Origin: Alcaligenaceae bacterium
Lineage (GTDB): Bacteria > Pseudomonadota > Gammaproteobacteria > Burkholderiales > Burkholderiaceae_B
NCBI GenBank assembly: GCA_013416405.1
Contig: JACCET010000008.1
Location: forward strand, 124,001-188,000
DNA length: 64,000 nt
Reading direction: 5' to 3'
A model generated the notes under the pieces. That model saw only the letters and a list, made by a program, of their open reading frames with translations, made no database searches and had not been told where the DNA came from. Below, one piece after another: positions 1 to 64,000 of this stretch. Within the stretch, counting starts at the first letter, position 1. The number at the start of each line of letters is the position of its first letter. Position numbers and translations under genes: made by a program.

Positions 1-3
1 CAA

Positions 4-15
4 ATTGCATACAAT
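4..15. promoter_or_regulatory. Possible GntR-type operator upstream of the first regulator
   Basis: ATTGCATACAAT is a near-palindrome (ATTG, four bases, CAAT) 55 bases ahead of the GntR gene. Operators of the FadR/FCD branch of GntR regulators are often short palindromes of the TTGTATACAA kind, so this could be an autoregulatory site. The window starts here, so further context cannot be seen. Confidence 0.3.
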
Positions 16-70
16 GTGTCTGAATCGGGGTGGCGCATGCTTCGCCAACAACTTTCCAGGGGAAACTTAT

Positions 71-832
71 ATGGCTGTGCAAACTGATCGTGTGATATCC
101 GAGCTGCGGGATCTGATTCTGTCGGGGCAGGCACAGGCCGGTGAGCGGTTGACCGAACTCGGTTATGCCGCCCGCCTGGGTGTTTCGCGTACCCCTCTGA
201 GATTGGCCTTCGCCGAGCTCGAAAAAGAAGGGCTGCTCGAGCGCATGCGCTCGGGCGGGTACCGTGTGCGCACGTTTTCCATGGCAGATATTGCCGATGC
301 GGTTGATGTGCGGGGTCTGCTCGAAGGCATGGCCGTGCGGCTGATTGCAGAGAACGGCCTGAAACAAGACGTGCAGGTGTCGCTGGAAGCCATCGTACGC
401 CTGGGCCGGGAGCTGGTCGATCAGGCAACCAATTCAGACAGCCGCGCGGTCGATGCCGAGGCGTGGCGTCGCTTGAATCAGCGCTTTCACGAAGTATTGG
501 CCCAGGCTTGTGGCAACTCCGCCCTGGCTTCAGCGTTGGACCACAACAACAAACTGCCGTTTGTGGGGCCAGGCTCTCTGACTTTGCCATTGATTCCCAC
601 GCGACTTGAAACTTCATTCGTTGCGCGTGCCCAGAGCGATCACGAAGATGTCTTGCAGGCGCTGATCAATCGCCAGGCGAATCGCGCCGAGGCCCTGATG
701 CGTGAGCATGCCTATCGCAGTCGGCAGAACAAGCGCCAGTTAATCGACGAGCTTCGCCAACAGCGGGAAAGCCGGGGCGACCTTCCAGATATAGGGCCCG
801 CCGAGCTCGTCGCGCATGCCTTGAGCGCCTGA
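71..832 (+). CDS. GntR family transcriptional regulator, FCD domain
   Basis: DNA-binding repressor of the FadR/FCD branch, 253 aa. A winged helix-turn-helix occupies about residues 5-70 (RLTELGYAARLGVSRTPLR), followed by an all-helical FCD ligand domain. Histidines in NQRFHEVL, QSDHEDV and MREHAYRS match the usual metal/ligand site. An in-frame ATG at position 5 would add 22 residues, but the ATG at 71 has an AGGGGA ribosome site just upstream and starts at the family's normal N-terminus. It is convergent with hpaR. FCD regulators usually sense small organic acids; the target here is not visible. It could control genes left of the window or, less likely, the ATGCAT-box regulon further right. 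Confidence 0.9.
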   Translation: MAVQTDRVISELRDLILSGQAQAGERLTELGYAARLGVSRTPLRLAFAELEKEGLLERMRSGGYRVRTFSMADIADAVDVRGLLEGMAVRLIAENGLKQDVQVSLEAIVRLGRELVDQATNSDSRAVDAEAWRRLNQRFHEVLAQACGNSALASALDHNNKLPFVGPGSLTLPLIPTRLETSFVARAQSDHEDVLQALINRQANRAEALMREHAYRSRQNKRQLIDELRQQRESRGDLPDIGPAELVAHALSA

Positions 833-901
833 GGAATTCCCGCTTTATTGTTTGATTCATGGTTGTTGAGCCAGAAAAAACGACATGCTATATTAGTAAA
901 C

Positions 902-911
902 TAGTTAACTA
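902..911. promoter_or_regulatory. TAGTTAACTA palindrome, possible HpaR box
   Basis: A perfect 10-bp palindrome in AT-rich DNA between the convergent GntR and hpaR genes. On the minus strand it reads TTAGTTAAC, the same core found at 1417-1425 in front of hpaH. MarR-type repressors bind short AT-rich palindromes, so both copies may be HpaR sites. It is odd that this copy lies downstream of both flanking genes. Confidence 0.4.
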
Positions 912-965
912 ATTATGGAATGTTAACTGTATATTGAGCGGATCAAAGACTTACCCGCTCAGAAA

Positions 966-1400
966 TCAAGAACCTCGTATCTTATTCATCATATTGTCGA
1001 CATTGCTATAAAGCGACGTAAGCAGTTTGGGGCCTATGGAGGTTTCGAGCTCGCGGTAAACGGCCTCGATTTTTGGGCTTAGGCGGCTGACGGTCTTGCG
1101 CCCCTTCGAGCTAAGGCGTATGACTTGTCTGCGCAGGTCTTCAGGGTCTGGATGGCGCTCTATGAGCGTGGATTCGTCCAGTACACGGAGCATGCGGGTC
1201 AGGCTGGGGGCCAGAACTTGCGCGCGTTGGGCCAATGTTGCTGCGTCGAGATTTTTTTCTTCATGGAGGGTACGCAGAACCCGCCATTGTTGTTCGGTAA
1301 GCCCCGCATCATTCAAAATGGGACGAAATCGCTGCATCAGGGTTTCGCGGGCCGAGAGAAATAAATGCGGCAAGTTACGGTGTTTGAAGGCGTTGGACAT
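966..1400 (-). CDS. hpaR: HpaR, MarR-type repressor of homoprotocatechuate degradation
   Basis: 144-aa MarR family protein with the characteristic winged-helix segment LTEQQWRVLRTLHEE, recognition helix TLAQRAQVLAPSLTRMLRVL and wing with DPEDLRRQVIRLS. Sequence character and position next to hpaH and hpaI identify it as HpaR, the repressor of the meta-cleavage operon for homoprotocatechuate, usually relieved by aromatic intermediates. It is divergent from hpaH across only 36 bases, so one operator could control both. The start is the ATG at 1398-1400. The TTAGTTAAC motif in the short divergent region is the obvious candidate site. Confidence 0.87.
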   Translation of the reverse strand: MSNAFKHRNLPHLFLSARETLMQRFRPILNDAGLTEQQWRVLRTLHEEKNLDAATLAQRAQVLAPSLTRMLRVLDESTLIERHPDPEDLRRQVIRLSSKGRKTVSRLSPKIEAVYRELETSIGPKLLTSLYSNVDNMMNKIRGS

Positions 1401-1415
1401 GCGTCACTAGCTGAA

Positions 1416-1425
1416 ATTAGTTAAC
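1416..1425. promoter_or_regulatory. ATTAGTTAAC motif, candidate HpaR operator
   Basis: ATTAGTTAAC lies in the 36-bp gap between divergent hpaR and hpaH, immediately before the hpaH ribosome site. The same core is present in inverted orientation around 902-914. A repressor bound here would block hpaH transcription or early elongation and would also sit over the hpaR start region. Confidence 0.45.
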
Positions 1426-1436
1426 AGGAGTAGTCA

Positions 1437-2240
1437 GTGTTGGACCAAATAGTAATTCAGGATATCGCAAATCAGCTTGAAGCGAGTGAAAAAAACCGCC
1501 AGCAGATTCGACAGGTGTCGCTACAGTACCCCGAAATGACGATGGATGACGCCTATGCCATTCAGCACGCATGGGTAAACCGCAAGGTCAAGGACGGACG
1601 CGTGGTACGGGGCCATAAGGTTGGCCTGACTTCGCGGGCCATGCAGCTTGCATCGAATATCTCTGAACCGGATTTCGGTGTCCTGCTCGATGATATGTTT
1701 TATGCGGATGGGGCGCAGATGCCCTTCGAGCGGTTCATCGTTCCTCGTGTCGAGGTCGAGCTGGCTTTCGTGCTGGGCCGCGACCTGACGGGGCCGAATG
1801 TGAGCCTGGTCGATGTATTGCGGGCCACCGAGTACGTAGTGCCGGCGCTGGAGATCATTGATGCCCGGTTTCACCAGGTGGACCCGGAAACCAAAGTGAC
1901 CCGCAAAGTGCTGGATACTATTTCCGATAATGCAGCCAACGCGGCAATAGTCACAGGAGGGCGTGCAGTACGTGTCGATGAATTGGACCTGCGCTGGATC
2001 GGCGCGGGCTTGATCCGCAATGGCATCATTGAGGAAACCGGCTTGGCCTTTGGCGTGCTCAATCATCCTGCCAATGGGGTCGTGTGGCTGGCTAACAAGC
2101 TCGCGCAAGTAGGCGTCGGCTTGAAAGCGGGACAAACTATCCTTTCAGGCTCGTTTACGCGCCCGGCGTTTGCCCAGAAGGGTGATGTGTTCTGCGCTGA
2201 TTACGGCGTATTGGGTACCATTAACTGTCGCTTTATCTGA
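1437..2240 (+). CDS. hpaH: 2-oxo-hept-3-ene-1,7-dioate hydratase HpaH
   Basis: Cytoplasmic hydratase of the homoprotocatechuate meta-cleavage pathway, adding water to 2-oxohept-3-ene-1,7-dioate to give 4-hydroxy-2-oxoheptanedioate. It is 267 aa, the normal length of the HpaH/MhpD family. Family features include [12 protein letters not shown], the metal-ligand region [16 protein letters not shown] and the C-terminal LSGSFTRP. The start is a GTG at 1437 with AGGAG at 1426-1430. The product is the substrate of HpaI, encoded 20 bases downstream. The earlier ring-cleavage genes (hpaD, hpaE, hpaF, hpaG) are not in the window. Confidence 0.9.
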
Positions 2241-2260
2241 CACTGAACGGAAGGACCACC

Positions 2261-3067
2261 ATGCAGCATCCCGTTAACGCATTCAAGCGCGCCTTGCGCA
2301 ATGGCGAAACGCAAATAGGCCTGTGGCAAGGCTTGGCCAGTCCATACACGGCTGAATTGTGCGCCACAGTAGGCTACGACTGGCTTCTGATCGACAGCGA
2401 ACACGTTCCCAATACGATACAGACGGTGCTGGGCCAGTTGCAGGCGGTGGCGGCCTACCCGCTTGCGCCGGTGGTGCGTCCGGCATGGAACGATCCGGTG
2501 GAGTTGAAGCGCTTGCTGGACATAGGCGCGCAGAATCTGTTGATTCCCATGGTGCAGAATGCCGACGAGGCGCGAGCCGCGGTTGCGGCCGTTTCCTACC
2601 CTCCGGCGGGCATACGCGGCATAGGCACCGCCCTGGCCCGCGCCTCGCGCTGGGGCAGCGTATCCGACTACCTTGCCAGGTCCGACGACGAGATTTGCTT
2701 GCTGTGCCAGGTCGAGACCGCCAGCGCGTTAGAAGAGCTTGATGCCATCCTGGCCGTGGAAGGCGTAGACGGTGTTTTCATTGGTCCGGCGGATCTGGCT
2801 GCGAGTATGGGCTACATCGGCAATCCCGGCCATCCTGAGGTCAAGGCGGCCATTTCGGATGCCATCGTGCGTATCCGCAAGTCGGGCAAGGCACCGGGCA
2901 TACTGCAAGGGGATGTGGCCCAGGCTAAGCATTATCTGGACTTGGGCGCGCAGTTTGTGGCGGTTGGGGTCGATGCGGTTTTGCTGCGCCGCGCAGCAAG
3001 TGATTTGCTTGCTCAGTTCAAGCAAGACGTGGTGTCGGTACCTGGCCAGCCTGGGTCGGCTTACTAG
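2261..3067 (+). CDS. hpaI: 4-hydroxy-2-oxo-heptane-1,7-dioate aldolase HpaI
   Basis: Class II pyruvate aldolase of the HpcH/HpaI family, 268 aa, cleaving 4-hydroxy-2-oxoheptanedioate to pyruvate and succinate semialdehyde. Visible family motifs are [10 protein letters not shown] (catalytic histidine), VVRPAWND (arginine that holds the oxo-acid), the metal-binding glutamate in QVETASAL and aspartate in [12 protein letters not shown]. It is co-transcribed with hpaH (20-base gap, GGAAGGA ribosome site) and followed by an intrinsic terminator at 3087. The succinate semialdehyde it releases could be oxidised by a dehydrogenase such as that at 39179, although that gene lies in a separate cluster. 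Confidence 0.92.
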
Positions 3068-3086
3068 ACCATCGAGACTCAAAAAA

Positions 3087-3126
3087 AATGGCGGGTGCGA
3101 TTCAAAGCGCACTCGCCATTTTTTTA
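3087..3126. terminator. Bidirectional intrinsic terminator
   Basis: A 13-bp stem (AATGGCGGGTGCG pairing with CGCACTCGCCATT, one G-T pair) with an 8-base loop. It is followed by T6 on the plus strand and preceded by A8, which gives a T-run on the other strand. It sits between hpaI and the convergent Bug gene and can stop both transcripts. Confidence 0.9.
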
Positions 3127-3167
3127 GCCATATCCGCCCCAGACAGGCGGGCATGGGCTGCCTGAAG

Positions 3168-4142
3168 CTAGTCTATGCGTACATGGGCTTTCTGTACGAC
3201 TTCACCCAGGCGCTGATACTCTTCCTGCACAAATGCCTTCAGTTCCGCACGCGACGTGGTTGCCGGCGTTGCCCCGCGTGAGGTGAGTGTCTTGGTAACG
3301 TCGGGACGTGCCACGGCGGCCTTGACGGCCTCATTCAGCTTGTCGAGCGTGGCTGTTGGCGTGCCCTTGGGAGCATAGATGGCGTCCCAGGCAAAGAAGT
3401 AGTAACCAGGCACACCCGCTTCATCCATGGTTGGAATGTCTGGCTGAGAGGCTACGCGCTCTTTGGTTGTGACGGCCAAAGGCAGCAAATTGCCGGCGGC
3501 GATCTGGCCCGACAGATTGGGCATGACATCGATCAGCATATCGATGCGTCCGCCCAGCAGGTCGGTCATGGCTGCAGCACCGCCTTTGTAAGGAATATGC
3601 AGGATCTGGACGCCAGTCATTTGCTTGAACAGCTCACAGGCAATGTGTGAAGTCGTACCGTTGCCGGCGGAGCCGCAGGTCAGTTGCTCGGGGTTGGCCT
3701 TGCCGTAGGCGATAAGGTCCTTTACGGACTTTATCTCGGTGCCGGGCTGAACCACCAGTGCGGCGGCGATGGTGGTCAGACGTGAGATGGGCTCGAGATC
3801 GTCGATGGTAAATCCCGGATTCTTGTAGATCCAGTGATTGATGGCGCCTGTGCCATTGGTGCCGTAGGCCAGCGTGTAGCCATCGGGTTTGGCGCGGGTC
3901 ACCGTGGCTGTACCGATATTGCCGCCGGCACCAGGGCGGTTCTCAACGACAATCGTCTGATTCAGTGTCTTGGACAGGGCATCGGCATAAATGCGACCCA
4001 GGGTGTCCCCGCCGCCGCCGGCGGCAAATGGCACCATCAGGGTAATGGCGTGATCCGGGTACTCATCAGCGTGGGCGGGTGCAACAGCGCTTAGGGCCAG
4101 GGCAATGCCAAGGCTGGCTGCGGTCAGGATGGGGTGAGTCAT
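3168..4142 (-). CDS. Bug/TctC family tricarboxylate-type substrate-binding protein
   Basis: 324-aa periplasmic binding protein of the Bug family, the solute receptors of tripartite tricarboxylate transporters. A Sec signal peptide ends at about residue 25 (APAHA-DEYPDHAI). It is followed by the family loop VPFAAGGGGDTLGRI, VVENRPGAGGNIG and AKPDGYTLAYGTNG, then HIPYKGGAAAMTDLLGG. Bug proteins bind carboxylates, amides or aromatic acids in an extended cleft; the ligand cannot be read from sequence. No TctA/TctB partner is adjacent. It lies downstream of the CoA-transferase at 4350 on the same strand but 207 bases away, so it may have its own promoter; CCGGTAA/TTACCGG half-sites lie in that gap at about 4168 and 4200. 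Confidence 0.9.
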   Translation of the reverse strand: MTHPILTAASLGIALALSAVAPAHADEYPDHAITLMVPFAAGGGGDTLGRIYADALSKTLNQTIVVENRPGAGGNIGTATVTRAKPDGYTLAYGTNGTGAINHWIYKNPGFTIDDLEPISRLTTIAAALVVQPGTEIKSVKDLIAYGKANPEQLTCGSAGNGTTSHIACELFKQMTGVQILHIPYKGGAAAMTDLLGGRIDMLIDVMPNLSGQIAAGNLLPLAVTTKERVASQPDIPTMDEAGVPGYYFFAWDAIYAPKGTPTATLDKLNEAVKAAVARPDVTKTLTSRGATPATTSRAELKAFVQEEYQRLGEVVQKAHVRID

Positions 4143-4349
4143 TTCGTCTCCAATAAATTACGGTGTGCCGGTAACAATCCGGTCTGTATAAAGATCGATT
4201 TACCGGTTTTCCCATGGCATTTCAGATAATGGCCGACGGTATGCAGGTATTTTTCAATTCATTAACGTGTGTAGTAATTTATCATACGAAGACAGGGCGA
4301 TTCAAGCGCCCTGTGGTTTTACTTCTGGTTATTGTTTGTTATAAAAGTT

Positions 4350-5594
4350 TCAAACGCCTGCTTTGGCTTTGTCGCGTACAGGTGCCCATGGGAAGCTGTC
4401 AGGCTGTGCGGCGACTACCGCGTTGGCTGTCAGCATGGCCTGGCATTCTTCGGCGGACAAGCCGGCAGACTGAAGTACTTCCAGTGTGTGCTCACCCAAT
4501 TCCGGAGGCGACAGCGTCTCTATGCCTGCCGTGTTTTTGGTCACGCAGGGGAATTCAGGGACTTCGAATTCCAGGCCTCGCAACTGCACGTCGCGCAGCT
4601 TGCCCGGCTGACGAGCCTGTGCTGGTTCCAGCACACGCTCGAGCGGCAGCACTTCGGTAAAGCCCACATCGGCAGCCCTGAGCTTGGCAACGACGTCATC
4701 ATAGGAATAGGCCGCGATAGCCTGCTTGACGATATCTTCCACCTGTTCGCGGGCTTTTTTTCGATTGCGCAGGGTGGCCAGGTGCTCGTCAGTGGCCTGC
4801 GGCAGGCTCATGGCCTTGCAGAACTTCAACCAATGGGCATCGGTGAGCATCAATAGGTAGATCCAGCGCTCATCACTGGTCTGGTAGGCGCCATAACCGG
4901 GCATGCTGAACTCGCCGTGGGGTTCTCTTTCCGGTTTGCCCAGCAGTTGTGTCTTGAGCTGCACGCCGACCAGATCACGTGCCGCAACGTGCAGGCCGAT
5001 TTCATAAAGACCGACCTCAACGGGGGGCACTTCTTTGTCGGCATTTTTCTGCAGCAATGAAGAGAGTACGCCGATGACGGCGTAAGCGCCTGCGAACTGG
5101 TCGTGATACGAGGGGCCCAAGCGGCTGGGACGGCCGTTGATGCGGTTGCCTTCCATGACACCACTCGATGCTTCCGCCACGGGGTTGGACGCCAGGTCGT
5201 TTTCTTGCGGACCTTCGGCATAGCCGCGGATATGGCAATAAATCAGGTCTGGATTTATTTCTTTGCATATTTCGGGCGTAACGCCCAGTTTGCGGGCTGC
5301 CTTGGGCGCAAGGTTGTGCACAAGTACGTCTGCTGTGCTCAAAAGCTTCTGGAATGCCGTGCGGCCTTCGGGCTTGGACAGGTCTATACACACGCTTTTC
5401 TTGCCGTGGCTATAGGCAATGAAGGTTCCGCTGGGGCCGCCGCGCACCAGGCTGCGGGTAGGGTCTCCACGGGGCGGTTCAACCTTGATGACCTCTGCGC
5501 CAAGCTGCGACAGGATATGGGAAGCGAAAGGGGCTGCCAGCATGGTGCCCAGTTCAATGACACGACGGCCGCTTAGGGGACGGGGGAGTTGCAT
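4350..5594 (-). CDS. Class III (CaiB/BaiF) CoA-transferase
   Basis: 414-aa formyl-CoA transferase-like enzyme that moves CoA between a donor such as succinyl-CoA and a carboxylic acid. The N-terminal motif LSGRRVIELGTMLAAPFAS, AEVIKVEPPRGDPTR, KKSVCIDLSKPEGR and the catalytic aspartate (about D165 in SYHDQFAGAYAVIG) are all present, so it should be active. It is divergent from the Liv-type transport operon; the 186-base region between carries two ATGCAT-box palindromes, one overlapping a TATAAT-like hexamer on this gene's strand. It probably activates the acid imported by the neighbouring transporter. The substrate is not defined by sequence. Confidence 0.88.
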   Translation of the reverse strand: MQLPRPLSGRRVIELGTMLAAPFASHILSQLGAEVIKVEPPRGDPTRSLVRGGPSGTFIAYSHGKKSVCIDLSKPEGRTAFQKLLSTADVLVHNLAPKAARKLGVTPEICKEINPDLIYCHIRGYAEGPQENDLASNPVAEASSGVMEGNRINGRPSRLGPSYHDQFAGAYAVIGVLSSLLQKNADKEVPPVEVGLYEIGLHVAARDLVGVQLKTQLLGKPEREPHGEFSMPGYGAYQTSDERWIYLLMLTDAHWLKFCKAMSLPQATDEHLATLRNRKKAREQVEDIVKQAIAAYSYDDVVAKLRAADVGFTEVLPLERVLEPAQARQPGKLRDVQLRGLEFEVPEFPCVTKNTAGIETLSPPELGEHTLEVLQSAGLSAEECQAMLTANAVVAAQPDSFPWAPVRDKAKAGV

Positions 5595-5619
5595 GAAGAG
5601 GCTCCAATTGATCTTAACA

Positions 5620-5631
5620 ATAATGCATTAT
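5620..5631. promoter_or_regulatory. ATGCAT-box operator (copy 1)
   Basis: ATAATGCATTAT is a perfect 12-bp palindrome 26 bases before the CoA-transferase start. On that gene's strand the flank reads TATATAATGCATT, so the box overlaps a TATAAT-like -10 element. It is one of six related boxes (AKAATGCATTMT) between 5.6 and 22.1 kb. Confidence 0.6.
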
Positions 5632-5720
5632 ATATTCTTTTGGTTGAAAAAATGTCGCTAGGTGGAAAAAGCAGAATAGCATAGGGGAAATCCCGAATTA
5701 ATAGCCCTGCCAAAAAATAT

Positions 5721-5732
5721 ATAATGCATTCT
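5721..5732. promoter_or_regulatory. ATGCAT-box operator (copy 2)
   Basis: ATAATGCATTCT lies 49 bases before the transporter binding-protein start and again overlaps a TATAAT hexamer (5720-5725), here on the plus strand. It is the mirror arrangement of copy 1, as expected for a repressor that shuts both divergent promoters. Confidence 0.6.
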
Positions 5733-5780
5733 TAGGGGTCATAGAGTCCTCACTTCATTCTCACAACCAGGAGGCACATC

Positions 5781-6995
5781 GTGCAAAGACGGACATTTCT
5801 TACAGGCTGCACAGCTGCTGCAGCTGCTTTTTCCTTACCCGGAATAGTCCGGGCCGCAGACGGTGCGCCCGGCATCGACATGGCCAGCAAAACCGTGACA
5901 GTCGGTGCGTTTACGCCTATTACGGGTCCTGTTCCGTTCTACGCGATCCTCACGCACGCGGCCGACGCATGTTTCAAGTGGGCCAACGAAACCAATGCGC
6001 TGGACGGCTGGAAAATCAAGTTTGTTACTTATGATGATGGCTACGAGCCCGCGCGCAGCGTTGCCGTTACGCGCCGCCTGGTTGGTGAAGACAAGATTTT
6101 CGCGCTTGCTGCGCCGGTGGGTACCGCTCAATCCGTGGCGGTGATTCCTTACGCCAAGGAAGTTGGTCTGCCGATGATAGGTCCTATCGGCGGTGCAACG
6201 GCTTTGTTCTCCGAGCGCCTGGTGTTTCCCCTGCTTCCCGACTATGGTTGGTCGGCTGCGTCCAACCTTGATTTCGCCCTTAACGATCTGAAAAATGAAC
6301 GTGTCGCCTTGTTGTGGGAAAACGATGAGCTGGGCCGGTCGGCCAAGCGCGGTTTCGATCTGCATCTGAAAACGCTGGGCAAAGAGGCTGCCGAATCCAT
6401 CCCCTTCGAGGTGCGCAACACCGATTTCACGCCGCATTTGCGCCGTATCGCCAATTCCAAGGCCGAGTCCGTGATTTTGTTCGGTTCCAATGCAAACCTG
6501 GCGGCCGCACTGAAAGCCGCTGACAGGCTGGGCTTCAAGGCCAACTGGATGGCACCGTTCTTTACGGCTGATCCCACCACTTACAAATTGGCAGGTCCTT
6601 TGCTGGATGGCACCTATTTTTCATCATGGCTGTTGCCTGTCACGGCTGACGATCCCGGTATCAAGGCTTACCGCGAAAGCGTCACCAAGCATTATCCCGA
6701 CGATCCCATCGGTGTTTTCGGGTTGAACGGCTGGAGTAATGCATCGCTGTTTGTGGAGGGATTCAAGGCGCTCCTTAAAAGTGGCAAGCCGCTTACGCGC
6801 GCAGCTATGGTCGATGTCATGGAAACCCTGACGAACATCACCGTGGGTGGGGCCCGTGGCATCAGCTTCGAGAAGGGCGATCACCGCGGTGCGCGCCAGG
6901 AAGGGATCATTCAGGCGAAGGAAGGCGGCAAGTTTGAGCTCGTACGCGATTTCAAACCCTTTCCCGCTGATGTTTTTAACGCAAAAGTTGGTTAA
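5781..6995 (+). CDS. Branched-chain amino-acid-type ABC transporter substrate-binding protein
   Basis: 404-aa periplasmic receptor of the LivJ/Peripla_BP_6 family. The N-terminus (QRRTFLTGC, then a hydrophobic stretch to about residue 25) is a twin-arginine signal, so it is probably exported folded by Tat. Lobe motifs TVGAFTPITGPVPFYA, ALAAPVGTAQSVAVIPYAKE and FGLNGWSNASLFVEG are typical. The start is a GTG at 5781 with a strong AGGAGG just before it. The permeases and ATPases livHMGF follow at 9588-12999 after three metabolic genes in the same direction, so enzymes and importer are interleaved in one operon. Despite the family name, the ligand is probably a carboxylate or aromatic acid. Confidence 0.88.
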   Translation: MQRRTFLTGCTAAAAAFSLPGIVRAADGAPGIDMASKTVTVGAFTPITGPVPFYAILTHAADACFKWANETNALDGWKIKFVTYDDGYEPARSVAVTRRLVGEDKIFALAAPVGTAQSVAVIPYAKEVGLPMIGPIGGATALFSERLVFPLLPDYGWSAASNLDFALNDLKNERVALLWENDELGRSAKRGFDLHLKTLGKEAAESIPFEVRNTDFTPHLRRIANSKAESVILFGSNANLAAALKAADRLGFKANWMAPFFTADPTTYKLAGPLLDGTYFSSWLLPVTADDPGIKAYRESVTKHYPDDPIGVFGLNGWSNASLFVEGFKALLKSGKPLTRAAMVDVMETLTNITVGGARGISFEKGDHRGARQEGIIQAKEGGKFELVRDFKPFPADVFNAKVG

Positions 6996-7007
6996 CAAGA
7001 GGTAGTC

Positions 7008-7850
7008 ATGAGCAACGAATACGATGCATGGGTAGGTAGGGAAGAAGAGAGGGCTGAACGTATCCATGCGTCGGTTGCTCAAGCCATGGCGGCGACGCTC
7101 GATACGCAAGCCGGCGTGGAAGAGGGCGCTGCGCTGCCGCCGGGCTGGCAGTGGTTGTTTTTCAATCCTGCGGTACGCCGTAGTGGCCTGGGTGTCGATG
7201 GGCACCCCGAACGTGGTGGCTTCCTGCCGCCCATCGAGCTGCCTCGCAGGATGTGGGCGGGAAGTCGCCTGAAATATCTGGCCGATATTCGTGTCGGTGA
7301 CGAAGCCACACGACGCAGCCGTATTGCCAAGGTGGTGAACAAGGTTGGCAAGCGTGGCTCGTTGTGGTTCGTCACGGTCGAGCATACGACCAGTGTCAAT
7401 GGCACGCCCTGCATTATTGAAGAACAGGACATTGTTTACCGCGAGGCCACTCCGCCCAATGCCGCGCCTGCGCCCACACCCGAGCGCCACGATGCGGTGG
7501 CCGAATGGGGGCACGATGTGCAGCCCGACACCACCTTGCTGTTCCGATACTCGGCCCTTACCTTTAATGGCCACCGTATTCATTACGACCAGAACTACGC
7601 GCGCAACGAAGAGGGCTATCCCGACCTGGTTGTGCATGGACCGCTCACGGCAACGCTCTTGCAGCAGTTGGCGTTGGAGCAGGGCGGCGGCAGGGCGCTG
7701 GCCAGTTTCGAGTTTCGAGGCGTCAGCCCTTTGTTCGTGAGCCGCGGCTTTCGAATCGAGGGTCGTACCCAGGAAGACGGTTCCCTGGCGCTCTGGGCGC
7801 GAGGACCCGATGGCGAGCTTGCCATGTCGGCGACCGCCACATTTCGATAA
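7008..7850 (+). CDS. MaoC/FAS1-like hotdog hydratase (mesaconyl-CoA hydratase-like)
   Basis: 280-aa double-hotdog protein resembling mesaconyl-C4-CoA hydratase and related hydroxyacyl-thioester dehydratases. The N-terminal FAS1-like half includes GGFLPPIELPRRMWAGSR; the C-terminal half carries the hydratase-like segment NGHRIHYDQNYA followed by PDLVVHGPLTATLLQ. Such enzymes add water to enoyl-CoA or mesaconyl/itaconyl-CoA substrates. It starts 12 bases after the binding-protein gene with AGAGG upstream. With the CoA-transferases and the CitE-like lyase at 19334 it makes a plausible activation-hydration-cleavage route. It could alternatively act on another unsaturated acyl-CoA. Confidence 0.75.
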   Translation: MSNEYDAWVGREEERAERIHASVAQAMAATLDTQAGVEEGAALPPGWQWLFFNPAVRRSGLGVDGHPERGGFLPPIELPRRMWAGSRLKYLADIRVGDEATRRSRIAKVVNKVGKRGSLWFVTVEHTTSVNGTPCIIEEQDIVYREATPPNAAPAPTPERHDAVAEWGHDVQPDTTLLFRYSALTFNGHRIHYDQNYARNEEGYPDLVVHGPLTATLLQQLALEQGGGRALASFEFRGVSPLFVSRGFRIEGRTQEDGSLALWARGPDGELAMSATATFR

Positions 7851-7899
7851 TTTATTTAAGTCAACCTAGTAAAGACGTAGCTACAGGAGTAGATAGAAA

Positions 7900-8643
7900 A
7901 TGGCACAGCATATGAGTGGACCCGCAAATCTTAATGGCCAGGTGGCAGTGATCACGGGTGGCGCAGGGGCCATGGGTCGGGCAATCTCCAATGCTTTCAA
8001 GCAAGCCGGCGCAACGGTTATTGCAACTGACATTGCGCCAACGGCAAGCATAGGCGACGGCGTCGAGTATCGCCAATATGATGTCACCTCGCGCGAGCAA
8101 ACCGACACGATGCTAGATGCAGTCATTGCCGAGCATGGCCGGGTCGATATCCTTGTTCTGTGCGCCGGCATCATCGCCCGCAGCTCGCTGGAAGACAGCA
8201 CCGACGAAGAGTGGGATTCCATCATGGCGGTCAATGTCCGCGGCGTCGTCAATCCCACACGCAAACTGTTTCCCTTGATGTGCAAGCAAGGTTTCGGCAA
8301 GATTCTGGCCGCAGGCTCCATTGCCGCCAAGAACGGTGGCGTAGCTTCCGGGCCAGCTTATGTGGCTGCCAAGTCGGCGGTGCACGGCATGGTGCGCTGG
8401 ATGGCCAAGGCAGGCGCGCCCCATGGCGTCTATGCCAACACGTTGGCTCCCGGGCCGGTGGAAACTGCGATGTGGGCCAGTGTCACGAAAGAAGGCGCGC
8501 CTGCCGCCAACGCCACTGTGCCTCTGGGGCGCTATGGCAATGCTGAAGACATCGCTCAGGCCGCATTGTTTCTTTGCTCTCCCGCTTCCAACTGGATTAC
8601 AGGCACCTCACTGGACATCAGTGGCGGCATGTGGATGGACTAA
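7900..8643 (+). CDS. SDR family NAD(P)-dependent oxidoreductase
   Basis: 247-aa classical short-chain dehydrogenase. The cofactor loop TGGAGAMG spans residues 19-26, the NAG-like motif is CAG at 88-90, and the catalytic Ser140, Tyr154 and Lys158 (GPAYVAAKSA) are in place. The C-terminal ITGTSLDISGGMWMD is typical of FabG-like enzymes. It probably interconverts a hydroxy and a keto group on an acyl-CoA or hydroxy-acid intermediate. It sits between the hydratase and a 3-hydroxyisobutyrate-type dehydrogenase in a same-strand run. ATG codons at 7900 and 7912 are both possible starts; the first fits an upstream AGGAG better. Confidence 0.85.
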   Translation: MAQHMSGPANLNGQVAVITGGAGAMGRAISNAFKQAGATVIATDIAPTASIGDGVEYRQYDVTSREQTDTMLDAVIAEHGRVDILVLCAGIIARSSLEDSTDEEWDSIMAVNVRGVVNPTRKLFPLMCKQGFGKILAAGSIAAKNGGVASGPAYVAAKSAVHGMVRWMAKAGAPHGVYANTLAPGPVETAMWASVTKEGAPAANATVPLGRYGNAEDIAQAALFLCSPASNWITGTSLDISGGMWMD

Positions 8644-8658
8644 ATCAGGAGCAACAAC

Positions 8659-9573
8659 ATGACAGATAAAAAATCAGTAGTGATAGGATTCATTGGGCTG
8701 GGTGTCATGGGCGGCGCAATGTGCCGGAACATGGCTCTGAAGCATGACGGCGATGTCGTTGCCTACGACATGAATTCCGAAGCCTTCGGGATTCTGGAAG
8801 ACACCAAGGCGCGCCGCCTTGAGACGGTTGCTGAAGTGGCCGCTGTGGCCGATTATGTATTTCTGTCCTTGCCCGGCGGGCCGCAGGTTGAACAGGTTTG
8901 TTTGGGATCGGGCGGACTGACCGCCGCCGACCGCCGCCCCGCAACCATTGTTGACCTGAGCACCACCACGGTGGCCTCGGCCCGGGCAGTGGCAGAAAAG
9001 CTTGCCGGCCTGGGTGTAGCGTTTGCCGATGCACCCGTGGCCCGCACCCGTGAAGCGGCTCAGCGTGGCGAACTCAGCATTATGGTGGGGGCATCGACCG
9101 ATGTGTATTCACGCGTCAAGCCCATGCTGGACTACATTGCTTCCGATGTCACGCATTGCGGAGAGGTAGGCTGCGGCCAGGTGGTCAAACTGATCAACAA
9201 TGCGCTGGTGTTCGAAAACACCATGGCGCTTGCCGAAATGATGGTGCTGGGCAAACGGGCTGGCGTTGAACCCGAAGTATTGCTTGACGCCGTCTCCAAG
9301 GGGTCGGGTGACAGCTTTGTATTGCGCAATCATGGTCGCAAGGCCATGCTGCCCCGGACATTCCCCGAGAAAGCCTTCCCTCCTGAGTATGTGCTCAAGG
9401 ACATCAGCTATGTGCTGGAGCTTGCCTCGCAGTCGGGCCTCAGCGCGCATGTCACCGAGCTTGCCCAGCGTTACTACACCTCTACCGCCAAGGAAGGATG
9501 GAGTGGGCGCTATTTTCCCGCTGTCATTGAAATCATTGATCAAGACATTGGGCCGGCAAAAGCCTCAACCTGA
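8659..9573 (+). CDS. NAD-dependent 3-hydroxyisobutyrate dehydrogenase family oxidoreductase
   Basis: 304-aa beta-hydroxyacid dehydrogenase. The N-terminal Rossmann fold has GFIGLGVMGGAM (residues 10-21), the substrate-binding motif appears as DAPVARTREAAQRGEL, and the catalytic lysine is K177 in GQVVKLINNAL. Enzymes of this family oxidise 3-hydroxyisobutyrate, tartronate semialdehyde, 2-(hydroxymethyl)glutarate and similar beta-hydroxy acids. It follows the SDR gene by 15 bases with AGGAG. The C-terminal domain is full length. Its presence fits oxidation of a hydroxymethyl or hydroxy-acid intermediate in the same pathway; the actual substrate is unknown. Confidence 0.87.
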   Translation: MTDKKSVVIGFIGLGVMGGAMCRNMALKHDGDVVAYDMNSEAFGILEDTKARRLETVAEVAAVADYVFLSLPGGPQVEQVCLGSGGLTAADRRPATIVDLSTTTVASARAVAEKLAGLGVAFADAPVARTREAAQRGELSIMVGASTDVYSRVKPMLDYIASDVTHCGEVGCGQVVKLINNALVFENTMALAEMMVLGKRAGVEPEVLLDAVSKGSGDSFVLRNHGRKAMLPRTFPEKAFPPEYVLKDISYVLELASQSGLSAHVTELAQRYYTSTAKEGWSGRYFPAVIEIIDQDIGPAKAST

Positions 9574-9587
9574 AGGGATGTATTCAA

Positions 9588-10466
9588 ATGGCTGACTTCA
9601 TTGGATTGATCTGGGCAGGCACCATAAGTGGATGCCTGTATGCGATGGGCGCGGTTGGGCTTGTGCTTATCTATAAAAGCTCTAACGTTGTGAATTTTGC
9701 CCACGGTAATCTGGCTGGCCTGGCGGCCTTTCTGGTCTTTGGGTTTACGGCCGGCACGTTTGCCAATTTGTCCTGGGGGGTGGCGGTCGTCATTTCCCTT
9801 GCCATCATGGTGGCGGTCATGGCGGTTACCTACTTGCTGATTGCACCGCTGGTGTTCAAGTCTGACCTGACCAGTACGATTGCCACACTCGGTGTGGGCT
9901 TGATTGCACAAGGCGTCACACAATTGCTTTTCGGATCAAACGTGGTGTCTTTGGATCTTCCTTTGCCCAGGTGGATGGTTGAACTCGGCCCCATAAGAGT
10001 TTCATCCTACGACATAGCGGTGTTGGGCGTGACAGCGCTGGCTATCGGCGGCCTGTATCTGCTGATCGAACGCACCCGTATCGGCATTGCCTTTCGGGCG
10101 GTCTCGGCCAACCCTTTTGCAAGCCGGGTGTGTGGCCTGAACCTGCGGCGCACACATATGTTTTCTTTTATCGTTGCCGGTTTGCTGGGCTTGATTGCAT
10201 CGCTGTTGATTGTGCCCACCACTTTTCTGTCTTCGACCAGTGTTGCCTCTTTCATGCTGCAGGCGTTTGGCGCTGCCGTTGTAGGCGGGTTCAATAGCCT
10301 GCCCGGAGCGGTGGTTGGTGGAATTTTCATCGGTGTCGTCATGAACCTGCTGTCGTTCTATATTGCGGCCGAGTTCAGCAACACCTATATGCTGCTTATT
10401 ATCTTGCTGGTGCTGAACGCCTTCCCGCAAGGTGTGCTGTCCATACGCGGAGGTGCTCGTGTCTAA
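9588..10466 (+). CDS. livH: LivH-type ABC transporter permease
   Basis: 292-aa inner-membrane permease of the branched-chain amino-acid/HAAT class with about eight hydrophobic segments. Family motifs include the N-terminal GLIWAGTISGCLYAMGAVGLVLIYK, seen only in part across residues 6-30, the HGNLAGLAAF segment, and the EAA-like region with RAVSANPFASRVCGL and GAVVGGFNSLPGAVVGG. It forms the channel with LivM. It begins 14 bases after the dehydrogenase gene and overlaps livM by eight bases, so the transport genes are translationally coupled. Confidence 0.9.
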   Translation: MADFIGLIWAGTISGCLYAMGAVGLVLIYKSSNVVNFAHGNLAGLAAFLVFGFTAGTFANLSWGVAVVISLAIMVAVMAVTYLLIAPLVFKSDLTSTIATLGVGLIAQGVTQLLFGSNVVSLDLPLPRWMVELGPIRVSSYDIAVLGVTALAIGGLYLLIERTRIGIAFRAVSANPFASRVCGLNLRRTHMFSFIVAGLLGLIASLLIVPTTFLSSTSVASFMLQAFGAAVVGGFNSLPGAVVGGIFIGVVMNLLSFYIAAEFSNTYMLLIILLVLNAFPQGVLSIRGGARV

Positions 10467-11460
10467 TTTAAGTCTATCGGCCGATCAGGTCCCGGAGTCC
10501 TCCAGCGCACCGGAGTTGCAGGCCAAGCCCAAGCGCAGCCTGCTGTCCGGATCCCTGACGCTGGCTGTTCTGATTGTCTTGCTGGTGCTGCCCATGATGG
10601 CAGGCGGCTACTGGACCTTCACGCTCGGTCTGTGTTTTGCCAATGCCATCGCGATTCTTTCCGTAAGCTTCCTGGTTCGTTACGGCGGAGAAGTCTCCAT
10701 CGGTCATGGTGTATTTGCCGCGGCGGGCGCTTATACCGTTGCCTTGGTGGAAAAATATCTGGCCTTGTCCGTGCTGTTCAGCTTGCCGATTGCTGCGCTG
10801 GTGGGGGCTTTGCTGGGCGCGATTTTTGCCTTTCCCTCGCGGCACTTGTCCGGGATCTACCTGGCGGTGGCCACCATGGCGCTTGCCCTGGCTTTGCCCG
10901 AAGTACTGTTGCACTTTTCTGACATCACAGGTGGCTACGGTGGTCTGTACGTAAGCCTGGACGCGGTTGCCGGTGTATCCAAAGATCTGCAGCGCTATTA
11001 CCTGCCGTTGGCAGGGCTGGTTGCCGTCGTGCTGCTGCTGCGTCACTTCCGCTCTTCCCGCCAGGCCATGGCTTTACTGCTTATCCGGACTTCGGCGCAT
11101 GCCGCTGAGTCTTTCGGTATCAGAAGAAGCTGGGCCCGTCTGTCGTGCATGGCGCTGAGCGGTGGGATTGCGGCAATTGCCGGTGCCTTGCTGTCTTTCA
11201 GCTCCTCTACAGTATCGCCTAACAGCTTCACGCTTTGGACTTCCATTTTCTTGCTGGTGGGGTCGGTGGTAAGCCTGTATTCTCTGACCGTCATCGGTAG
11301 TGTCATCGGTGGTTTGTTTCTTACGCTAGTGCCCTTGCTGCTTGCCGGGGCGGGTGATTGGGTGCCCATACTTTACGGAGCCGCCTTGCTATCCGTGGTT
11401 CTCGGCTTCAACGCCTTGCCTGCCCATATGCGCGCACGTCTGGATGGGAGCCGCTCATGA
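10459..11460 (+). CDS. livM: LivM-type ABC transporter permease
   Basis: 333-aa second permease of the Liv-type importer with multiple membrane spans (for example LAVLIVLLVLPMMAGGYW and GHGVFAAAGAYTVALV) and the LivM signature RHLSGIYLAVATMALAL. The start is taken as GTG 10459 because a GGAGG lies at 10449-10453 and the codon overlaps the livH stop. An upstream ATG at 10432 lies inside livH without a ribosome site. The stop overlaps the livG start in an ATGA. The permease loop reads ASFGIRRSWARL in form (AESFGIRRSW). Confidence 0.9.
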   Translation: MSNLSLSADQVPESSSAPELQAKPKRSLLSGSLTLAVLIVLLVLPMMAGGYWTFTLGLCFANAIAILSVSFLVRYGGEVSIGHGVFAAAGAYTVALVEKYLALSVLFSLPIAALVGALLGAIFAFPSRHLSGIYLAVATMALALALPEVLLHFSDITGGYGGLYVSLDAVAGVSKDLQRYYLPLAGLVAVVLLLRHFRSSRQAMALLLIRTSAHAAESFGIRRSWARLSCMALSGGIAAIAGALLSFSSSTVSPNSFTLWTSIFLLVGSVVSLYSLTVIGSVIGGLFLTLVPLLLAGAGDWVPILYGAALLSVVLGFNALPAHMRARLDGSRS

Positions 11461-12245
11461 GTACAGTCGTCATGACACAAGCAGACTCGCTGCTTATTGA
11501 CAACTTGTCGCTCTCCTTCGGAGGCGTCCAGGTTCTGACCGATATCAGCATGAGTCTGCAAGCAGGCCAGATTACCGGCCTTATCGGCCCCAACGGTGCG
11601 GGCAAAACCAGCTTCTTCAATTGCCTGACGGGTATTTACTCGCCGCAGAAGGGCAGCATCAGAATGGGAGAGGTGCGTCTCGAGAAGGTGCCGCCCACGC
11701 AGCGTGCTGCCCTGGGGTTTTCGCGCAGCTTTCAGCACGTAGCCCTGTGCCCGGAACTGACCGTGGCCGAGAACGTGATGATAGGGCTGGATAGATTGTC
11801 ACGTACCGGCTGGCTGAGCGCCTTCCTGCCTTTGGCGGGCGGGCGGGCCGAACGCCAGCACAACCGGGAATGTGCGCAAGCGGCACTGGAGCGGCTGGGT
11901 ATCGCGCATGTGGCGGACCTTATGCCTTCCGAGCTGCCGCCAGGCTTGCTGCGGCTGGCGGAAATTGCACGCGCCATAGTCGGGCAGCCCAAAGTGCTGC
12001 TGCTCGACGAGCCTGCGGCCGGACTGAATTCAGTCGAAACCAGAAGCCTGGCACTGGCGCTTAAGTCACTGCGTTCCCCAGATCTGGTATTGGTGGTGGT
12101 AGAGCACGACATGGATTTGATCATGGATGTTTGCGACAGTATCTATGTGCTGAACGTCGGGAAGCTCCTGGCCTCCGGCAATCCAGATCAGGTCCGGGAC
12201 AATCCCGATGTGGTTCGAGTCTATCTGGGGGATGAGGATGAGTGA
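11457..12245 (+). CDS. livG: LivG-type ABC transporter ATP-binding protein, unusual signature motif
   Basis: 262-aa ATPase. Walker A is GPNGAGKT (residues 44-51), Walker B LLLDEP (181-186), and the switch histidine is in VVEHDMD. The ABC signature, normally close to LPYGQQRRLEIA in LivG, reads LPPGLLRLAEIA (160-171): the glycine stays but the tyrosine and both glutamines are replaced. The partner LivF keeps a canonical LSGGEQQ, so the dimer may hydrolyse ATP asymmetrically. The start is the ATG overlapping the livM stop. An in-frame ATG 99 bases upstream lies inside livM and is not used. Confidence 0.88.
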   Translation: MSTVVMTQADSLLIDNLSLSFGGVQVLTDISMSLQAGQITGLIGPNGAGKTSFFNCLTGIYSPQKGSIRMGEVRLEKVPPTQRAALGFSRSFQHVALCPELTVAENVMIGLDRLSRTGWLSAFLPLAGGRAERQHNRECAQAALERLGIAHVADLMPSELPPGLLRLAEIARAIVGQPKVLLLDEPAAGLNSVETRSLALALKSLRSPDLVLVVVEHDMDLIMDVCDSIYVLNVGKLLASGNPDQVRDNPDVVRVYLGDEDE

Positions 12246-12999
12246 AGACATTCGCAAACTGCTTGATGTTTCCGGGCTGGTGATCCGCTATGGTGCGGGG
12301 CCCGTAGTGCACGGCATATCACTGAGCATGCAAGAGTCGGCGGTAGCTGCCATGCTGGGGGCCAACGGTGCCGGAAAATCCAGTACCCTGCGGGCCATCG
12401 CCGGGCTGGAGCCCGCGCAAGGCAAGATCACTTTCGATGGTCAGGACATAAGCGGGCTGACGGCCGCGCAACGCTTCCAGCTGGGCATTGTCTATGTACC
12501 TGAAGGGCGGGCCATAGTCACCGACCTGACCGTTGCCGAGAACCTGGTGCTGGGTTCTTATTTTGAAGACAAGAGCACCCGTTCCCAACGCCAGCAGATG
12601 GTGCTGGAATTTTTCCCGGAAATCGCCAACCGCCTGAAGTCTCCCGCCGGCCTGCTGAGTGGCGGCGAGCAGCAGATGCTGGCGATAGGGCGCGCCCTCA
12701 TGTCCGGTCCACGCCTGCTTTTGCTGGATGAGCCTTCGCTGGGCCTAGCTCCTTTGCTGGTTGCGCGGGTGTACGAAAGACTGGGTGCCATTCAGAAAGA
12801 CCAGGGGCTGACCGCCTTGCTGGTCGAGCAAAGCTTCCATGTGGCCGCCAAACTGGCCGATCATGCCTGGGTCATGCGCCATGGTCATATTGTGGGCCAG
12901 CTCGATGCTCAGGCCATGCGCAGTCGCGAAGGCCGGCAGCAGGCCATAGACGCTTATCTGGGTGCACGCCAGGAAACTGAAGATACCGTTCACGCCTGA
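12238..12999 (+). CDS. livF: LivF-type ABC transporter ATP-binding protein
   Basis: 253-aa ATPase with Walker A GANGAGKS (41-48), the LivF marker YVPEGRAIVTDLTVAENL, a canonical signature LSGGEQQ (140-146), Walker B LLLDEP (161-166) and VEQSFHVAAKLAD. It pairs with LivG to power import. The ATG at 12238 overlaps the livG stop; ATG 12232 is an alternative two codons upstream. It is followed after 13 bases by the SMP-30 gene, so the operon continues into metabolic genes. Confidence 0.92.
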   Translation: MSEDIRKLLDVSGLVIRYGAGPVVHGISLSMQESAVAAMLGANGAGKSSTLRAIAGLEPAQGKITFDGQDISGLTAAQRFQLGIVYVPEGRAIVTDLTVAENLVLGSYFEDKSTRSQRQQMVLEFFPEIANRLKSPAGLLSGGEQQMLAIGRALMSGPRLLLLDEPSLGLAPLLVARVYERLGAIQKDQGLTALLVEQSFHVAAKLADHAWVMRHGHIVGQLDAQAMRSREGRQQAIDAYLGARQETEDTVHA

Positions 13000-13012
13000 T
13001 CAGGAGCAAATG

Positions 13013-13939
13013 ATGAAGACATTGAAATTGGCAGGCAAGGTCCTGGCCAGTGGTTTGCACTTTCCAGAAGGCCCGATAGCGCTGCCCGATGGCAGTGTCC
13101 TGGTGACCGAGATTGCTTCGGGCAATCTTGTGCGGGTGACCGCTAGTGGTGAAAAGCAGGTGGTGGCCGAAGTGGGCGGTGGGCCCAACGGCGCAGCCTT
13201 GGGTCCTGATGGCCACTGCTATGTTTGCAACAACGGCGGCTTCAGCTGGCGCACCGATGACGGCTTTACGCGTCCCACCGGTGCGGCGCAAGATTACAAG
13301 AGTGGATCCATTCAGCGCGTTGATCTTGCCACCGGCAAGGTCGAGACGCTTTATACCGAGTGCGATGGCGTGCCCTTGCACGGCCCCAACGACATTGTGT
13401 TTGATAAACATGGCGGGTTCTGGTTCACCGATTTCGGCAAAACCTTCGACGACCGTATTCTGCGCGGTGCCGTGTACTACGCAAGTGCGGACGGGAACTC
13501 GATACGGCGCGCGGCCAAGCATGTGTTGACGGCCAATGGGATAGGCCTTTCCCCTGACGGCAACACGCTGTATGTGCCCGAAACCGAGACCAGCCGCTTA
13601 TGGTCCTATCCCGTTATCGGGCCGGGCGAGCTGGCGCTTGAGCCCTGGCCCTCGCCCAACGGGGGACGCCTGGTTCATGGTTTGCCGGGCTATCAGCGCT
13701 TCGATTCCCTTGCCGTGGAAGAGAACGGCAATATTTGCGTGGCGACCTTGGTACGAGGTGGGATCAGCGTCTTCTCCCCGCAAGGCGAGTTGCTTGAGTT
13801 CCATGAGGCACCTGAAGGCTATTGCACCAATATCTGTTTCGGCGGGCCTGACCGGCGCACTGCTTACATCACTTTATCGGGCTATGGCCAGCTCCTGGCC
13901 GTGGAATGGCCGCGAGCCGGCCTTGCCCTTTGCGCCTGA
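13013..13939 (+). CDS. SMP-30/gluconolactonase family hydrolase
   Basis: 308-aa six-bladed beta-propeller of the SMP-30/gluconolactonase/LRE family, a divalent-metal lactonase. Metal-ligand regions are HFPEGPIALPDGSVL, HGPNDIVFDKHGGFWFTD and NGIGLSPDGNTLYVPET. There is no signal peptide, so it is cytoplasmic. The start is ATG 13013 (six bases after GGAG); ATG 13010 directly before it is possible. It sits between livF and a Bug gene. A lactonase implies that the imported compound or an intermediate forms a lactone, which the CoA-transferase or dehydrogenase route then handles as a hydroxy acid. Confidence 0.82.
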   Translation: MKTLKLAGKVLASGLHFPEGPIALPDGSVLVTEIASGNLVRVTASGEKQVVAEVGGGPNGAALGPDGHCYVCNNGGFSWRTDDGFTRPTGAAQDYKSGSIQRVDLATGKVETLYTECDGVPLHGPNDIVFDKHGGFWFTDFGKTFDDRILRGAVYYASADGNSIRRAAKHVLTANGIGLSPDGNTLYVPETETSRLWSYPVIGPGELALEPWPSPNGGRLVHGLPGYQRFDSLAVEENGNICVATLVRGGISVFSPQGELLEFHEAPEGYCTNICFGGPDRRTAYITLSGYGQLLAVEWPRAGLALCA

Positions 13940-13965
13940 CCATCCATTTATTCAAAGGTTGTACC

Positions 13966-14964
13966 ATGACTAAAAAAATCGACTTTCGGCGCCGGGGCGT
14001 ACTGGGAGCGGCCGCCGGCGTGACCGCGCTGGCTTTGGGCTTCGCGCCATTGTCTGCCGCGGCGCAGGATTGGCCGCAAAAGCCCATCCGTATTGTGGTG
14101 CCTTATGCGCCCGGACAGGGTGCCGACATCCTGGCACGCGTAATCGCCGATGAGCTGGGCAAACGGGTCAGCCAGCCTATCGTGGTGGAAAACAAGGCGG
14201 GTGCGGGCGGCAATATTGGAACAGCGGCTGTGGCCAGGGCGCAGCCGGATGGATACACTTTTCTGCTGGGTACGAACGCAACCAATGCGGCAAATGAATT
14301 CCTTTATGAAAAAATGGAGTTCAACCCGGCCACGGATTTTGCACCGGTGGCCATGATAGGCCTGTTGCCTATGGTTATCTCGACCTCGACAGACAACTTC
14401 CCCGCCAATGGTATTGCGGAACTGATCAAACAGGCTCAAGCCAAGCCCGATACGCTGGATGTGGGCTTGCCCAGCACGACGGCACAGGTCGTATTTTCCG
14501 AGTTCGTGCGTTCGGCCAAGGCTCCTTTGTTTGCCGTACGCTACAAATCGTCGTCACAATCCATGACGGATGCCATCGGAGGCCGTGTTCCCTTGGTCAT
14601 CGATACCGTAACGGCGACCCGCCCGCAGGTGGCAGGTGGCAAATTGACACCGCTGGGCGTAACTTCGCCCAGCCAGACCGACATGCTTCCCGGTGTAAAG
14701 ACCGTGAGCGAACAAGGGCTACCTGGCTTCAATATTGTGGCCTGGGATGCATTATTTGCACCTAAAGGTACTCCCCCTGAAATCGTCAAAGCCATGAGCG
14801 GGCATATCCAGGCCATTGTTGAAAAGCCTGAAATACGCAAGAAAATGCAGGATATCGGCGTCGAGCCATTGTCCATGGACGACGTGGAGCTTACTGATTT
14901 CGTTGCCAAAGAGCGCGAGAAGTGGGGTGGCATCATTAAAGAAGCCGGAATCAAACTCGGATAA
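13966..14964 (+). CDS. Bug/TctC family substrate-binding protein with Tat-like signal
   Basis: 332-aa periplasmic receptor. The N-terminus (DFRRRGVLGAAAGVTALAL, cleavage near SAAAQ-DWPQ) has a twin-arginine-like motif, unlike the Sec signals of most Bug proteins here. Core motifs are IVVPYAPGQGADILARV, VVENKAGAGGNIGTAAVA and PDGYTFLLGTNATNA. It starts at the ATG at 13966, 26 bases after the SMP-30 stop; an earlier in-frame ATG lies inside that gene. No TctA/B pair is nearby, so it may work with the distant pair at 42170-44149 or act as a sensor, as some Bug proteins do. Confidence 0.88.
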   Translation: MTKKIDFRRRGVLGAAAGVTALALGFAPLSAAAQDWPQKPIRIVVPYAPGQGADILARVIADELGKRVSQPIVVENKAGAGGNIGTAAVARAQPDGYTFLLGTNATNAANEFLYEKMEFNPATDFAPVAMIGLLPMVISTSTDNFPANGIAELIKQAQAKPDTLDVGLPSTTAQVVFSEFVRSAKAPLFAVRYKSSSQSMTDAIGGRVPLVIDTVTATRPQVAGGKLTPLGVTSPSQTDMLPGVKTVSEQGLPGFNIVAWDALFAPKGTPPEIVKAMSGHIQAIVEKPEIRKKMQDIGVEPLSMDDVELTDFVAKEREKWGGIIKEAGIKLG

Positions 14965-15014
14965 ACCCTAGTTTTAATTTGATATGGCTAAAGCGGCTTG
15001 ACGCGCTTTCAAAA

Positions 15015-15033
15015 AGAATGCATTATGCATTAT
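15015..15033. promoter_or_regulatory. Tandem ATGCAT-box operators (copies 3 and 4)
   Basis: Two overlapping boxes, AGAATGCATTAT (15015-15026) and ATTATGCATTAT (15022-15033), lie 31 bases before the GTG start of the 405-aa hydratase gene. They match the boxes at 5620 and 5721 and probably place this second operon under the same regulator. Confidence 0.6.
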
Positions 15034-15063
15034 CGATTTTAGAAATGACCAGGAGAATGAAAA

Positions 15064-16281
15064 GTGACTACCGCTCAAATTGAAGAAATCCAATCGGCCG
15101 TTGGCAATGCCCCGGCAGAAGGCCGTATTACCGATGAAGCCGTTGCCGCCGCCCGCGACATGATCGGCCTGCAGCTGCGTCCCGAAGGTCCTTACCTTCA
15201 AGATGCAACTGCCGACACCCTGCGCAACTGGTGCAATGGCATTGGTGACTTGAACCCCCTTTACCGTGACGTCGGCTACGCTGCCGGCACCCGTTACGGC
15301 ACGCAGCTTGGCCATCCCATGTTCCCCATGGCATTCGGCTGGCTGGGCCGCACGCGTTGGGGCTTGCCAGGTGTGCACGGCTTCTATGCCGGTAACGACT
15401 GGGAATTGTTCCGCCACGTCCGTCCAGGTGACCGCGTAACCGCCATCGAGCGTGTAGTGGGTGTAGAGGAAAAAGAAAGTAAATTCTCCGGCCGGCTGGT
15501 GCTGCAATATGTAGAAGCGTCCTATTTCAACCAACGTGGCGAGCTGCTGGCGCGCGCGCTGGGTACTTGCACACGTCACGAGCGCAAGGCTGCCCGTGAC
15601 ACAGGCAAGTACAAGGAAATTGAACAGCACGAATACACGGATGAAGAACGCGACAACATCGACTTGATGGTCTTGAACGAGCCCAAGAATATTCGTGGCG
15701 CATCGGTACGCTATTGGGAAGAAGTCGAGGTTGGCGAAGAGCTGCCCACGATCGCACGTGGCCCCTTGTCGCTGATGGACACCATGGGCTTCCTGGTGGG
15801 TTGCGGACGCGGCCACACACACGGCGTGGTCCTGCAGGCTGCCGTCAAGCACCCAGGCCACTTCTTCCGTAACCCCGAAGCGGGCGGCGGCGTGGAATAC
15901 ACGGGTATCGGCCACCACCGCGAATCAGTTGCCAAAGAGGTCGGCGTACCGGGTACTTATGACTACGGTCCACAGCGCTCCTCGTGGATGTGCTCGCTGG
16001 TTACCAACTGGATGGGCGATGCCGGTGTCCTGAAGCGTGTTCGTACCGAAATGCGTCGTTTCAACATCATGGGCGACACCACTTATTGCAAAGGCAAAGT
16101 GGTTCGCAAGTACGTGAAAGACAACGTCGGCCTGGTCGATATCGAACTGGCAGCGGTCAATCAGCGCGGTGAAGTAACCACTCCGGGAATCGCTACGGTT
16201 GCGTTGCCTTCGCGTGATGCGCAGCGTTCCGTATTCCTGGATGGTTCGGCAGTCGATCTCGAATTGCCAGTCGTTCGTTGA
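15064..16281 (+). CDS. Large double-hotdog acyl dehydratase (FAS1-like/MaoC)
   Basis: 405-aa protein with an N-terminal FAS1-like hotdog (about residues 30-180; LQLRPEGPYLQDATADTLR, GDLNPLYRD, AFGWLGRTRWGLPGV) and a C-terminal MaoC-like hotdog (about 210-400; SVRYWEEVEVGEELP, CGRGHTHGVV). It is longer than simple MaoC hydratases because of insertions between the halves. The start is GTG 15064 with AGGAG eight bases upstream. It is first in an operon with two CoA-transferases and probably hydrates or dehydrates a CoA ester made by them. No signal peptide or membrane segment is visible. Confidence 0.75.
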   Translation: MTTAQIEEIQSAVGNAPAEGRITDEAVAAARDMIGLQLRPEGPYLQDATADTLRNWCNGIGDLNPLYRDVGYAAGTRYGTQLGHPMFPMAFGWLGRTRWGLPGVHGFYAGNDWELFRHVRPGDRVTAIERVVGVEEKESKFSGRLVLQYVEASYFNQRGELLARALGTCTRHERKAARDTGKYKEIEQHEYTDEERDNIDLMVLNEPKNIRGASVRYWEEVEVGEELPTIARGPLSLMDTMGFLVGCGRGHTHGVVLQAAVKHPGHFFRNPEAGGGVEYTGIGHHRESVAKEVGVPGTYDYGPQRSSWMCSLVTNWMGDAGVLKRVRTEMRRFNIMGDTTYCKGKVVRKYVKDNVGLVDIELAAVNQRGEVTTPGIATVALPSRDAQRSVFLDGSAVDLELPVVR

Positions 16282-16314
16282 GATATCACTCCCGGTTAGC
16301 TGTGAGACAGTCCT

Positions 16315-17481
16315 ATGCATTTGAATGATTCACCTCGTATAACCGAGCAACCCCTGTCGGGTTGCCGGGTTCTGGAGCGTTCGCGTACAGTAGCCTCGGC
16401 GTACGCCGGGCGGCTGCTGGCCGCCATGGGCGCTACGGTGATCATGCTGGAGCCGTCAGGCGGGTCCAGGCTGCGCCGGGCAGCGCCTTTCGTCGAGGAA
16501 ACCGGCGAAAGTGCGTTGTTTGCCTACCTGTCTGTGGGAAAGCGCAGCCTGGTGTGCGACACCGACACGGCGGATGGGCAAGAGCTATTGCAGCGCGAGC
16601 TCCGGGAGGCCGATATTCTTATTGACGATACACCGGTAAAGAATCGGGCCGCGCAGGGCGTGGACCCCGATGTGGTGCAACAAATCAATGACAGGCTGAT
16701 ACATGTCAGTGTGTTGCCTTTTGGCGCCACAGGTCCAAAGGCGCATTGGGATGGCGAAGAAATCAACCTGCTGCATGCCGGTGGTGAAGGATTTCTGCTG
16801 CCCAATGGGCTATCGACCGAGCTTTTCCCAGATCGTCCTCCATTGAAAATATATGGAAACTTTGGCAGTTACCAAGGTGGCTGCATGGCTGCATTTGGCG
16901 CGTTGTCCGCCTGGTGGATGGTTGACCAGGTCGGCGGCCAGTATGTGGATATCTCAGTCCAGGATGCCGTGCTGGCGGTGGGTGCCTTTGCCTTGCAACG
17001 CCTGGGAGACGGATCGCTTGAACACCGCCTGCAACGCAGCTTCAAGTACGGCGGCGTGTTTGAAACCAAAGACGGCTTTATTGAGCTGCTGACGCTGGAA
17101 GACCGTCAGTGGGCATCGTTGGTGCAACTGTTGGGTGAGCCCGAGTGGGCGATGAAGCCCGCGTTTTCCGATCCGCTGGAGCGCAGCAAGCGCGGTGCGG
17201 AAATCAACGAAAAAATTCGTGGCTGGATGGCACAACATCCATCCGACGAGATTGTGGATAGAGCCCAGCAATTGGGTGTTCCCATAGGTAAGTACCGTCC
17301 TCCGGTCGAGGTGGTCAATGGCGAACATGAGCGGGCGCGCAACTTATTTTCCACCGGCACGCTGGCCAACGGAGAAGAGGCACAGTTCCTGAAAGCGCCT
17401 TTTCAATTCCGTTGTACGCCACTGGCGGGTGGCGGGCGTGTGCCGGAGCTTAATGAGTTGGCCCAGGAGGAAACATTATGA
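16315..17481 (+). CDS. Class III CoA-transferase homologue lacking the catalytic aspartate
   Basis: 388-aa CaiB/BaiF-fold protein (PLSGCRVLERSRTVASAYAG, GATVIMLEPSGGSRLRR, GKRSLVCDTDTADG). Where active members have aspartate before the GxxAA helix, this one reads YGNFGSYQGGCMAAFG, with Gly184/Ser185 at the nucleophile position. Its stop overlaps the start of a second CoA-transferase that keeps the aspartate (D173). The simplest reading is a heteromeric enzyme with one catalytic and one structural or substrate-binding chain, as in two-gene succinyl-CoA-dependent transferases. An independent CoA-binding or isomerase role is also possible. Confidence 0.8.
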   Translation: MHLNDSPRITEQPLSGCRVLERSRTVASAYAGRLLAAMGATVIMLEPSGGSRLRRAAPFVEETGESALFAYLSVGKRSLVCDTDTADGQELLQRELREADILIDDTPVKNRAAQGVDPDVVQQINDRLIHVSVLPFGATGPKAHWDGEEINLLHAGGEGFLLPNGLSTELFPDRPPLKIYGNFGSYQGGCMAAFGALSAWWMVDQVGGQYVDISVQDAVLAVGAFALQRLGDGSLEHRLQRSFKYGGVFETKDGFIELLTLEDRQWASLVQLLGEPEWAMKPAFSDPLERSKRGAEINEKIRGWMAQHPSDEIVDRAQQLGVPIGKYRPPVEVVNGEHERARNLFSTGTLANGEEAQFLKAPFQFRCTPLAGGGRVPELNELAQEETL

Positions 17482-18683
17482 GTCAGACGACTGCTGGCGC
17501 ACCGCTCAAGGGCGTGCGGATTGCTGACTTCACTATTCATGCCGCTGGGCCTTTTTGCACGCACTTGTGGTCGCAACTGGGCGCCGAGTGCATCAAGATA
17601 GAAAGCCAGACCCGGCCCGACGCCTTTCGCAAACCGCATGCGGTTTATGGTCGGATGTCGGCAGCCACATTCGATCAGGTTTCTGCCAACAAGCTGTCGG
17701 TTCGATTGAATCTGAAGCAGCCCGAGGCGATAGCCCTGGCAAAACGCCTGGTTAGAATTTCCGACGTAGCGGCCGAAAGCTTCCGTCCCGGTGTCATGAA
17801 GCGCCTGGGCCTGGATTTCAACAGCCTGAAAGAGATCAAATCTGATCTTGTCATGCTGTCCCTGTCATCCTGTGGGCAGGATGGCCCCGATTCGCATTTC
17901 GCGGGCTATGCTCCGCTATTCGGCGCCTGGGGTGGGCTGGGCTGGATGAGCGGCTACAGCGATGGGCCGCCTGTCGAGATGCGCCACGTCATGGACCATG
18001 CTGCGGGTACTCATGCGGCGTTGGCATTGATGGCGGCCTTGCATCAAAAGCGGCGCACAGGCCAACCCCAGCATGTGGACCTGGCTGCGCGCGAGGTTGC
18101 TTCGGCCATGATAGGGGATGCCTTGTTGCTGGCCAGCCTGGGGCAGACGCCCGAGCGCACAGGGAATAGCGATCTGGCCATGGCGCCGCATGGCGTGTAT
18201 GCAAGCAACAAGCCGGATCGCTGGTTGACCCTGGCAATCAGGGATGACGCCGAATGGTCAGCCTTGCTGCGGGTATTGGGCCGGGATAATTCGGATGCCC
18301 GTTTCAGCACGGTATCCTCCCGCCAGCAGCATCGCGAGGCACTTGATGCGCGCCTGGGACAATGGCTGGCGTCTTTTGATGCCGATAGTCTGGCCGAGCA
18401 ATTACAGGAAAATGGCGTAAGCGCGCATGTTTCCTGGGATATGGAAGACATAGCCAACGATGCGCATATTCGCGGTCGCAAGGCAACGGTCGAAGTAAGC
18501 GGCGAGAACATTCCAGCCAGGCTTGCCGTGGGCGCCCCCATCCATTACAGCAAGACCGATGATGTCGGCATACGACGGTTGACACCGACACTGGGGCAAG
18601 ACGAAGATTATGTCTTCGGAGAGTTATTGGGCTTGAGTACGGCTCAGCGCGCGGAATTGCAGGAGCGTGAAATCATCTTCTGA
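17478..18683 (+). CDS. Class III (CaiB/BaiF) CoA-transferase, catalytic partner
   Basis: 401-aa CoA-transferase starting in an ATGA overlap with the preceding gene. It has the N-terminal LKGVRIADFTIHAAGPFC, AECIKIESQTRPDAFRK, NKLSVRLNLKQPEA and the catalytic aspartate D173 in RHVMDHAAGTHAAL. It forms the acyl-aspartyl intermediate in transfer of CoA from a donor ester to the pathway acid. The overlapping gene order and the missing aspartate in the upstream protein suggest both chains form one complex. The product would go to the hydratase at 15064 or 7008. Confidence 0.87.
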   Translation: MSQTTAGAPLKGVRIADFTIHAAGPFCTHLWSQLGAECIKIESQTRPDAFRKPHAVYGRMSAATFDQVSANKLSVRLNLKQPEAIALAKRLVRISDVAAESFRPGVMKRLGLDFNSLKEIKSDLVMLSLSSCGQDGPDSHFAGYAPLFGAWGGLGWMSGYSDGPPVEMRHVMDHAAGTHAALALMAALHQKRRTGQPQHVDLAAREVASAMIGDALLLASLGQTPERTGNSDLAMAPHGVYASNKPDRWLTLAIRDDAEWSALLRVLGRDNSDARFSTVSSRQQHREALDARLGQWLASFDADSLAEQLQENGVSAHVSWDMEDIANDAHIRGRKATVEVSGENIPARLAVGAPIHYSKTDDVGIRRLTPTLGQDEDYVFGELLGLSTAQRAELQEREIIF

Positions 18684-18729
18684 TTCCACAGTATTATTTT
18701 TACAAGACAACATGAACAAGGATTCCTCT

Positions 18730-19326
18730 ATGCAAGGCGATAACGCAACAACTTCAATCTACCTGGTTCTGGACATGGAGAACGATCTGGTTCACGCCGA
18801 CGGCCCCAATGGAAAGGCCGGGTATAGCGAGCAGGTGCGTGGCCGCCAAATCGTTGAAAATACGCGCGACGCCATCATCAAGGCACGCGCTGCCGGTCTG
18901 CATATAGGTTTTGTTCGGGTCGGGTTTTCGCCCGACTACCGCGAGTGCCCGCCCAATTCGCCTATATTCTCGGGCGCACGCAAGAACGGTATTTTCAAGC
19001 TGGGTGAGTGGGGTACCGAAGTGCATCCCGACCTGGGCCAGCAGCCTGGCGATTTCGATATCGTCAAACATCGCGTGAGCCCTTTCTACGCCACCAACCT
19101 GGAAGCCATACTGCGCGCCAAGGGCATACGCCGCATCTACTGCTCGGGCATCTCCACCAACGCAGTGGTGCAGGCCACCGTGCGTGAAGGCCACGACCGC
19201 GACTATGAAATCGTAGTGCTGGAAGATTGCTGCGCGGGCATCACCGCCGAAGAGCACGACAATGCGCTGAAGGGTTTGCAGCGTTTCTGCACCATCACCA
19301 ATTCCAAAGATGTGGTTTTCGAGTGA
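18730..19326 (+). CDS. Isochorismatase-fold hydrolase without the usual cysteine
   Basis: 198-aa protein of the isochorismatase-like family. The first catalytic residues are visible (Asp15 in YLVLDMENDL, Lys113 in DIVKHRVSPF), but the nucleophile position, cysteine in amidase members (TNxCVxxT), is Val146 in ISTNAVVQAT. True isochorismatases also lack that cysteine, so it may cleave an ether or another bond, or be an atypical hydrolase. The start is ATG 18730 with AAGGA seven bases before; ATG 18712 is weaker. It lies between the CoA-transferase pair and the CitE-like lyase, all same strand, and so probably acts in the same pathway. Confidence 0.8.
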   Translation: MQGDNATTSIYLVLDMENDLVHADGPNGKAGYSEQVRGRQIVENTRDAIIKARAAGLHIGFVRVGFSPDYRECPPNSPIFSGARKNGIFKLGEWGTEVHPDLGQQPGDFDIVKHRVSPFYATNLEAILRAKGIRRIYCSGISTNAVVQATVREGHDRDYEIVVLEDCCAGITAEEHDNALKGLQRFCTITNSKDVVFE

Positions 19327-19333
19327 GTCGTGC

Positions 19334-20146
19334 ATGAGCGGTACTGAACGTAGTTTATTGTTTGTGCCTGGCGATAGGCCAGATCGTTTCGACAAGGCGC
19401 TAGCCTCGGGGGCGCATCAGGTCATTCTTGACCTGGAAGACGCCGTTGCGCCGGCAGCCAAAGATCAGGCAAGAGCCATGGTGCGTGATTGGCTGGCTGC
19501 TGGCAACCAGGCGGCCGTACGCATCAATGCCATCGATACCCCATGGCATGAAGACGATCTTCAGATGCTGCAGGCCATGCCGGCGGTCACGGTCATGCTG
19601 GCCAAAGCTGACGACATTTCGCTTGCGCGTGCCTCCAACGCCTTGCCCGGCCATCATTTCATCGCCTTGCTTGAAACTGTTGCCGGGTATATCAGGCTGC
19701 AGGAACTTTGCGCGGTAACCGGCCTGGCACGGATCGCTTTCGGCAGTATCGACTTTTCGGTCGACAGCGGCATTGCCGACGAGGGTGAAGCCTTGACGGC
19801 GGTACGGACCCAAATTGTGCTGGCATCGCGGTATGCGGGGCTGGCCGCTCCCATAGACGGCGTCAGTACCGAGTTCAAAGACGAGCAATGCATGCGTGCC
19901 GACGCCTTACGTTCGCGCAGCCTGGGCTTTGGGGGTAAGCTGTGCATACATCCGCGCCAGACGGTTTCGGTGAATAATGCCTACTTGCCTACTAGCGATG
20001 AAGTCGACTGGGCGCAGCGCGTGCTGCAAGCCTTCAAGGCCAGTGGCGGTGGCGCCACGGCACTGGATGGAAAGATGATAGATAAACCTGTTGTAGACCA
20101 TGCGCGTCGGGTTTTGGCTGATAGCGAGCGACGTGTAACGGCTTAA
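19334..20146 (+). CDS. CitE-like lyase (HpcH/HpaI family), citramalyl/malyl-CoA lyase type
   Basis: 270-aa TIM-barrel C-C lyase. Markers are RSLLFVPGDRPDRFDKA, LDLEDAVAP (E36, D37), the magnesium ligands Glu114 (ALLETVAGY) and Asp140 (FGSIDF), and GKLCIHPRQTVSVNNAY. Related enzymes split citramalyl-CoA to pyruvate plus acetyl-CoA or malyl-CoA to glyoxylate plus acetyl-CoA. It is eight bases after the isochorismatase gene; the ATG at 19334 is used rather than an upstream one inside that gene. With the CoA-transferase and hydratase it completes a plausible three-step degradation of a C5 dicarboxylate. Confidence 0.83.
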   Translation: MSGTERSLLFVPGDRPDRFDKALASGAHQVILDLEDAVAPAAKDQARAMVRDWLAAGNQAAVRINAIDTPWHEDDLQMLQAMPAVTVMLAKADDISLARASNALPGHHFIALLETVAGYIRLQELCAVTGLARIAFGSIDFSVDSGIADEGEALTAVRTQIVLASRYAGLAAPIDGVSTEFKDEQCMRADALRSRSLGFGGKLCIHPRQTVSVNNAYLPTSDEVDWAQRVLQAFKASGGGATALDGKMIDKPVVDHARRVLADSERRVTA

Positions 20147-20241
20147 CGGGTAAAATTCAAAGGGTCAAGAACTATAAGTGGAACCGGCTCCGAAGCTTTT
20201 TATCGGTTTTTCCGGCCTGGAACGCATCTTAAGCTGAACCT

Positions 20242-20886
20242 ATGGACTACCGTACAAAAGAAGAACAAGTAGCAGATTATCTACGAGAGCGCATAATTTC
20301 CGGGGTATATCCCCGGGGTTCCCGTTTGAAGCAGGCCGAGATTGCCGAGCAGCTGCAGCTCAGCATTACGCCCGTACGCGAAGCGCTGAAGCTGCTCGAG
20401 GCCGAAGGCTATGTCGAAGGCGGGTCATATCGCGGTGCCCGCGTGGTACCGTTCGACGCGTCGGCATCCAACGAGATCCTGCAACTACGTTTACAGCTGG
20501 AGTCGCAGCTGGTGCGTAGCGCCGTTGAAAAAATCTCCACAAAAGATATAGAAGATTTGCGGGCCTTGGCCGAAGAGTTCGAGCAGGCTTTTGTTTCGGG
20601 TGACCGGGCTACAGCACGCGGTGTCAATTACCGCTTTCACCGACGGCTCTACGATATCGCGGAACTGCCCCAAACCTTGCATTTCGTTCAGATTCTTTGG
20701 GCTCGCTATCCCTTTGACCTGATCAACTCGGCTTCAGGGCGCGGCAAACATGCCGTCGACGAACACGATGAAATCTTGCGAGCTTTCGCAGCCGGAGATT
20801 CCACCGCAGCCATGCTTGCCATGCGCAAGCACATCGAGTCGGGATGGGATGTGCTCCGTGACGTCCAACAAAAAGAACCTGGCTGA
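20242..20886 (+). CDS. GntR family transcriptional regulator, FCD domain
   Basis: 214-aa regulator with an N-terminal winged helix (RLKQAEIAEQLQLSITPVREAL, residues about 28-50) and a helical FCD domain with metal-site histidines in NYRFHRRL, DEHDEILRAF and RKHIESG. It lies in the middle of the acyl-CoA cluster, 95 bases after the lyase gene, and is the most natural candidate to bind the ATGCAT boxes at 5620, 5721, 15015, 21968 and 22069. Its own upstream region lacks such a box, so it may not be autoregulated. The inducer is unknown. Confidence 0.9.
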   Translation: MDYRTKEEQVADYLRERIISGVYPRGSRLKQAEIAEQLQLSITPVREALKLLEAEGYVEGGSYRGARVVPFDASASNEILQLRLQLESQLVRSAVEKISTKDIEDLRALAEEFEQAFVSGDRATARGVNYRFHRRLYDIAELPQTLHFVQILWARYPFDLINSASGRGKHAVDEHDEILRAFAAGDSTAAMLAMRKHIESGWDVLRDVQQKEPG

Positions 20887-20942
20887 GTCTTGAGTGGCAC
20901 CCCAAAGGCCAGATGGCTGTCCGGCCTTGTGGAATCCGTCAA

Positions 20943-21920
20943 TTAATCGACACTCAGGTCCAGGCCCTTGATCACTGTGCCCCATCTGTTGATTTCCATA
21001 TCCAGAAAATCCTTCAATTCTTTAGGGCTCATGTTGCCTTCGGCATTGAAGCTGTGCGTGGCCAGCTTTTTGCGCACATTATCTTGCTGCAAGACCTCGT
21101 TGACGACGGTGTTGAGTTTTTCCATAATGGCATCGGGCGTGCCTGCCGGTGCGAATATTCCAAACCACGCCGTTACGAGCAGGTCAGGATAGCCTGATTC
21201 CACGAAAGTTGGCACATCGGGCAGCTCATCCAGGCGTTCCTTGCTTGTTACGGCCAGAGCGCGCAGCTTGCCTGCCTGTATATGAGGAAGCACCGCGCTG
21301 GGTGTAGAGAAATACATTTCCACGTGGCCACCCAGCAAATCTGTCACGGCTGGTCCGCCGCCCTTGTAGGCAACACTGACGATGTCGGTCTTGGTGGTTT
21401 CCTTGAACAGTTCTCCCGACAGGTGTGCGGTAGTACCTACGCCAGAGTTCGCAAAGTTGATGGTGCCTGGCTTTTCCTTGGCCAGCGCAATCAATTCTTC
21501 CAATGTTTTCGCCGGCAGTTCGGGGTTGACCACCAGGATGAGCGGCAAGGTGGCTGCCAGCGCGATAGGCGTCAGGTCCTTTTGCGTGTCGAATGGCAAC
21601 TTCTTGTACAGCGTTGCGTTGATGGGGAACGAGGTGATGGGCATGACCAGCGTATAGCCGTCGGGTTTTGCCCTGGCTGCGTGAGCTACGCCAACATTAC
21701 CGGCTCCGCCGGGCTGATTCTCCACCACGACGGTCTGGCCCAGCTTTTTTGACATTTCATCGGCCAAGAGGCGGGCTGTGAAGTCGGTTCCGCCGCCGGG
21801 CGCAACGGGCACGACAAGGCTGATGGGTTTATCGGGATAGGGGGTGCTGGCAATGGCGGTAGCACACCCCGCCAGCATCAAGGCCGCTCCCAGTTTTGCG
21901 AGTTTGCTTATGGAATACAT
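20943..21920 (-). CDS. Bug/TctC family substrate-binding protein with possible lipobox
   Basis: 325-aa receptor with LVVPVAPGGGTDFTARL, VVENQPGGAGNVGVAHAA, PDGYTLVMPITSFP and VAYKGGGPAVTDLLGG. The signal region MLAGCATAIAS contains LAGC, a possible lipoprotein lipobox, yet a normal signal-peptidase I site (AIAS) follows, so membrane anchoring is uncertain. ATG 21920 is chosen because GAGGAG lies nine bases upstream; an ATG ten codons earlier has none. Two ATGCAT boxes lie 48 and about 150 bases upstream, which puts it in the local regulon. It is convergent with the GntR gene. Confidence 0.88.
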   Translation of the reverse strand: MYSISKLAKLGAALMLAGCATAIASTPYPDKPISLVVPVAPGGGTDFTARLLADEMSKKLGQTVVVENQPGGAGNVGVAHAARAKPDGYTLVMPITSFPINATLYKKLPFDTQKDLTPIALAATLPLILVVNPELPAKTLEELIALAKEKPGTINFANSGVGTTAHLSGELFKETTKTDIVSVAYKGGGPAVTDLLGGHVEMYFSTPSAVLPHIQAGKLRALAVTSKERLDELPDVPTFVESGYPDLLVTAWFGIFAPAGTPDAIMEKLNTVVNEVLQQDNVRKKLATHSFNAEGNMSPKELKDFLDMEINRWGTVIKGLDLSVD

Positions 21921-21967
21921 TGAGTATGTCTCCTCATGGAAATAGTTCACTATGTGAGATTAAATGC

Positions 21968-21979
21968 AGGATGCATTAT
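21968..21979. promoter_or_regulatory. ATGCAT-box operator (copy 5)
   Basis: AGGATGCATTAT, one mismatch from the consensus AKAATGCATTMT, lies about 48 bases before the Bug gene start on the minus strand. On that strand it follows an AT-rich AATAATAATGCAT segment like the -10 overlaps of copies 1 and 2. Confidence 0.5.
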
Positions 21980-22068
21980 TATTTTTCGCGAGAGTAGGGC
22001 GAAAGATTTGCTCTTACCTATGAAATACTAATAACACTTAGGCAATCTTATGAGTTATGCCATCTAAA

Positions 22069-22080
22069 ATAATGCATTCT
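22069..22080. promoter_or_regulatory. ATGCAT-box operator (copy 6)
   Basis: ATAATGCATTCT, followed at once by GCATTCA, a second partial half. It is about 150 bases upstream of the Bug gene at 20943-21920 and 66 bases past the end of the convergent ychJ gene. It may be a distal operator for looping together with copy 5. Confidence 0.5.
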
Positions 22081-22145
22081 GCATTCAATGTCAAAGATTT
22101 TGATCTGGATTGCGGAAGCAGGATAGGCTGGTGCTTGTTGCCGGG

Positions 22146-22559
22146 CTATTTCTGAACGAATTCGCCGTCCAGGTAGAACCACCGCCCGCCCTCGTGAACG
22201 AAGCGGCTGATTTCATGCATGCGCGTGGCTTGCCCTCTGTGCCGGGATCTGGCCACGAATTCGACAGTGGCGTGAGTCGCATCCTGTAGACGATGGCCTC
22301 GTATTTGCAGGCCCAGCCACTTGGTATCGGGTGTGTTTCCTTCCAGGCTCTCGGGGCGAGTGCTGGCATGCCAGGTCTTCAGCAGATAATCCAGCTTGTC
22401 CAGTACAAAGGCCGAGTAACGAGATCGCATCAGGGCTTCCGCATCAGGCGCCTGCAGATAGCGCTCTCCGTGATGCCAGCGTCCGCAGCAGGCCTCATAT
22501 GCGGCTGCGTTTCCGCAGGGGCAGGGCGCCGCCAATGAGGTTCTGGCTGACTTTTTCAT
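22146..22559 (-). CDS. ychJ: YchJ family protein with SEC-C zinc motif
   Basis: 137-aa conserved protein of the YchJ (UPF0225) family. The N-terminal SEC-C-like motif CPCGNAAAYEACCGRWH should bind zinc, and ALMRSRYSAFVLDKLDYLL and TVEFVARSRHRGQ are family signatures. The biochemical role is not established. The gene is the usual length and starts at the ATG at 22559. It is followed upstream, on the same strand, by a small conserved gene 43 bases away. Nothing links it to the catabolic genes on either side. Confidence 0.88.
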   Translation of the reverse strand: MKKSARTSLAAPCPCGNAAAYEACCGRWHHGERYLQAPDAEALMRSRYSAFVLDKLDYLLKTWHASTRPESLEGNTPDTKWLGLQIRGHRLQDATHATVEFVARSRHRGQATRMHEISRFVHEGGRWFYLDGEFVQK

Positions 22560-22601
22560 GTATGCACAGGGGTGGTGTGGCGGTAATGCCGAGTCGGCAA
22601 C

Positions 22602-22886
22602 TTATTTGTCTTTCGTCAAGGCCAGACCGCGCTCCAGCAGCTCTCCCATGAGCTCGTTCGCGCTGATGCCGCGCTCATCGGCCTGTCGTCGAATTTCGTC
22701 GACCAGGGTTTGCTTAAGCTTGACGGGAAATGAAACCAGTCCTTGCGCCTGATCCAGCTTGCGCTGCTCCCGGCGGTCCAGGGCCGGGGTGTTGGTCTCA
22801 CCGCCAAATCGACCCGGCACGGGCGCTTGTTTCATTTTGCCCACCAGTTTCAGGGCTTTGTTCTTTTCAAGATCGGTTTTCTTCAT
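22602..22886 (-). CDS. Small conserved protein, possible ribbon-helix-helix domain
   Basis: 94-aa soluble basic protein that I do not recognise by name. The C-terminal half (SFPVKLKQTLVDEIRRQADE, then ISANELMGELLERGLAL) has the pattern of a ribbon-helix-helix fold: a short strand followed by two amphipathic helices, as in CopG/Arc-like DNA-binding proteins. The N-terminal half is charged and rich in Lys and Pro. It is divergent from the LysR gene at 23003 across 116 bases and could be co-transcribed with ychJ. A DNA-binding role is inferred only from this pattern. Confidence 0.65.
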   Translation of the reverse strand: MKKTDLEKNKALKLVGKMKQAPVPGRFGGETNTPALDRREQRKLDQAQGLVSFPVKLKQTLVDEIRRQADERGISANELMGELLERGLALTKDK

Positions 22887-23002
22887 GGTGCGTCCAGTAT
22901 AAGGTGGTGCAGTGTAGCGCCGTCCGGGCCGTTACGCTGATGGGCAAGCCTGGCTACAATCCATGCATGACTATGATTTTCACTCACTAAGCGATCAAAG
23001 AT

Positions 23003-23926
23003 ATGGAGCTGCGCCAGTTGCGTTACTTTGTCCGGGTGGTGGAGCTGGGCAGCATGGGCCGGGCCGCCCGGGACCTGGGCGTCGTGACCTCTGCGCTCAG
23101 CCAGCAGATCAGCCGTCTTGAAGGCGAGCTGAGTACACGGCTTTTGCAGCGCACATCGACCGGGGTCGTGCCGACTGCGGCCGGCCTGGCGCTGTGCCAG
23201 GAGGCGGAACTGGTGCTCCGGCATGCCAACAATGCGGTACAGGCGGCGCAGGCGGCCAGGCTTGCTGGCCATGTGTCCGTAGGAATGGCGCCCACGACGT
23301 CTTCCGTACTGGGCGTGCCATTCCTGCAAGCCATGCAGGCCCGTTATCCGGACGTCAGGCTGCACCTTGTTGAAAGCCTGTCGGGCAATCTTTCCCAGCT
23401 TTTGGGCAGGCGCCAACTGGATCTGGCCGTGCTGTTTCATGCCGGCAACCAACAGGGGTGGACCTTGCTGCCCATGCTGACCGAGCAGTTGTTTGTCATA
23501 CTGCGGCCAGATCGTTTTTCCTTGCCTGAAGCGCAGGCATTGACGCTGCAGGATATCGTCAATTTACCGCTGGTTCTGCCTACGGGATCGCATGGCCTGC
23601 GGGCCATCATTGATGCGGCCTTCTTTCATTATGGCCATGAACCCAATGTAGTGGCTGAGGTAGACGGACTGTCTGTCCTGATGGATATCGTTCATGCGGG
23701 CCTGGCTGCCACGATACAGCCGGGGGCGGCGGTGGTCCGTGCAAATGACAGGCAGCTGTTACGGATACCTTTGCTGCACGACCGAATGGTGCGTCGCAAT
23801 ATTGTTGCTAGCCTTTCCGACGACCAGTTGTCTCCCGCCGGATTGGCTGCAAGGGTCGTCCTGATGGATGTGATGCGGACCTTGGTTGCCGAAGGTCGCT
23901 GGCCTGGCGCCGAACTGACGGAATAA
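23003..23926 (+). CDS. tcuR: LysR family regulator, TcuR-like
   Basis: 307-aa LysR-type regulator. The N-terminal helix-turn-helix (LRQLRYFVRVVELGSMGRAA, then ALSQQISRLEGELSTRLL) is of the NAC/TcuR kind, followed by a two-lobe effector domain. It lies directly upstream of tcuA and tcuB in the same direction; in Salmonella tcuR occupies this position and controls tricarballylate genes. A perfect 7-bp inverted repeat GTGTTCA/TGAACAC stands between tcuR and tcuA and is a reasonable binding site. The effector would be tricarballylate or a related tricarboxylate. Confidence 0.8.
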   Translation: MELRQLRYFVRVVELGSMGRAARDLGVVTSALSQQISRLEGELSTRLLQRTSTGVVPTAAGLALCQEAELVLRHANNAVQAAQAARLAGHVSVGMAPTTSSVLGVPFLQAMQARYPDVRLHLVESLSGNLSQLLGRRQLDLAVLFHAGNQQGWTLLPMLTEQLFVILRPDRFSLPEAQALTLQDIVNLPLVLPTGSHGLRAIIDAAFFHYGHEPNVVAEVDGLSVLMDIVHAGLAATIQPGAAVVRANDRQLLRIPLLHDRMVRRNIVASLSDDQLSPAGLAARVVLMDVMRTLVAEGRWPGAELTE

Positions 23927-23935
23927 AACCACAAA

Positions 23936-23956
23936 GTGTTCATGGTTTGTGAACAC
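23936..23956. promoter_or_regulatory. Inverted repeat, candidate TcuR operator
   Basis: GTGTTCA, seven bases, TGAACAC: a perfect inverted repeat that contains a T-N11-A LysR box, 78 bases ahead of the tcuA start and just after the tcuR stop. Position and symmetry suit activation of tcuAB. Confidence 0.55.
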
Positions 23957-24034
23957 CTATAGTCATATCCCTCGTAGCGCGGCAACAGAATCAAGCCTAA
24001 AGTAGCGGAAATATATTGCCATACGGATCGCTAC

Positions 24035-25456
24035 ATGTTCGATGTTCTTGTGATTGGCGGCGGTAACGCCGCCCTGTGTGCCGCTTTGTGCGCACGCGAA
24101 GCGGGTGCCAGCGTGCTGCTCCTTGAGGCAGCGCCACGCGAGTGGCGGGGCGGAAACTCCGGACATACCCGCAATCTGCGCTGCATGCACGACGCTCCCC
24201 AGGACGTATTGATAGACGCCTATCCTGAAGAGGAATACTGGCGTGATCTTCTTGCCGTAACCGGTGGCCAAACCAACGAGAAGCTGGCTAGACTGGTGAT
24301 ACGCGCTTCTTCCACCTGTAGAGGCTGGATGCGCAAGCATGGCGTGCATTTTCAGCCACCTTTGTCGGGCGCACTGCATGTGGCGCGCACCAATGCTTTC
24401 TTCATGGGTGGTGGCAAGGCACTGGTCAATGCCTATTATCGCAGTGCCGAAAATCTGGGCGTCCAGATACGCTATGAGTCGCCGGTCGACCGTCTTGAAA
24501 TTCGTGATGGACGCTTTATTGCCGCCTACATGCAAGGAGAGCGGATAGAAGCACGCAGCTGCGTGCTGGCGGCAGGCGGCTTCGAGTCTAACCGTGAGTG
24601 GTTGCGTGAGGCCTGGGGACAGAACGAGCGTGGGGAATGGCCGGTCGATAACTTCCTGATTCGTGGCACACGATTCAATCAGGGCGTATTGCTCAAGCAT
24701 CTGTTCGAGGATCACGGCGTCGACAAGATTGGTGACCCTACCCAGGCGCACATGGTTGCGATCGATGCGCGCGCGCCGCTATACGACGGCGGTATCTGTA
24801 CCCGTATCGACTGCGTTTCGCTGGGCGTGGTGGTCAACCGCGAGGCGAAACGATTTTACGATGAAGGGGAAGATTTCTGGCCCAAACGCTATGCTATCTG
24901 GGGGCGCTTGCTGGCAGGCCAGCCTGGCCAGATCGCCTATTCCATTATCGACAGCAAGGCGGTAGGGCGCTTTATGCCACCCGTATTTCCTGGTGAGCAA
25001 GCCAACAGCTTGCCCGAGCTTGCCGCAAAACTCGGTCTGGACACAGACACATTCATGCAAACATTAAATAGCTATAACCAGGCCTGCAAGGTGGGTACGT
25101 TTGACCATACCAAACTGGACGACTGCCACACAGAAGGGCTGGATCCGGCCAAGACGCACTGGGCCTTGCCGCTGGACAAGCCGCCATTCTATGGCTATGC
25201 GCTGCGTCCAGGCGTTACCTTTACCTATCAAGGGCTGCTGACCGACGAAACGGCGGCGGCGCGCTTCCAGGATCAAGCCAGCGAGAACCTGTTCGTGGCG
25301 GGTGAAATGATGGCAGGCAACGTTCTGGGCAAGGGCTATACCGCAGGAATAGGGATGTCCATAGGCACTGCTTTTGGACGTATTGCCGGCACCAATGCCG
25401 CCAAAGCTGCGTTAAGCGCAACCAACAACACAGAGGCCAACCATGCAGCAGCTTGA
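24035..25456 (+). CDS. tcuA: FAD-dependent tricarballylate dehydrogenase TcuA
   Basis: 473-aa flavoprotein of the fumarate reductase/succinate dehydrogenase flavoprotein family. The N-terminal dinucleotide motif is [18 protein letters not shown], followed by [13 protein letters not shown]; the C-terminal FAD segment is [19 protein letters not shown]. TcuA oxidises tricarballylate to cis-aconitate, which enters the TCA cycle. It overlaps tcuB by 14 bases, which is the standard tcuAB pairing and supports the name. It is cytoplasmic, with no signal peptide. A different propionate- or carboxylate-oxidising flavoprotein is possible but less likely in this context. Confidence 0.85.
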
Positions 25457-26612
25457 CTCTCTGACTCAAGACGCCCTGGATCTGGGCGGCGGCGCCATAG
25501 CGCTGAGTGCCACCGAGGCCGAAGCGGCACGGCAACTGCAGGTGTGCAACGCCTGTCGCTACTGCGAAGGCTTTTGCGCGATGTTCCCGGCCATGACGGA
25601 ACGGCTGATGTTTGAAAAGGCCGATATTCACTACCTGGCCAACCTGTGCCATAACTGTGGCGCCTGTTTGCATGCTTGCCAGTATGCCCCTCCGCATGAA
25701 TTCGGAATCAATGTGCCGCAGGTCATGGCACAGGTACGTGGTCAAACCTACAAAGACTATGCCTGGCCGCGCACTCTGGGCAAACTTTACGAGCGCAACG
25801 GCCTGACCCTGGCACTGGCGCTGGCGGCCGGGCTGGCGCTATTCCTTGCGCTGGCTGTAGCCATGGGGGGCGGGCTCTGGAACAGCGCCGCAGCTGGAAA
25901 TTTCTACAATGTTTTCCCGCACAACCTTCTGGTGGGCTTGTTTGCCCCGATATTTCTGTTTGCCGTTCTGGCGCTGGGCATGGGCGTGCGCAGCTTCCTG
26001 CGCGATATAGGGCCGGCGACCGGCGGGGCTCGGGCAAGCACGCCGGCTGCCCTTGAAGCGACCAATGCCGTGTTGCAACTGAAGTACCTGGACGGCGGGC
26101 ATGGCCAAGGCTGCAACAACGAAGACGACGAGTTTACTTTGTCGCGCAGGCGCTTCCATCATCTGACTTTCTACGGCTTCATGCTGTGCTTTGCGGCGAC
26201 CAGTCTGGCTACGGTGTACCACTATGTATTCGGATGGGAGGCACCCTACGATTTGCCCAGCCTGCCCAAAGTGCTTGGAGCCGTGGGGGGCGTTGCCCTG
26301 ATGCTGGGCACGGCGGGGCTTTGGGTGCTGCATCACCGCCGTCATCCATTGCATGGCGATGCCGCTCAAAAGCCCATGGATCTCGGCTTTATTGCCCTGC
26401 TTTTTCTGATCAGTATCAGCGGGCTGGCATTGTGGCTGGGCCGAGGCACCACAGCGATGTCGTTGATATTATGTATACACTTGGGCGCGGTTATGGCTTT
26501 ATTTCTGACCATGCCTTATGGCAAGTTTGCGCATGGCATTTTCCGCAGCGCCTCGTTATTGAGGTATGCGGTAGAAAAGCGGCAAAAAAAGTCGGCACAA
26601 AATGCTGATTGA
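25443..26612 (+). CDS. tcuB: TcuB, iron-sulfur membrane electron carrier
   Basis: 389-aa protein that reoxidises the FAD of TcuA and passes electrons to quinone. Two 4Fe-4S clusters are visible: Cys35, 38, 41, 45 ([11 protein letters not shown]) and Cys69, 72, 75, 79 ([11 protein letters not shown]). About six membrane segments follow, with histidines in [22 protein letters not shown] and [13 protein letters not shown] that may hold haem. Length and domain order match TcuB/CitB. The stop is 30 bases before the TctC-type binding protein, so tcuA, tcuB and the receptor form one operon. Confidence 0.88.
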
Positions 26613-26642
26613 TAATTACTAGAAAACTCACGGAGAATACTT

Positions 26643-27614
26643 ATGAAATTGACCAAACTGATGGGCGGAATACTGTTCTGTTCTGCGGGGCTGATGGCGC
26701 AAGGGGCCTATGCCCAGGAACTGCCCGACAAGCCTATCTCGCTGGTTGTCGGCTTCGTGGCCGGCGGTGCAGCCGATACTTCAGCCCGCCTGATCGCGGA
26801 ACGGCTGGGGCAAAACACAGACCGTTCCATCGCCATCATCAACAAGCCTGGCGCGGGCGGCAATATCGCCCACCAATATGTTGCCAACGGTCCTAAAGAC
26901 GGCAGCATGCTCTTGCTGGGATCGGTGGGGCCGCTCACCATTTCTCCGCACCTGATGGAGGTCAGTTACGATCCCTTCAAGGATTTGGCCATGGTGTCGG
27001 GCGGCGTGAACTTCCCCAACGTTTTGGTGGCGCACACGGCGGCCGGTGTGAATACCTTGCAGGAATTGCTTGAGCTGGCCAAGCAACAACCCGACAAGGT
27101 GGATTTTGCCTCATCAGGATTCGGTGCAGCTTCGCATATGGCGGGCGAACTGCTGAATATGGAAGCTGGGGTCAACATGGTGCATATTCCCTACAAGGGT
27201 GGCGCACAAGCCATGCAAGACCTGCTGGGTGAACGCGTAATGACCTACTATTCGGCTCCTCCTACGGCCATGCCCTATGTAGAGCAAAAAAGACTGGTCC
27301 CCCTGGCCACCACCGGCCTGAAGCGGCCCGCCTATTTGCCTAACATACCCACTATTGCCGAGTCAGGTTATCCAGGCTTTGAGGCCTTGAACTGGTATGC
27401 ATTCGTTGCGCCCGGTGGTACGCCGGACGCCTTGCTGGATCGCTGGAATGCGGAGATCACAAAAGTTCTGACCGACCCCGAGGTTGAGAAAAAACTGACG
27501 GAATTCGGTATGACGCCGCAACCGACCACTCGCCAGGAATTCACTGATTTCGTGCATAAAGAGTGGGATAAATGGGGCGCCATCATCAAAGAGCGCAATC
27601 TGAAGAAGCCTTAA
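26643..27614 (+). CDS. Bug/TctC family substrate-binding protein of the tcu operon
   Basis: 323-aa periplasmic receptor; signal peptide to about residue 24 (GAYAQE), then LVVGFVAGGAADTSARL, INKPGAGGNIAHQYVA, HIPYKGGAQAMQDLLGE. It follows tcuB by 30 bases and probably captures tricarballylate or citrate-like acids for the Tcu enzymes. In Salmonella the import step is the MFS protein TcuC; here no permease follows, so TctA/TctB must be supplied elsewhere, perhaps by the pair at 42170-44149. The hairpin at 27627 ends the operon. Confidence 0.87.
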   Translation: MKLTKLMGGILFCSAGLMAQGAYAQELPDKPISLVVGFVAGGAADTSARLIAERLGQNTDRSIAIINKPGAGGNIAHQYVANGPKDGSMLLLGSVGPLTISPHLMEVSYDPFKDLAMVSGGVNFPNVLVAHTAAGVNTLQELLELAKQQPDKVDFASSGFGAASHMAGELLNMEAGVNMVHIPYKGGAQAMQDLLGERVMTYYSAPPTAMPYVEQKRLVPLATTGLKRPAYLPNIPTIAESGYPGFEALNWYAFVAPGGTPDALLDRWNAEITKVLTDPEVEKKLTEFGMTPQPTTRQEFTDFVHKEWDKWGAIIKERNLKKP

Positions 27615-27626
27615 GCGGCCAGTACC

Positions 27627-27658
27627 TAAGACAGCCGCTTGCACAAGCGGCTGTCTTA
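27627..27658. terminator. Strong hairpin closing the tcu operon
   Basis: A perfect 15-bp stem (TAAGACAGCCGCTTG and its complement) with a two-base loop, starting 12 bases after the binding-protein stop. No T-run follows, so it may act as a Rho-assisted terminator or as 3'-end protection. Confidence 0.65.
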
Positions 27659-27736
27659 CCACACTGCCGATACGCCAAGCCTCATCTTTAGGCTGAAACG
27701 GGAAAACCCCGTAGCTGTCCGGGTGGTTATGTTGAT

Positions 27737-27766
27737 ATTATTAGCAAGCAATTGCTTTCAAATAAT
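27737..27766. promoter_or_regulatory. 30-bp palindrome upstream of TRAP operon
   Basis: A 30-bp near-perfect palindrome (13 of 15 base pairs match) centred on AAGCAATTGCTT, flanked by ATTATT and AATAAT arms. It ends 17 bases before the dctP start and just before its CGGAGGA ribosome site. It could be an operator, or an RNA hairpin in the 5' leader that controls translation. Confidence 0.55.
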
Positions 27767-27783
27767 CATATTCCGGAGGATCC

Positions 27784-28755
27784 ATGGGTTTTTACAAAAC
27801 AATGATCGCAGGTGCGGCGTTCGCGCTTTCTGCCACGGCGGCGCAGGCAGCAAGCTGGCAAATGGCCACACCTTACCCAGAGTCCAATTTTCACACTCAG
27901 AATATTCTGCAGTTTGCCAAAGACATCGATGCAGCCACTGATGGCAAGCTCACCATTAATGTGCACGCCGCCGGCTCCTTGATCAAGCACCAGGAAATCA
28001 AGAACGCCGTACGTTCACAACAGATTGAAATCGGCGAGTTCATCATTTCCAACCTGGCGAACGAAAACCCCGTCTTTGCGCTCGATTCGGTCCCGTTTGT
28101 TGCCGTGTCGTACGAAGACTCCAGGAAAATGTACAAAGCCTCCAAGCCCGCACTCGAAGAAGAGCTGGGGCGCCAGAATCTGAAAGTGTTGTTCTCGGTG
28201 CCATGGCCTCCTCAAGGGCTGTACACCGATCGCCCGATTGAAAAAATCGAAGACCTGAAGGGCATAAAAATGCGTGCATACAGCCCGCAAACCGAGCGTC
28301 TGGCTCAGCTTGCCGGTGCCGTTCCCACGCAGGTCGAGGTTCCCGATCTTGCACAGGCTTTCACCACGGGCCGTGTCAACGCCATGATCACCTCTACATC
28401 CACGGGTGTGAACACCACTGCGTGGGACTACCTCACGAACTTTTACGACGTAGCCGCATTTCTTCCCAAGAATATCGTTGTGGTGAACAAGCGAGCGTTC
28501 GATGCGCTGGACGAGTCCTCGCAAAAGGCGGTACTTGACGCTGCGGCAACTGCAGAAAAGCGCGGTTGGGAAATGTCCGAGGCCGATCACACGGCTCAGC
28601 GCAAGGTGTTGGAAGAGCATGGCATTAAAGTGAGTAACGGTTCCGAAGCATTGAATGCTTCCTTGCAGGATATCGGCAAACAGATGGCCGCCGACTGGGG
28701 CAAAGAGGCCGGTTCGAAAGGCGCGGAAATTCTCAAGGCTTATCAGGCTGAATAA
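27784..28755 (+). CDS. TRAP transporter substrate-binding protein DctP-type
   Basis: 323-aa periplasmic receptor of a TRAP transporter; Sec signal to about residue 22 (AAQAAS). Family features include SNFHTQNILQFAKDID, GSLIKHQEIKNAVRS, the conserved arginine loop KGIKMRAYSPQTERLAQ and NIVVVNKRAFDAL. Arg in KMRAY is the usual salt-bridge partner of the ligand carboxylate. It is followed by a hairpin, then dctQ, dctM and an aspartate dehydrogenase. The ligand is probably a carboxylate, and aspartate or a related amino or oxo dicarboxylate is suggested by the last gene. Confidence 0.9.
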   Translation: MGFYKTMIAGAAFALSATAAQAASWQMATPYPESNFHTQNILQFAKDIDAATDGKLTINVHAAGSLIKHQEIKNAVRSQQIEIGEFIISNLANENPVFALDSVPFVAVSYEDSRKMYKASKPALEEELGRQNLKVLFSVPWPPQGLYTDRPIEKIEDLKGIKMRAYSPQTERLAQLAGAVPTQVEVPDLAQAFTTGRVNAMITSTSTGVNTTAWDYLTNFYDVAAFLPKNIVVVNKRAFDALDESSQKAVLDAAATAEKRGWEMSEADHTAQRKVLEEHGIKVSNGSEALNASLQDIGKQMAADWGKEAGSKGAEILKAYQAE

Positions 28756-28769
28756 AGGCCGGCCTACCG

Positions 28770-28803
28770 ATACGGTGTGACATACTCACACCGTATTTCA
28801 TTT
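28770..28803 (+). terminator. Hairpin with short T-tract between dctP and dctQ
   Basis: A perfect 11-bp stem (ATACGGTGTGA/TCACACCGTAT) with a five-base loop, followed by TTCATTT. It lies between the receptor gene and the membrane genes and probably reduces read-through, giving more receptor than permease. Confidence 0.6.
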
Positions 28804-28819
28804 AGCATGCGAAGCAATT

Positions 28820-29371
28820 ATGCGTAGATTCCTTGACGGTCTATACCGTTACAGCGGCGGCCTGGCCGCTTTGTCACTGGTGGCCATCGTAGTGATTGTC
28901 TTTGGGCAGGTAATGCTCAATATCATTGATTACCTGTCGCTGGCCTTGTTTGATACCAGTTTTGGGCTGTTGATTCCATCCTATGCTTCGCTGTCCGGAT
29001 ACGCGCTGGGTTTTGCCACATTCCTGTCGCTGGGCCTGGGTTTTCGCAAGGCTGCGCATATACGGGTTACCTTGCTTGAATCCCGGATTTCGGGTCCGGC
29101 ACGTCGTACGACCCTGACCATCGTTGCATTGGTGGGTGTTGGCATGGGCGTGCTCTTTACCTATGGGCTGGGGCAGTTGTCCTACCAGTCGCTGATGTGG
29201 GGCGATCGCGCATCAGGCTTGCTCAGGGTGCCATTGTGGATACCGCAAAGCGTATTGTGCCTGGGCGCGGGTGTCTTTCTTGTTGCCGCTGTCGATACGC
29301 TGGTCGACATGCTGCGCATGGGCCGTAGCGAAGGGCTGCGCACCGAAACCGATCCCGAGGATATCCTGTAA
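28820..29371 (+). CDS. TRAP transporter small membrane subunit DctQ-type
   Basis: 183-aa inner-membrane protein with four hydrophobic segments (GGLAALSLVAIVVIVFGQV, LSGYALGFATFLSLGLGF, LTIVALVGVGMGVLF, LCLGAGVFLVAAVDTL) and the DctQ family LGFRKAAHIRVTLL motif. It pairs with the large subunit encoded immediately after: its TAA stop overlaps the ATG of dctM by one base. The ribosome site is weak, consistent with a minor component. Confidence 0.87.
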   Translation: MRRFLDGLYRYSGGLAALSLVAIVVIVFGQVMLNIIDYLSLALFDTSFGLLIPSYASLSGYALGFATFLSLGLGFRKAAHIRVTLLESRISGPARRTTLTIVALVGVGMGVLFTYGLGQLSYQSLMWGDRASGLLRVPLWIPQSVLCLGAGVFLVAAVDTLVDMLRMGRSEGLRTETDPEDIL

Positions 29372-30672
29372 TGTCTGATGCCGTGATGTCCTTGATTCTT
29401 GTCGTTGTCCTGATCGGCTGCCTGGCCTTTGGCATCTGGGTATCCATTGCGCTCTTTGCCACCGGGCTGGTCGGTATTTTGCTGTTTTCGAATGCACCGG
29501 TGCTTAATGTGCTTGCCACCAATATGTGGAGCACTTCGGCGGAATGGTCTTTGGCAGCCCTGCCTTTGTTCATCTGGATGGGCGAAATCCTGTTTCGTTC
29601 GCGCATGTCCAAGGATCTGTTCTCCGGGCTTGCACCCTGGATGCGCTCATTGCCCGGAGGACTGGCACATGTGGGTATCATGGCATCCGGCATCTTTGCG
29701 GCCGTCAGCGGTTCGTCTGCCGCTACCTGCGCTACCGTAGCCAAAGTGGCCGTGCCGGAACTCAAGGCGCGCGGCTACGATGAAAAGCTGATACTTGGAA
29801 CGATTGCGGGCTCGGGCACCTTGGGCCTGCTGATTCCCCCGTCCATTATCTTGATCGTATATGGCGTGGCGGCCGAACTTTCGATTGCGCGCTTGTTCAT
29901 TGCCGGCGTGGTGCCAGGCATCATGGTCATTATCCTGTTCATGGGCTATGTGGCCATCTGGTCGGGAAGGAACAGCGATAAGGTGCCGGCCAAAGATCCA
30001 CCCATGAGTTTCGGACAAAAGCTCAAGGCCACTCGTACGCTGCTGCCCGTCACGCTGTTGATCATCGGGGTGGTGGGTTCCATCTATCTGGGCCTGGCCA
30101 GCCCGACCGACTCGGCTGCAGTCGGTGTCGTGATTGCGCTGCTGCTTAGCTGGCTGTTTGGCGACCTGACCTGGAAGACCTTCAAAGAAGGCCTGATTGC
30201 GGCCACATTGTCCTCCTCCATGATTGCATTCATTTTGGCGGGTGCGGCTTTTCTTACCATCGCCATGGGCTATTCCGGCCTGCCCGCCAACCTGGCCCGC
30301 TGGATAACCGATATGGGCATGAGCAATTACGCCTTGCTGGCGGCCCTTACCGTATTCTTCATTATTCTGGGTTGTTTTCTTGATGGTATCTCTATCGTGG
30401 TACTGACCACGGCAGTGCTGCTGCCAGCGATTCAGGCCGTAGGCATGGATCCGATCTGGTTCGGTGTCTATCTGGTGCTGGTGGTTGAAATGGGACAGTT
30501 GACTCCTCCGGTTGGCCTTAACTTATTTGTGCTGCAAGGCATGACCGGGCGCGACATCGTGTTTGTTTCGAAAGCGGCGCTCCCTTTCTTCCTGATGTTG
30601 ATCCTGGCAGTAATGCTGGTGGTCATCTTTCCCAATATAGTATTGGGCCTGCCCCAAATGATGTATGACTGA
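29371..30672 (+). CDS. TRAP transporter large permease DctM-type
   Basis: 433-aa ion-coupled permease with about twelve membrane segments. DctM signatures are present: GIFAAVSGSSAATCATVAKV, GTLGLLIPPSIILIVYGV, and near the C-terminus MGQLTPPVGLNLFVLQGM. It imports the ligand delivered by the periplasmic receptor using a sodium or proton gradient. It overlaps dctQ by one base and the aspartate dehydrogenase gene by eight bases, so all four genes act together. Confidence 0.92.
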   Translation: MSDAVMSLILVVVLIGCLAFGIWVSIALFATGLVGILLFSNAPVLNVLATNMWSTSAEWSLAALPLFIWMGEILFRSRMSKDLFSGLAPWMRSLPGGLAHVGIMASGIFAAVSGSSAATCATVAKVAVPELKARGYDEKLILGTIAGSGTLGLLIPPSIILIVYGVAAELSIARLFIAGVVPGIMVIILFMGYVAIWSGRNSDKVPAKDPPMSFGQKLKATRTLLPVTLLIIGVVGSIYLGLASPTDSAAVGVVIALLLSWLFGDLTWKTFKEGLIAATLSSSMIAFILAGAAFLTIAMGYSGLPANLARWITDMGMSNYALLAALTVFFIILGCFLDGISIVVLTTAVLLPAIQAVGMDPIWFGVYLVLVVEMGQLTPPVGLNLFVLQGMTGRDIVFVSKAALPFFLMLILAVMLVVIFPNIVLGLPQMMYD

Positions 30673-31489
30673 GTTCGCGCGCAAGCTGGCCATTATTGGC
30701 GCGGGCAACATCTGCCGGCAGTTGGTTGATATGCTTGCGCATGGCCAGGCTGATTCCGCGCACGACAGCGCCTTTTCGATTGCTGTCCTTAAACGTCCTG
30801 ATTCTGCGTTCCAGGGTCATAAGGACATCGTTGCGGTGTTTTCAGATATCCACGATCTGCTGGCCTGGCAGCCAGACTTGATAGTCGAGACAGCCGGCCA
30901 GGAAGCCGTGGGCCAGTATGGCAGGCTGTGCCTGGAAAAAGGCATCCCCTTTCTGGTCTCGTCTGTTGGTGCACTGGCCGATGACGGTTTGTACGGCGCC
31001 TTGCTCGATGCCGCGCGCAAAGGCAATACCCGCGTGTTGATACCCTCGGGTGCAATCGGCGGGCTGGACTATATACGCAGTGCGGCATTGTTCGACGGCA
31101 CCAGCGTTACGTATGAGTCCCGTAAGCCGGTGTCGGCCTGGGCGTCTGAGCTGGCGGCGCAAGGCATCGAAGCCGATCAATTGGACGAACCACTGGAGCT
31201 TTTTGCCGGACCAGCCAATGTGGCGGCTATGCGATATCCCAAGAACCTGAACGTCGCCGCTACATTGGCTCTGGCTGGAACGGGCATGCAAAGCACGCAG
31301 GTGCGCGTTGTGGTCGATCCCGGCGCACCCGGCAATCAGCATGTTATTCGGGCCAGCGGTCCGGCGGGCACGTTCGCACTGACTATCGCCAATCAGCCTT
31401 CGCCCGACAATCCAAAAACCTCATGGATAGTGTCGCGCAGCATAGTCTCTACGATACGGCGCTATTTTGAGCCGTGCTGGATAGGCTGA
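30665..31489 (+). CDS. L-aspartate dehydrogenase family protein (NadX-like)
   Basis: 274-aa NAD(P)-dependent aspartate dehydrogenase-like protein converting aspartate to iminoaspartate or oxaloacetate plus ammonia. Rossmann motif KLAIIGAGNICRQLVD at the N-terminus, then IPSGAIGGLDYIRSAAL, the substrate-domain segment YPKNLNVAATLALAGTG and a final segment NPKTSWIVSRSIVSTIRR. The gene overlaps dctM, so it more likely degrades an imported amino acid than makes NAD. The preferred amino acid could be aspartate or a derivative. A terminator follows at 31526. Confidence 0.82.
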   Translation: MTEFARKLAIIGAGNICRQLVDMLAHGQADSAHDSAFSIAVLKRPDSAFQGHKDIVAVFSDIHDLLAWQPDLIVETAGQEAVGQYGRLCLEKGIPFLVSSVGALADDGLYGALLDAARKGNTRVLIPSGAIGGLDYIRSAALFDGTSVTYESRKPVSAWASELAAQGIEADQLDEPLELFAGPANVAAMRYPKNLNVAATLALAGTGMQSTQVRVVVDPGAPGNQHVIRASGPAGTFALTIANQPSPDNPKTSWIVSRSIVSTIRRYFEPCWIG

Positions 31490-31525
31490 GTTGCATGGAT
31501 GCTGCGGCTGAGGCGCCTTGAGTGA

Positions 31526-31554
31526 AAATGGCGGGAGCAATGCTCCCGCCATTT
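31526..31554. terminator. Bidirectional intrinsic terminator
   Basis: A perfect 14-bp stem (AAATGGCGGGAGCA and its complement) with essentially no loop beyond one base, preceded by A's and followed by T's. It separates the aspartate dehydrogenase gene from the convergent EF-hand gene and can serve both. Its sequence closely resembles the terminator at 3087. Confidence 0.85.
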
Positions 31555-31556
31555 CG

Positions 31557-31919
31557 TTATGGCTGCAAAATACCGTCTTTGTTGCTGTCATGGCGGTCGA
31601 AGTCGCGCATGACTTGTTCTATGAGTTCATCCAGGCTGATTTCGCCGTTGTTGTCTTTGTCGACCGCAGCGAACTGCTCGGGCGTCATGACCTTGCTGGT
31701 TTCGGCCGGGCTAAGACTGTTGCTGCCGTCGGTGTCGAGCTTCTTGAATGCGTCGCGCATGAATTGCTCGTATTCCTGTTTGCTGACTCCGCCACTTTTA
31801 TTCTTGTCGAGTTCCGCGAAGTGTTCAGGCGTGAGTTCGACGGTGGTGTTCTGGGCCGTTGCGCTTGCGGCAGTTCCGAGCAGCACTACGGAAAAGGCCA
31901 CGGAAAGAAGTTTGTGCAT
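31557..31919 (-). CDS. Secreted EF-hand calcium-binding protein
   Basis: 120-aa protein with a Sec signal peptide (cleavage near ATAQ-NTTV) and four EF-hand loops: DKNKSGGVSKQE, DTDGSNSLSPAE, DKDNNGEISLDE and a final DSNKDGI. Aspartates and the twelfth-position Glu are present in the first three loops, so calcium binding in the periplasm is likely. ATG 31919 is preferred over one at 31934 because AAGGA lies directly upstream. The function of such small periplasmic calmodulin-like proteins is not known. It is downstream of a glycine-zipper lipoprotein gene. Confidence 0.85.
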   Translation of the reverse strand: MHKLLSVAFSVVLLGTAASATAQNTTVELTPEHFAELDKNKSGGVSKQEYEQFMRDAFKKLDTDGSNSLSPAETSKVMTPEQFAAVDKDNNGEISLDELIEQVMRDFDRHDSNKDGILQP

Positions 31920-31933
31920 GGTTGTGTCCTTCA

Positions 31934-32185
31934 TTACTTGCAGCCCATGGAGTTGCCGATATAGCCGCCTGCACCTATGCCAACCGCAGTGGCTGCCGTG
32001 CGTCCGCGACCGCCGCCAATAGTGCTGCCCAGCAGGCCGCCAATTACGGCACCGCCTACGGTGCCGGCGATACAGTTGAATTCGGAGTTGCGTGAATTGC
32101 TTCCGCTGTGTGAGCCGGAAGGGCTTTGGCAGGCTGCAAGCGCGCCCACGCTGATCAGGAGCAAGGTAAGTGTGGCTTTTTTCAT
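31934..32185 (-). CDS. Glycine-zipper outer-membrane-type lipoprotein
   Basis: 83-aa lipoprotein: signal with lipobox LAAC, a Ser-rich spacer, then a glycine zipper (GTVGGAVIGGLLGSTIGGGR followed by GIGAGGYIGNSMGC), as in the OsmB/SlyB-like 2TM family. Such proteins insert hairpin helices in the outer membrane and affect envelope integrity. The start used is the ATG at 32185; an ATG 13 codons earlier would put an untypical N-terminus before the signal. The stop lies 15 bases ahead of the EF-hand start, so the two are probably co-transcribed. Confidence 0.85.
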   Translation of the reverse strand: MKKATLTLLLISVGALAACQSPSGSHSGSNSRNSEFNCIAGTVGGAVIGGLLGSTIGGGRGRTAATAVGIGAGGYIGNSMGCK

Positions 32186-32438
32186 GGTTCTATTCTGTGG
32201 CCTCGTGATTGAATGGAGGAACAATAACTTTTTGTTGGAAAGCCTGTGTGGTCATGAAATGACACATTTGCACGCCGACTTCAATTTAATCACGGGAACG
32301 AGGCAAGGACAATTCTTATTTCGCGGTCAAAGTGCCTGTGTTTGCCGCACGTCGCCGTTGCCTAGATGTGGATTTGTCTTCTTTTGCCATGGATGCGCTC
32401 CTGTATGGTTGTGAACACGGCTCAGGAATGCGCCGTGT

Positions 32439-32821
32439 TCATGGGCTTACACGCCAGATCGTGTTCGACAGGTCGTCGGCCACAATGAGGGCGCCACGCG
32501 GATCCACCGTCACGCCGACAGGTCGGCCCCTAGTCGTGCCATCGTCATCGCGGAAGCCCGCAACGAAGTCCACCGGTGGCCCGGCGGGCTGGCCGTTGGC
32601 AAATGGCACGAACACCACCTTGTAGCCAACAGGATCGGAACGGTTCCCGCCAGAAAAATGGATTGCAGCGGTTGCCCTGCAAGTGAATACCTATACTCGA
32701 TGGTATGGGCCATGTAGATCGCCTCCTTGATAAGAAGGGCGCGCGGAACGCTCCCGGTATCTGTGGCGGGAACTACAGCAAGCTCCGTGCCTGACGGAAG
32801 CCTCAGTATTTCCTGGCCCAA
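32439..32821 (-). pseudogene. 3' remnant of a PQQ-dependent sugar (sorbosone) dehydrogenase
   Basis: On the minus strand, from about 32650 to the TGA at 32439, the DNA reads as SDPVGYKVVFVPFANGQPAG, then RGRPVGVTVDPRGALIVADD and NTIWRVSP. This is the typical C-terminus of soluble PQQ-dependent sugar or L-sorbosone dehydrogenases. Upstream, up to about 32821, a second reading frame (EILRLPSGTELAVVPAT) continues towards the N-terminus, but the two frames do not join, so a frameshift separates them. Neither the start nor the rest of the propeller is present. It is a degraded fragment between the lipoprotein and PfpI genes. Confidence 0.6.
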
Positions 32822-32873
32822 CCACTCAAACTAGATCCTCCGCACTTCCGGATAGTTTGTTCTTGCTTCAGTG

Positions 32874-33461
32874 TCAGGCATGGGTGATGGTCGTTCCAAG
32901 CACTTTCATGCATTCGCGCATGAAGGCGGCCAGGCCGGTCCAGCCTTTCGCCGACACCATGGTGCCGTCGACATAGGCTTCGTGCGGCTTTACATCTATG
33001 TAGGTGCCGCCCGCAAGGATGACTTCGGGTTCGCAGGCGCCCAGAGCGGCCACTTTTTTCCCGCGTATCACGCCGTCTACGGCCACAAGGATCTGCACTC
33101 CGTGGCATATGGTGAAGATGGGTTTTTGCTGTTCGTGAAAGTGGCGCACCATAGCCTGGATGCGCTTGTCGGTGCGGATATATTCCGGCCCGCGTCCGCC
33201 CGCGCAGTACACCGCATCGTAGTCGTCCAGGTTTACTTCCGAGAATGTCTTGTTGATTTCGGCCAGGTGCCCGAACCGCTCGATATAAGTCTGGTGCCCC
33301 TCGAAATCATGCAACGAGGTCTGGATCATCTCGCCGGCCTTCTTGTCGGGGCAGATGACATGAACGGTGTGACCTACCGCTTCCATTCCTTGTTGAAACA
33401 CAAAAATTTCATATTCCTCGGTGAATTCACCGCAGAGCATAAGGATTTTCTTGCCACTCAT
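32874..33461 (-). CDS. DJ-1/PfpI family protein
   Basis: 195-aa class I glutamine-amidotransferase-like protein. KILMLCGEFTEEYEIFVF at the N-terminus and the nucleophile elbow TICHGVQIL with cysteine are characteristic, along with GRGPEYIR. Members are proteases, glyoxalases/deglycases or amidase-like hydrolases. ATG 33461 has AGGAG seven bases upstream. It follows the sugar-type binding protein gene on the same strand across a hairpin (33484-33504), so it may be the distal gene of that transport operon. Confidence 0.85.
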   Translation of the reverse strand: MSGKKILMLCGEFTEEYEIFVFQQGMEAVGHTVHVICPDKKAGEMIQTSLHDFEGHQTYIERFGHLAEINKTFSEVNLDDYDAVYCAGGRGPEYIRTDKRIQAMVRHFHEQQKPIFTICHGVQILVAVDGVIRGKKVAALGACEPEVILAGGTYIDVKPHEAYVDGTMVSAKGWTGLAAFMRECMKVLGTTITHA

Positions 33462-33483
33462 GTTGTACTCCTGGTTGTTAGAG

Positions 33484-33504
33484 CGACCGGGCCTGGCCCG
33501 GTCG
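33484..33504 (-). terminator. GC-rich hairpin after the sugar-type binding-protein gene
   Basis: CGACCGGGC/GCCCGGTCG, a perfect 9-bp stem with a three-base loop, eight bases past the binding-protein stop and before the PfpI start. No T-run follows on the minus strand. It probably protects the upstream mRNA or partly limits transcription into the PfpI gene. Confidence 0.5.
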
Positions 33505-33511
33505 GAATTCA

Positions 33512-34474
33512 TTAAAATGGGCTGTCGGGGAAATAGAACTGATCGGCATTTTCGGGCGTGATCAGCGGCGCGTCCAGCTTGAAGGTGCCACGCATGGGCG
33601 CTTGCCCGGTAAACTGCGCAGCCGTCATGTAAATGGCCGACTTGATCATTGACGGCGGATAAGGGGTCGAGATAGGCGTCATGGGGTTCTTGGCCTTGAC
33701 CAGTTCGATGACCTCTTTCATGCCGTTACCGCCAAGCGCATATTTGATCTCGGTTCGACCAGATTCTTTGATCGCTTCTCTTACGCCCAATAGCATGTCG
33801 TCGTCATTGGCCCAGACCGCGTCGATCTGTGGATACTTGGCCAGATAATCCTGCATCAGGGTGAAGGCCTGATCCTGGTTCCAATTGGCATACTGGATAT
33901 CAAGGATCTTGATGTCGGTGCCCTTGATTACATCGGTGAAGCCCTTGATACGCTCGTCGTCAATGACGGTGGGGATGCCGCGCAGTACAACGATATTGCC
34001 TTTGTTACCCAGCTTGTCAGCCAGCCATGTTGCGGTGTTTGCCCCTACGGCGATGTTGTCACCTGCGACATACAGATCATGTATTGATGAGTCGGTCAGG
34101 CCGCGATCCACGACCGCGATAAACGTGCCGCCTGCCTTGACCTGTTCGACGGGCCCGGTCAGTTCTTCGGAAGTGAATGGCAGAATGACCAGGGCATCCA
34201 GCTTCTGGCTGGCCGAAAGGTCTTCCAGCGCCGATACTTGTGCCGTGGCTGATGGCGAAGTCTTTACCACCACGTCAATATTCGGAAAGGCTGCCTTGAT
34301 TTCTTTCGCAGCCTGTTCTGCATGATAGACAACACCTCCGGTCCAGCCGTGGGTAGCGGCGGGAATGGATACGGCAATTGTCGTTTTGTCTTGCGCCAAG
34401 GCGCTGGTAGTGGTGAGTACTGCAAGGCTGGCTGCGGACAGCAAGCCAAGCGCCCGCTTTGTTATAGACGTCAT
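33512..34474 (-). CDS. Ribose-type ABC transporter substrate-binding protein
   Basis: 320-aa periplasmic receptor of the Peripla_BP_4/RbsB family; Sec signal (ALAQ-DKTT). Typical segments are TIAVSIPAATHGWTGG, DALVILPFTSEEL, FIAVVDRGL and DAVWANDDDMLLGVREAI. These receptors bind sugars, polyols or small alcohol-like ligands. It is the last of the three transport genes on the minus strand (ATPase, permease, receptor). ATG 34474 is chosen because GGAGAG lies just before it and the signal peptide starts there; the reading frame remains open further upstream, but that part overlaps the permease gene. Confidence 0.88.
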   Translation of the reverse strand: MTSITKRALGLLSAASLAVLTTTSALAQDKTTIAVSIPAATHGWTGGVVYHAEQAAKEIKAAFPNIDVVVKTSPSATAQVSALEDLSASQKLDALVILPFTSEELTGPVEQVKAGGTFIAVVDRGLTDSSIHDLYVAGDNIAVGANTATWLADKLGNKGNIVVLRGIPTVIDDERIKGFTDVIKGTDIKILDIQYANWNQDQAFTLMQDYLAKYPQIDAVWANDDDMLLGVREAIKESGRTEIKYALGGNGMKEVIELVKAKNPMTPISTPYPPSMIKSAIYMTAAQFTGQAPMRGTFKLDAPLITPENADQFYFPDSPF

Positions 34475-34542
34475 TTCTCTCTCCTGGTTATGGTCGTCAT
34501 TTTTTCTCTCCTTTGTGAAACTATCCCGCTCTTTCCCGGCGG

Positions 34543-35532
34543 TTACTTGATAAAGCGATGCGCCAGCATGGCAAGGATGATGATCACCCCTTGCACGGCG
34601 GCGACTAGGTATTCTGAAACCATGTTGGACAGCACCATAAGATTGGCAATCACTTCCAGTATCAGTGCGCCTGCGACGGTGCCCCAGATCCTTGCCTGGC
34701 CGCCGCGCAGCAGCGTGCCGCCTATCACCACGGCGGTGATCACCTGCAACTCCCAAAGCTGGCCTGTTGTGGGTGTGGCGGCGCCTAGCCGGGGGATGTA
34801 GCAGATTGCGGCAACGGCAACGCAAAGCCCCTGTATCACAAAGGCCATGGTTCGAACCTTGGTGACCGACACGCCCGAGAAGCGAGCCACTTCGGCGTTG
34901 GATCCAGTGGCCGTGCAACGGCGTCCGTATTTGGTGCGATACAGGATGAAGGCGCCGACCAAGGCGACGACCAAGGTAATGGCCACTGGAATCGGCATGC
35001 CCAGTACATCGCCGAAATAGACCGGACGATAAGGTTCGCGCAGCGCGCGATCCATGGGGATGGATCCGCCGTCAGACATCCATGTGATCAGTGCGCGAAA
35101 AATCCCCATCGTGCCCAGTGTGGCAATAAAGGGTTCGATCTTGCCCACGGTAACGATCAGCCCATTCATCAAACCACAAGCAGCGCCGACCAGCAGCCCT
35201 ACGGCGGCGCCGACGAAGATCGCGTTTGCGCCCATCGAGGGCTCAAGACGATTCATGGTTAGGATCATGATCCCTGTCACGAAAGCCATCATGGAACCGA
35301 CAGACAGGTCGAGGCAGCGCGATGAGATCACGAAGGTTGCACCCACTGCGATAATGGCTATGAAGGCTGAACGAGTGACTACGTTGGCCAGATTAGTTGC
35401 CGTGGCGAAATTGGGATTCAGCATCGTGCCGACCAGCAGTACGATGCCCAGCGCAATAAAAGGCCCCATGGTGGCCCAGCGGATACGCCGGGGTGCTTCA
35501 GCTGTCGCGATAGTCGTGGTCGCGCTTGTCAT
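34543..35532 (-). CDS. Ribose-type ABC transporter permease
   Basis: 329-aa inner-membrane permease of the RbsC/AraH class with about ten hydrophobic segments. Conserved features are AIIAVGATFVISSRCLDLSV (gly-rich family motif variant), GLMNGLIVTVGKIEPFIATL and GSNAEVARFSGVSV before the cytoplasmic loop. Its start overlaps the end of the ATPase gene by 35 bases, so translation is coupled. The substrate is inferred only from the downstream enzymes at 37962-41478: probably a small alcohol, lactone or sugar-like compound. Confidence 0.9.
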   Translation of the reverse strand: MTSATTTIATAEAPRRIRWATMGPFIALGIVLLVGTMLNPNFATATNLANVVTRSAFIAIIAVGATFVISSRCLDLSVGSMMAFVTGIMILTMNRLEPSMGANAIFVGAAVGLLVGAACGLMNGLIVTVGKIEPFIATLGTMGIFRALITWMSDGGSIPMDRALREPYRPVYFGDVLGMPIPVAITLVVALVGAFILYRTKYGRRCTATGSNAEVARFSGVSVTKVRTMAFVIQGLCVAVAAICYIPRLGAATPTTGQLWELQVITAVVIGGTLLRGGQARIWGTVAGALILEVIANLMVLSNMVSEYLVAAVQGVIIILAMLAHRFIK

Positions 35533-37138
35533 TATGGTTGTCTCCTTCGGTTGTCGTCAGGTGGCCTTGTCCGTGCAAGCCCGCCACAAGGGCCTCTTTG
35601 CTAGTGGCCGCATAGACGACGTTTTGTTCTGTAATTTGTTTTCCTGCCAGCTCGGCCACGATGCGTCCTTCGCGCATCACCAGAACGCGGTCGGCAAGGC
35701 CAACCAGTTCGGGCAGCTCTGACGAAATCACGATGCAGGCTTTGCCTGATCTAACCAACTGATCAATGAAGTCGTATATCTGGCTCTTGTTGCCAATGTC
35801 GATGCCGCGTGTCGGTTCGTCGATGATGACGACCGAAGGGTTGGTCATCATTATTTTTGCCAACAGCAGTTTTTGCTGATTTCCGCCGGACAGCTGGCCG
35901 GCGTCCAGGTGCATGGAGCCGACGCGGATGTCGTAGTCGCCTACCGCTTTTTCCAGTGCGGCGGTCTCTTTACGCTGATCCAACGCTAGACGAGGGTGAA
36001 TTCGGTTCAGTGCCTGTAGGGTCAGGTTTGGGGCCAATGGTTCGTCAAGCAACAGGCCCTTGCCTTTGCGATCTTCGGTCAGGTAAACCAGGCCCAGTTC
36101 TTGCCAGCCTTTTACCGAGCGATGCCGGATGGTCTGCCCCTTCAGTGCTATCCGTTGTGCATGGGCTGGTCGCAGACCCATTAGCCCCTCGAATAGCTCA
36201 GTTCTACCCGAACCTATCATGCCGCCAATACCCAGTACTTCGCCGGGCCTGGCCGCCAGGCTGGCCTGGACTGCGGCATGATCCACCGATAGTTGCTCGA
36301 TGATGAGTAGTGGGTCGCCTGATGGCTGTGGACGTTTCGCTGGATACAGCACGTCGAGCTGGCGGCCGACCATGAGCTCGGCCATGTCGCGTTGAGACAG
36401 TTCGGCAGCTGGCCAGGTACCTATCATCTTTCCATCGCGCAGCACGGAAATGCGATCGGCCAATGCCTGGACTTCGTCCAGGCGATGCGAAATATACAAG
36501 ACAGCTACGCCTTGCGCCTTCAGCCCGCGAATCACATCCAGTAGAGCTGCGACCTCATCATTGGCAAGAACCGCAGTGGGCTCATCGAAGATCACCACCT
36601 TGCGTGGTTCCAGCAGGGCCCGTGCGATTTGCACCAGTTGCCGCTGCGCCAACGGAAGATCGCCGACCAGGTCGCGTGGCCCACAATGTGCACCAATAGA
36701 AGCCAGGACGTCGGTGGTACGGCGGTTCATGGCACGATCGTCGACCATGATTCCGCGTGACAGTTCTCGGCCCAGAAAGAGGTTCTCGGCGACGGTGAGA
36801 TCGGGAGCTAGCAGGATTTCCTGATGAACCAGCACCACACCTGCAGCTTCCGCAGCTGCGGCATCGGCAAATTCGACGGCCTGTCCGTTCATAATCAGCT
36901 GACCCGCAGTGGGGCTCACATAGCCCGCCAGCAGCTTCATCAATGTTGATTTGCCCGCACCATTCTCACCTATGATCGCGTGGACTTCGCCCTTGTAGAT
37001 ATCGAGCGTGACAGCAGACAGCACAGTGATGGGGCCATAGGCCTTGGACAACCCAGCCGTTGCCAGCGTCGGTGGCGCTGACGTGCCTAGTGCCGCCTGC
37101 GCCGAAGCTGACAAAGGTAGGGCAGTGTTCGTGGTCAT
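35498..37138 (-). CDS. Ribose-type ABC transporter ATPase, duplicated domain
   Basis: 546-aa RbsA/MglA-like protein with two nucleotide-binding domains. First domain: Walker A GENGAGKST, a divergent signature PLAQRQLVQIARAL and Walker B VVIFDEPTAVL. Second domain: GMIGSGRTELFEGL, where Walker A is normally degenerate, signature LSGGNQQKLLLAK and VVIIDEPTRGID. The extended charged C-terminus (about 25 residues, ending KRDHDYRDS) overlaps the permease gene. The start overlaps the GntR stop in an ATGA, so the regulator and transporter are one operon. Confidence 0.92.
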   Translation of the reverse strand: MTTNTALPLSASAQAALGTSAPPTLATAGLSKAYGPITVLSAVTLDIYKGEVHAIIGENGAGKSTLMKLLAGYVSPTAGQLIMNGQAVEFADAAAAEAAGVVLVHQEILLAPDLTVAENLFLGRELSRGIMVDDRAMNRRTTDVLASIGAHCGPRDLVGDLPLAQRQLVQIARALLEPRKVVIFDEPTAVLANDEVAALLDVIRGLKAQGVAVLYISHRLDEVQALADRISVLRDGKMIGTWPAAELSQRDMAELMVGRQLDVLYPAKRPQPSGDPLLIIEQLSVDHAAVQASLAARPGEVLGIGGMIGSGRTELFEGLMGLRPAHAQRIALKGQTIRHRSVKGWQELGLVYLTEDRKGKGLLLDEPLAPNLTLQALNRIHPRLALDQRKETAALEKAVGDYDIRVGSMHLDAGQLSGGNQQKLLLAKIMMTNPSVVIIDEPTRGIDIGNKSQIYDFIDQLVRSGKACIVISSELPELVGLADRVLVMREGRIVAELAGKQITEQNVVYAATSKEALVAGLHGQGHLTTTEGDNHNDKRDHDYRDS

Positions 37139-37818
37139 TCGAAGGCAAGCATCAGGCGGTCGCGGGAACGCTGGATATGCTTGCGCATAGACGCTTCTGC
37201 GGCGGCGGCATCGCCATTCCGAAAGGCCGCCATCAGGTCTTCATGTTCTTCCAGTGCTTCTTGAGTCACGCGACTATGGAACATCAGGCGGAATAAATGC
37301 AGGTGAACATGCTGGTTGAACAGCGTTGAGCGGATAACTTCATTGCCGGCGATCCGCAGGATTTCGTCATGAAACTGGGCGTCGGTACGGGCAAAGCGTG
37401 AATAACGGCTGGTACGGTCTACCGGTGTTGCGCCGTGGGCCATGTCGGCGGCAATATCTTCTATATGACTGAGTGTGGCGGGTGTCATGTTCAGTGCGGC
37501 TAATCGAGCGCCTTCGGGCTCGACAAGCAGGCGAAAGCTGAACAAGTCTTCGAACTGCTTGCGGTCCAGTTGCGGGGCGGCGCTGTAGCCGATGAGATGT
37601 GCCTTGTGCACCAGCCCTTCGCGCTCTAACCGTGAAAGCGCTTCACGCACCGGTGTCTGCGAGACATTCAGGTCGCGTGCGAGGACATCAATGGGGATGC
37701 GCGCGCCAGGCGCGATGGTCAGCGACATGAGCTGTTCATAGATGCTGTCGTACACACCATCAACCACACTGGCCGGACGTAAAGATGCGCGTTGCTGCTT
37801 TTCTCGTAGGGCTGTCAT
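37135..37818 (-). CDS. GntR family regulator, FCD domain, of the ABC/alcohol cluster
   Basis: 227-aa repressor: winged helix (RIPIDVLARDLNVSQTPVREAL) followed by an FCD domain with metal-site residues in DAQFHDEIL, EEHEDLMAAF and RKHIQRS. It is divergent from the iron alcohol dehydrogenase gene and the first gene of the transporter operon. The shared 143-bp region carries a good sigma-70 promoter and an AT-rich imperfect palindrome, so one regulator probably controls both arms. Confidence 0.9.
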   Translation of the reverse strand: MTALREKQQRASLRPASVVDGVYDSIYEQLMSLTIAPGARIPIDVLARDLNVSQTPVREALSRLEREGLVHKAHLIGYSAAPQLDRKQFEDLFSFRLLVEPEGARLAALNMTPATLSHIEDIAADMAHGATPVDRTSRYSRFARTDAQFHDEILRIAGNEVIRSTLFNQHVHLHLFRLMFHSRVTQEALEEHEDLMAAFRNGDAAAAEASMRKHIQRSRDRLMLAFE

Positions 37819-37846
37819 TTCGCTAGTAACGGTCCGTAAGTTGTTC

Positions 37847-37876
37847 TTGACACGCTAGTATCATGGCAAATAAGAT
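37847..37876 (+). promoter_or_regulatory. Sigma-70-like promoter of the alcohol dehydrogenase operon
   Basis: TTGACA at 37847-37852 and TAAGAT at 37871-37876 with an 18-base spacer. Transcription would start near 37884, about 78 bases ahead of the ATG at 37962. The -35 is a perfect consensus. Confidence 0.6.
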
Positions 37877-37893
37877 ATCAAATGTCAAATACA

Positions 37894-37914
37894 ATATCAT
37901 ATACGATACGATAT
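37894..37914. promoter_or_regulatory. Candidate GntR operator downstream of the promoter
   Basis: ATATC, eleven bases (ATATACGATAC), GATAT: an imperfect palindrome of alternating A/T with CG steps, immediately after the predicted start of transcription. A repressor bound here would block the alcohol dehydrogenase operon. The nearby GntR protein is the likely ligand-responsive binder. Confidence 0.45.
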
Positions 37915-37961
37915 ATAGCGGCGTAAGCAGTTGCTAAAAGAGCAATACAAGGAGATGAACG

Positions 37962-39182
37962 ATGAATTATTTCGGGACAATCAGGTCGCCGCGCGAGCTT
38001 ATTGTGGGCAGCGGTCAACGCGGGGTGTTGGGTCTTGTGGCAAAACGACTTGGCCGGCGGGCCTTGGTCGTCACAGATCAGCGCTTGGCTGGCGACGCTG
38101 ACTTCCAGTCCCTCATCGCCGATCTTGAAAACAACGGTCTGACGCTAAGGATTGAAAGTGGAACCTTGCCAGATGTTCCCGCTGAAAGCACGATCCTGAC
38201 CGCCGATGCCGCCCGCGAATTTGCTCCCGACCTGGTCATAGGCGTGGGAGGTGGTTCGTGTCTTGATATGGCTAAATGCGTGGCCTTATTGCTGACTCAT
38301 GGTGGGCGGCCGGATGATTACTATGGCGAATTAAAAGTGCCCGGCCCTGTCCTGCCGCTGATCGCTATTCCGACTACTGCCGGAACAGGCTCCGAGGTCA
38401 CGCCGGTTGCAGTCCTGTCGGACAGTCAGCGCAGCCTGAAAGTTGGCATATCCAGTCCACAGTTGATTCCAACAGCGGCAATCTGCGACCCTGAACTAAC
38501 GCTAACTTGCCCGCCATCGCTCACTGCCATCGCTGGCGCCGATGCACTGACTCATGCCATTGAAGCCTTTACTGCCTCTCGACGTCCTACAACTGCTGGA
38601 TTGACGCAGGAACGAGTATTTGTTGGTAAAAATGTTCTGTCGGATCAGTTTGCACTGACCGCGATCTCGCTATTGTGGCAAGGGCTGGAAGCAGCGTGTA
38701 CCGATGGTTCCAATCTGGCCGCCAGGGCGCAGGTGATGCAAGGGGCGACCTTTGCGGGGTTGGCTTTTGGTGTTGCAGGAACGGCGGCCGCCCATGCCAT
38801 TCAATATCCGGTCGGTGCCGTAACCCACACCGCCCACGGTGCGGGGGTGGCCTGCCTGATGCCTTGGGTCATGGAATGGAACCGCCCCATGATAGGCACC
38901 GAACTGCAGCAGATGGCAGGCGCCATGGGCCTTGCGGACGCTACGCAAGTCATACCGGCAATCTCCGCGCTGTTCGCCCGCATCGGCATTCCGGCCACCT
39001 TGGCCGAGCTTGGGCTGGCCGAAGAACAGCTGGATTGGGTGGCAGAGCAATCTTGCGGCATAGAGCGGCTCATCCAGAATAATCCCCGCCCGCTAGACCG
39101 CAGCGACATGCGCAAGCTTCTGGACGCCGCCTATTGGGGCGACGCAAGCATCATCCAGCAACACAGGACAGCCATCAAATGA
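37962..39182 (+). CDS. Iron-containing alcohol dehydrogenase (4-hydroxybutyrate dehydrogenase-like)
   Basis: 406-aa group III metal-dependent alcohol dehydrogenase. NAD-binding GGGSCLDMAK and GTGSEVTPVAV are present, and the metal ligands are Asp194, His198 (DALTHAIEAF), His278 (AAHAIQYP) and His292 (THTAHGAG). Members oxidise 1,2-diols, 4-hydroxybutyrate or reduce maleylacetate. Here the gene is coupled (ATGA) to a succinate-semialdehyde-type dehydrogenase, which fits oxidation of 4-hydroxybutyrate to succinate semialdehyde. Maleylacetate reductase is a weaker alternative because no ring-cleavage genes are near. Confidence 0.83.
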   Translation: MNYFGTIRSPRELIVGSGQRGVLGLVAKRLGRRALVVTDQRLAGDADFQSLIADLENNGLTLRIESGTLPDVPAESTILTADAAREFAPDLVIGVGGGSCLDMAKCVALLLTHGGRPDDYYGELKVPGPVLPLIAIPTTAGTGSEVTPVAVLSDSQRSLKVGISSPQLIPTAAICDPELTLTCPPSLTAIAGADALTHAIEAFTASRRPTTAGLTQERVFVGKNVLSDQFALTAISLLWQGLEAACTDGSNLAARAQVMQGATFAGLAFGVAGTAAAHAIQYPVGAVTHTAHGAGVACLMPWVMEWNRPMIGTELQQMAGAMGLADATQVIPAISALFARIGIPATLAELGLAEEQLDWVAEQSCGIERLIQNNPRPLDRSDMRKLLDAAYWGDASIIQQHRTAIK

Positions 39183-40645
39183 CACAAACTACAACGCTTG
39201 GGCAGGGCTACGCCGACCCCGCCTTACACGCACAAGGCCTTTATATAGCCGGAAATTGGCGGCCGGGCAGCGGTATTCCGGTTATCAATCCGTCTACCGC
39301 CGAGGTCTTGGCCGATGTGCCCGACGCTTCAGTGGCCGATGCACTGCGGGCCGTCGATGCAGCCGAGGCCGCTGCGGCAAACTGGCGTGCTACCCCGGCC
39401 CGTCAGCGGGCCGAGATATTGCGTCGCTGGTTCCAGCTGATGACAGACCACGCCGAGGAACTGGCGTATCTGATTTCGCTGGAAAATGGCAAGGCCTTGA
39501 CCGATGCGCGCGGCGAAGTGGCTTATGCTGCGGAATTCTTTCGCTGGTATGCCGAAGAGGCTGTGCGTATTCCGGGCGAGTTCCGCCACGCTCCATCGGG
39601 AGCCAACCATATTCTTGTCGATCATGACCCCATCGGGATCGCGGTCTTGATCACACCCTGGAACTTTCCCGCCGCGATGGCCACGCGCAAGATAGGCCCG
39701 GCGCTGGCCGCCGGCTGCACAGTCATTCTGAAGCCGGCCTCTGAAACCCCTTTAACCGCCTACGCGATGGCAAGGCTGGGCGCTCAGGCAGGCGTGCCGC
39801 CAGGGGTGGTGAATGTGCTGACCACCACGCAGCCAGCCGCCGTCACCAATGCCATGCTGGCTGATCCCCGGGTACGCAAGCTGTCTTTCACCGGCTCGAC
39901 TGCAGTAGGCCGCACCTTGCTGGCCGTAGCGGCCCAGACAGTGGTTTCATGTTCGATGGAGCTGGGCGGCAATGCGCCATTCCTAGTGTTTGACGACGCC
40001 GATCTGCCAGCGGCTCTGGACGGCGCCATGATCGCCAAAATGCGTAATGCGGGCGAGGCCTGCACGGCCGCCAACCGCTTTTACGTGCAGGCTGGCATAC
40101 ACGACGCCTTCGTTGCCGGGCTGACCGAGCGGATGGCGGCGCTGCAGGTCGGCCCAGGTATCAAGGCGCAAACACAGGTCGGACCGATGATCACCAAGAA
40201 TGCTGTGTCCAAGATCGACCACCTGGTCTCAAGCGCCATCGCTCAAGGCGCCCGTTTGCATACCGGAGGTAAGCCACTGCCAGGTAACGGTTATTTCTAC
40301 CCGCCCACGGTTCTCGATAATGTACCTACGGATGCCGACATGGCACATGCCGAGGTTTTCGGCCCTGTGGCTGCCGTCTATCGCTTCGAAACGGAGGCTC
40401 AGGCCATAGCACTGGCAAACGATACAGAATATGGGCTGGCCGCCTACGTTTATTCGGGCGATTTGTCGCGTGCACTGCGGGTGGGTAAGGGCATAGAGGC
40501 CGGCATGATTGCAATCAATCGAGGGCTGATGTCAGACCCCGCAGCCCCGTTTGGGGGTGCCAAGCAAAGTGGGCTGGGGCGTGAAGGCGGCGTCACTGGT
40601 ATTCTGGAGTTCATGGAGCCGAAATATTATGCGGTAGACTTTTAA
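39179..40645 (+). CDS. NAD(P)-dependent succinate-semialdehyde-type aldehyde dehydrogenase
   Basis: 488-aa aldehyde dehydrogenase of the GabD branch. Catalytic Cys295 (NAGEACTAANRFYV), general-base Glu261 (CSMELGGNAPFLVF), cofactor loop TPWNFPAAMATRKIGPALA and SFTGSTAVGR are present. The ATG at 39179 overlaps the alcohol dehydrogenase stop. It probably oxidises the aldehyde made by that enzyme, most simply succinate semialdehyde to succinate. The ATG 15 codons earlier lies in the previous gene and is not needed. Confidence 0.87.
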   Translation: MTQTTTLGQGYADPALHAQGLYIAGNWRPGSGIPVINPSTAEVLADVPDASVADALRAVDAAEAAAANWRATPARQRAEILRRWFQLMTDHAEELAYLISLENGKALTDARGEVAYAAEFFRWYAEEAVRIPGEFRHAPSGANHILVDHDPIGIAVLITPWNFPAAMATRKIGPALAAGCTVILKPASETPLTAYAMARLGAQAGVPPGVVNVLTTTQPAAVTNAMLADPRVRKLSFTGSTAVGRTLLAVAAQTVVSCSMELGGNAPFLVFDDADLPAALDGAMIAKMRNAGEACTAANRFYVQAGIHDAFVAGLTERMAALQVGPGIKAQTQVGPMITKNAVSKIDHLVSSAIAQGARLHTGGKPLPGNGYFYPPTVLDNVPTDADMAHAEVFGPVAAVYRFETEAQAIALANDTEYGLAAYVYSGDLSRALRVGKGIEAGMIAINRGLMSDPAAPFGGAKQSGLGREGGVTGILEFMEPKYYAVDF

Positions 40646-40647
40646 CT

Positions 40648-41478
40648 ATGACAGACCTTTACCGCAATCAAGATTTCATCCCTGATTTCTACGAGATCAT
40701 CGCCGAGACAGCCGCGCGATCACGCGAGTTATCTACGCACGTCGAGGCGCGTTCCAACGTGCCTTACGGCTCGAGTCCGCGTGAGCAGATTGATATCATC
40801 TTTCCGCCACGCCTGGTCAAAGGGGCTCCGCTACACGTATTCATTCATGGCGGCTATTGGCGCTCGGGCAGCAAAGCGGATCATTGGCTGGTCGCGGCTC
40901 CGGTGCTGGCTGCAGGCGGCATTGCGGCCTTTGTTGGCTACGATCTTATGCCGAACACCCGGCTGGGTACCATTGTTGGCCAGATACGGGCGGCTCTTGC
41001 GCATTTAACCCAGATGGCTCCCGAGTTGGGCGCAGATCCAGGTCGATACACGGTCAGCGGTCATTCAGCGGGCGCACATCTGGCAAGCTATCTTGCCGCG
41101 ACTGGCCCTGAAGAAAATGAACAGACGGATCTACCCGCGCTGCGCGGCCTGCTTCTGATTAGCGGCATCTACGACCTGAGCGAAATTCCTGATAGCTTCC
41201 TGAAGAACGAAGCAAAGATGACCCATGCGGAAGCGGCGGCCTGGTCGCCTCTGAGCTCACGTCAGCTTTACGCTCCACGGCGTATTGTGATGCTGGCCGA
41301 ACACGACTCCGTGCCGTATCACACGCAGGGCCATCAGTTCTCTTCTATGCTGAAAGCCAATGGCATGGATACGCAGCTTAGGATAGAGGCTGGCCTGAAT
41401 CATCTGACGATTGTTCTTGCGCTGGCCGACCCCAAGAGTCCTGCCGGGCTATGTCTTTCCGAGCTGGTGGCCAGCTGA
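40648..41478 (+). CDS. Alpha/beta hydrolase, arylformamidase/lactonase-like
   Basis: 276-aa cytoplasmic hydrolase. The oxyanion-hole HGGYWRSGSK and nucleophile elbow SGHSAGAH (Ser140) are clear; the catalytic His is probably in LNHLTIV near the C-terminus. The HGGYW form and N-terminal NVPYGSSPREQIDI resemble kynurenine formamidase and related esterases. It starts two bases after the aldehyde dehydrogenase stop. Given its neighbours it could open a lactone or cleave an ester to give a hydroxy acid. A formamidase function is possible, but no tryptophan genes are present. Confidence 0.8.
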   Translation: MTDLYRNQDFIPDFYEIIAETAARSRELSTHVEARSNVPYGSSPREQIDIIFPPRLVKGAPLHVFIHGGYWRSGSKADHWLVAAPVLAAGGIAAFVGYDLMPNTRLGTIVGQIRAALAHLTQMAPELGADPGRYTVSGHSAGAHLASYLAATGPEENEQTDLPALRGLLLISGIYDLSEIPDSFLKNEAKMTHAEAAAWSPLSSRQLYAPRRIVMLAEHDSVPYHTQGHQFSSMLKANGMDTQLRIEAGLNHLTIVLALADPKSPAGLCLSELVAS

Positions 41479-41482
41479 ATTA

Positions 41483-42109
41483 ATGGAGCGCATGCCGGAT
41501 CCGAAGAAGCCACCCCGTCCTCGCTGTGAACATTGCCAGCGCCCCATATCACATTGCTTGTGCGCTTATATCAGCCCAATTGCCAATCGCACGCGTGTGC
41601 TTGTGTTGCAGCATCCGGATGAGGTCAGCCATCCCCTGAATACCGCTCGTTTGGCGGTGGCGGGGCTGAGCAATGCGCAGATGCTGGTCGGAGAACACTT
41701 TCCTCAATTGGATGATATCCTTGCATCCACGGGACAGGCCTTACTGCTGTTTCCTGCAAAGGAAGGCAGCGAGTCACAGACCGTGGCGGATAAGGGTGAG
41801 CTTGATGCATCGCTGCTGATCGTGCCGGACGGTACATGGCGCAAGGCACGCAAGATCGTCAGCGCCAACCCAGTACTGGGCACCTTGCCGCGTTTCAGCT
41901 TTCCACCTGGTGCGCCTTCCGAGTATAGAATACGCAAAACCCGTGAGCCGGCGGCGGTTTCCACCATTGAAGCCATTGCCCGTAGCTTGTCCATACTCGA
42001 GCCCGAGCAAAGCTTCGAGCGCTTGTTGACACCGTTCAAGGCACAGATAGCGCAACAAGTGCAGGCTATGGGGGAAGAGGTGTACAGGCGTAATTACCAG
42101 AACAACTGA
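41483..42109 (+). CDS. DTW-domain tRNA-uridine aminocarboxypropyltransferase
   Basis: 208-aa TapT-type enzyme that places the 3-amino-3-carboxypropyl group from S-adenosylmethionine on tRNA uridine (acp3U47). The N-terminal zinc motif CEHCQRPISHCLC and the DTW-like motif DGTWRKARKI (here DGTW) are both visible, followed by RIRKTREPAAVSTIEA. The start ATG 41483 lies five bases after the hydrolase stop; ATG 41492, closer to a GGAG, is also possible. It is a housekeeping RNA modification gene unrelated to the catabolic genes beside it. Confidence 0.87.
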   Translation: MERMPDPKKPPRPRCEHCQRPISHCLCAYISPIANRTRVLVLQHPDEVSHPLNTARLAVAGLSNAQMLVGEHFPQLDDILASTGQALLLFPAKEGSESQTVADKGELDASLLIVPDGTWRKARKIVSANPVLGTLPRFSFPPGAPSEYRIRKTREPAAVSTIEAIARSLSILEPEQSFERLLTPFKAQIAQQVQAMGEEVYRRNYQNN

Positions 42110-42110
42110 C

Positions 42111-42135
42111 GCTCGCAGCGCAGTTCGCTGCGAGC
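42111..42135. terminator. Hairpin between convergent tapT-like and tctB genes
   Basis: GCTCGCAGCG/CGCTGCGAGC, a perfect 10-bp stem with a five-base loop, immediately after the DTW gene stop. There is no T-run. It probably marks the end of transcripts from both sides. Confidence 0.55.
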
Positions 42136-42169
42136 GCGGCAAAGGATATTCACGTGGCCTATTTACGTT

Positions 42170-42634
42170 CTAGAACAGCCAGCCGGTTGGCAAAGGCACT
42201 TGCAAAGCAAACTTGAAAATAGAAAACAGCGAGCCCAGAACGATGAGGCCAGCGAGCCCGTATAAGATCACGATACGAGCCGTCCAGCGGTCGAAATGCG
42301 CGACTACAAGCAATGCTGCGAAAGCCAGTATGCCGGATACCAGAAAGCCCAGCGGCTCAAGCAAAAATGCCCATGCCAGCATGACTACCATAACGGCAAG
42401 CCGCCGAGCGCTCGAGCCAGGCTCGTGAGTGCGCCGCGCCTGGGGGCGCATCCATGCGATGACCAGATACAGACAACTAAGCGCCACCATCAGCCCGGCT
42501 GCGACGCGTGGAAACACGGCCCCCAATATTGAGAAGTCGTTGGCCCAATAAATAGCTGCCAGGCCGATGATAATCAATGCTATGCAACTCACTGCCGAAG
42601 CGACATCGAAACGCACTACAGAATTGTTGTTCAT
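42170..42634 (-). CDS. tctB: Tripartite tricarboxylate transporter small subunit TctB
   Basis: 154-aa membrane protein with four hydrophobic segments (VASAVSCIALIIIGLAAIY, GLMVALSCLYLVIAW, LAVMVVMLAWAFLLEPLGF, IVILYGLAGLIVLGSLF). It forms the transport complex with TctA, encoded just upstream with a nine-base gap. The gene order is tctC-tctA-tctB on the minus strand; the common order is C-B-A. It is the only TctB in the window, although six TctC-type receptors are present. Confidence 0.85.
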   Translation of the reverse strand: MNNNSVVRFDVASAVSCIALIIIGLAAIYWANDFSILGAVFPRVAAGLMVALSCLYLVIAWMRPQARRTHEPGSSARRLAVMVVMLAWAFLLEPLGFLVSGILAFAALLVVAHFDRWTARIVILYGLAGLIVLGSLFSIFKFALQVPLPTGWLF

Positions 42635-42643
42635 GTCTGCCCC

Positions 42644-44149
42644 TTATTGTGTCTGCGCTGCCCGCCGCGCGGCTCGTCGTCGAATAATGTAGGGATACAA
42701 CAGCCCCAAAATGATAAACGCAATAATGCCGAGGGAAATTGGACGGCCGAAGAATTGGGCCAGGATACTGCCTTTGGCACCCCCAATAAGATAGCCCTGA
42801 ACAAAACCATGTTCGGCAATCGGACCCAGAATTATCCCCAGTACAATGGGCGAAGCAGTAAATCCGACCCGGGCCAATCCCCACGCCAGGCAGCCCAGCA
42901 CCACCATTTGCTGCACCTCGTAGGCGTTGTTGTTAATGGCGAAGCTACCCAAAATGGTAAGGAACGCCACTGACGGCACGAGCACAGTTTTGGGTATGGA
43001 GATAATCGTCTTGAAGGCGTAACGCCCAATGACCAAGCCAACCGGCAGCATGATAAGCGTGGCCAGGATCAAGCCCCAGATAAAGGTATAAACAATGGCG
43101 CTTTGGTCGCTGAACAGAGTAGGGCCAGTGCGTATGCCTTGCACCAGTAAAGCGCCCAAGATGATTGCATCGGGCGGTGTGCCCGGAATCCCTAGCACCA
43201 ATGTGGGGATGAGGCCGCCACCCACTGTTGCGTTATTGGCCGACTCGGTGGCCACCACGCCGTCGGGCTCACCTTTGCCGAAATTGTCGCGTCGGGGCGA
43301 AACCCGCTTGGCCTCGGAATACGAAACCAGCCCAGCGATAGAGCCGCCCGCCCCCGGCAATATTCCGATGACTGTGCCAATCAGCGAGCTGCGTACAACG
43401 TTCATCTTGCCGCGCCGAAGATAGCCTAGCGCTTCGAATAAACGGTAACCGCGAACCTTCTCGGGCATTTTGAGGTGCGGGGTGGCATTGGCCGCCAAAT
43501 CGATAATGACGGGAATACAGTAGATACCAATTAAAGCGGCCACCACATCGATGCCGCCCAGCAGTTCTTGCATGTCGCCGACGTAGCGGATGTCGCCGCC
43601 TACCTCAGCCACACCCACCATGGCCAGCAGCATGCCGATGCAGCCGCCTATAAGGCCTTTGATCGTACTGCCTTCGTCCAGGGAAGCGATAAGCGTAAGC
43701 CCAAATATGGCGAGCCAAAAGTATTCGATGGGGCCAAAGCTAAGCGCCACCGTCGCCAAAGGCGGAGCTAGCAGCATCAGGCAAAATGCACCCACCAGAC
43801 CGCCAATAACGGAAGCCAGGCAAGCCAAGGTCATGGCAAGATCGCCATTACCGTTCTTGGCCATCGGGAAGCCGTCAAAGGTTGTGGCAATTGAAGATGG
43901 CGTACCGGGCGTATTGAGCAAAATGGCCGCGTAGGCACCGCCATAAATCGCGCCGGTATAAATGGCCCCAAGCGTAATCAGGGCCGTGGCGGGAGGCATT
44001 ACAAATGTGAACGGTACCAGGACGGCAATCGCCATCGTGGCCGTGAGCCCAGGCAGTGCGCCGATCACCGTACCCGCAATGACGCCACCCAATGCCAGAA
44101 GCAAACTGATCGGCGTAAGCGCTGAAACTAAAAAGGAGAAATCAAACAT
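42644..44149 (-). CDS. tctA: Tripartite tricarboxylate transporter large permease TctA
   Basis: 501-aa inner-membrane permease with about twelve segments. TctA signatures are GTVIGALPGLTATMAIAVL, GAIYGGAYAAILLNTPGTPS and the second-half repeat GTVIGILPGAGGSIAGLVSY followed by GGLIPTLVLGIPGTPPDA. It carries out proton- or sodium-coupled uptake of a carboxylate delivered by a TctC protein. It lies between tctC (86-base gap with a hairpin) and tctB. Confidence 0.95.
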   Translation of the reverse strand: MFDFSFLVSALTPISLLLALGGVIAGTVIGALPGLTATMAIAVLVPFTFVMPPATALITLGAIYTGAIYGGAYAAILLNTPGTPSSIATTFDGFPMAKNGNGDLAMTLACLASVIGGLVGAFCLMLLAPPLATVALSFGPIEYFWLAIFGLTLIASLDEGSTIKGLIGGCIGMLLAMVGVAEVGGDIRYVGDMQELLGGIDVVAALIGIYCIPVIIDLAANATPHLKMPEKVRGYRLFEALGYLRRGKMNVVRSSLIGTVIGILPGAGGSIAGLVSYSEAKRVSPRRDNFGKGEPDGVVATESANNATVGGGLIPTLVLGIPGTPPDAIILGALLVQGIRTGPTLFSDQSAIVYTFIWGLILATLIMLPVGLVIGRYAFKTIISIPKTVLVPSVAFLTILGSFAINNNAYEVQQMVVLGCLAWGLARVGFTASPIVLGIILGPIAEHGFVQGYLIGGAKGSILAQFFGRPISLGIIAFIILGLLYPYIIRRRAARRAAQTQ

Positions 44150-44177
44150 AAAAGTCGGTTGTAATTAAAGTTGAAAG

Positions 44178-44209
44178 CGATAACCCTGCGAGGAGTTGCA
44201 GGGTTATCG
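44178..44209 (-). terminator. Hairpin between tctC and tctA
   Basis: CGATAACCCTGC/GCAGGGTTATCG, a perfect 12-bp stem with an eight-base loop, followed on the minus strand by CTTTCAACTTTAATT. It sits between the receptor gene and the permease genes and probably lowers permease expression relative to receptor. Confidence 0.65.
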
Positions 44210-44234
44210 AGACCGATACTTATTTGCTTGTTAT

Positions 44235-45188
44235 TTATTTCTTGGTAATGCCCATTTGCTTGGCCAGTTCGCCGTAGCGCGCTTTGATTTCAGCCATGAA
44301 GCCGGGCATTTCCTTGGTGCCAATATCAAGCATGGAAAACCCGTTTTCTTCCATCTTGGCGATGAAATCCGGATCTTTGTTGATATCTTGCAGAATCTGT
44401 GTCAGACGCTCTTGTATGGGAGCTGGCGTGGATTTGGGTACTGCTACACCACGATAGGCGCCCCCGACCAGATCGTAGCCAGATTCCTTGAAAGTGGGGC
44501 AATCGGGCAGTTTGGGGTGGCGTTTTTCCATGGCTACGGCAAGGCAACGAACTTGATCGCCCAATTGCATTTGTACCGTGGTGTAGCCCCAGCCCGCGTT
44601 GACCTGTTCGCCCAATATCGCCATATTGGCCTTGCCTGTGCCCGAGAATGGGATATACGTGGTTTTGATGTCGGCCATCATGTCAAAGCGCTGCTGTGCC
44701 AGATGATTGGCCGAGTTTGTGCCCGATCCAGATACGGTGGTGGCGCCAGGTGCCTTTTTTGCGGCCTCGATATATTCCTTCAGTGTCTTGATGGGGCTGC
44801 TGGCCGGTACCAACAAAGCGTCGGGGGTTACGTGAAACCAGTAAAGCGTATTGATATCGTCGGTTTCATAGCCAACGTCTTTCTGAAGGGGCTGCAAAAC
44901 AATATGAGGTAGATTCGTGCCTACGACTGTGTAGCCATCGGGCGTTAGGCGGTTCATTTGCGACCAGACCACAGCTCCACCCCCACCAGGTTTGTACTGG
45001 ATGGCCAGGCGCTGCCCGGTTAATTTTTGGAATACAGGCTCTTGCAGACGCGCCGAAATATCGGATTCTCCGCCCGGACCAAACGGGATAATGTAGTTAA
45101 CAGTTCTATCCGGATACTCGGCCGCAGCCACGTTCATGCACGATGCAATAGCCATCACGCCCACGCAAAGTTTCCATGTGTATTTCAT
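44235..45188 (-). CDS. tctC: TctC, substrate-binding protein of the tripartite transporter
   Basis: 317-aa receptor; signal peptide to about residue 23 (NVAAAE). IIPFGPGGESDISARLQ, YKPGGGGAVVWSQMN, PDGYTVVGTNLPHI and IPFSGTGKANMAILGE are typical but more divergent than the other Bug proteins here (SGTGKAN replaces YKGG). It is followed by tctA and tctB, so this is a full transporter, probably for citrate, tartrate or another di- or tricarboxylate. The region upstream (45189-45402) shows no other gene. Confidence 0.9.
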   Translation of the reverse strand: MKYTWKLCVGVMAIASCMNVAAAEYPDRTVNYIIPFGPGGESDISARLQEPVFQKLTGQRLAIQYKPGGGGAVVWSQMNRLTPDGYTVVGTNLPHIVLQPLQKDVGYETDDINTLYWFHVTPDALLVPASSPIKTLKEYIEAAKKAPGATTVSGSGTNSANHLAQQRFDMMADIKTTYIPFSGTGKANMAILGEQVNAGWGYTTVQMQLGDQVRCLAVAMEKRHPKLPDCPTFKESGYDLVGGAYRGVAVPKSTPAPIQERLTQILQDINKDPDFIAKMEENGFSMLDIGTKEMPGFMAEIKARYGELAKQMGITKK

Positions 45189-45402
45189 TTTTTGTCTCCT
45201 TTAGTGTTGTCAGTCTTTCGTTAGACTTTAGACTCAGGCGCTTGAACCTGTGCTTATCTTAAGGTTTGAAACCAGCTTGCCGCTGGCCTATTAAGAGATA
45301 AACAAACGACAGATCGACACGCCTTCTGAAACGATCATAAGCGTGAAAACCTCTCATGGCAACTATATGATATAGATCTATTTTGTAACATGCGCTCAGC
45401 TC

Positions 45403-45558
45403 GTTGTTACTTTGGTTCCGCATAGCGAACCACTGTTGCATCGCGCGGTGGGTGTGGCGGATCAGGTTTACTTGCTGCAAAGTGGCAAGGTCGTATTGAC
45501 GGAGCGGGCCAGCAATATCGATATGGAACACTTGCACGAGTTATATTTTGCGCATTGA
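45403..45558 (+). pseudogene. C-terminal remnant of a LivF-type ABC ATPase
   Basis: This plus-strand stretch reads as VVTLVPHSEPLLHRAVGVAD, then QVYLLQSGKVVLTERASNID and HLHELYFAH with a stop. The pattern (ADQVYLLQSGKVVL and a final short helix) matches the end of LivF ATPases, where VADRGYVLETGRIVLEG is usual. No Walker motifs or start precede it; a stop codon occurs at 45373. It is a 52-codon remnant of a lost branched-chain-type transporter between tctC and rlmA. Identification rests on pattern recall only. Confidence 0.45.
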
Positions 45559-45585
45559 TCCGAACGCATGAAGAAAATCAAGTAG

Positions 45586-46443
45586 CTAATCCGCAAGCAC
45601 AAAGGCCATTACCTTGAACCGTGCCAGGCGTACATCTACCGTGACGGATAGTCGATCCAGTGTTTTCAGTTTGGCCAGGCCGTCCGCGCTTGCCCGGAAC
45701 AGGTGTGGCGTCATGGCAAGCAGGTCGGCTATTTGCTCCGCGCTCGTTAATTCCAGGGAATAGCTCAGCGTTTCTGATCCCACGTGTTTGAAGCCAGGGG
45801 GATCGGATTCATTGCCAGCCCGTTCCGGCTTGAGCGTGGGATAGATGATTTCCCGTAGTTCGCGTAGGTGTTGAGGGCCTGCATCGACTTGTAGCAATTG
45901 GCCATGGGGCGCAAGCACCCTGGCAAATTCGGCATAGACGGGAAAGCCAAACATACACAGTAGCCAGTCCAGCGAAGCAGACTGTATGGGCAGGTTGGCA
46001 TTGCTGCCCACCAGCCAGGTCGTTTGTTTATCTCTTTTGGCGGCGGCCTGAATGGCCCATTTGGAGATGTCCAGCCCCGCCAGGACAAGCGCGATGCCTG
46101 GCGTGCTGCCAGCCGCTACGCAACGCAGATAGTGACCTTCACCGCATCCTGCGTCCAGGCAACGGATAGTGCTGTTTGCTGGCGTATTGCGCAGAATCGT
46201 TGCGCTCGTGGCGTTGGCGATCGGATCATAGACGCCAGAGCTTAGAAACCGCCTGCGCGAAGCAACCATTTCCTTACTGTCGCCGGGATCGCGCGAGCGT
46301 TTCATTTGCACGGGAAGCAGATGGACATAACCTTGGCTGGAAATGTCGAAATTGTGACCTGATGCACATTGCCAGGTATTTTCATGGCGATGCAGGTCTG
46401 TACCATCCAGCGGGCAGGCCAAGGCTTGAAACGGTGTGATCAT
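45586..46443 (-). CDS. rlmA: RlmA-like 23S rRNA guanine-N1 methyltransferase, incomplete zinc motif
   Basis: 285-aa SAM-dependent methyltransferase resembling RlmA, which methylates a guanine in 23S rRNA helix 35. The N-terminal CPLDGTDL, CASGHNFD and the linker RSRDPGDSKEMVASRRRFLSSG (shown in part) are diagnostic; SAM motif RCLDAGCGEGHYL is present. The usual zinc knuckle has four ligands (CPxC and CxxxH). Here the second cysteine is Asp12-like (CPLDG), so zinc may be weak or absent. It appears to be an independent gene. Confidence 0.8.
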   Translation of the reverse strand: MITPFQALACPLDGTDLHRHENTWQCASGHNFDISSQGYVHLLPVQMKRSRDPGDSKEMVASRRRFLSSGVYDPIANATSATILRNTPANSTIRCLDAGCGEGHYLRCVAAGSTPGIALVLAGLDISKWAIQAAAKRDKQTTWLVGSNANLPIQSASLDWLLCMFGFPVYAEFARVLAPHGQLLQVDAGPQHLRELREIIYPTLKPERAGNESDPPGFKHVGSETLSYSLELTSAEQIADLLAMTPHLFRASADGLAKLKTLDRLSVTVDVRLARFKVMAFVLAD

Positions 46444-46664
46444 GGACGTAGTGAATAAAGGGACGAGCCGATTCAGTAGGATGGAATGGTACTTGATTCG
46501 GGGGTAATGACGATAGTCTAACGCCGTGTCGCCGCATCAGGGAAGGCGTGGGCTATGCGGCGGCGTCCTCAGACTCAACGTAAAAATTTGTGTATTCGAC
46601 TGCGGATCCTGCTGGTCAACAGCTATTATCGATTGGTTAAATTTTCACAGCAAAAAGAGGGCGC

Positions 46665-47627
46665 ATGATACAGAGTCGGACTTCCAGTTTTCTCGTGGCT
46701 ATAGGCATGTCATTGACCAGTACGGCGATCGCCGCTGACATCAAGGGATCTGCAGACCATCCACTGCTGAGCCGATTCCCGTCCGCAGAAATACGTGCAT
46801 ACCAAGCAAAGGGTTTCGACGCCGCAGTTTTGCCCAGAGGCAAGGTCGATAACAGCGATACACCGGACGAGTTGCTGGAACTCGAAGGCAAGGTCACGCG
46901 GATAGACTATCGAATCCCTGGTGAGCGGTCGGTTCTGGAAGTAATGCGCAACTACGAAAAAGCGTTAGAGCAGGCAGGATTCAATACACTCTTTGCTTGC
47001 AACAACCGGCAAGAGTGTGGAGACGACATGATGGCTTTCATTGCCCTTAGCGGACAAGTACGGCCAAAAGGTTTTGGTGATGCTTCCTTTGGCGACAGTG
47101 CCGAGCGCGCCTTGCTTGCACATCGCAGTGATGATGCCGGCGAGGTGCACGTATTCTTGCATGCGGTAGAGGATACGGCCAATAAACGGACACTGCTGTA
47201 TCAGCAGGTCGTTGAAGGAGCCGCATTGAAGGACGACCAAGTGAAGGTGTTGCAAGCCGACGAGCTGCAACAGTCGCTTGACCGGCAAGGGCACGTGGCA
47301 ATTCCAGGCGTTTATTTTGATACCGGTAAAGCGAATATCAAACCTGAATCCGATGTGGCCCTGGCCGAAATGGCTAAGCTGCTTCAGGGTAAAGCTGATC
47401 TGAAGGTCTATGTTGTTGGGCACACTGATAATGTGGGTACGCTCGATGCTAATATTGCGCTGTCAGAGGCGCGAGCAAGCGCCGTGGCCCAAGCCTTGAT
47501 TGCCTCACATCAAATCGATGCGGCGCGTTTAGCCGCAAAAGGTGTTGCATCATTAGCGCCGGTTGCCAGTAATGCCGACGAGGCAGGCCGTGCGCGTAAC
47601 CGGCGGGTTGAGATCGTAGTGCAGTAG
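46665..47627 (+). CDS. OmpA-domain cell-envelope protein with DUF4892-like N-terminus
   Basis: 320-aa exported protein (signal to about residue 23, TAIAAD). The N-terminal part (ADHPLLSRFPSAEIRAYQAK) resembles DUF4892; the C-terminal OmpA/MotB domain has VYFDTGKANIKPESDVALAE, VVGHTDNVGTLDANIALSEA and NRRVEIVVQ, the peptidoglycan-binding elements. It probably links envelope and cell wall. It stands alone; 220 bases upstream contain only a short GCCGCAT inverted repeat and no other gene. Confidence 0.83.
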   Translation: MIQSRTSSFLVAIGMSLTSTAIAADIKGSADHPLLSRFPSAEIRAYQAKGFDAAVLPRGKVDNSDTPDELLELEGKVTRIDYRIPGERSVLEVMRNYEKALEQAGFNTLFACNNRQECGDDMMAFIALSGQVRPKGFGDASFGDSAERALLAHRSDDAGEVHVFLHAVEDTANKRTLLYQQVVEGAALKDDQVKVLQADELQQSLDRQGHVAIPGVYFDTGKANIKPESDVALAEMAKLLQGKADLKVYVVGHTDNVGTLDANIALSEARASAVAQALIASHQIDAARLAAKGVASLAPVASNADEAGRARNRRVEIVVQ

Positions 47628-47725
47628 TGCTGAGCTTAGCAAATTAGGTTGATGCAGGAAAAGTCCGTTACGCTTCACACCCTTAACCTGTTACGATTAA
47701 ATTTACGCATTCACAGGGAATTCGT

Positions 47726-48730
47726 GTGGCCTATCATCTGCCAGCTAATCCACCCTTATTTTTCGTTCTCAATGGTACCTCGGGTGGTAACGATTCAAGC
47801 ACGACCCGTCAAACCATCGAAGCTGCCATGCATTCAGCGGGGCGTACATTTCACCTGTTTGTTATCGGTGAGCCCAATGATATCGCGGCTACCGCACAAC
47901 AGGCGATCGATGCAGCCCAGGCGGAAGGGGGCGTGGTAGTTGCCGTTGGCGGCGACGGAACCATCAATGCGGTCGCCAATGTCGCATTGGAACGCGGCTG
48001 CGTATTCGGTGCGATTCCGCAGGGCACCTTTAATTATTTTGGGCGCACGCATGGCATCCCCGAAGATATTCACGGCTCGCTTGAAGATTTATTGCAAGGT
48101 GAGCCCACGCCTGTGCAGGTCGGCCTGGTGAATGGTCGGGTGTTTTTGGTCAACGCGAGTGTCGGTTTGTACCCAGATCTGCTCGAGGATCGTGAGGTGT
48201 TCAAACAGCGTTATGGCAGAAGCCGACTTGTCGCGATGTGGTCTGCCCTCGTTACGGCTTTTGGCGATCATCGCTATCTGGATTTAGAGATGGACAAGGA
48301 AGGTGAACGCGTTCACCTTCGGGCAACCGCGCTCTTCATAGGCAATAATCGCCTTCAACTTGAACAGGTCGGCATGCGCGAGGCCGAAGCGGTCAAGCAA
48401 GGACAGCTTGCGGGGATTGCGGTGAACCACGTGGGAACATTGGCCATGTTGTGGCTGGCAGCGCGTGGCGCTTTCGGAAGCCTGGGCGATGCTGACAATG
48501 TTACGGGGTTCAGCTTTCGCAGCCTTGTTGTTGCATCATTTGGACTGCTGAATAAGCAACCCAGTACAGCTCAGGCCCCGCATCTGACCGGCAAAGGCCA
48601 TAAAACCAAACGACGCATCAAGGTAGCCGCCGATGGCGAAATTATGTGGCTGCAGGCGCCGCTGGAGTTTCGTGTAGCACCTGAACCATTGTTGTTGATC
48701 AAGCGCCGCCACAATACAGATGCCGCATGA
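47726..48730 (+). CDS. Diacylglycerol kinase-family lipid kinase
   Basis: 334-aa protein with the DAGK catalytic domain: FFVLNGTSGG, the nucleotide-binding VVVAVGGDGTINAVANVAL and GTFNYFGRTHGIP, plus a C-terminal beta domain. It phosphorylates diacylglycerol or another lipid alcohol at the inner membrane. The start is GTG 47726 with AGGGA six bases upstream. The stop overlaps the next ATG in ATGA, so it is co-translated with the phosphoesterase. Confidence 0.88.
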   Translation: MAYHLPANPPLFFVLNGTSGGNDSSTTRQTIEAAMHSAGRTFHLFVIGEPNDIAATAQQAIDAAQAEGGVVVAVGGDGTINAVANVALERGCVFGAIPQGTFNYFGRTHGIPEDIHGSLEDLLQGEPTPVQVGLVNGRVFLVNASVGLYPDLLEDREVFKQRYGRSRLVAMWSALVTAFGDHRYLDLEMDKEGERVHLRATALFIGNNRLQLEQVGMREAEAVKQGQLAGIAVNHVGTLAMLWLAARGAFGSLGDADNVTGFSFRSLVVASFGLLNKQPSTAQAPHLTGKGHKTKRRIKVAADGEIMWLQAPLEFRVAPEPLLLIKRRHNTDAA

Positions 48731-49533
48731 AGATGGCACTGCATATTTCCGACACGCACTTTGGTACCGAAAGGCCCAAGGTCGTGCGTGCACTGGAAGG
48801 GTTGGTGCGCAAGGAAGCGCCCGATGTGGTGATATTGTCTGGTGACATCACACAGCGGGCGCGAGCTGTCGAGTTCTCTGCCGCCGCGTCCTTTCTGGAT
48901 CGTTTGGCCATTCCCGCCAGATTAGTCATAGCCGGGAACCATGACGTGCCATTGTTTGATTTGGTGTCGCGCCTGCTCTGGCCCTACGCGCGCTACAAGC
49001 GTGTCTTCGGGCCTGATCTTGAACCGGTTCTTGATACCCCCTTTCTGCTGGCTGTCGGAGTACGCACCACACGTCGCTATCGGCATATCGAAGGTGAGGT
49101 GTCTGACGAACAGATCGATAGCGTGGCGCGGCGCTTGCAGCAAGCAGAGCAAGAGCAACTGCGCATCGTGGTGACGCATCAGCCCGTTTATGTGCAGCGC
49201 GACGAGGATAAAGAGCACTTATTGCGCGGCCACGAGCGAGCCATCCGCGTATGGGCGCAAGCGGGGGCTGATTTGATATTGGGTGGCCATATTCATAGAC
49301 CTTTCATCAGTGCGCTGCATCAAAGCCATGCCGCGTTGCCGCGTCCCGTCTGGGCCGTACAGGCCGGTACGGCCGTGTCATCCCGGATTCGCCATGAAGC
49401 CAACAACTCCATCAATCTTGTTCGCCATGGGGTGGATGCCGGGTCGCGCCATTGTGTTGTAGAGCGATGGGATTATGACGAGGCGAGTGATGAATTCATG
49501 ATGGTTGAAAGCGCGGCGCTGCAGGGCTTGTAG
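48727..49533 (+). CDS. Calcineurin-like metallophosphoesterase
   Basis: 268-aa cytoplasmic phosphoesterase with the five family motifs: ISDTHFG, LSGDITQRAR, AGNHDVP, VVTHQPVY and LGGHIHRPF. These hold two metals. Related proteins hydrolyse cyclic nucleotides, UDP-diacylglucosamine or phosphodiesters of lipids. Coupling to the lipid kinase gene (ATGA overlap) suggests a lipid phosphate or glycerophosphodiester substrate. Confidence 0.88.
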   Translation: MKMALHISDTHFGTERPKVVRALEGLVRKEAPDVVILSGDITQRARAVEFSAAASFLDRLAIPARLVIAGNHDVPLFDLVSRLLWPYARYKRVFGPDLEPVLDTPFLLAVGVRTTRRYRHIEGEVSDEQIDSVARRLQQAEQEQLRIVVTHQPVYVQRDEDKEHLLRGHERAIRVWAQAGADLILGGHIHRPFISALHQSHAALPRPVWAVQAGTAVSSRIRHEANNSINLVRHGVDAGSRHCVVERWDYDEASDEFMMVESAALQGL

Positions 49534-49622
49534 GTGTGCCAGCCGCGCCGGGACGATATGGCCCAGGCGCAGTACAATTTTTGCCTTCATGATGCATCCA
49601 ACATTTCTTAAGGACGAAATCC

Positions 49623-50594
49623 ATGTACTCCAGAATACTTCGCTGCGCGCTGACCGCTGTCGTGCTTGTGACAGCTTCCGCAGCTGTCTTTGCGGCCGAC
49701 TGGCCTCAGAAATCCGTGCGCGTCATTGTGGCCTATCCGCCCGGCGGCGTCAGTGATTCCGTTACCCGTGCCATTGCAGACAAGCTGAGCACGAGTCTGG
49801 GTGTTTCGTTTGTGGTCGAAAACAAGGGCGGGGCTGGCGGGACAATAGGCATGAACGAAGTGGCCAAGGCAGCGCCCGACGGCTATACCATCGGGTTTTC
49901 GTCCGTCAGTCCGCTGGCATTGTCGCCCGCCATTCGCGAGGTTCCCTACGACCCCAAGAAGGACATTGCACCGATTGGGAGCGTGATGGTCTCACCCGTG
50001 ATATTGCTGGGCACTTCGGCATTCATCGGCAAGACCATGGATGACGTGGTTTCCCAGTCCAAGGCCGAGCCAGGCGTGTTGCGTTGGTCGACATCGGGCC
50101 TGGGCTCGCTGGGGCATCTGATGCTGGAGCAATTGCAGCAGGCCGCAGATATCGAAGTGACGCATATTCCCTATAAAGGGGCTGGTCAGCAACTGACCGA
50201 TGCCTTGGGCGGGCAGTTCGAGCTTATCTCGACGAACATGGGCTCCGCCGTCAAAACCAATATAGCCAGTGGTGCTTTTGTGCCCCTGGCAATTGCGGCA
50301 CCAGCACGTGTCGATTCCCTGCCCGAAGTGCCTACCTTCAGTGAGATAGGCTACGCGCAGGCGAACAAAATGTCTGTGTTTGGATTCTATGCGCCGGGTG
50401 CCACGTCGGATGCCATAGTCAGCAAGCTGAACTCAGAGATCAACCATATCGTTGCCACGCCCGAAATACAGAAACTGCTTGCGGACAGCAACAATATTCC
50501 TGCCACTAGCACGCCCAAGGCGTTCGCCGACGATATTCAGCAAGAGCTGGCATCCAATCGGGCGTTGGCAAAGAAGGTGGGTTTGGCTCCGTGA
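49623..50594 (+). CDS. Bug/TctC family substrate-binding protein
   Basis: 323-aa periplasmic receptor; signal peptide with cleavage near VFAAD. VIVAYPPGGVSDSVTRAI, VVENKGGAGGTIGMNEVA, PDGYTIGFSSVSPLALS and HIPYKGAGQQLTDALGG identify the family. It stands alone with AAGGA before the start and no permease nearby. It is the sixth receptor of this family in the window. Its proximity to envelope genes gives no hint of ligand. Confidence 0.87.
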   Translation: MYSRILRCALTAVVLVTASAAVFAADWPQKSVRVIVAYPPGGVSDSVTRAIADKLSTSLGVSFVVENKGGAGGTIGMNEVAKAAPDGYTIGFSSVSPLALSPAIREVPYDPKKDIAPIGSVMVSPVILLGTSAFIGKTMDDVVSQSKAEPGVLRWSTSGLGSLGHLMLEQLQQAADIEVTHIPYKGAGQQLTDALGGQFELISTNMGSAVKTNIASGAFVPLAIAAPARVDSLPEVPTFSEIGYAQANKMSVFGFYAPGATSDAIVSKLNSEINHIVATPEIQKLLADSNNIPATSTPKAFADDIQQELASNRALAKKVGLAP

Positions 50595-50773
50595 CGTTCT
50601 GCCTGGCCTTCAAGTATTTGATTTTGGCACCTGGGTTCGCGTGCTGCATTGCAAGGCAGAATTTACAGAACCTGTCATTTGAATGGAGCTGCTGAACACA
50701 AGAATCTGATAACCTTGCTTGATCCTTGCGTCAGCAAGGACAGCAATTCTTTTCTTGTTTAAGGAGCGACTTC

Positions 50774-51112
50774 ATGGCTGGAAAATTCGAAATATATAAA
50801 GATAAAGCTGGTGAGTTCCGGTTCAGGCTGAAAGCCAGCAATGGTCAGGCAATTCTGGCCAGCGAGGGCTACAAGGCCAAGGCCTCATGCTTGAATGGTA
50901 TTGAGTCCGTCAAGAAGAATGCTGCCAACGATGGGCTATTCGAACGCAAGCAGACTCCGTCGGGAAAATATATGTTCAATCTGAAATCCACGAATGGACA
51001 GGTCATAGGTACAAGCCAGCAATACGATACCGAGGCATCGCGCAATAATGGTATTGCGTCGGTGGTTAACCATGCACCTGACGCATCGGTGGACGACGAA
51101 ACGGCTGAGTAG
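50774..51112 (+). CDS. YegP/DUF1508 tandem-repeat protein
   Basis: 112-aa soluble protein with two copies of the DUF1508 repeat: FEIYKDKAGEFRFRLKASNG and KYMFNLKSTNGQVIGTSQQY, each ending in a GYKAKAS/QYDTEASRNNGIASV helix. It resembles E. coli YegP; function is unknown. ATG 50774 has AAGGAG seven bases upstream. A small hairpin (TCCTTGC/GCAAGGA at 50723-50740) lies upstream and may end the Bug transcript. The gene is convergent with the TSUP permease. Confidence 0.85.
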   Translation: MAGKFEIYKDKAGEFRFRLKASNGQAILASEGYKAKASCLNGIESVKKNAANDGLFERKQTPSGKYMFNLKSTNGQVIGTSQQYDTEASRNNGIASVVNHAPDASVDDETAE

Positions 51113-51145
51113 CTAGGCGCTGCCCGATAGTAGGGCAGGCACTGT

Positions 51146-51910
51146 TTAAAGCCATTGCATTGCTACCGGGGCGATCAAGGTCAGCCCCATCAGCACCAGC
51201 AATATAAAGGCAATGCGCCGCATGGCTTCGGGCGAGAACGGCGGCGGGTAGTGCTTGCCGGCAAGGGTTGCCAGTGCCACCAAGGGCAGGCAGATCGCAC
51301 TAAGCACGAGCTCTTGCAGATGTAGTTGACCTTGAGTCGCCACAAACAAGGTGCGCGCCCCCGCAATGACGGCGTTCAGGAGGATGAGCGCCGTGCGAAT
51401 CTGTGCCAGTGTCAGCGGCTGGCGATACAGCTGAAAAATCATTGGCGGACCGGGTATGCCGAACATGCCACCTATCAGTCCGCCCAAAAAACCAAAACAG
51501 GCGAACGAGCCCGTCCCCGATATTTCTGTCAGAGGGCGGGGCCGCCATGCAAGACTCAAGCCGCCGTAGGCAATGACAAGACCCAGTAAAACCTGGATGG
51601 CATCGGCCGCTCCGCTACTAAGATAATCCAGCAGCACGACACCCAGAACACTAGCGGGCAATACTGCAACGAGCATGGGGTTGACTGCCTTCCATGGCAC
51701 ATGATGCAGGTTACCTCGCAGCGCTACGCCACTGTTCATCAACGTAACAATACTGACGACGCTGGCAAGCGTTGCCACCGATACCATGCCGGTGGCACTG
51801 GCCAGGCCCATGATGATCATTGCCAGGCCGAAGCCCGTTACGGTGTGGAAATAGACCGCAAAGAGAACGACCAGGGCAAACGGGACAAGGGCGGAAAGCG
51901 CAGGGATCAT
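51146..51910 (-). CDS. TSUP (TauE/SafE) family permease
   Basis: 254-aa membrane protein with about seven hydrophobic segments; FHTVTGFGLAMIIMGLASAT and GFLGGLIGGMFGIPGPPMIF are the two TSUP repeats. The family exports or imports sulfite, sulfoacetate and other organosulfur or small anions. The gene lies seven bases after dctM, so it belongs to the GMC-TRAP operon. That supports a sulfonate or related substrate and release of sulfite. Confidence 0.88.
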   Translation of the reverse strand: MIPALSALVPFALVVLFAVYFHTVTGFGLAMIIMGLASATGMVSVATLASVVSIVTLMNSGVALRGNLHHVPWKAVNPMLVAVLPASVLGVVLLDYLSSGAADAIQVLLGLVIAYGGLSLAWRPRPLTEISGTGSFACFGFLGGLIGGMFGIPGPPMIFQLYRQPLTLAQIRTALILLNAVIAGARTLFVATQGQLHLQELVLSAICLPLVALATLAGKHYPPPFSPEAMRRIAFILLVLMGLTLIAPVAMQWL

Positions 51911-51916
51911 GAATCC

Positions 51917-53200
51917 CTAGCGCGCCGGAATCAGGCCGAGCGAAAGCCATGGGATGAACGCGATCAACATCCAGGCTATCAACAAGCCGCCCAGGTACAG
52001 CAGAGCTGAAGGGACGATACGCATATATGGAATGCCGGTAATACCGCTGGCGACAAAAAGGTTGAGCCCAAACGGGGGGGAGATGAATCCGATAGCGGCG
52101 CCCACCAGGAAGATCACCGAGAAGTGCACTGGGTCTACGCCCATGGATACCGCGATCGGCGCCAGGATGGGGGCAAATATGACGGTAACGGGCAGGCTTT
52201 CCAGAATGCAACCGGCAGCCAGCACGATTGCCATGCATATGAGCAAGACAAGCATGGGGTTTTGTCCGAAGAGTGCGATGAAGTTGGCGACAGTCCCGCT
52301 AACACCCAGCAAACCGAAGACCTGTTGCATCACGATGGAAACGGCAATCATGGGTGCCAGCATACCTGTTAATTGCCCGGATCGCAGCAGCACATCGGGC
52401 AGTTCGCGCCATTTGATCTCGCGCGTAACGAACAGGCCGGCCAGCAGGCAAAAGCCCACTGTGATGGCAGCCGCTTCGGTGGGTGAGAACAGGCCTGAAT
52501 AGATGCCATAGATAACGATGAATACCGCAAAGAAGCCCAGATAGGCGCGCCGTGCCGTGCGCCACACATTGCCCATATCCAGTGGAGTTTTTGTGCCCAT
52601 ACCGTCTTTGCGGCAGCGCCACCAGCACACGAGCATCATTGACGCCACCATCAGTATGCCGGGCAGGATGCCGGCGATGAACAGGTCTGAAATCGACAGG
52701 TTCATGATGAAGCCATACACAATGAAGATGATGGACGGGGGAATAATAATACCGACCGTACCACCTGCCGCTGCCGTGGCGGCGGCAAAGTTGGACTGAT
52801 AGCCGTCCTTGACCAGCAGCGGGTGCATGATGCCGCCTATGGTTGCGGTGGTGGCGGCATTCGAGCCCGAGATGGCGGCAAACAAGCCGCAGGACCCTAT
52901 GGTTGCCAGGCCCAACCCGCCATGCAGCCAGCTAAGGCAGGCGTGGGCAAAGTTTGCCATGCGCCGTGCTATGCCCGCTGCCGCGATCAGGTCGCCTGTA
53001 AGAATGAAAAGCGGCAGTGCAAGCAAGCCGAAAAAGTTCAAGCCCTCGAACAGCGTGACACCGATATTGGCCAGGGTGAAGTCTATGGCCAGCGATGCAC
53101 CGACCACCCAAAAGCCCAGCACCAGGAAGATAGGCACACCCAGCATGAACAAGATCACCACGCCAACAGTGATAAGCGTAAGCAGCAGACTGGTATCCAT
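51917..53200 (-). CDS. TRAP transporter large permease DctM-type
   Basis: 427-aa permease with about twelve segments: GLFAAISGSNAATTATIGG, GTVGIIIPPSIIFIVYGFIM and GFISPPFGLNLFVASGITG are the DctM signatures. ATG 53200 is chosen because the protein starts with the usual MDTSLLLTLITVGVVILF; the upstream in-frame codons overlap dctQ. It acts with the DctQ at 53217 and the DctP at 53856. Confidence 0.9.
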   Translation of the reverse strand: MDTSLLLTLITVGVVILFMLGVPIFLVLGFWVVGASLAIDFTLANIGVTLFEGLNFFGLLALPLFILTGDLIAAAGIARRMANFAHACLSWLHGGLGLATIGSCGLFAAISGSNAATTATIGGIMHPLLVKDGYQSNFAAATAAAGGTVGIIIPPSIIFIVYGFIMNLSISDLFIAGILPGILMVASMMLVCWWRCRKDGMGTKTPLDMGNVWRTARRAYLGFFAVFIVIYGIYSGLFSPTEAAAITVGFCLLAGLFVTREIKWRELPDVLLRSGQLTGMLAPMIAVSIVMQQVFGLLGVSGTVANFIALFGQNPMLVLLICMAIVLAAGCILESLPVTVIFAPILAPIAVSMGVDPVHFSVIFLVGAAIGFISPPFGLNLFVASGITGIPYMRIVPSALLYLGGLLIAWMLIAFIPWLSLGLIPAR

Positions 53201-53216
53201 GATTTGCCCTTGAACC

Positions 53217-53756
53217 TTAAACAGTTTCAGCGCCGACGCTTTGGATGTCGACAATAAACGGCTCTTGCCGACAGTAGCGGCCAATGTCGGCGGCCAGGTT
53301 TTGCAATGCTCTGAACATTAGCAGTATCCATGCCACGGGGGTGGCGCAATAAAACCACCATTGCATGATGTTGTCGGTACCTTGCACGATGGAAAAATTG
53401 TTGTAAGCCAGCATGGTCTGTTCGAACGTGAAGTAGACGACGAGCAGCCCAAAAGTCAGCCACAGCAGGGCGTCGAGCCACATGCAGGCAAACTGGGCAC
53501 GGTACGACATGCGCACGCGCAATTCGTTGAAACACAGGTGTGAGCGTCGCCTGACGTTATACGAACATCCTATCCAGGTTACCCACAGGAAGAGGTAGAT
53601 GGGTATGGATCCGCTCCAGGGAATCTGTGTGCTGAACAGGTATCGCTGCGCAACCGCAAAAATAATGATGCCCGACATGGTGGAGTAGGCAACCAGGATA
53701 AATGCCCGCTCGACATTGCGGTCCAGCCACTTCAGCATAGAAATCAAAGGCGACAT
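53217..53756 (-). CDS. TRAP transporter small membrane subunit DctQ-type
   Basis: 179-aa protein with four hydrophobic segments (FILVAYSTMSGIIIFAVAQ, WSGSIPIYLFLWVTWIGCS, ACMWLDALLWLTFGLLVVY, WFYCATPVAWILLMFRAL). RRRSHLCFNELRVRM is the cytoplasmic loop typical of DctQ. It lies between dctP and dctM and is full length. Confidence 0.87.
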   Translation of the reverse strand: MSPLISMLKWLDRNVERAFILVAYSTMSGIIIFAVAQRYLFSTQIPWSGSIPIYLFLWVTWIGCSYNVRRRSHLCFNELRVRMSYRAQFACMWLDALLWLTFGLLVVYFTFEQTMLAYNNFSIVQGTDNIMQWWFYCATPVAWILLMFRALQNLAADIGRYCRQEPFIVDIQSVGAETV

Positions 53757-53855
53757 TGCTTGGTCCTTATACGGATATGCGCAGCGGTCTCGTTCAGACC
53801 GACTGCGCTGTCAGGCAGTTTCATGCGGGCGCTTGCCCGCATGTACTGTGATGCC

Positions 53856-55079
53856 TTAAGCGGATTCCCACCATTTGCGTGGCTTCACACTTTCCACAGT
53901 GGCGTCCTCGGAGATCTCGTGGGTAATGGCGTAGATCTCCTCGTAAGTGTCTGCGCCGCCCTGCATCTTGTTGAGCCGTTCACGCCATTGCTCCCAGGGT
54001 TTGGGGTTGGATTTTGGCGAGCAAGCCTGTTCGGCCTTCTTGATTTCTTCGGGCGGCAGCACGGCTACCCGAACTTTGTTCTTGCCGAACAAGGTATCGG
54101 GACCAGGATCGGGCACCGCACCCACGACTTCGACCAGCGCCCTTTCGTTTTCGCGCTGGGTGTACTGCTGGGCGGCATAGGCGGTCTCCATGATGACGTC
54201 TTGCAGCTCGGGAGACAGCTTCTCGAAGGTCTTGTTGTTCATGGCCGTATGTTCGGTGCCGCAGAAGAAGCGCAGATCCACAGCTTGCGAAAGCACTGGC
54301 GACAGGCCGCCGTAACCTGCGGCACCCATCCAGGTTTCAGCACCGTCGATCAGGCCCGACTTCAGTCCGTCGACAGTTTCTTCCCAGGCCAACGGCACGG
54401 GACCCAGGTCCATGAGTTCCATGGCGATGCGACCCAGTTGTGTGCCGGTGACGCGGTTCTTGGTGCCGGCCAGCTCGGATAGCTTGGAGACCGTCGGCTT
54501 GTCGGCGAACTTTGAGCCCATCATCAGGCCACGCAATTCGCAATGGGTGAACAGGAACTGAATGTTGTGCAGACGGCGCAGCGGCTCGCGCAGCAAGGCC
54601 TCGCTTTTCGGATGATAGAAGAAATAGTGTTGTGATGCCCGGCTGGGGAACATATAGGCGAAATCCAGCACGTTGTAATAGGGCGCTGCGCCGGCCGAGT
54701 TCTGCGTACTGGCCGTGAACATATCCACAATGCCCTGCTGCGTTTTCTTGACGCAATCGAGCTGGTTGCAGATTTGATTGCTGCCGATGAAATCCACAAG
54801 AATGGCACCGTCGCTGCGCTTTTCAAGTTCTCGGGCAAACCATAGCTGGCCTGATTCCTGTATTTTCAGATTTTCTTCGTTAAAGCCTGCTGCGCCCATC
54901 TTGAAGTTGTACTTGGCCTTGCCGCTGCGACCGTTGGCTGTTTGCGCTGCTGCTTGCCCTAGTCCTTCAATGGTAAGCGGCCCGAACATGCCAACTGCTG
55001 CCAGCATGGTCGAGCTTAAGCCATAGCGGCCCGCAACACGCATGAAGCCACGACGATCCAAAGGTGTTTTCGTTGTCAT
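53856..55079 (-). CDS. TRAP transporter substrate-binding protein, Tat-exported
   Basis: 407-aa receptor, larger than common DctP proteins. The N-terminus (LDRRGFMRVAGRYGLSSTML) is a strong twin-arginine signal. The body includes GSNQICNQLDCVKKTQQGIV, RVTGTQLGRIAMELMDLGP and AWEETVDGLKSGLIDGAETW. The conserved arginine of carboxylate binding is in TGTQLGR or nearby. Folded export through Tat is uncommon for TRAP receptors and suggests a cofactor or rapid folding. It follows the GMC oxidoreductase gene by 39 bases. Confidence 0.87.
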   Translation of the reverse strand: MTTKTPLDRRGFMRVAGRYGLSSTMLAAVGMFGPLTIEGLGQAAAQTANGRSGKAKYNFKMGAAGFNEENLKIQESGQLWFARELEKRSDGAILVDFIGSNQICNQLDCVKKTQQGIVDMFTASTQNSAGAAPYYNVLDFAYMFPSRASQHYFFYHPKSEALLREPLRRLHNIQFLFTHCELRGLMMGSKFADKPTVSKLSELAGTKNRVTGTQLGRIAMELMDLGPVPLAWEETVDGLKSGLIDGAETWMGAAGYGGLSPVLSQAVDLRFFCGTEHTAMNNKTFEKLSPELQDVIMETAYAAQQYTQRENERALVEVVGAVPDPGPDTLFGKNKVRVAVLPPEEIKKAEQACSPKSNPKPWEQWRERLNKMQGGADTYEEIYAITHEISEDATVESVKPRKWWESA

Positions 55080-55118
55080 TTTATGTCTCCGTTATTGGCT
55101 GTTGCCAGCCTGTAAGGA

Positions 55119-56735
55119 TTACTGCCGCTTTTCTTCGCGCATAAGGTCCACCACCTTTTCAGCCATCATGATGACTGGTGCGTTGGTGTTGCCCGAAATC
55201 AGTGTGGGCATGGATGAAGCGTCAATCACGCGAAGACCTTGCACGCCGCGTACTCGAAGCTGAGGATCGAGTACTGCCATGGCGTCCCCATCGGGGCCCA
55301 TGCGGCATGTTCCGCTAGGATGAAAAATCGTGGCGCCGGTGTCTCGTGCGAACGCCAGAAAATCTTCATCTGTTTCTGCTTGTGGCCCGGGTTTTACCTC
55401 GCGTTTGACGTAGGGCCGCATGGCCCCGGTCCGGGCGATATCTCTGGCAACCTTCACGCCTGCCACCGTTGTGCGGCGGTCTAGTTCAGTGTCCAGGTAA
55501 TTGGGCTGGATCTCTGGTGTTTCCAGAGGATCGATGGATTTGATGCGCACATGGCCACGAGATTCTGGCCGTAACTGGCACACCGAGAATGTGAAGCCGG
55601 AATAAGGGTGGACTTTTCCGCCTGCCATATCGGCTGACAGCGTAGCCACATGGAACTGGATGTCCGGCGTGCTGCTTTCGTTGGGCAAGGCGCGCATGAA
55701 GCAGCCACCCTGATTGATGCCTATGGCCAACGGCCCTTCGCGACGCGTAAGCCATTGCATGCCCATGTGGAACTTGCCCCACAGGGTGTTCAGTGCGTCG
55801 TTAGTCGTGATTGGCTTGGTGCATTCAAAACCCAGGCGTATCTGCAGGTGGTCCTGCAGGTTCTCGCCCACCCCGGGAACATCGGCCACTACCGGTATGC
55901 CATGCGCCTGCAGCAGCTTGGCCGGGCCTATGCCCGATAGTTGCAGCAATTGGGGCGAGTAAATGGCGCCGGCCGACAGCAGGACTTCCCCGTTGGTGTT
56001 GAGCTGTACGCTGTGAAGGGTGTTTCCTGAGCGGTAATTCACGCCAGTTGCTCGGGTTCCGTCCATGATCAGGCCGGTGGCCTGGGCATTGCTCAGGACG
56101 GTCAGGTTGCTGCGTCTGCGCGCTGGTCGCAAATAGGCGGTAGCTGTGCTGCAACGCAAGCCCTTGTGAGTGGTCAGTTGATAATAGCCTGCACCTTCTT
56201 GGTTCTGGCCGTTAAAGTCGGTGGTGCGTGGCACACCAATTTCTTGCGCGCCATCCAGGAAAGCTTCGATAAGCTCGTCCTTGTGATGAATGTCGGATAC
56301 CTTCAGCGGGCCGTTGCCGCCATGAAGGGGTATGGCACCGCGCTCGTTAGATTCGGACTTGATGAAGTAGGGCAGTACATCAGCGTAGCTCCAGCCTGTA
56401 TTGCCCAGCTCCGCCCAGTGGTCATAGTCTTGTTGTTGGCCCCGTATGTAGATAAGGCCATTGATCGCGCTGGAGCCACCCAAGGTTTTGCCACGTGGCC
56501 AATAAATGCGGCGACCATTCATGTTGGGATCGGGGTCAGTGTAAAGACACCAGTTATGCTTCGTGCTCCACATGGTCTTGCCGTAGCCTATGGGCAAATG
56601 CAGCCAGACCGACGTATCAGGCGGGCCTGCTTCCAGCAATAACACCTGTACCGAAGGGTCTTCGCTTAGCCGGCCTGCCAGTACGCATCCGGCGGATCCA
56701 GCACCCACAACAATGTAGTCGTAGCGTTTGGTCAT
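55119..56735 (-). CDS. GMC family FAD-dependent alcohol dehydrogenase
   Basis: 538-aa glucose-methanol-choline oxidoreductase. FAD motif YDYIVVGAGSAGCVLAGRL, the GMC signature GRRIYWPRGKTLGGSSAING (seen in part), active-site histidine in IFHPSGTCRMG and final NTNAPVIMMAEK. It oxidises a primary alcohol to an aldehyde, passing electrons to a quinone or cytochrome rather than NAD. ATG 56735 is chosen on homology; a longer frame continues upstream into the control region. With the TRAP genes, the TSUP permease and a divergent IclR regulator, a small hydroxylated compound such as isethionate or choline is the likely substrate. Confidence 0.85.
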   Translation of the reverse strand: MTKRYDYIVVGAGSAGCVLAGRLSEDPSVQVLLLEAGPPDTSVWLHLPIGYGKTMWSTKHNWCLYTDPDPNMNGRRIYWPRGKTLGGSSAINGLIYIRGQQQDYDHWAELGNTGWSYADVLPYFIKSESNERGAIPLHGGNGPLKVSDIHHKDELIEAFLDGAQEIGVPRTTDFNGQNQEGAGYYQLTTHKGLRCSTATAYLRPARRRSNLTVLSNAQATGLIMDGTRATGVNYRSGNTLHSVQLNTNGEVLLSAGAIYSPQLLQLSGIGPAKLLQAHGIPVVADVPGVGENLQDHLQIRLGFECTKPITTNDALNTLWGKFHMGMQWLTRREGPLAIGINQGGCFMRALPNESSTPDIQFHVATLSADMAGGKVHPYSGFTFSVCQLRPESRGHVRIKSIDPLETPEIQPNYLDTELDRRTTVAGVKVARDIARTGAMRPYVKREVKPGPQAETDEDFLAFARDTGATIFHPSGTCRMGPDGDAMAVLDPQLRVRGVQGLRVIDASSMPTLISGNTNAPVIMMAEKVVDLMREEKRQ

Positions 56736-56775
56736 GCGCTTGCCTTTTTTATTAATGACAGCGGCAGAGAAAAAT

Positions 56776-56790
56776 GGAACAATCTGTTCT
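56776..56790. promoter_or_regulatory. Candidate IclR operator
   Basis: GGAACAATCTGTTCT contains GAACA, three bases, TGTTC, a perfect inverted repeat in the 131-bp region between the GMC and IclR genes. IclR-type regulators commonly bind such palindromes with short spacers. Confidence 0.5.
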
Positions 56791-56866
56791 GGTATTGATG
56801 CTATGGTATACATCCTGTCGCGCCCTAACAAGGCATGAACCACTAGTTTCTTCCTAGGATTTTCCC

Positions 56867-57655
56867 GTGAATTCCGTTCCGAATTTCGAAGAAGAGCACG
56901 CAAATAATGAAACCAGCGGTGGTGCGCCGGCCCGCGCCTTGCGCATATTGGACCTGGTTTCATCACACGGCGGCGCCATGAGCCTGGCCGAGATCGCCGA
57001 AGCGCTTTCCTTGCCCAAAGGCAGTGCGCATCGGCTCTGTACGCTACTGGTTTCCATGGGCTATCTGGCACGTGATGTGGATGATCGCAGTTACGCGGTG
57101 GGCAAGGCCCTGCAGCGACTGGCACTCAGCACGCTTAAGCACCGTTCCATACAAAGCCTGCGCCACGATATCCTCATCGAATTGGTCAAGAAAGTTGGCG
57201 AAACTTGCAACTTCAATACCCTTGATGGCACACGGGTGGCGTATTTGGATCGAGTTGAAGCGCAGTGGCCCTTGCGTCTGATTTTTGATGTGGGCTCGCG
57301 TGTTCCGTTGCACTGCACCGCCAGCGGCAAACTGCTGCTGGCTCATATGCGAGCTAATGAAGCCGCACGTATTCTTCCTTATCTTCAGTTGGATGCTTGC
57401 ACCGAGAGCAGCATCACTTGTCTGATGGAGCTGGAACGCGAATGCCGGCAGATTCTTGAGCAAGGCTACGCCACAGACCGCGAGGAATTCATCGCCGGCA
57501 TGGTGGCAGTTGCGGTGCCCGTGCGCGATACCCGCGGCGAAGTGCAGGCAGCAATTGCCATGCATGCACCCACCGCCCGGATGTCGCTGGAGCGGGCGCT
57601 GGAGCTGTTGCCGTATTTGAACAAGGCAGCGCGGGACATGCAGGGCGTGTTATGA
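56867..57655 (+). CDS. IclR family transcriptional regulator
   Basis: 262-aa regulator with an N-terminal winged helix (MSLAEIAEALSLPKGSAHRL, residues about 38-60) and a C-terminal IclR effector domain (VPLHCTASGKLLLAHM, YATDREEFIAGMVAVAVPV). The start is GTG 56867 after AGGAT. It is divergent from the GMC-TRAP-TSUP operon and probably controls it with the substrate as inducer. Regulators of isethionate and many alcohol operons belong to this family. Confidence 0.9.
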   Translation: MNSVPNFEEEHANNETSGGAPARALRILDLVSSHGGAMSLAEIAEALSLPKGSAHRLCTLLVSMGYLARDVDDRSYAVGKALQRLALSTLKHRSIQSLRHDILIELVKKVGETCNFNTLDGTRVAYLDRVEAQWPLRLIFDVGSRVPLHCTASGKLLLAHMRANEAARILPYLQLDACTESSITCLMELERECRQILEQGYATDREEFIAGMVAVAVPVRDTRGEVQAAIAMHAPTARMSLERALELLPYLNKAARDMQGVL

Positions 57656-57720
57656 AGCATTCGGCGGGCACTTAGGCATGAATCTTGCTGATTTGGGGTC
57701 TCTTATCGAGGAACTGCCGA

Positions 57721-57843
57721 ATGAGCAAAAATGCCAACCATCAAGGCTTGTACTGGGAAGCCGTTAGCACCAAACCAGCCTCTTATCCGGTTCTTGCAGA
57801 CGATCTTGACGTCGATGTGGTGATTACGCTGAACAAGAATTGA
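57721..57843 (+). pseudogene. N-terminal remnant of an FAD-dependent amine oxidoreductase
   Basis: A 40-codon frame beginning MSKNANHQGLYWEAVSTKPA and ending DDLDVDVVITLNKN. The start resembles DAO/PuuB-type oxidases (S-YW-A-T-PA-P-L-GD-DVDVVIIGGG). The FAD glycine motif is replaced by a short unrelated tail, and the frame stops at 57841-57843. It is therefore a truncated gene start. Its TGA overlaps the ATG of the diiron oxidase gene, so the remaining leader may still drive coupled translation of that gene. Confidence 0.5.
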
Positions 57844-59276
57844 TGGATCGCCTGCGAACGTCAGATATCAACGATATGGACAGCGCGAAAATTCGTTCCG
57901 TTGTTTGCAAGGACGAAAGTCCGTCGCAGCATGATGCAAGAGAACTTTATTTCGATTTGCTCAATGCAAAGCCTGAGCAGACTACGCTGGCTCAGTCTCG
58001 CCGCTTTCTGTCCCGGCAGTTGACGAGTGTGACGGGGGTGCCAGCGGATCTGCCCGCTGACGTGAACGATCTGGCTCACTGGATGAGCGCGAATACGGCG
58101 GCAGTCGGCAAGCAGTATCGCCAATACCTGGACGAGCGACAAAATGGCGGAGCCCGTCGCTACTTTCCCGGCAAGGGGCATGCGCTGTATTTCCTGAACG
58201 CCGTTGCGCCCACCAAGCTGGTTGATGGTGCCTGGCTATACGGTGTGACGAGCCAGTGGCGTGACTCCCGCTACTCGGAACTCATCCGGATCTACCTGGA
58301 AGAACTGGGTGACGGCGAGCCTGAGCAGAACCATGTGGTGATGTACAAGAAGCTGCTGGCTGTGCATGACTGCCAGCAATGGGAGGCCCTGGATGAACCT
58401 TATTTCATGCAGGGTGCCATTCAACTGTCGCTGGCGCAGCATGCGCGCGAGTATCTGCCGGAAGTCATAGGTTTCAATCTGGGCTATGAGCAACTGCCGC
58501 TGCATTTATTGATCTGTGCCTACGAGTTGAACGAGTTGGGCATAGACCCCTACTATTTCACCCTTCATGTCACCATAGACAATGCCGCTTCGGGGCACGC
58601 TGCCAGGGCGGTGAAGTCGGTGACGGACGCCATGCCTGTTGCAGGCGGCCAGGACGAGTTTTATCAGCGCATTCGTAACGGCTATCAGCTTAATTCACTA
58701 GGGTTGGGGACCAATGAAATCATTGCCGGCTTCGACCTGAAGCAAGAGATGCTGGGCATCCTGGCGGCCAAGGCTTCGGTGGGTGCGGCGCTACATTCGG
58801 ACTATTGCCGTGTTGCGGGAAAAACGGTGACTCAATGGCTGTCGTCACCTGGACAAATACCGGATTTTGTCGGCGCCCTGGAAAGAATTGGATGGATACG
58901 CCGTCATACCCACCCGGAGAACAGCCGGTTCTGGAACCTGATCGTGGGTGAAAAGGCCCCGATGTTCGGCGTCTTCAACGCCTATGAAAAACAGGTTATC
59001 CATGACTGGATTGCGGGTGAGAGTCTGCCGGAATCCTTGCGTGGAAACAGCCGTGTTGTGCCTCGGCGCATCCAACCGTGTTCGAGCCGCCTGAGAGCTG
59101 ATCGTTCTGGCGGCGATTTCGATGCAGACGCGCTCATGTTGAAAGAAAGGCTGGCCAGTGTTGTGGACCCGAATATCGTCATGGATCTGCTGGTGCCGTG
59201 GTTGTCGCCCACGCGTCATCACACTGCGGTGGGTCTGATGGCAACGCGTATGTTTTCAAAAAGGATGGGCGCATGA
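57843..59276 (+). CDS. Haem-oxygenase-like diiron oxidase (HDO superfamily)
   Basis: 477-aa protein of the iron-containing redox enzyme/haem-oxygenase-2 family. A metal set spaced as in HDO enzymes is visible: Glu154 and His164 (YLEELGDGEPEQNH), Glu216 (NLGYEQLPLH), Asp246 and His252 (DNAASGHAARA). Such enzymes use O2 and a diiron centre to decarboxylate, desaturate or N-oxygenate amino acids or fatty acids. The N-terminal 120 residues and C-terminal 150 residues extend the core. The ATG at 57843 overlaps the stop of a gene remnant; ATG 57876 is also possible. It overlaps an NPPY methyltransferase gene (ATGATG), so the two act together on an unknown molecule. Confidence 0.75.
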   Translation: MDRLRTSDINDMDSAKIRSVVCKDESPSQHDARELYFDLLNAKPEQTTLAQSRRFLSRQLTSVTGVPADLPADVNDLAHWMSANTAAVGKQYRQYLDERQNGGARRYFPGKGHALYFLNAVAPTKLVDGAWLYGVTSQWRDSRYSELIRIYLEELGDGEPEQNHVVMYKKLLAVHDCQQWEALDEPYFMQGAIQLSLAQHAREYLPEVIGFNLGYEQLPLHLLICAYELNELGIDPYYFTLHVTIDNAASGHAARAVKSVTDAMPVAGGQDEFYQRIRNGYQLNSLGLGTNEIIAGFDLKQEMLGILAAKASVGAALHSDYCRVAGKTVTQWLSSPGQIPDFVGALERIGWIRRHTHPENSRFWNLIVGEKAPMFGVFNAYEKQVIHDWIAGESLPESLRGNSRVVPRRIQPCSSRLRADRSGGDFDADALMLKERLASVVDPNIVMDLLVPWLSPTRHHTAVGLMATRMFSKRMGA

Positions 59277-60226
59277 TGGCCGATGATCCAGACGTGGCCC
59301 TGGTGCAATTGGGCGAGGCACTGAAACAGCTGGATTATCGTCATATCACGGTTACGCCTGCCACCCATGCGCGTGTCAATGCACGCAAAAGTAACGAGTG
59401 GGCCAAGGACCCTACTGGGGTATTTGGCTGGAGCCGCCCGTTTCACGCCGAGATTGTTCCCGAACCTATCTTCAAGCTCATGCAAAAGGCCGGCATTACA
59501 GAGGCGTGCAAGGATGGCTGGCGCAGCACCTTGCGAGTCTCGGCCCTGAACAATCATCTGTATTTCCATTCGGCCTGGCCGACAGAACCTGCCGACGCTG
59601 TGTTCTTCGGACCCGACACTTATCGCTACGTAGAGGCAATGTTTCAGCATTTTCAAGTGAACGAATCATTGGTGCCACGTGCGGTGGACATAGGCTGTGG
59701 CGCCGGCCCGGGTGCCATAGAGCTGGCGCGCCGGCGGCCCGAGGCCGAAGTATTTGCCGTCGACATCAATGACGCGGCGTTGCGGTTGACACGAATCAAT
59801 GCGATTCTTGCAGGCGCGTCGATACACGCAAAGCGCAGCAACCTGCTGACCGGCCTCGACGGCGATTTTGATCTGATCATTGCGAATCCGCCTTACATGC
59901 AGGATCCGGCTGCGCGTGCCTATAGACATGGCGGCGGCACATTGGGCGCAGGGCTGTCGCAAGACATCATTGGCACGGCGCTGCAGCGGCTGAACCCGGG
60001 TGGGACATTGCTGCTTTACACCGGTTCGGCCATTGTCGACGGAATAGACCAATTTCGGGCCTCGACGGCAAAAATGCTGCAGGGGAAATGTGACTGGAGC
60101 TATCGCGAAATTGATCCGGACGTGTTTGGTGAAGAGCTTGAAACCGACACTTATGGCGATGTGGATCGTATTGCCGCCGTACTGCTTTGCGCCAGGATGC
60201 CGGGTAGAGCACCGAAGGAGAATTGA
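59273..60226 (+). CDS. NPPY-type SAM-dependent methyltransferase
   Basis: 317-aa class I methyltransferase. Motif I is AVDIGCGAGPG (to residue 147), Asp164 (FAVDIN) binds the ribose, and NPPY at 205-208 (LIIANPPYMQDP) is the motif of amino-group methylases such as HemK/PrmC and N6-adenine enzymes. The 120-residue N-terminal domain (TPATHARVNARKSNEWAKDP) is not one I recognise. The gene overlaps the diiron oxidase by four bases. The motif suggests N-methylation of an amide or amine, perhaps on the oxidase's product. It is followed directly by a broken DUF421 gene. Confidence 0.75.
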   Translation: MMADDPDVALVQLGEALKQLDYRHITVTPATHARVNARKSNEWAKDPTGVFGWSRPFHAEIVPEPIFKLMQKAGITEACKDGWRSTLRVSALNNHLYFHSAWPTEPADAVFFGPDTYRYVEAMFQHFQVNESLVPRAVDIGCGAGPGAIELARRRPEAEVFAVDINDAALRLTRINAILAGASIHAKRSNLLTGLDGDFDLIIANPPYMQDPAARAYRHGGGTLGAGLSQDIIGTALQRLNPGGTLLLYTGSAIVDGIDQFRASTAKMLQGKCDWSYREIDPDVFGEELETDTYGDVDRIAAVLLCARMPGRAPKEN

Positions 60227-60432
60227 ATGTTGGACATGAGTCTGGCATGGTGGGAGTTCATCGTCCGGGCACTAGTGGTATATGTGGTGCTGCTATTGAT
60301 CGTCAGGCTCTCGGGTAAACGCACCGTCTGAACATGATCATCGCCTTCCACGCCGCCGACGTCACTAAAGAAGAAATGGCCTATGCCATTCTGGAGGCCG
60401 ATGGCACCATCAATATCCTCAAAAAAAAATAA
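60227..60432 (+). pseudogene. DUF421/YetF membrane protein gene with internal deletion
   Basis: The first part encodes MLDMSLAWWEFIVRALVVYV and ends LIVRLSGKRTV followed by a stop at 60329; this is the start of DUF421 (YetF) membrane proteins. After it, in another frame, 60334-60432 encodes MAYAILEADGTINILKKK, the typical DUF421 C-terminal end. The central portion, about 120 residues, is missing. It is one base after the methyltransferase stop, so it was once in the same operon. Confidence 0.75.
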
Positions 60433-60586
60433 GAACCTTCTTAAGGCGGGGGGAATTGCGCAATTCCTTGCGCCGCTTGAAGACCCTGGGCATCAATGGC
60501 TACGCGAGCATTTCATTCGTGCGGCTGATCAGGCTTGGGTTTGAGTAAGGCCGGGCGTATCCGACATTGCTGTCGAGGTGGTATTT
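60433..60586. other. Gene-free stretch with palindrome and an unrecognised short open frame
   Basis: It contains a perfect 16-bp palindrome GGAATTGCGCAATTCC (60452-60467). A plus-strand frame ending at 60544 reads GIAQFLAPLEDPGHQWLREH with a final RAADQAWV, which looks like the end of a protein I cannot name. There is no start, so it may be another remnant. Confidence 0.4.
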
Positions 60587-61000
60587 TCAGATGGACACAA
60601 ATTGGGCAAGAAACTCCTCGCTTGGCGGAATCGGCTTGATTACGTCGATCATTACGCCACTGGGGTCCTGTGTGATGAAGTGCCTCTGACCAAAAGGTTC
60701 GTCGTGCAGCTGAAGTAATATCGGCAAGCCTTTGGTCTTTAATTTCTCGTATATTGCATCCACGTCTGCCACCTCAAAGTTCAACAGCACTCCGCTGACA
60801 CGGCCGCGCGCCGCCTCGGGAATCGTGTCGTGATCGCCATCAAGAATCGCCAGATTCACGTTCTCGTTCTCGACGGACTGGAGATGCACATACCAGTTGC
60901 TCTCGAAAAGTGACTGGAACCCGAAATGTGTCTGATAAAAGCTGCTGACCTCTGAGACATCAGCCACCATAAGCACGGGATAATACTGCGTTACTTTCAT
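60587..61000 (-). CDS. VOC (glyoxalase/bleomycin-resistance) family protein
   Basis: 137-aa protein with paired beta-alpha-beta-beta-beta modules: [20 protein letters not shown] at the start and [19 protein letters not shown] in the second half, then [18 protein letters not shown] with a metal-ligand-like Glu/Asp region. Such proteins bind or detoxify small molecules. ATG 61000 is used because GAGAGG precedes it. It is divergent from a TetR regulator across 65 bases that carry two inverted repeats, so it is probably that regulator's target. Confidence 0.85.
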
Positions 61001-61018
61001 GTCCTCTCCCATAAAAAA

Positions 61019-61035
61019 ACATACAATGTGCATGT
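61019..61035. promoter_or_regulatory. TetR operator, imperfect copy
   Basis: ACATACAATGTGCATGT: 17 bases with half-sites ACATACA and TGCATGT. It matches, with one mismatch in the second half, the perfect site at 61049. Confidence 0.55.
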
Positions 61036-61048
61036 CAATATTAAATTA

Positions 61049-61065
61049 ACATACAGGCTGTATGT
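61049..61065. promoter_or_regulatory. TetR operator, perfect copy
   Basis: ACATACAGGCTGTATGT: a perfect inverted repeat ACATACA/TGTATGT with three central bases, touching the TetR start codon at 61066. Two such sites in one divergent promoter suggest repression of both the regulator and the VOC gene. Confidence 0.65.
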
Positions 61066-61677
61066 ATGCAAGAAAGAAGATCAAACATAGACCGTAGGCA
61101 GGAAACGCGTGGGGCATTGCTTGATGCAGCGCGAGCGCTCTTCTTCGAGAACGGTTATGCGGCAACGGGAACGCCCGAGGTGGTCGAGCGGGCAGGGGTG
61201 ACACGTGGGGCGCTATACCATCACTTCAAAGACAAGCAAGCGTTGTTTCAGGCTGTTGTAGAGTTGGAAGCATCCCGGATCGCCAAAGAGATCGAAGTCA
61301 AATCCTTAAACGCCGAAACCCCGATGAACGCGCTGCTACATGGGGCAAAGGCTTATTTCCGGGCAATGCGTCAAGCCGGCCGTGTGCGATTGATGCTGCT
61401 CGAAGGACCGGCAATTCTTGGCCCTGATGAGATGCGACGGATTGACCTGCAAACAGGCGGCAGGGAACTGCGTTGTGGCATCAGGGATGCGCTTGGGGTA
61501 GATACTCCAGACGCAGAAGTCGATGCTTATGCTGATCTCATCTCAGCGATGTTCGATCGCGCGGCGTTGGCTTGCAATGTAAAAGGCGGCACCAAAATTT
61601 ATGAGGATGCGATTGCTGTACTTCTTTCGACCCTTGTTCGAGAGCGCTCGCAACCACGGACGAAGGCTCGCAAGTAG
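61066..61677 (+). CDS. TetR family transcriptional regulator
   Basis: 203-aa repressor. The N-terminal helix-turn-helix (NGYAATGTPEVVERAGVTRG, then ALYHHFKDKQALFQAVVELE) is classical; the C-terminal ligand domain is helical. It controls the divergent VOC gene through the two ACATACA repeats. An ATG at 61062 is four bases earlier in another frame, so 61066 is used; there is no strong ribosome site, and the mRNA may be leaderless or short-leadered. Confidence 0.88.
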   Translation: MQERRSNIDRRQETRGALLDAARALFFENGYAATGTPEVVERAGVTRGALYHHFKDKQALFQAVVELEASRIAKEIEVKSLNAETPMNALLHGAKAYFRAMRQAGRVRLMLLEGPAILGPDEMRRIDLQTGGRELRCGIRDALGVDTPDAEVDAYADLISAMFDRAALACNVKGGTKIYEDAIAVLLSTLVRERSQPRTKARK

Positions 61678-62117
61678 TTGCAGGCTTGCGGCAGTTGAAC
61701 GGCCAATGCCGTGACGCAGTCCATAAGCCTAGTTGGGTCTTCCTCCTTCGGCTCTTCTTCTGTAAACATCTCAATGGGTGTTGGCGGCTCTTTGCCCGGA
61801 GTGAGTGTTTCAACGTGGTTAAAGTCTGGCGCGGTTGCTTGCTCGCTGGCGAGTCCACTCCGCCTAAAGACCCCGAGTCTTGAGCGGCAAGTGCAATCGC
61901 CCCCCTGTCAGCGAAATCGAGGAAAGCTTTAAAATCCTTGACGCCCCTGACACCGGTTCGGCTCAGGTCAATCTGGTCAGCGGTGAGTGAGCGGAACACA
62001 TGAAGCTCTGATCGCGCGCACGTAGCGGATTCTGCTCACTGTCCAGATCCACGGTGTTGATCAAGGCATCAAATCCCTTGAAGGCTAGCCCCATGACAGC
62101 GGAGATAAGGGCGATCC
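61678..62117. other. Degenerate stretch without a recognisable gene
   Basis: About 440 bases following the TetR gene. On the minus strand from 61999 there is an open frame that begins FRSLTADQIDLSRTGVRGVK and runs into the tail of the TetR gene, but I recognise no family. The frame before it (ending GLAFKGFDALINT and further) is shifted relative to it. Together they suggest the decayed remains of one or two genes. Confidence 0.4.
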
Positions 62118-62340
62118 TCAATATGTAGGTGATAGTTTGTCCAACCTGCAGTCAAATCCTGGCGGATGGCATCGCCTTGTGTATCGACGAGCAGGCGCAG
62201 TTGGCCAGCCGCGACCAAGCGCTGGAGTGCCTTGCCTGCAGCATCACGGCTGCCAAGGTGAGAAAAATCGGTCGGCGTCCCACTTTGCCGGCAGCGGACG
62301 TGTCCATGTGGGCGAGAATTTGTGTTTTTAGATCGTTCAT
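62118..62340 (-). pseudogene. Decayed AbiEi-like (DUF6088) antitoxin N-terminus
   Basis: Minus-strand translation from 62340 gives MNDLKTQILAHMDTSAAGKV, then after skipping two bases TPTDFSHLGSRDAAGKALQR followed by LVAAGQLRLL. This is the winged-helix pattern of AbiEi/DUF6088 type IV antitoxins, which usually continue VWTPTDF; a one-base deletion explains the frame change. A further shift gives KLSPTY-like residues ending at the TGA at 62118. The protein is broken in at least two places and no intact AbiEii toxin is beside it. Confidence 0.55.
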
Positions 62341-62681
62341 AAAAGTGCTTTTCAGTGAAAATTTGATTTTTATGCTTGATCAGAAGTAAGCCGGATTGCT
62401 TTTCCTATCTGGCTGTTGCGCAAAATCGATTACGTCCGCACAAAAACAATTATAAATCTGATTTTTTGCGAGAATTCAATTGATTTGTAGGTATATCCTG
62501 TTGTGATGTGACTACAAAGCAAGGATTTAAGATGCCCTGTAGGGACGACTTCAGGCCCTTCCAAAGTGTGATGCGTTGCCTCACGAATGTCGTTCGGCAC
62601 TCAATTCTGGCTTGATCCCCTGCGGTAGTGTGGTGTGTTATTTCAAAAGCATGGCGACTTGCTCATTAACTTGCTCACCCC
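62341..62681. other. AT-rich intergenic segment before the IS element
   Basis: Some 340 bases with lower GC than the rest of the window and no open frame that resembles a protein. I see no clear promoter, terminator or repeat beyond short AT runs. It probably marks the junction where IS21 and earlier elements entered. Confidence 0.4.
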
Positions 62682-62731
62682 TGTTGGCCACCCAAACTCC
62701 CCCACCTTTGGCCACCTCAAATTCCCCCACC
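62682..62731. repeat. Direct repeats at the left end of an IS21-family element
   Basis: Two tandem copies of a roughly 22-bp unit, GGCCACCC-AAACTCCCCC and GGCCACCTCAAATTCCCCC, each ending ACC. The first is preceded by TGTT; IS21 elements begin with TG and carry multiple terminal repeats that bind IstA. The copy starting at 62682 is therefore the likely left tip. Confidence 0.65.
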
Positions 62732-62828
62732 TGATCGGGGCCTAATCGCGGCATAATTCCCGCGTTTTGCGGTCTCGGCGGTTTCCTGGCAGGACGTTAT
62801 CTTTACCCCTCGAATGAGGGGAATTGGA

Positions 62829-64000
62829 TTGAACGTCTTGAAACCACACCTGCAAACCACCATTGTGACGCTGCTTGAGGCGGGCACGAGCCAGCGTGAG
62901 ATCGCACGGGTCACGGGCATTGATCGCAAGACGATCCGCGCGTATCAACAGCGCTGGGCCAGCGAACGGGCAAATTCCCCCGGGGTGGCCACCGGCTCGC
63001 CGCCTCAAACTCCCCCACCCCGGCCACCGGCGATCGTGCCGCCCACGGTCTCGGCCTGCGAGCCGCATCGTGAATTCATTGCCGCGCAGCTTCGGTTACG
63101 TCGCAACTTCACGTCGATCTACCAAGACCTGGTTGACCAGTTTGGCTTTACAGGGGCCTACAACAGCGTAAAACGCTTCGCGGGCAAACTGCGAGAACAT
63201 GAGCCCGAGCAGTTCGATAGACTGGAATTTGCCCCCGGCGAAGAGGCGCAGGTTGACTATGGCGAAGGCGCTCCCACCCGTGTGCCCGGTACACAGCGGT
63301 ATCGACGCCCACGCCTGTTTGTAATGACGCTGCGCTACTCACGGCGTAGTTTCCGGCGCGTGGTCTGGAAGTCCAGCCAAGAGACCTGGGCGCAATTGCA
63401 TGAGCAGGCCTGGCGTTACTTCGGGGGCACGACGCGCTACGTCGTGCTCGATAACCTGAAGGAAGGGGTGCTTGCGCCCGACCTGTACGAGCCCGAACTC
63501 AATCCCGTGTACGCCATGGTGCTGCGCCATTACGGTGTGGTGGCCGATCCGGCCCGGGTACGCGATCCGAACCGCAAAGGCACGGTCGAGCATGCGATCG
63601 GACACACGCAGGCCACGGCCCTTAAAGGTAAGCGATTCGAATCGCTGGAGGAGCAAAATGCCTTTCTGGAGCATTGGGAGACCCGATGGGCCGCGCCGCG
63701 CATCCATGGCAGCACGCGTCGCCAGGTCGAGGCGATGTATCAAGGGGAGCGCCCGCATCTGAAGGCCTTGCCGGTCTCGGGGGTGCAGTACTTCAAAGAG
63801 GTCCAGCGCACGGTGTGCGATGACACCTGCATTCGGATCGATCACAGCAGCTACGCGGCCCGTCCGGCTCGAATCGGCAGCCGTGTGCTGGTGCGTTTGT
63901 TCGACCATTATCTTGAAATCCGTGAGCTCAGAACCCAGGTCCTGATCCGTACCCACGCCCGCGTGGATCGACCTGGCACGGTGGTGCTGCCCGATGAGGA
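62829..64000 (+). CDS. istA: IS21 transposase IstA, 3'-truncated by window end
   Basis: At least 390 residues with no stop before the window end. An N-terminal helix-turn-helix (TSQREIARVTGIDRKTIRAY), a Pro-rich linker, and an rve-type DDE domain: Asp143 (QVDYGEG), Asp208 (VVLDNLKEGV) and Glu254 (KGTVEHAIGH) with the usual spacing. It cuts and joins the IS ends. The start is probably TTG 62829 or TTG 62838, since no ATG or GTG is better placed. Sequence is intact as far as visible, so the element may still be active. Confidence 0.85.
   Translation, partial: MNVLKPHLQTTIVTLLEAGTSQREIARVTGIDRKTIRAYQQRWASERANSPGVATGSPPQTPPPRPPAIVPPTVSACEPHREFIAAQLRLRRNFTSIYQDLVDQFGFTGAYNSVKRFAGKLREHEPEQFDRLEFAPGEEAQVDYGEGAPTRVPGTQRYRRPRLFVMTLRYSRRSFRRVVWKSSQETWAQLHEQAWRYFGGTTRYVVLDNLKEGVLAPDLYEPELNPVYAMVLRHYGVVADPARVRDPNRKGTVEHAIGHTQATALKGKRFESLEEQNAFLEHWETRWAAPRIHGSTRRQVEAMYQGERPHLKALPVSGVQYFKEVQRTVCDDTCIRIDHSSYAARPARIGSRVLVRLFDHYLEIRELRTQVLIRTHARVDRPGTVVLPDE

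Follow-up and report, generated by a model that had tools for sequence, protein, structure and literature searches.

Genes of the locus

The window is the whole stretch of DNA analysed, 64,000 nucleotides of a draft genome of 3.66 Mb in which the gene pair described here is present once. Two overlapping genes lie on its forward strand, encoding a haem-oxygenase-like diiron oxidase (HDO) and a methyltransferase (MT), with gene fragments on both sides:

57721..57843, + strand: remnant of 40 codons, resembling the N-terminus of a FAD/Rieske oxidoreductase (blastp, 42% over 36 amino acids, E 7e-5, against L060)
57843..59276, + strand: DtpC-type HDO, 477 amino acids (PF14518, E 3.1e-30); candidate ligands E154, H164, E207/E216, H242, D246 and H252
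59273..60226, + strand: HemK/PrmC-like class I SAM-dependent MT, 317 amino acids, with GCGAGPG and NPPY and the conserved stretches FFGPDTYR and DPDVFGEEL
59273..59276, + strand: overlap of the HDO stop and the MT start (ATGA, four bases), read from the sequence, with the MT start backed by alignment
60227..60432, + strand: two out-of-frame fragments directly 3' of the MT gene (33% over 24 amino acids, E 0.09, against an L049 open reading frame)

A sequence-only reading had placed two overlapping genes at 57843-60226, and both open reading frames are there, sharing four bases. The MT start is most likely 59273 (ATGATG, overlapping the HDO stop) rather than 59198, because the relatives in a 27-row alignment align from there. 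The TGA of the 40-codon remnant overlaps the HDO ATG. The remnant has no Pfam match of its own; a FAD/Rieske oxidoreductase adjoins HDO-MT in two Pollutimonas genomes, and FAD and Rieske domains are seen in the L061 counterpart. The 3' fragments, likewise with no Pfam match, are possibly a broken DUF421-like membrane gene, a weak assignment made through an L049 frame whose own DUF421 match is at 26%. Other genes around the pair are ordinary: an IclR regulator, a GMC oxidoreductase, a glyoxalase, a TetR regulator and a transposase-like frame at 62814. No KatE, LigD, Ku or YbdK-type ligase was matched within the 18 kb that surround the pair (L059); the LigD of the source genome is on another contig. 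Both HDO and MT are absent from the three genomes of the same genus that were compared.

The HDO scores 105.7 bits against PF14518 (Haem_oxygenas_2; curated cut-off 28.9), which bears out its placement in the HDO superfamily. The candidate Glu/His/Glu/Asp/His metal set proposed earlier is intact: E154, H164, E207 and E216 (two candidate carboxylates), H242, D246 and H252. None of these seven residues varies among the 68 paired HDOs. In a 34-row alignment E207, E216, H242 and D246 are conserved in every row, and E154, H164 and H252 in 33; the sole exception is an unpaired, divergent copy (L058). The protein carries the E-H-E-H-(D/E)-H motif of the superfamily, with X5 between D246 and H252, versus X2 in SznF and CADD. 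Spacing among the last three ligands varies between HDOs, according to the accessible text of PMC11363339. Searches of the PDB by sequence gave no credible match; the best HDO-like entry was 9pfw (E 0.67 with a profile), and the FlcD structures 3bjd and 8w1q were not among the phmmer matches at E 1. An AlphaFold2 model built from 3 sequences is of low confidence (mean pLDDT 37.2). No relative was confirmed in viral contigs scanned with the 34-row alignment.

Relatives of the HDO at 35-58% identity occur in genomes of the phylum, in Pollutimonas, in Acinetobacter and on a Comamonadaceae plasmid. The Acinetobacter baumannii homologue (38% identity over 93% of the window HDO, tblastn) lies directly upstream of katE in L073. 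It is taken as DtpC because E, H and H sit at positions 143, 153 and 232 and katE comes next; the gap between the genes is 60 bp in L073 versus 54 bp in the accessible part of PMC13232832. DtpC residues E143, H153 and H232 align with E154, H164 and H242. By alignment, the window HDO is a full-length DtpC homologue that includes all residues mutated in that protein.

Two divergent proteins were met in the same searches. L058 (genome G360, 9236-10525) encodes a second, unpaired HDO in which E154, H164 and H252 are replaced by N, Q and S; the same genome also has a paired copy, and the second protein is probably a degenerate or re-purposed paralogue. A Paraburkholderia caribensis plasmid (L028, 1988-5398) encodes a protein that carries the annotation LodA/GoxA CTQ-dependent oxidase; it shows 30% identity to the HDO region and is perhaps an HDO-LodA fusion. 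The dtpC-katE stretch L073 stands under 'Acinetobacter phage MD-2021a', with genes that look bacterial. NZ_CP077849.1, NZ_CP064203.1 and NZ_CP104448.1 (A. baumannii, 3.7-4.1 Mb) are chromosome-sized and filed as plasmids.

The MT was described earlier as a methyltransferase with GCGAGPG and NPPY, and the profile searches agree. Its 342-aa form matches MTS (E 2.2e-17). TIGR03534 (PrmC) matches at positions 71-171 with E 4.4e-20 and 72.2 bits, below the cut-off of 199.1; a second PrmC/HemK model, TIGR00536, gives 61.4 bits, below 115.5. Among the matches listed (25 of 48), the MT is below the curated cut-off of every NCBIfam model, PrmC and HemK scoring best. A HemK-like domain is present, and NPPY is found in 68 of 68 paired MTs. 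The MT thus shares catalytic domain and NPPY with the PrmC/HemK Gln-N5 methyltransferases but stays under their curated cut-offs. The known targets of PrmC/HemK are protein glutamines. Features specific to the family in the 27-row alignment are an N-terminal region of its own and the DPDVFGEEL stretch. The structures 7rc2-7rc6, deposited as 'Methyltransferase family protein', are presumably AerE, a peptide Asn N-methyltransferase; in 7rc3 GPDxY precedes motif I, as in the window MT. The AlphaFold2 model of the MT, from 3 sequences, is of low confidence (mean pLDDT 45.2).

Pairing and co-inheritance of HDO and MT

Presence was scored at E 1e-70 or better for HDO and E 1e-35 or better for MT. 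In 398 genomes of the phylum, HDO was present in 17, MT in 18 and both in 15; in 200 genomes of the family the numbers were 14, 12 and 12. Over 597 genomes, with the source genome counted once, 26 held both, 4 HDO only, 3 MT only and 564 neither (Fisher p 4.6e-38, calculated on kin genomes that are not independent). Genomes G102, G130 and G254, with weak matches (E 6e-12 to 1e-13), were entered as without HDO.

Conserved pairing in related genomes, on which the sequence-only reading had staked its case, was found. The MT adjoins the full-length HDO in 24 of 29 non-self genomes (phylum 13/16, family 11/13), co-directionally in 14 and in opposite orientation in 10. The 31 fetched loci, own locus included, comprise 15 co-directional and 10 opposite pairs; the pair therefore survives rearrangement. 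The HDO has no adjacent MT in five of the 29 genomes: G294 has an MT elsewhere, and in G196, G207, G474 and G516 the search at E 1e-35 found no MT. In one genus, probably Pseudomonas-like, HDO is present in 125 of 199 genomes, and the MT is directly downstream on the same strand in all 44 loci fetched. That sample consists of about every third of 126 ranked places (42, chosen by eye) and both places of G748. Locus counts are based on tblastn; simple open reading frame calls gave wrong-strand shadows and missed the HDO in L150 and L177.

Pairwise distances of HDO and MT are correlated: over 68 pairs Mantel r is 0.90, and the highest value among 999 permutations is 0.20. The same holds in the 24 pairs of the wider set (r 0.92, best permutation 0.48). 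L070 was excluded from the 68-pair test, its MT being cut by a contig end. Presence and absence of the MT require 4 changes on the tree, or 5 with L058 and more rows. A single unpaired clade, corresponding to one MT loss, is not rejected by the AU test (p 0.072). The branch of Acinetobacter, which is long and unusual in composition, is placed beside the paired copy L054 (SH-aLRT 97 and 96), a position that is for this reason no more than suggestive. One whole A. baumannii record was searched and contains no such MT, the best match being E 8e-6 over about 105 amino acids. DtpC protects in this species, whose searched record is without MT; the MT is therefore not universally needed.

The MT also has a second partner. 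In L074, L076 and L110 (Komagataeibacter, Variovorax and one genome of the phylum) it adjoins a PF14518 protein of the 294-aa type, here called short HDO, whose best PDB match is HrmI (9n1a, E 2.6e-23). Among the MT matches listed (20 of 70), at least 8 of 15 plasmid records with the short HDO (E 1e-30) have the MT beside it: six Komagataeibacter, one Variovorax and one Sphingobium. HrmI has a role in hormaomycin biosynthesis. It is a PF14518 enzyme, but the window HDO is a longer protein from a different subfamily, and HrmI is not among its PDB matches. In the MT-only genomes G151 and G259, neither type of HDO was found by tblastn within 16 kb. Plasmids carry HrmI-like short HDOs in several Alphaproteobacteria, Novosphingobium among them, and in one Legionella (matches H49-H57).

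The MT might modify the HDO itself, or another protein, at a Gln or Asn side chain in the manner of PrmC/HemK, and so tune or activate it. Adjacency and co-inheritance suit an enzyme and its substrate, and the best-scoring curated models, PrmC and HemK, describe enzymes of protein glutamines. Yet 72 bits against 199 is far under the PrmC equivalog cut-off, the Acinetobacter HDOs hold the same conserved core in a searched record without MT, and the MT partners a quite different HDO too. That the HDO CADD can use its own side chains, as described in the accessible text of PMC13108848, speaks for such a target; modification of a protein nevertheless seems improbable.

Neighbouring genes and proposed role

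A YbdK-type carboxylate-amine ligase is found in 20 of the 44 genus loci, in 15 downstream on the same strand and in 5 divergent upstream. In 20 of those genus genomes, 12 hold exactly one YbdK ligase, and for 8 of these 12 that single copy belongs to the HDO locus; the ligase is absent (E 1e-40) from 8 of 20 sampled genomes and from the source genome. LigD is present in 18, Ku in 10 and LigD or Ku in 24 of the 44, within fetched HDO-MT loci of up to 16 kb. The sole yardstick for the tallies of stress neighbours is that such a locus covers about 16 kb of some 6 Mb, with one or two LigD matches per genome, and the genomes are kin. These NHEJ genes (e.g. L149 and L174; sample L140-L181, L183 and L184) suggest a general-stress island. 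The same sample contains a YghA-like SDR in 8 loci (47% identity or higher in 6 of them) and hemerythrin in 6; KatE is in none. The YghA-like matches in L164 and L167 (29-32% identity) are probably other SDRs. KatE is near the pair in L056 only of the wider set; KatE, YghA-like SDR and hemerythrin are neighbours in some relatives. A cyanophycin-synthetase-like gene lies at most a few genes away from the HDO in L045 (6716-9346), L060 and L061, and from the short HDO in L110 (3532-6150), the family assignment being confirmed for L045 only.

Of the neighbour families counted, none is tied to the HDO as closely as the MT; the two proteins therefore very probably serve one process. The earlier proposal of a small biosynthetic or modification system stands in its conserved coupling, while the pathway to an N-methylated product that it suggested is still a hypothesis. 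Its function is re-read here: among characterised proteins the closest relative is DtpC, a stress protectant, and most of the neighbours that recur are stress genes (NHEJ, catalase, hemerythrin, SDR).

A dedicated secondary-metabolite pathway, for an antibiotic or metallophore like fluopsin C and unrelated to stress, is decidedly improbable. YbdK- or cyanophycin-synthetase-type ligases occur nearby in some genomes, and a precedent for an HDO with N-methylation exists in the accessible text of PMC11363339. In one genus, however, 125 of 199 genomes have the HDO, a wide distribution for a specialised metabolite, and stress genes account for many of the neighbours. No carrier-protein family was found in the 30 neighbour proteins scanned with Pfam, which are part of all neighbours. 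Transporter matches (L042, L045 and L071) do not recur beyond near relatives.

DtpC of A. baumannii protects against desiccation and oxidative stress (Farrow, Wells and Pesci, PLoS One, June 2026; PMC13232832, accessible text, as for all statements from this paper). E143, H153 and H232, when mutated, proved to be needed for desiccation tolerance. DtpC limits H2O2 in dried cells and gave no protection against acute H2O2. It complements A. baumannii on its own. Iron sequestration, scavenging of reactive oxygen species and synthesis of a protective small molecule are the authors' options for its mechanism (PMC13232832). Overexpressed TetR-type regulators of A. baumannii lower katE, haem-oxygenase-like proteins and hemerythrin together (PMC9802203, accessible part). 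From the gene context of the relatives and the DtpC results, the process is therefore taken to be survival of drying or of oxidative stress in stationary phase.

Direct protection by the HDO, through peroxide scavenging or iron sequestering in its dimetal site, with the MT as a co-regulated neighbour that does something else within the same regulon for stress, is rather unlikely. It is consistent with complementation by DtpC alone in a species whose searched record is without MT, with the two mechanisms standing among the authors' own options (PMC13232832), and with Ku/LigD, KatE and hemerythrin neighbours that clearly do separate jobs. The stress neighbours could mirror a shared regulon rather than a shared pathway. 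Against it, the MT is in 44 of 44 loci, whereas no other neighbour family that was counted exceeds 20 of 44; HDO and MT are co-inherited (r 0.90), the MT stands also beside a different HDO subfamily, and DtpC gives no protection against acute H2O2 (PMC13232832).

A two-gene module for stress survival is the reading that we tentatively favour: a small compound derived from an amino acid would be oxidised by the HDO and N-methylated by the MT. Under stationary-phase or drying stress the HDO would use O2 and the dimetal site to oxidise a small amino-acid-derived substrate, perhaps built in some genomes by the neighbouring YbdK-type ligase. The MT would N-methylate the substrate or product of the HDO, and the resulting compound would limit damage driven by H2O2 and iron. 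The HDO substrate is thus presumed to be a small molecule and the MT to act on the same compound; the source genome, too, presumably uses HDO-MT for stress. A small protective metabolite is favoured because HDOs activate O2 and fluopsin C, made by an HDO pathway, involves SAM-dependent N-methylation. A ligase of YbdK or cyanophycin-synthetase type, present beside some copies, leaves room for a small molecule. The widespread pair, its HDO in most genomes of one genus, would then be tied to stress survival.

Comparison with DtpC and fluopsin C

In A. baumannii, dtpC and katE are transcribed together (PMC13232832), and no MT adjoins dtpC. The window pair differs in both respects, since it includes the MT and no katE lies close by. 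Likeness to DtpC extends to the stress-gene context in relatives of the window pair. The word 'methyltransferase' is absent from the accessible main text of the DtpC paper (PMC13232832) and from that of an HDO review (PMC13108848). No link between a DtpC-type HDO and an MT was found in titles and the starts of abstracts, a coverage that is thin for subscription papers.

Fluopsin C is formed in one short pathway by the HDOs FlcE and FlcD and by FlcA, which performs SAM-dependent N-methylation (PMC11363339, accessible text). HDO chemistry and SAM-dependent N-methylation are there combined, as in the role proposed for the window pair. Among the neighbours scanned no lyase was seen, a point of difference from fluopsin C. 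More speculatively, an O2- and SAM-dependent pathway of a DtpC-type HDO, a HemK-like MT and, in many genomes of a Pseudomonas-like genus, a YbdK-type ligase may supply cells that are dry or starved with an N-methylated metabolite that protects them, its genes grouped with those for DNA end-joining and catalase. DtpC of A. baumannii might then be a pared-down version, the methylation step lost or replaced by other genes. Co-inheritance of the MT and the frequent amide-forming ligase make the small-molecule option for DtpC directly testable.
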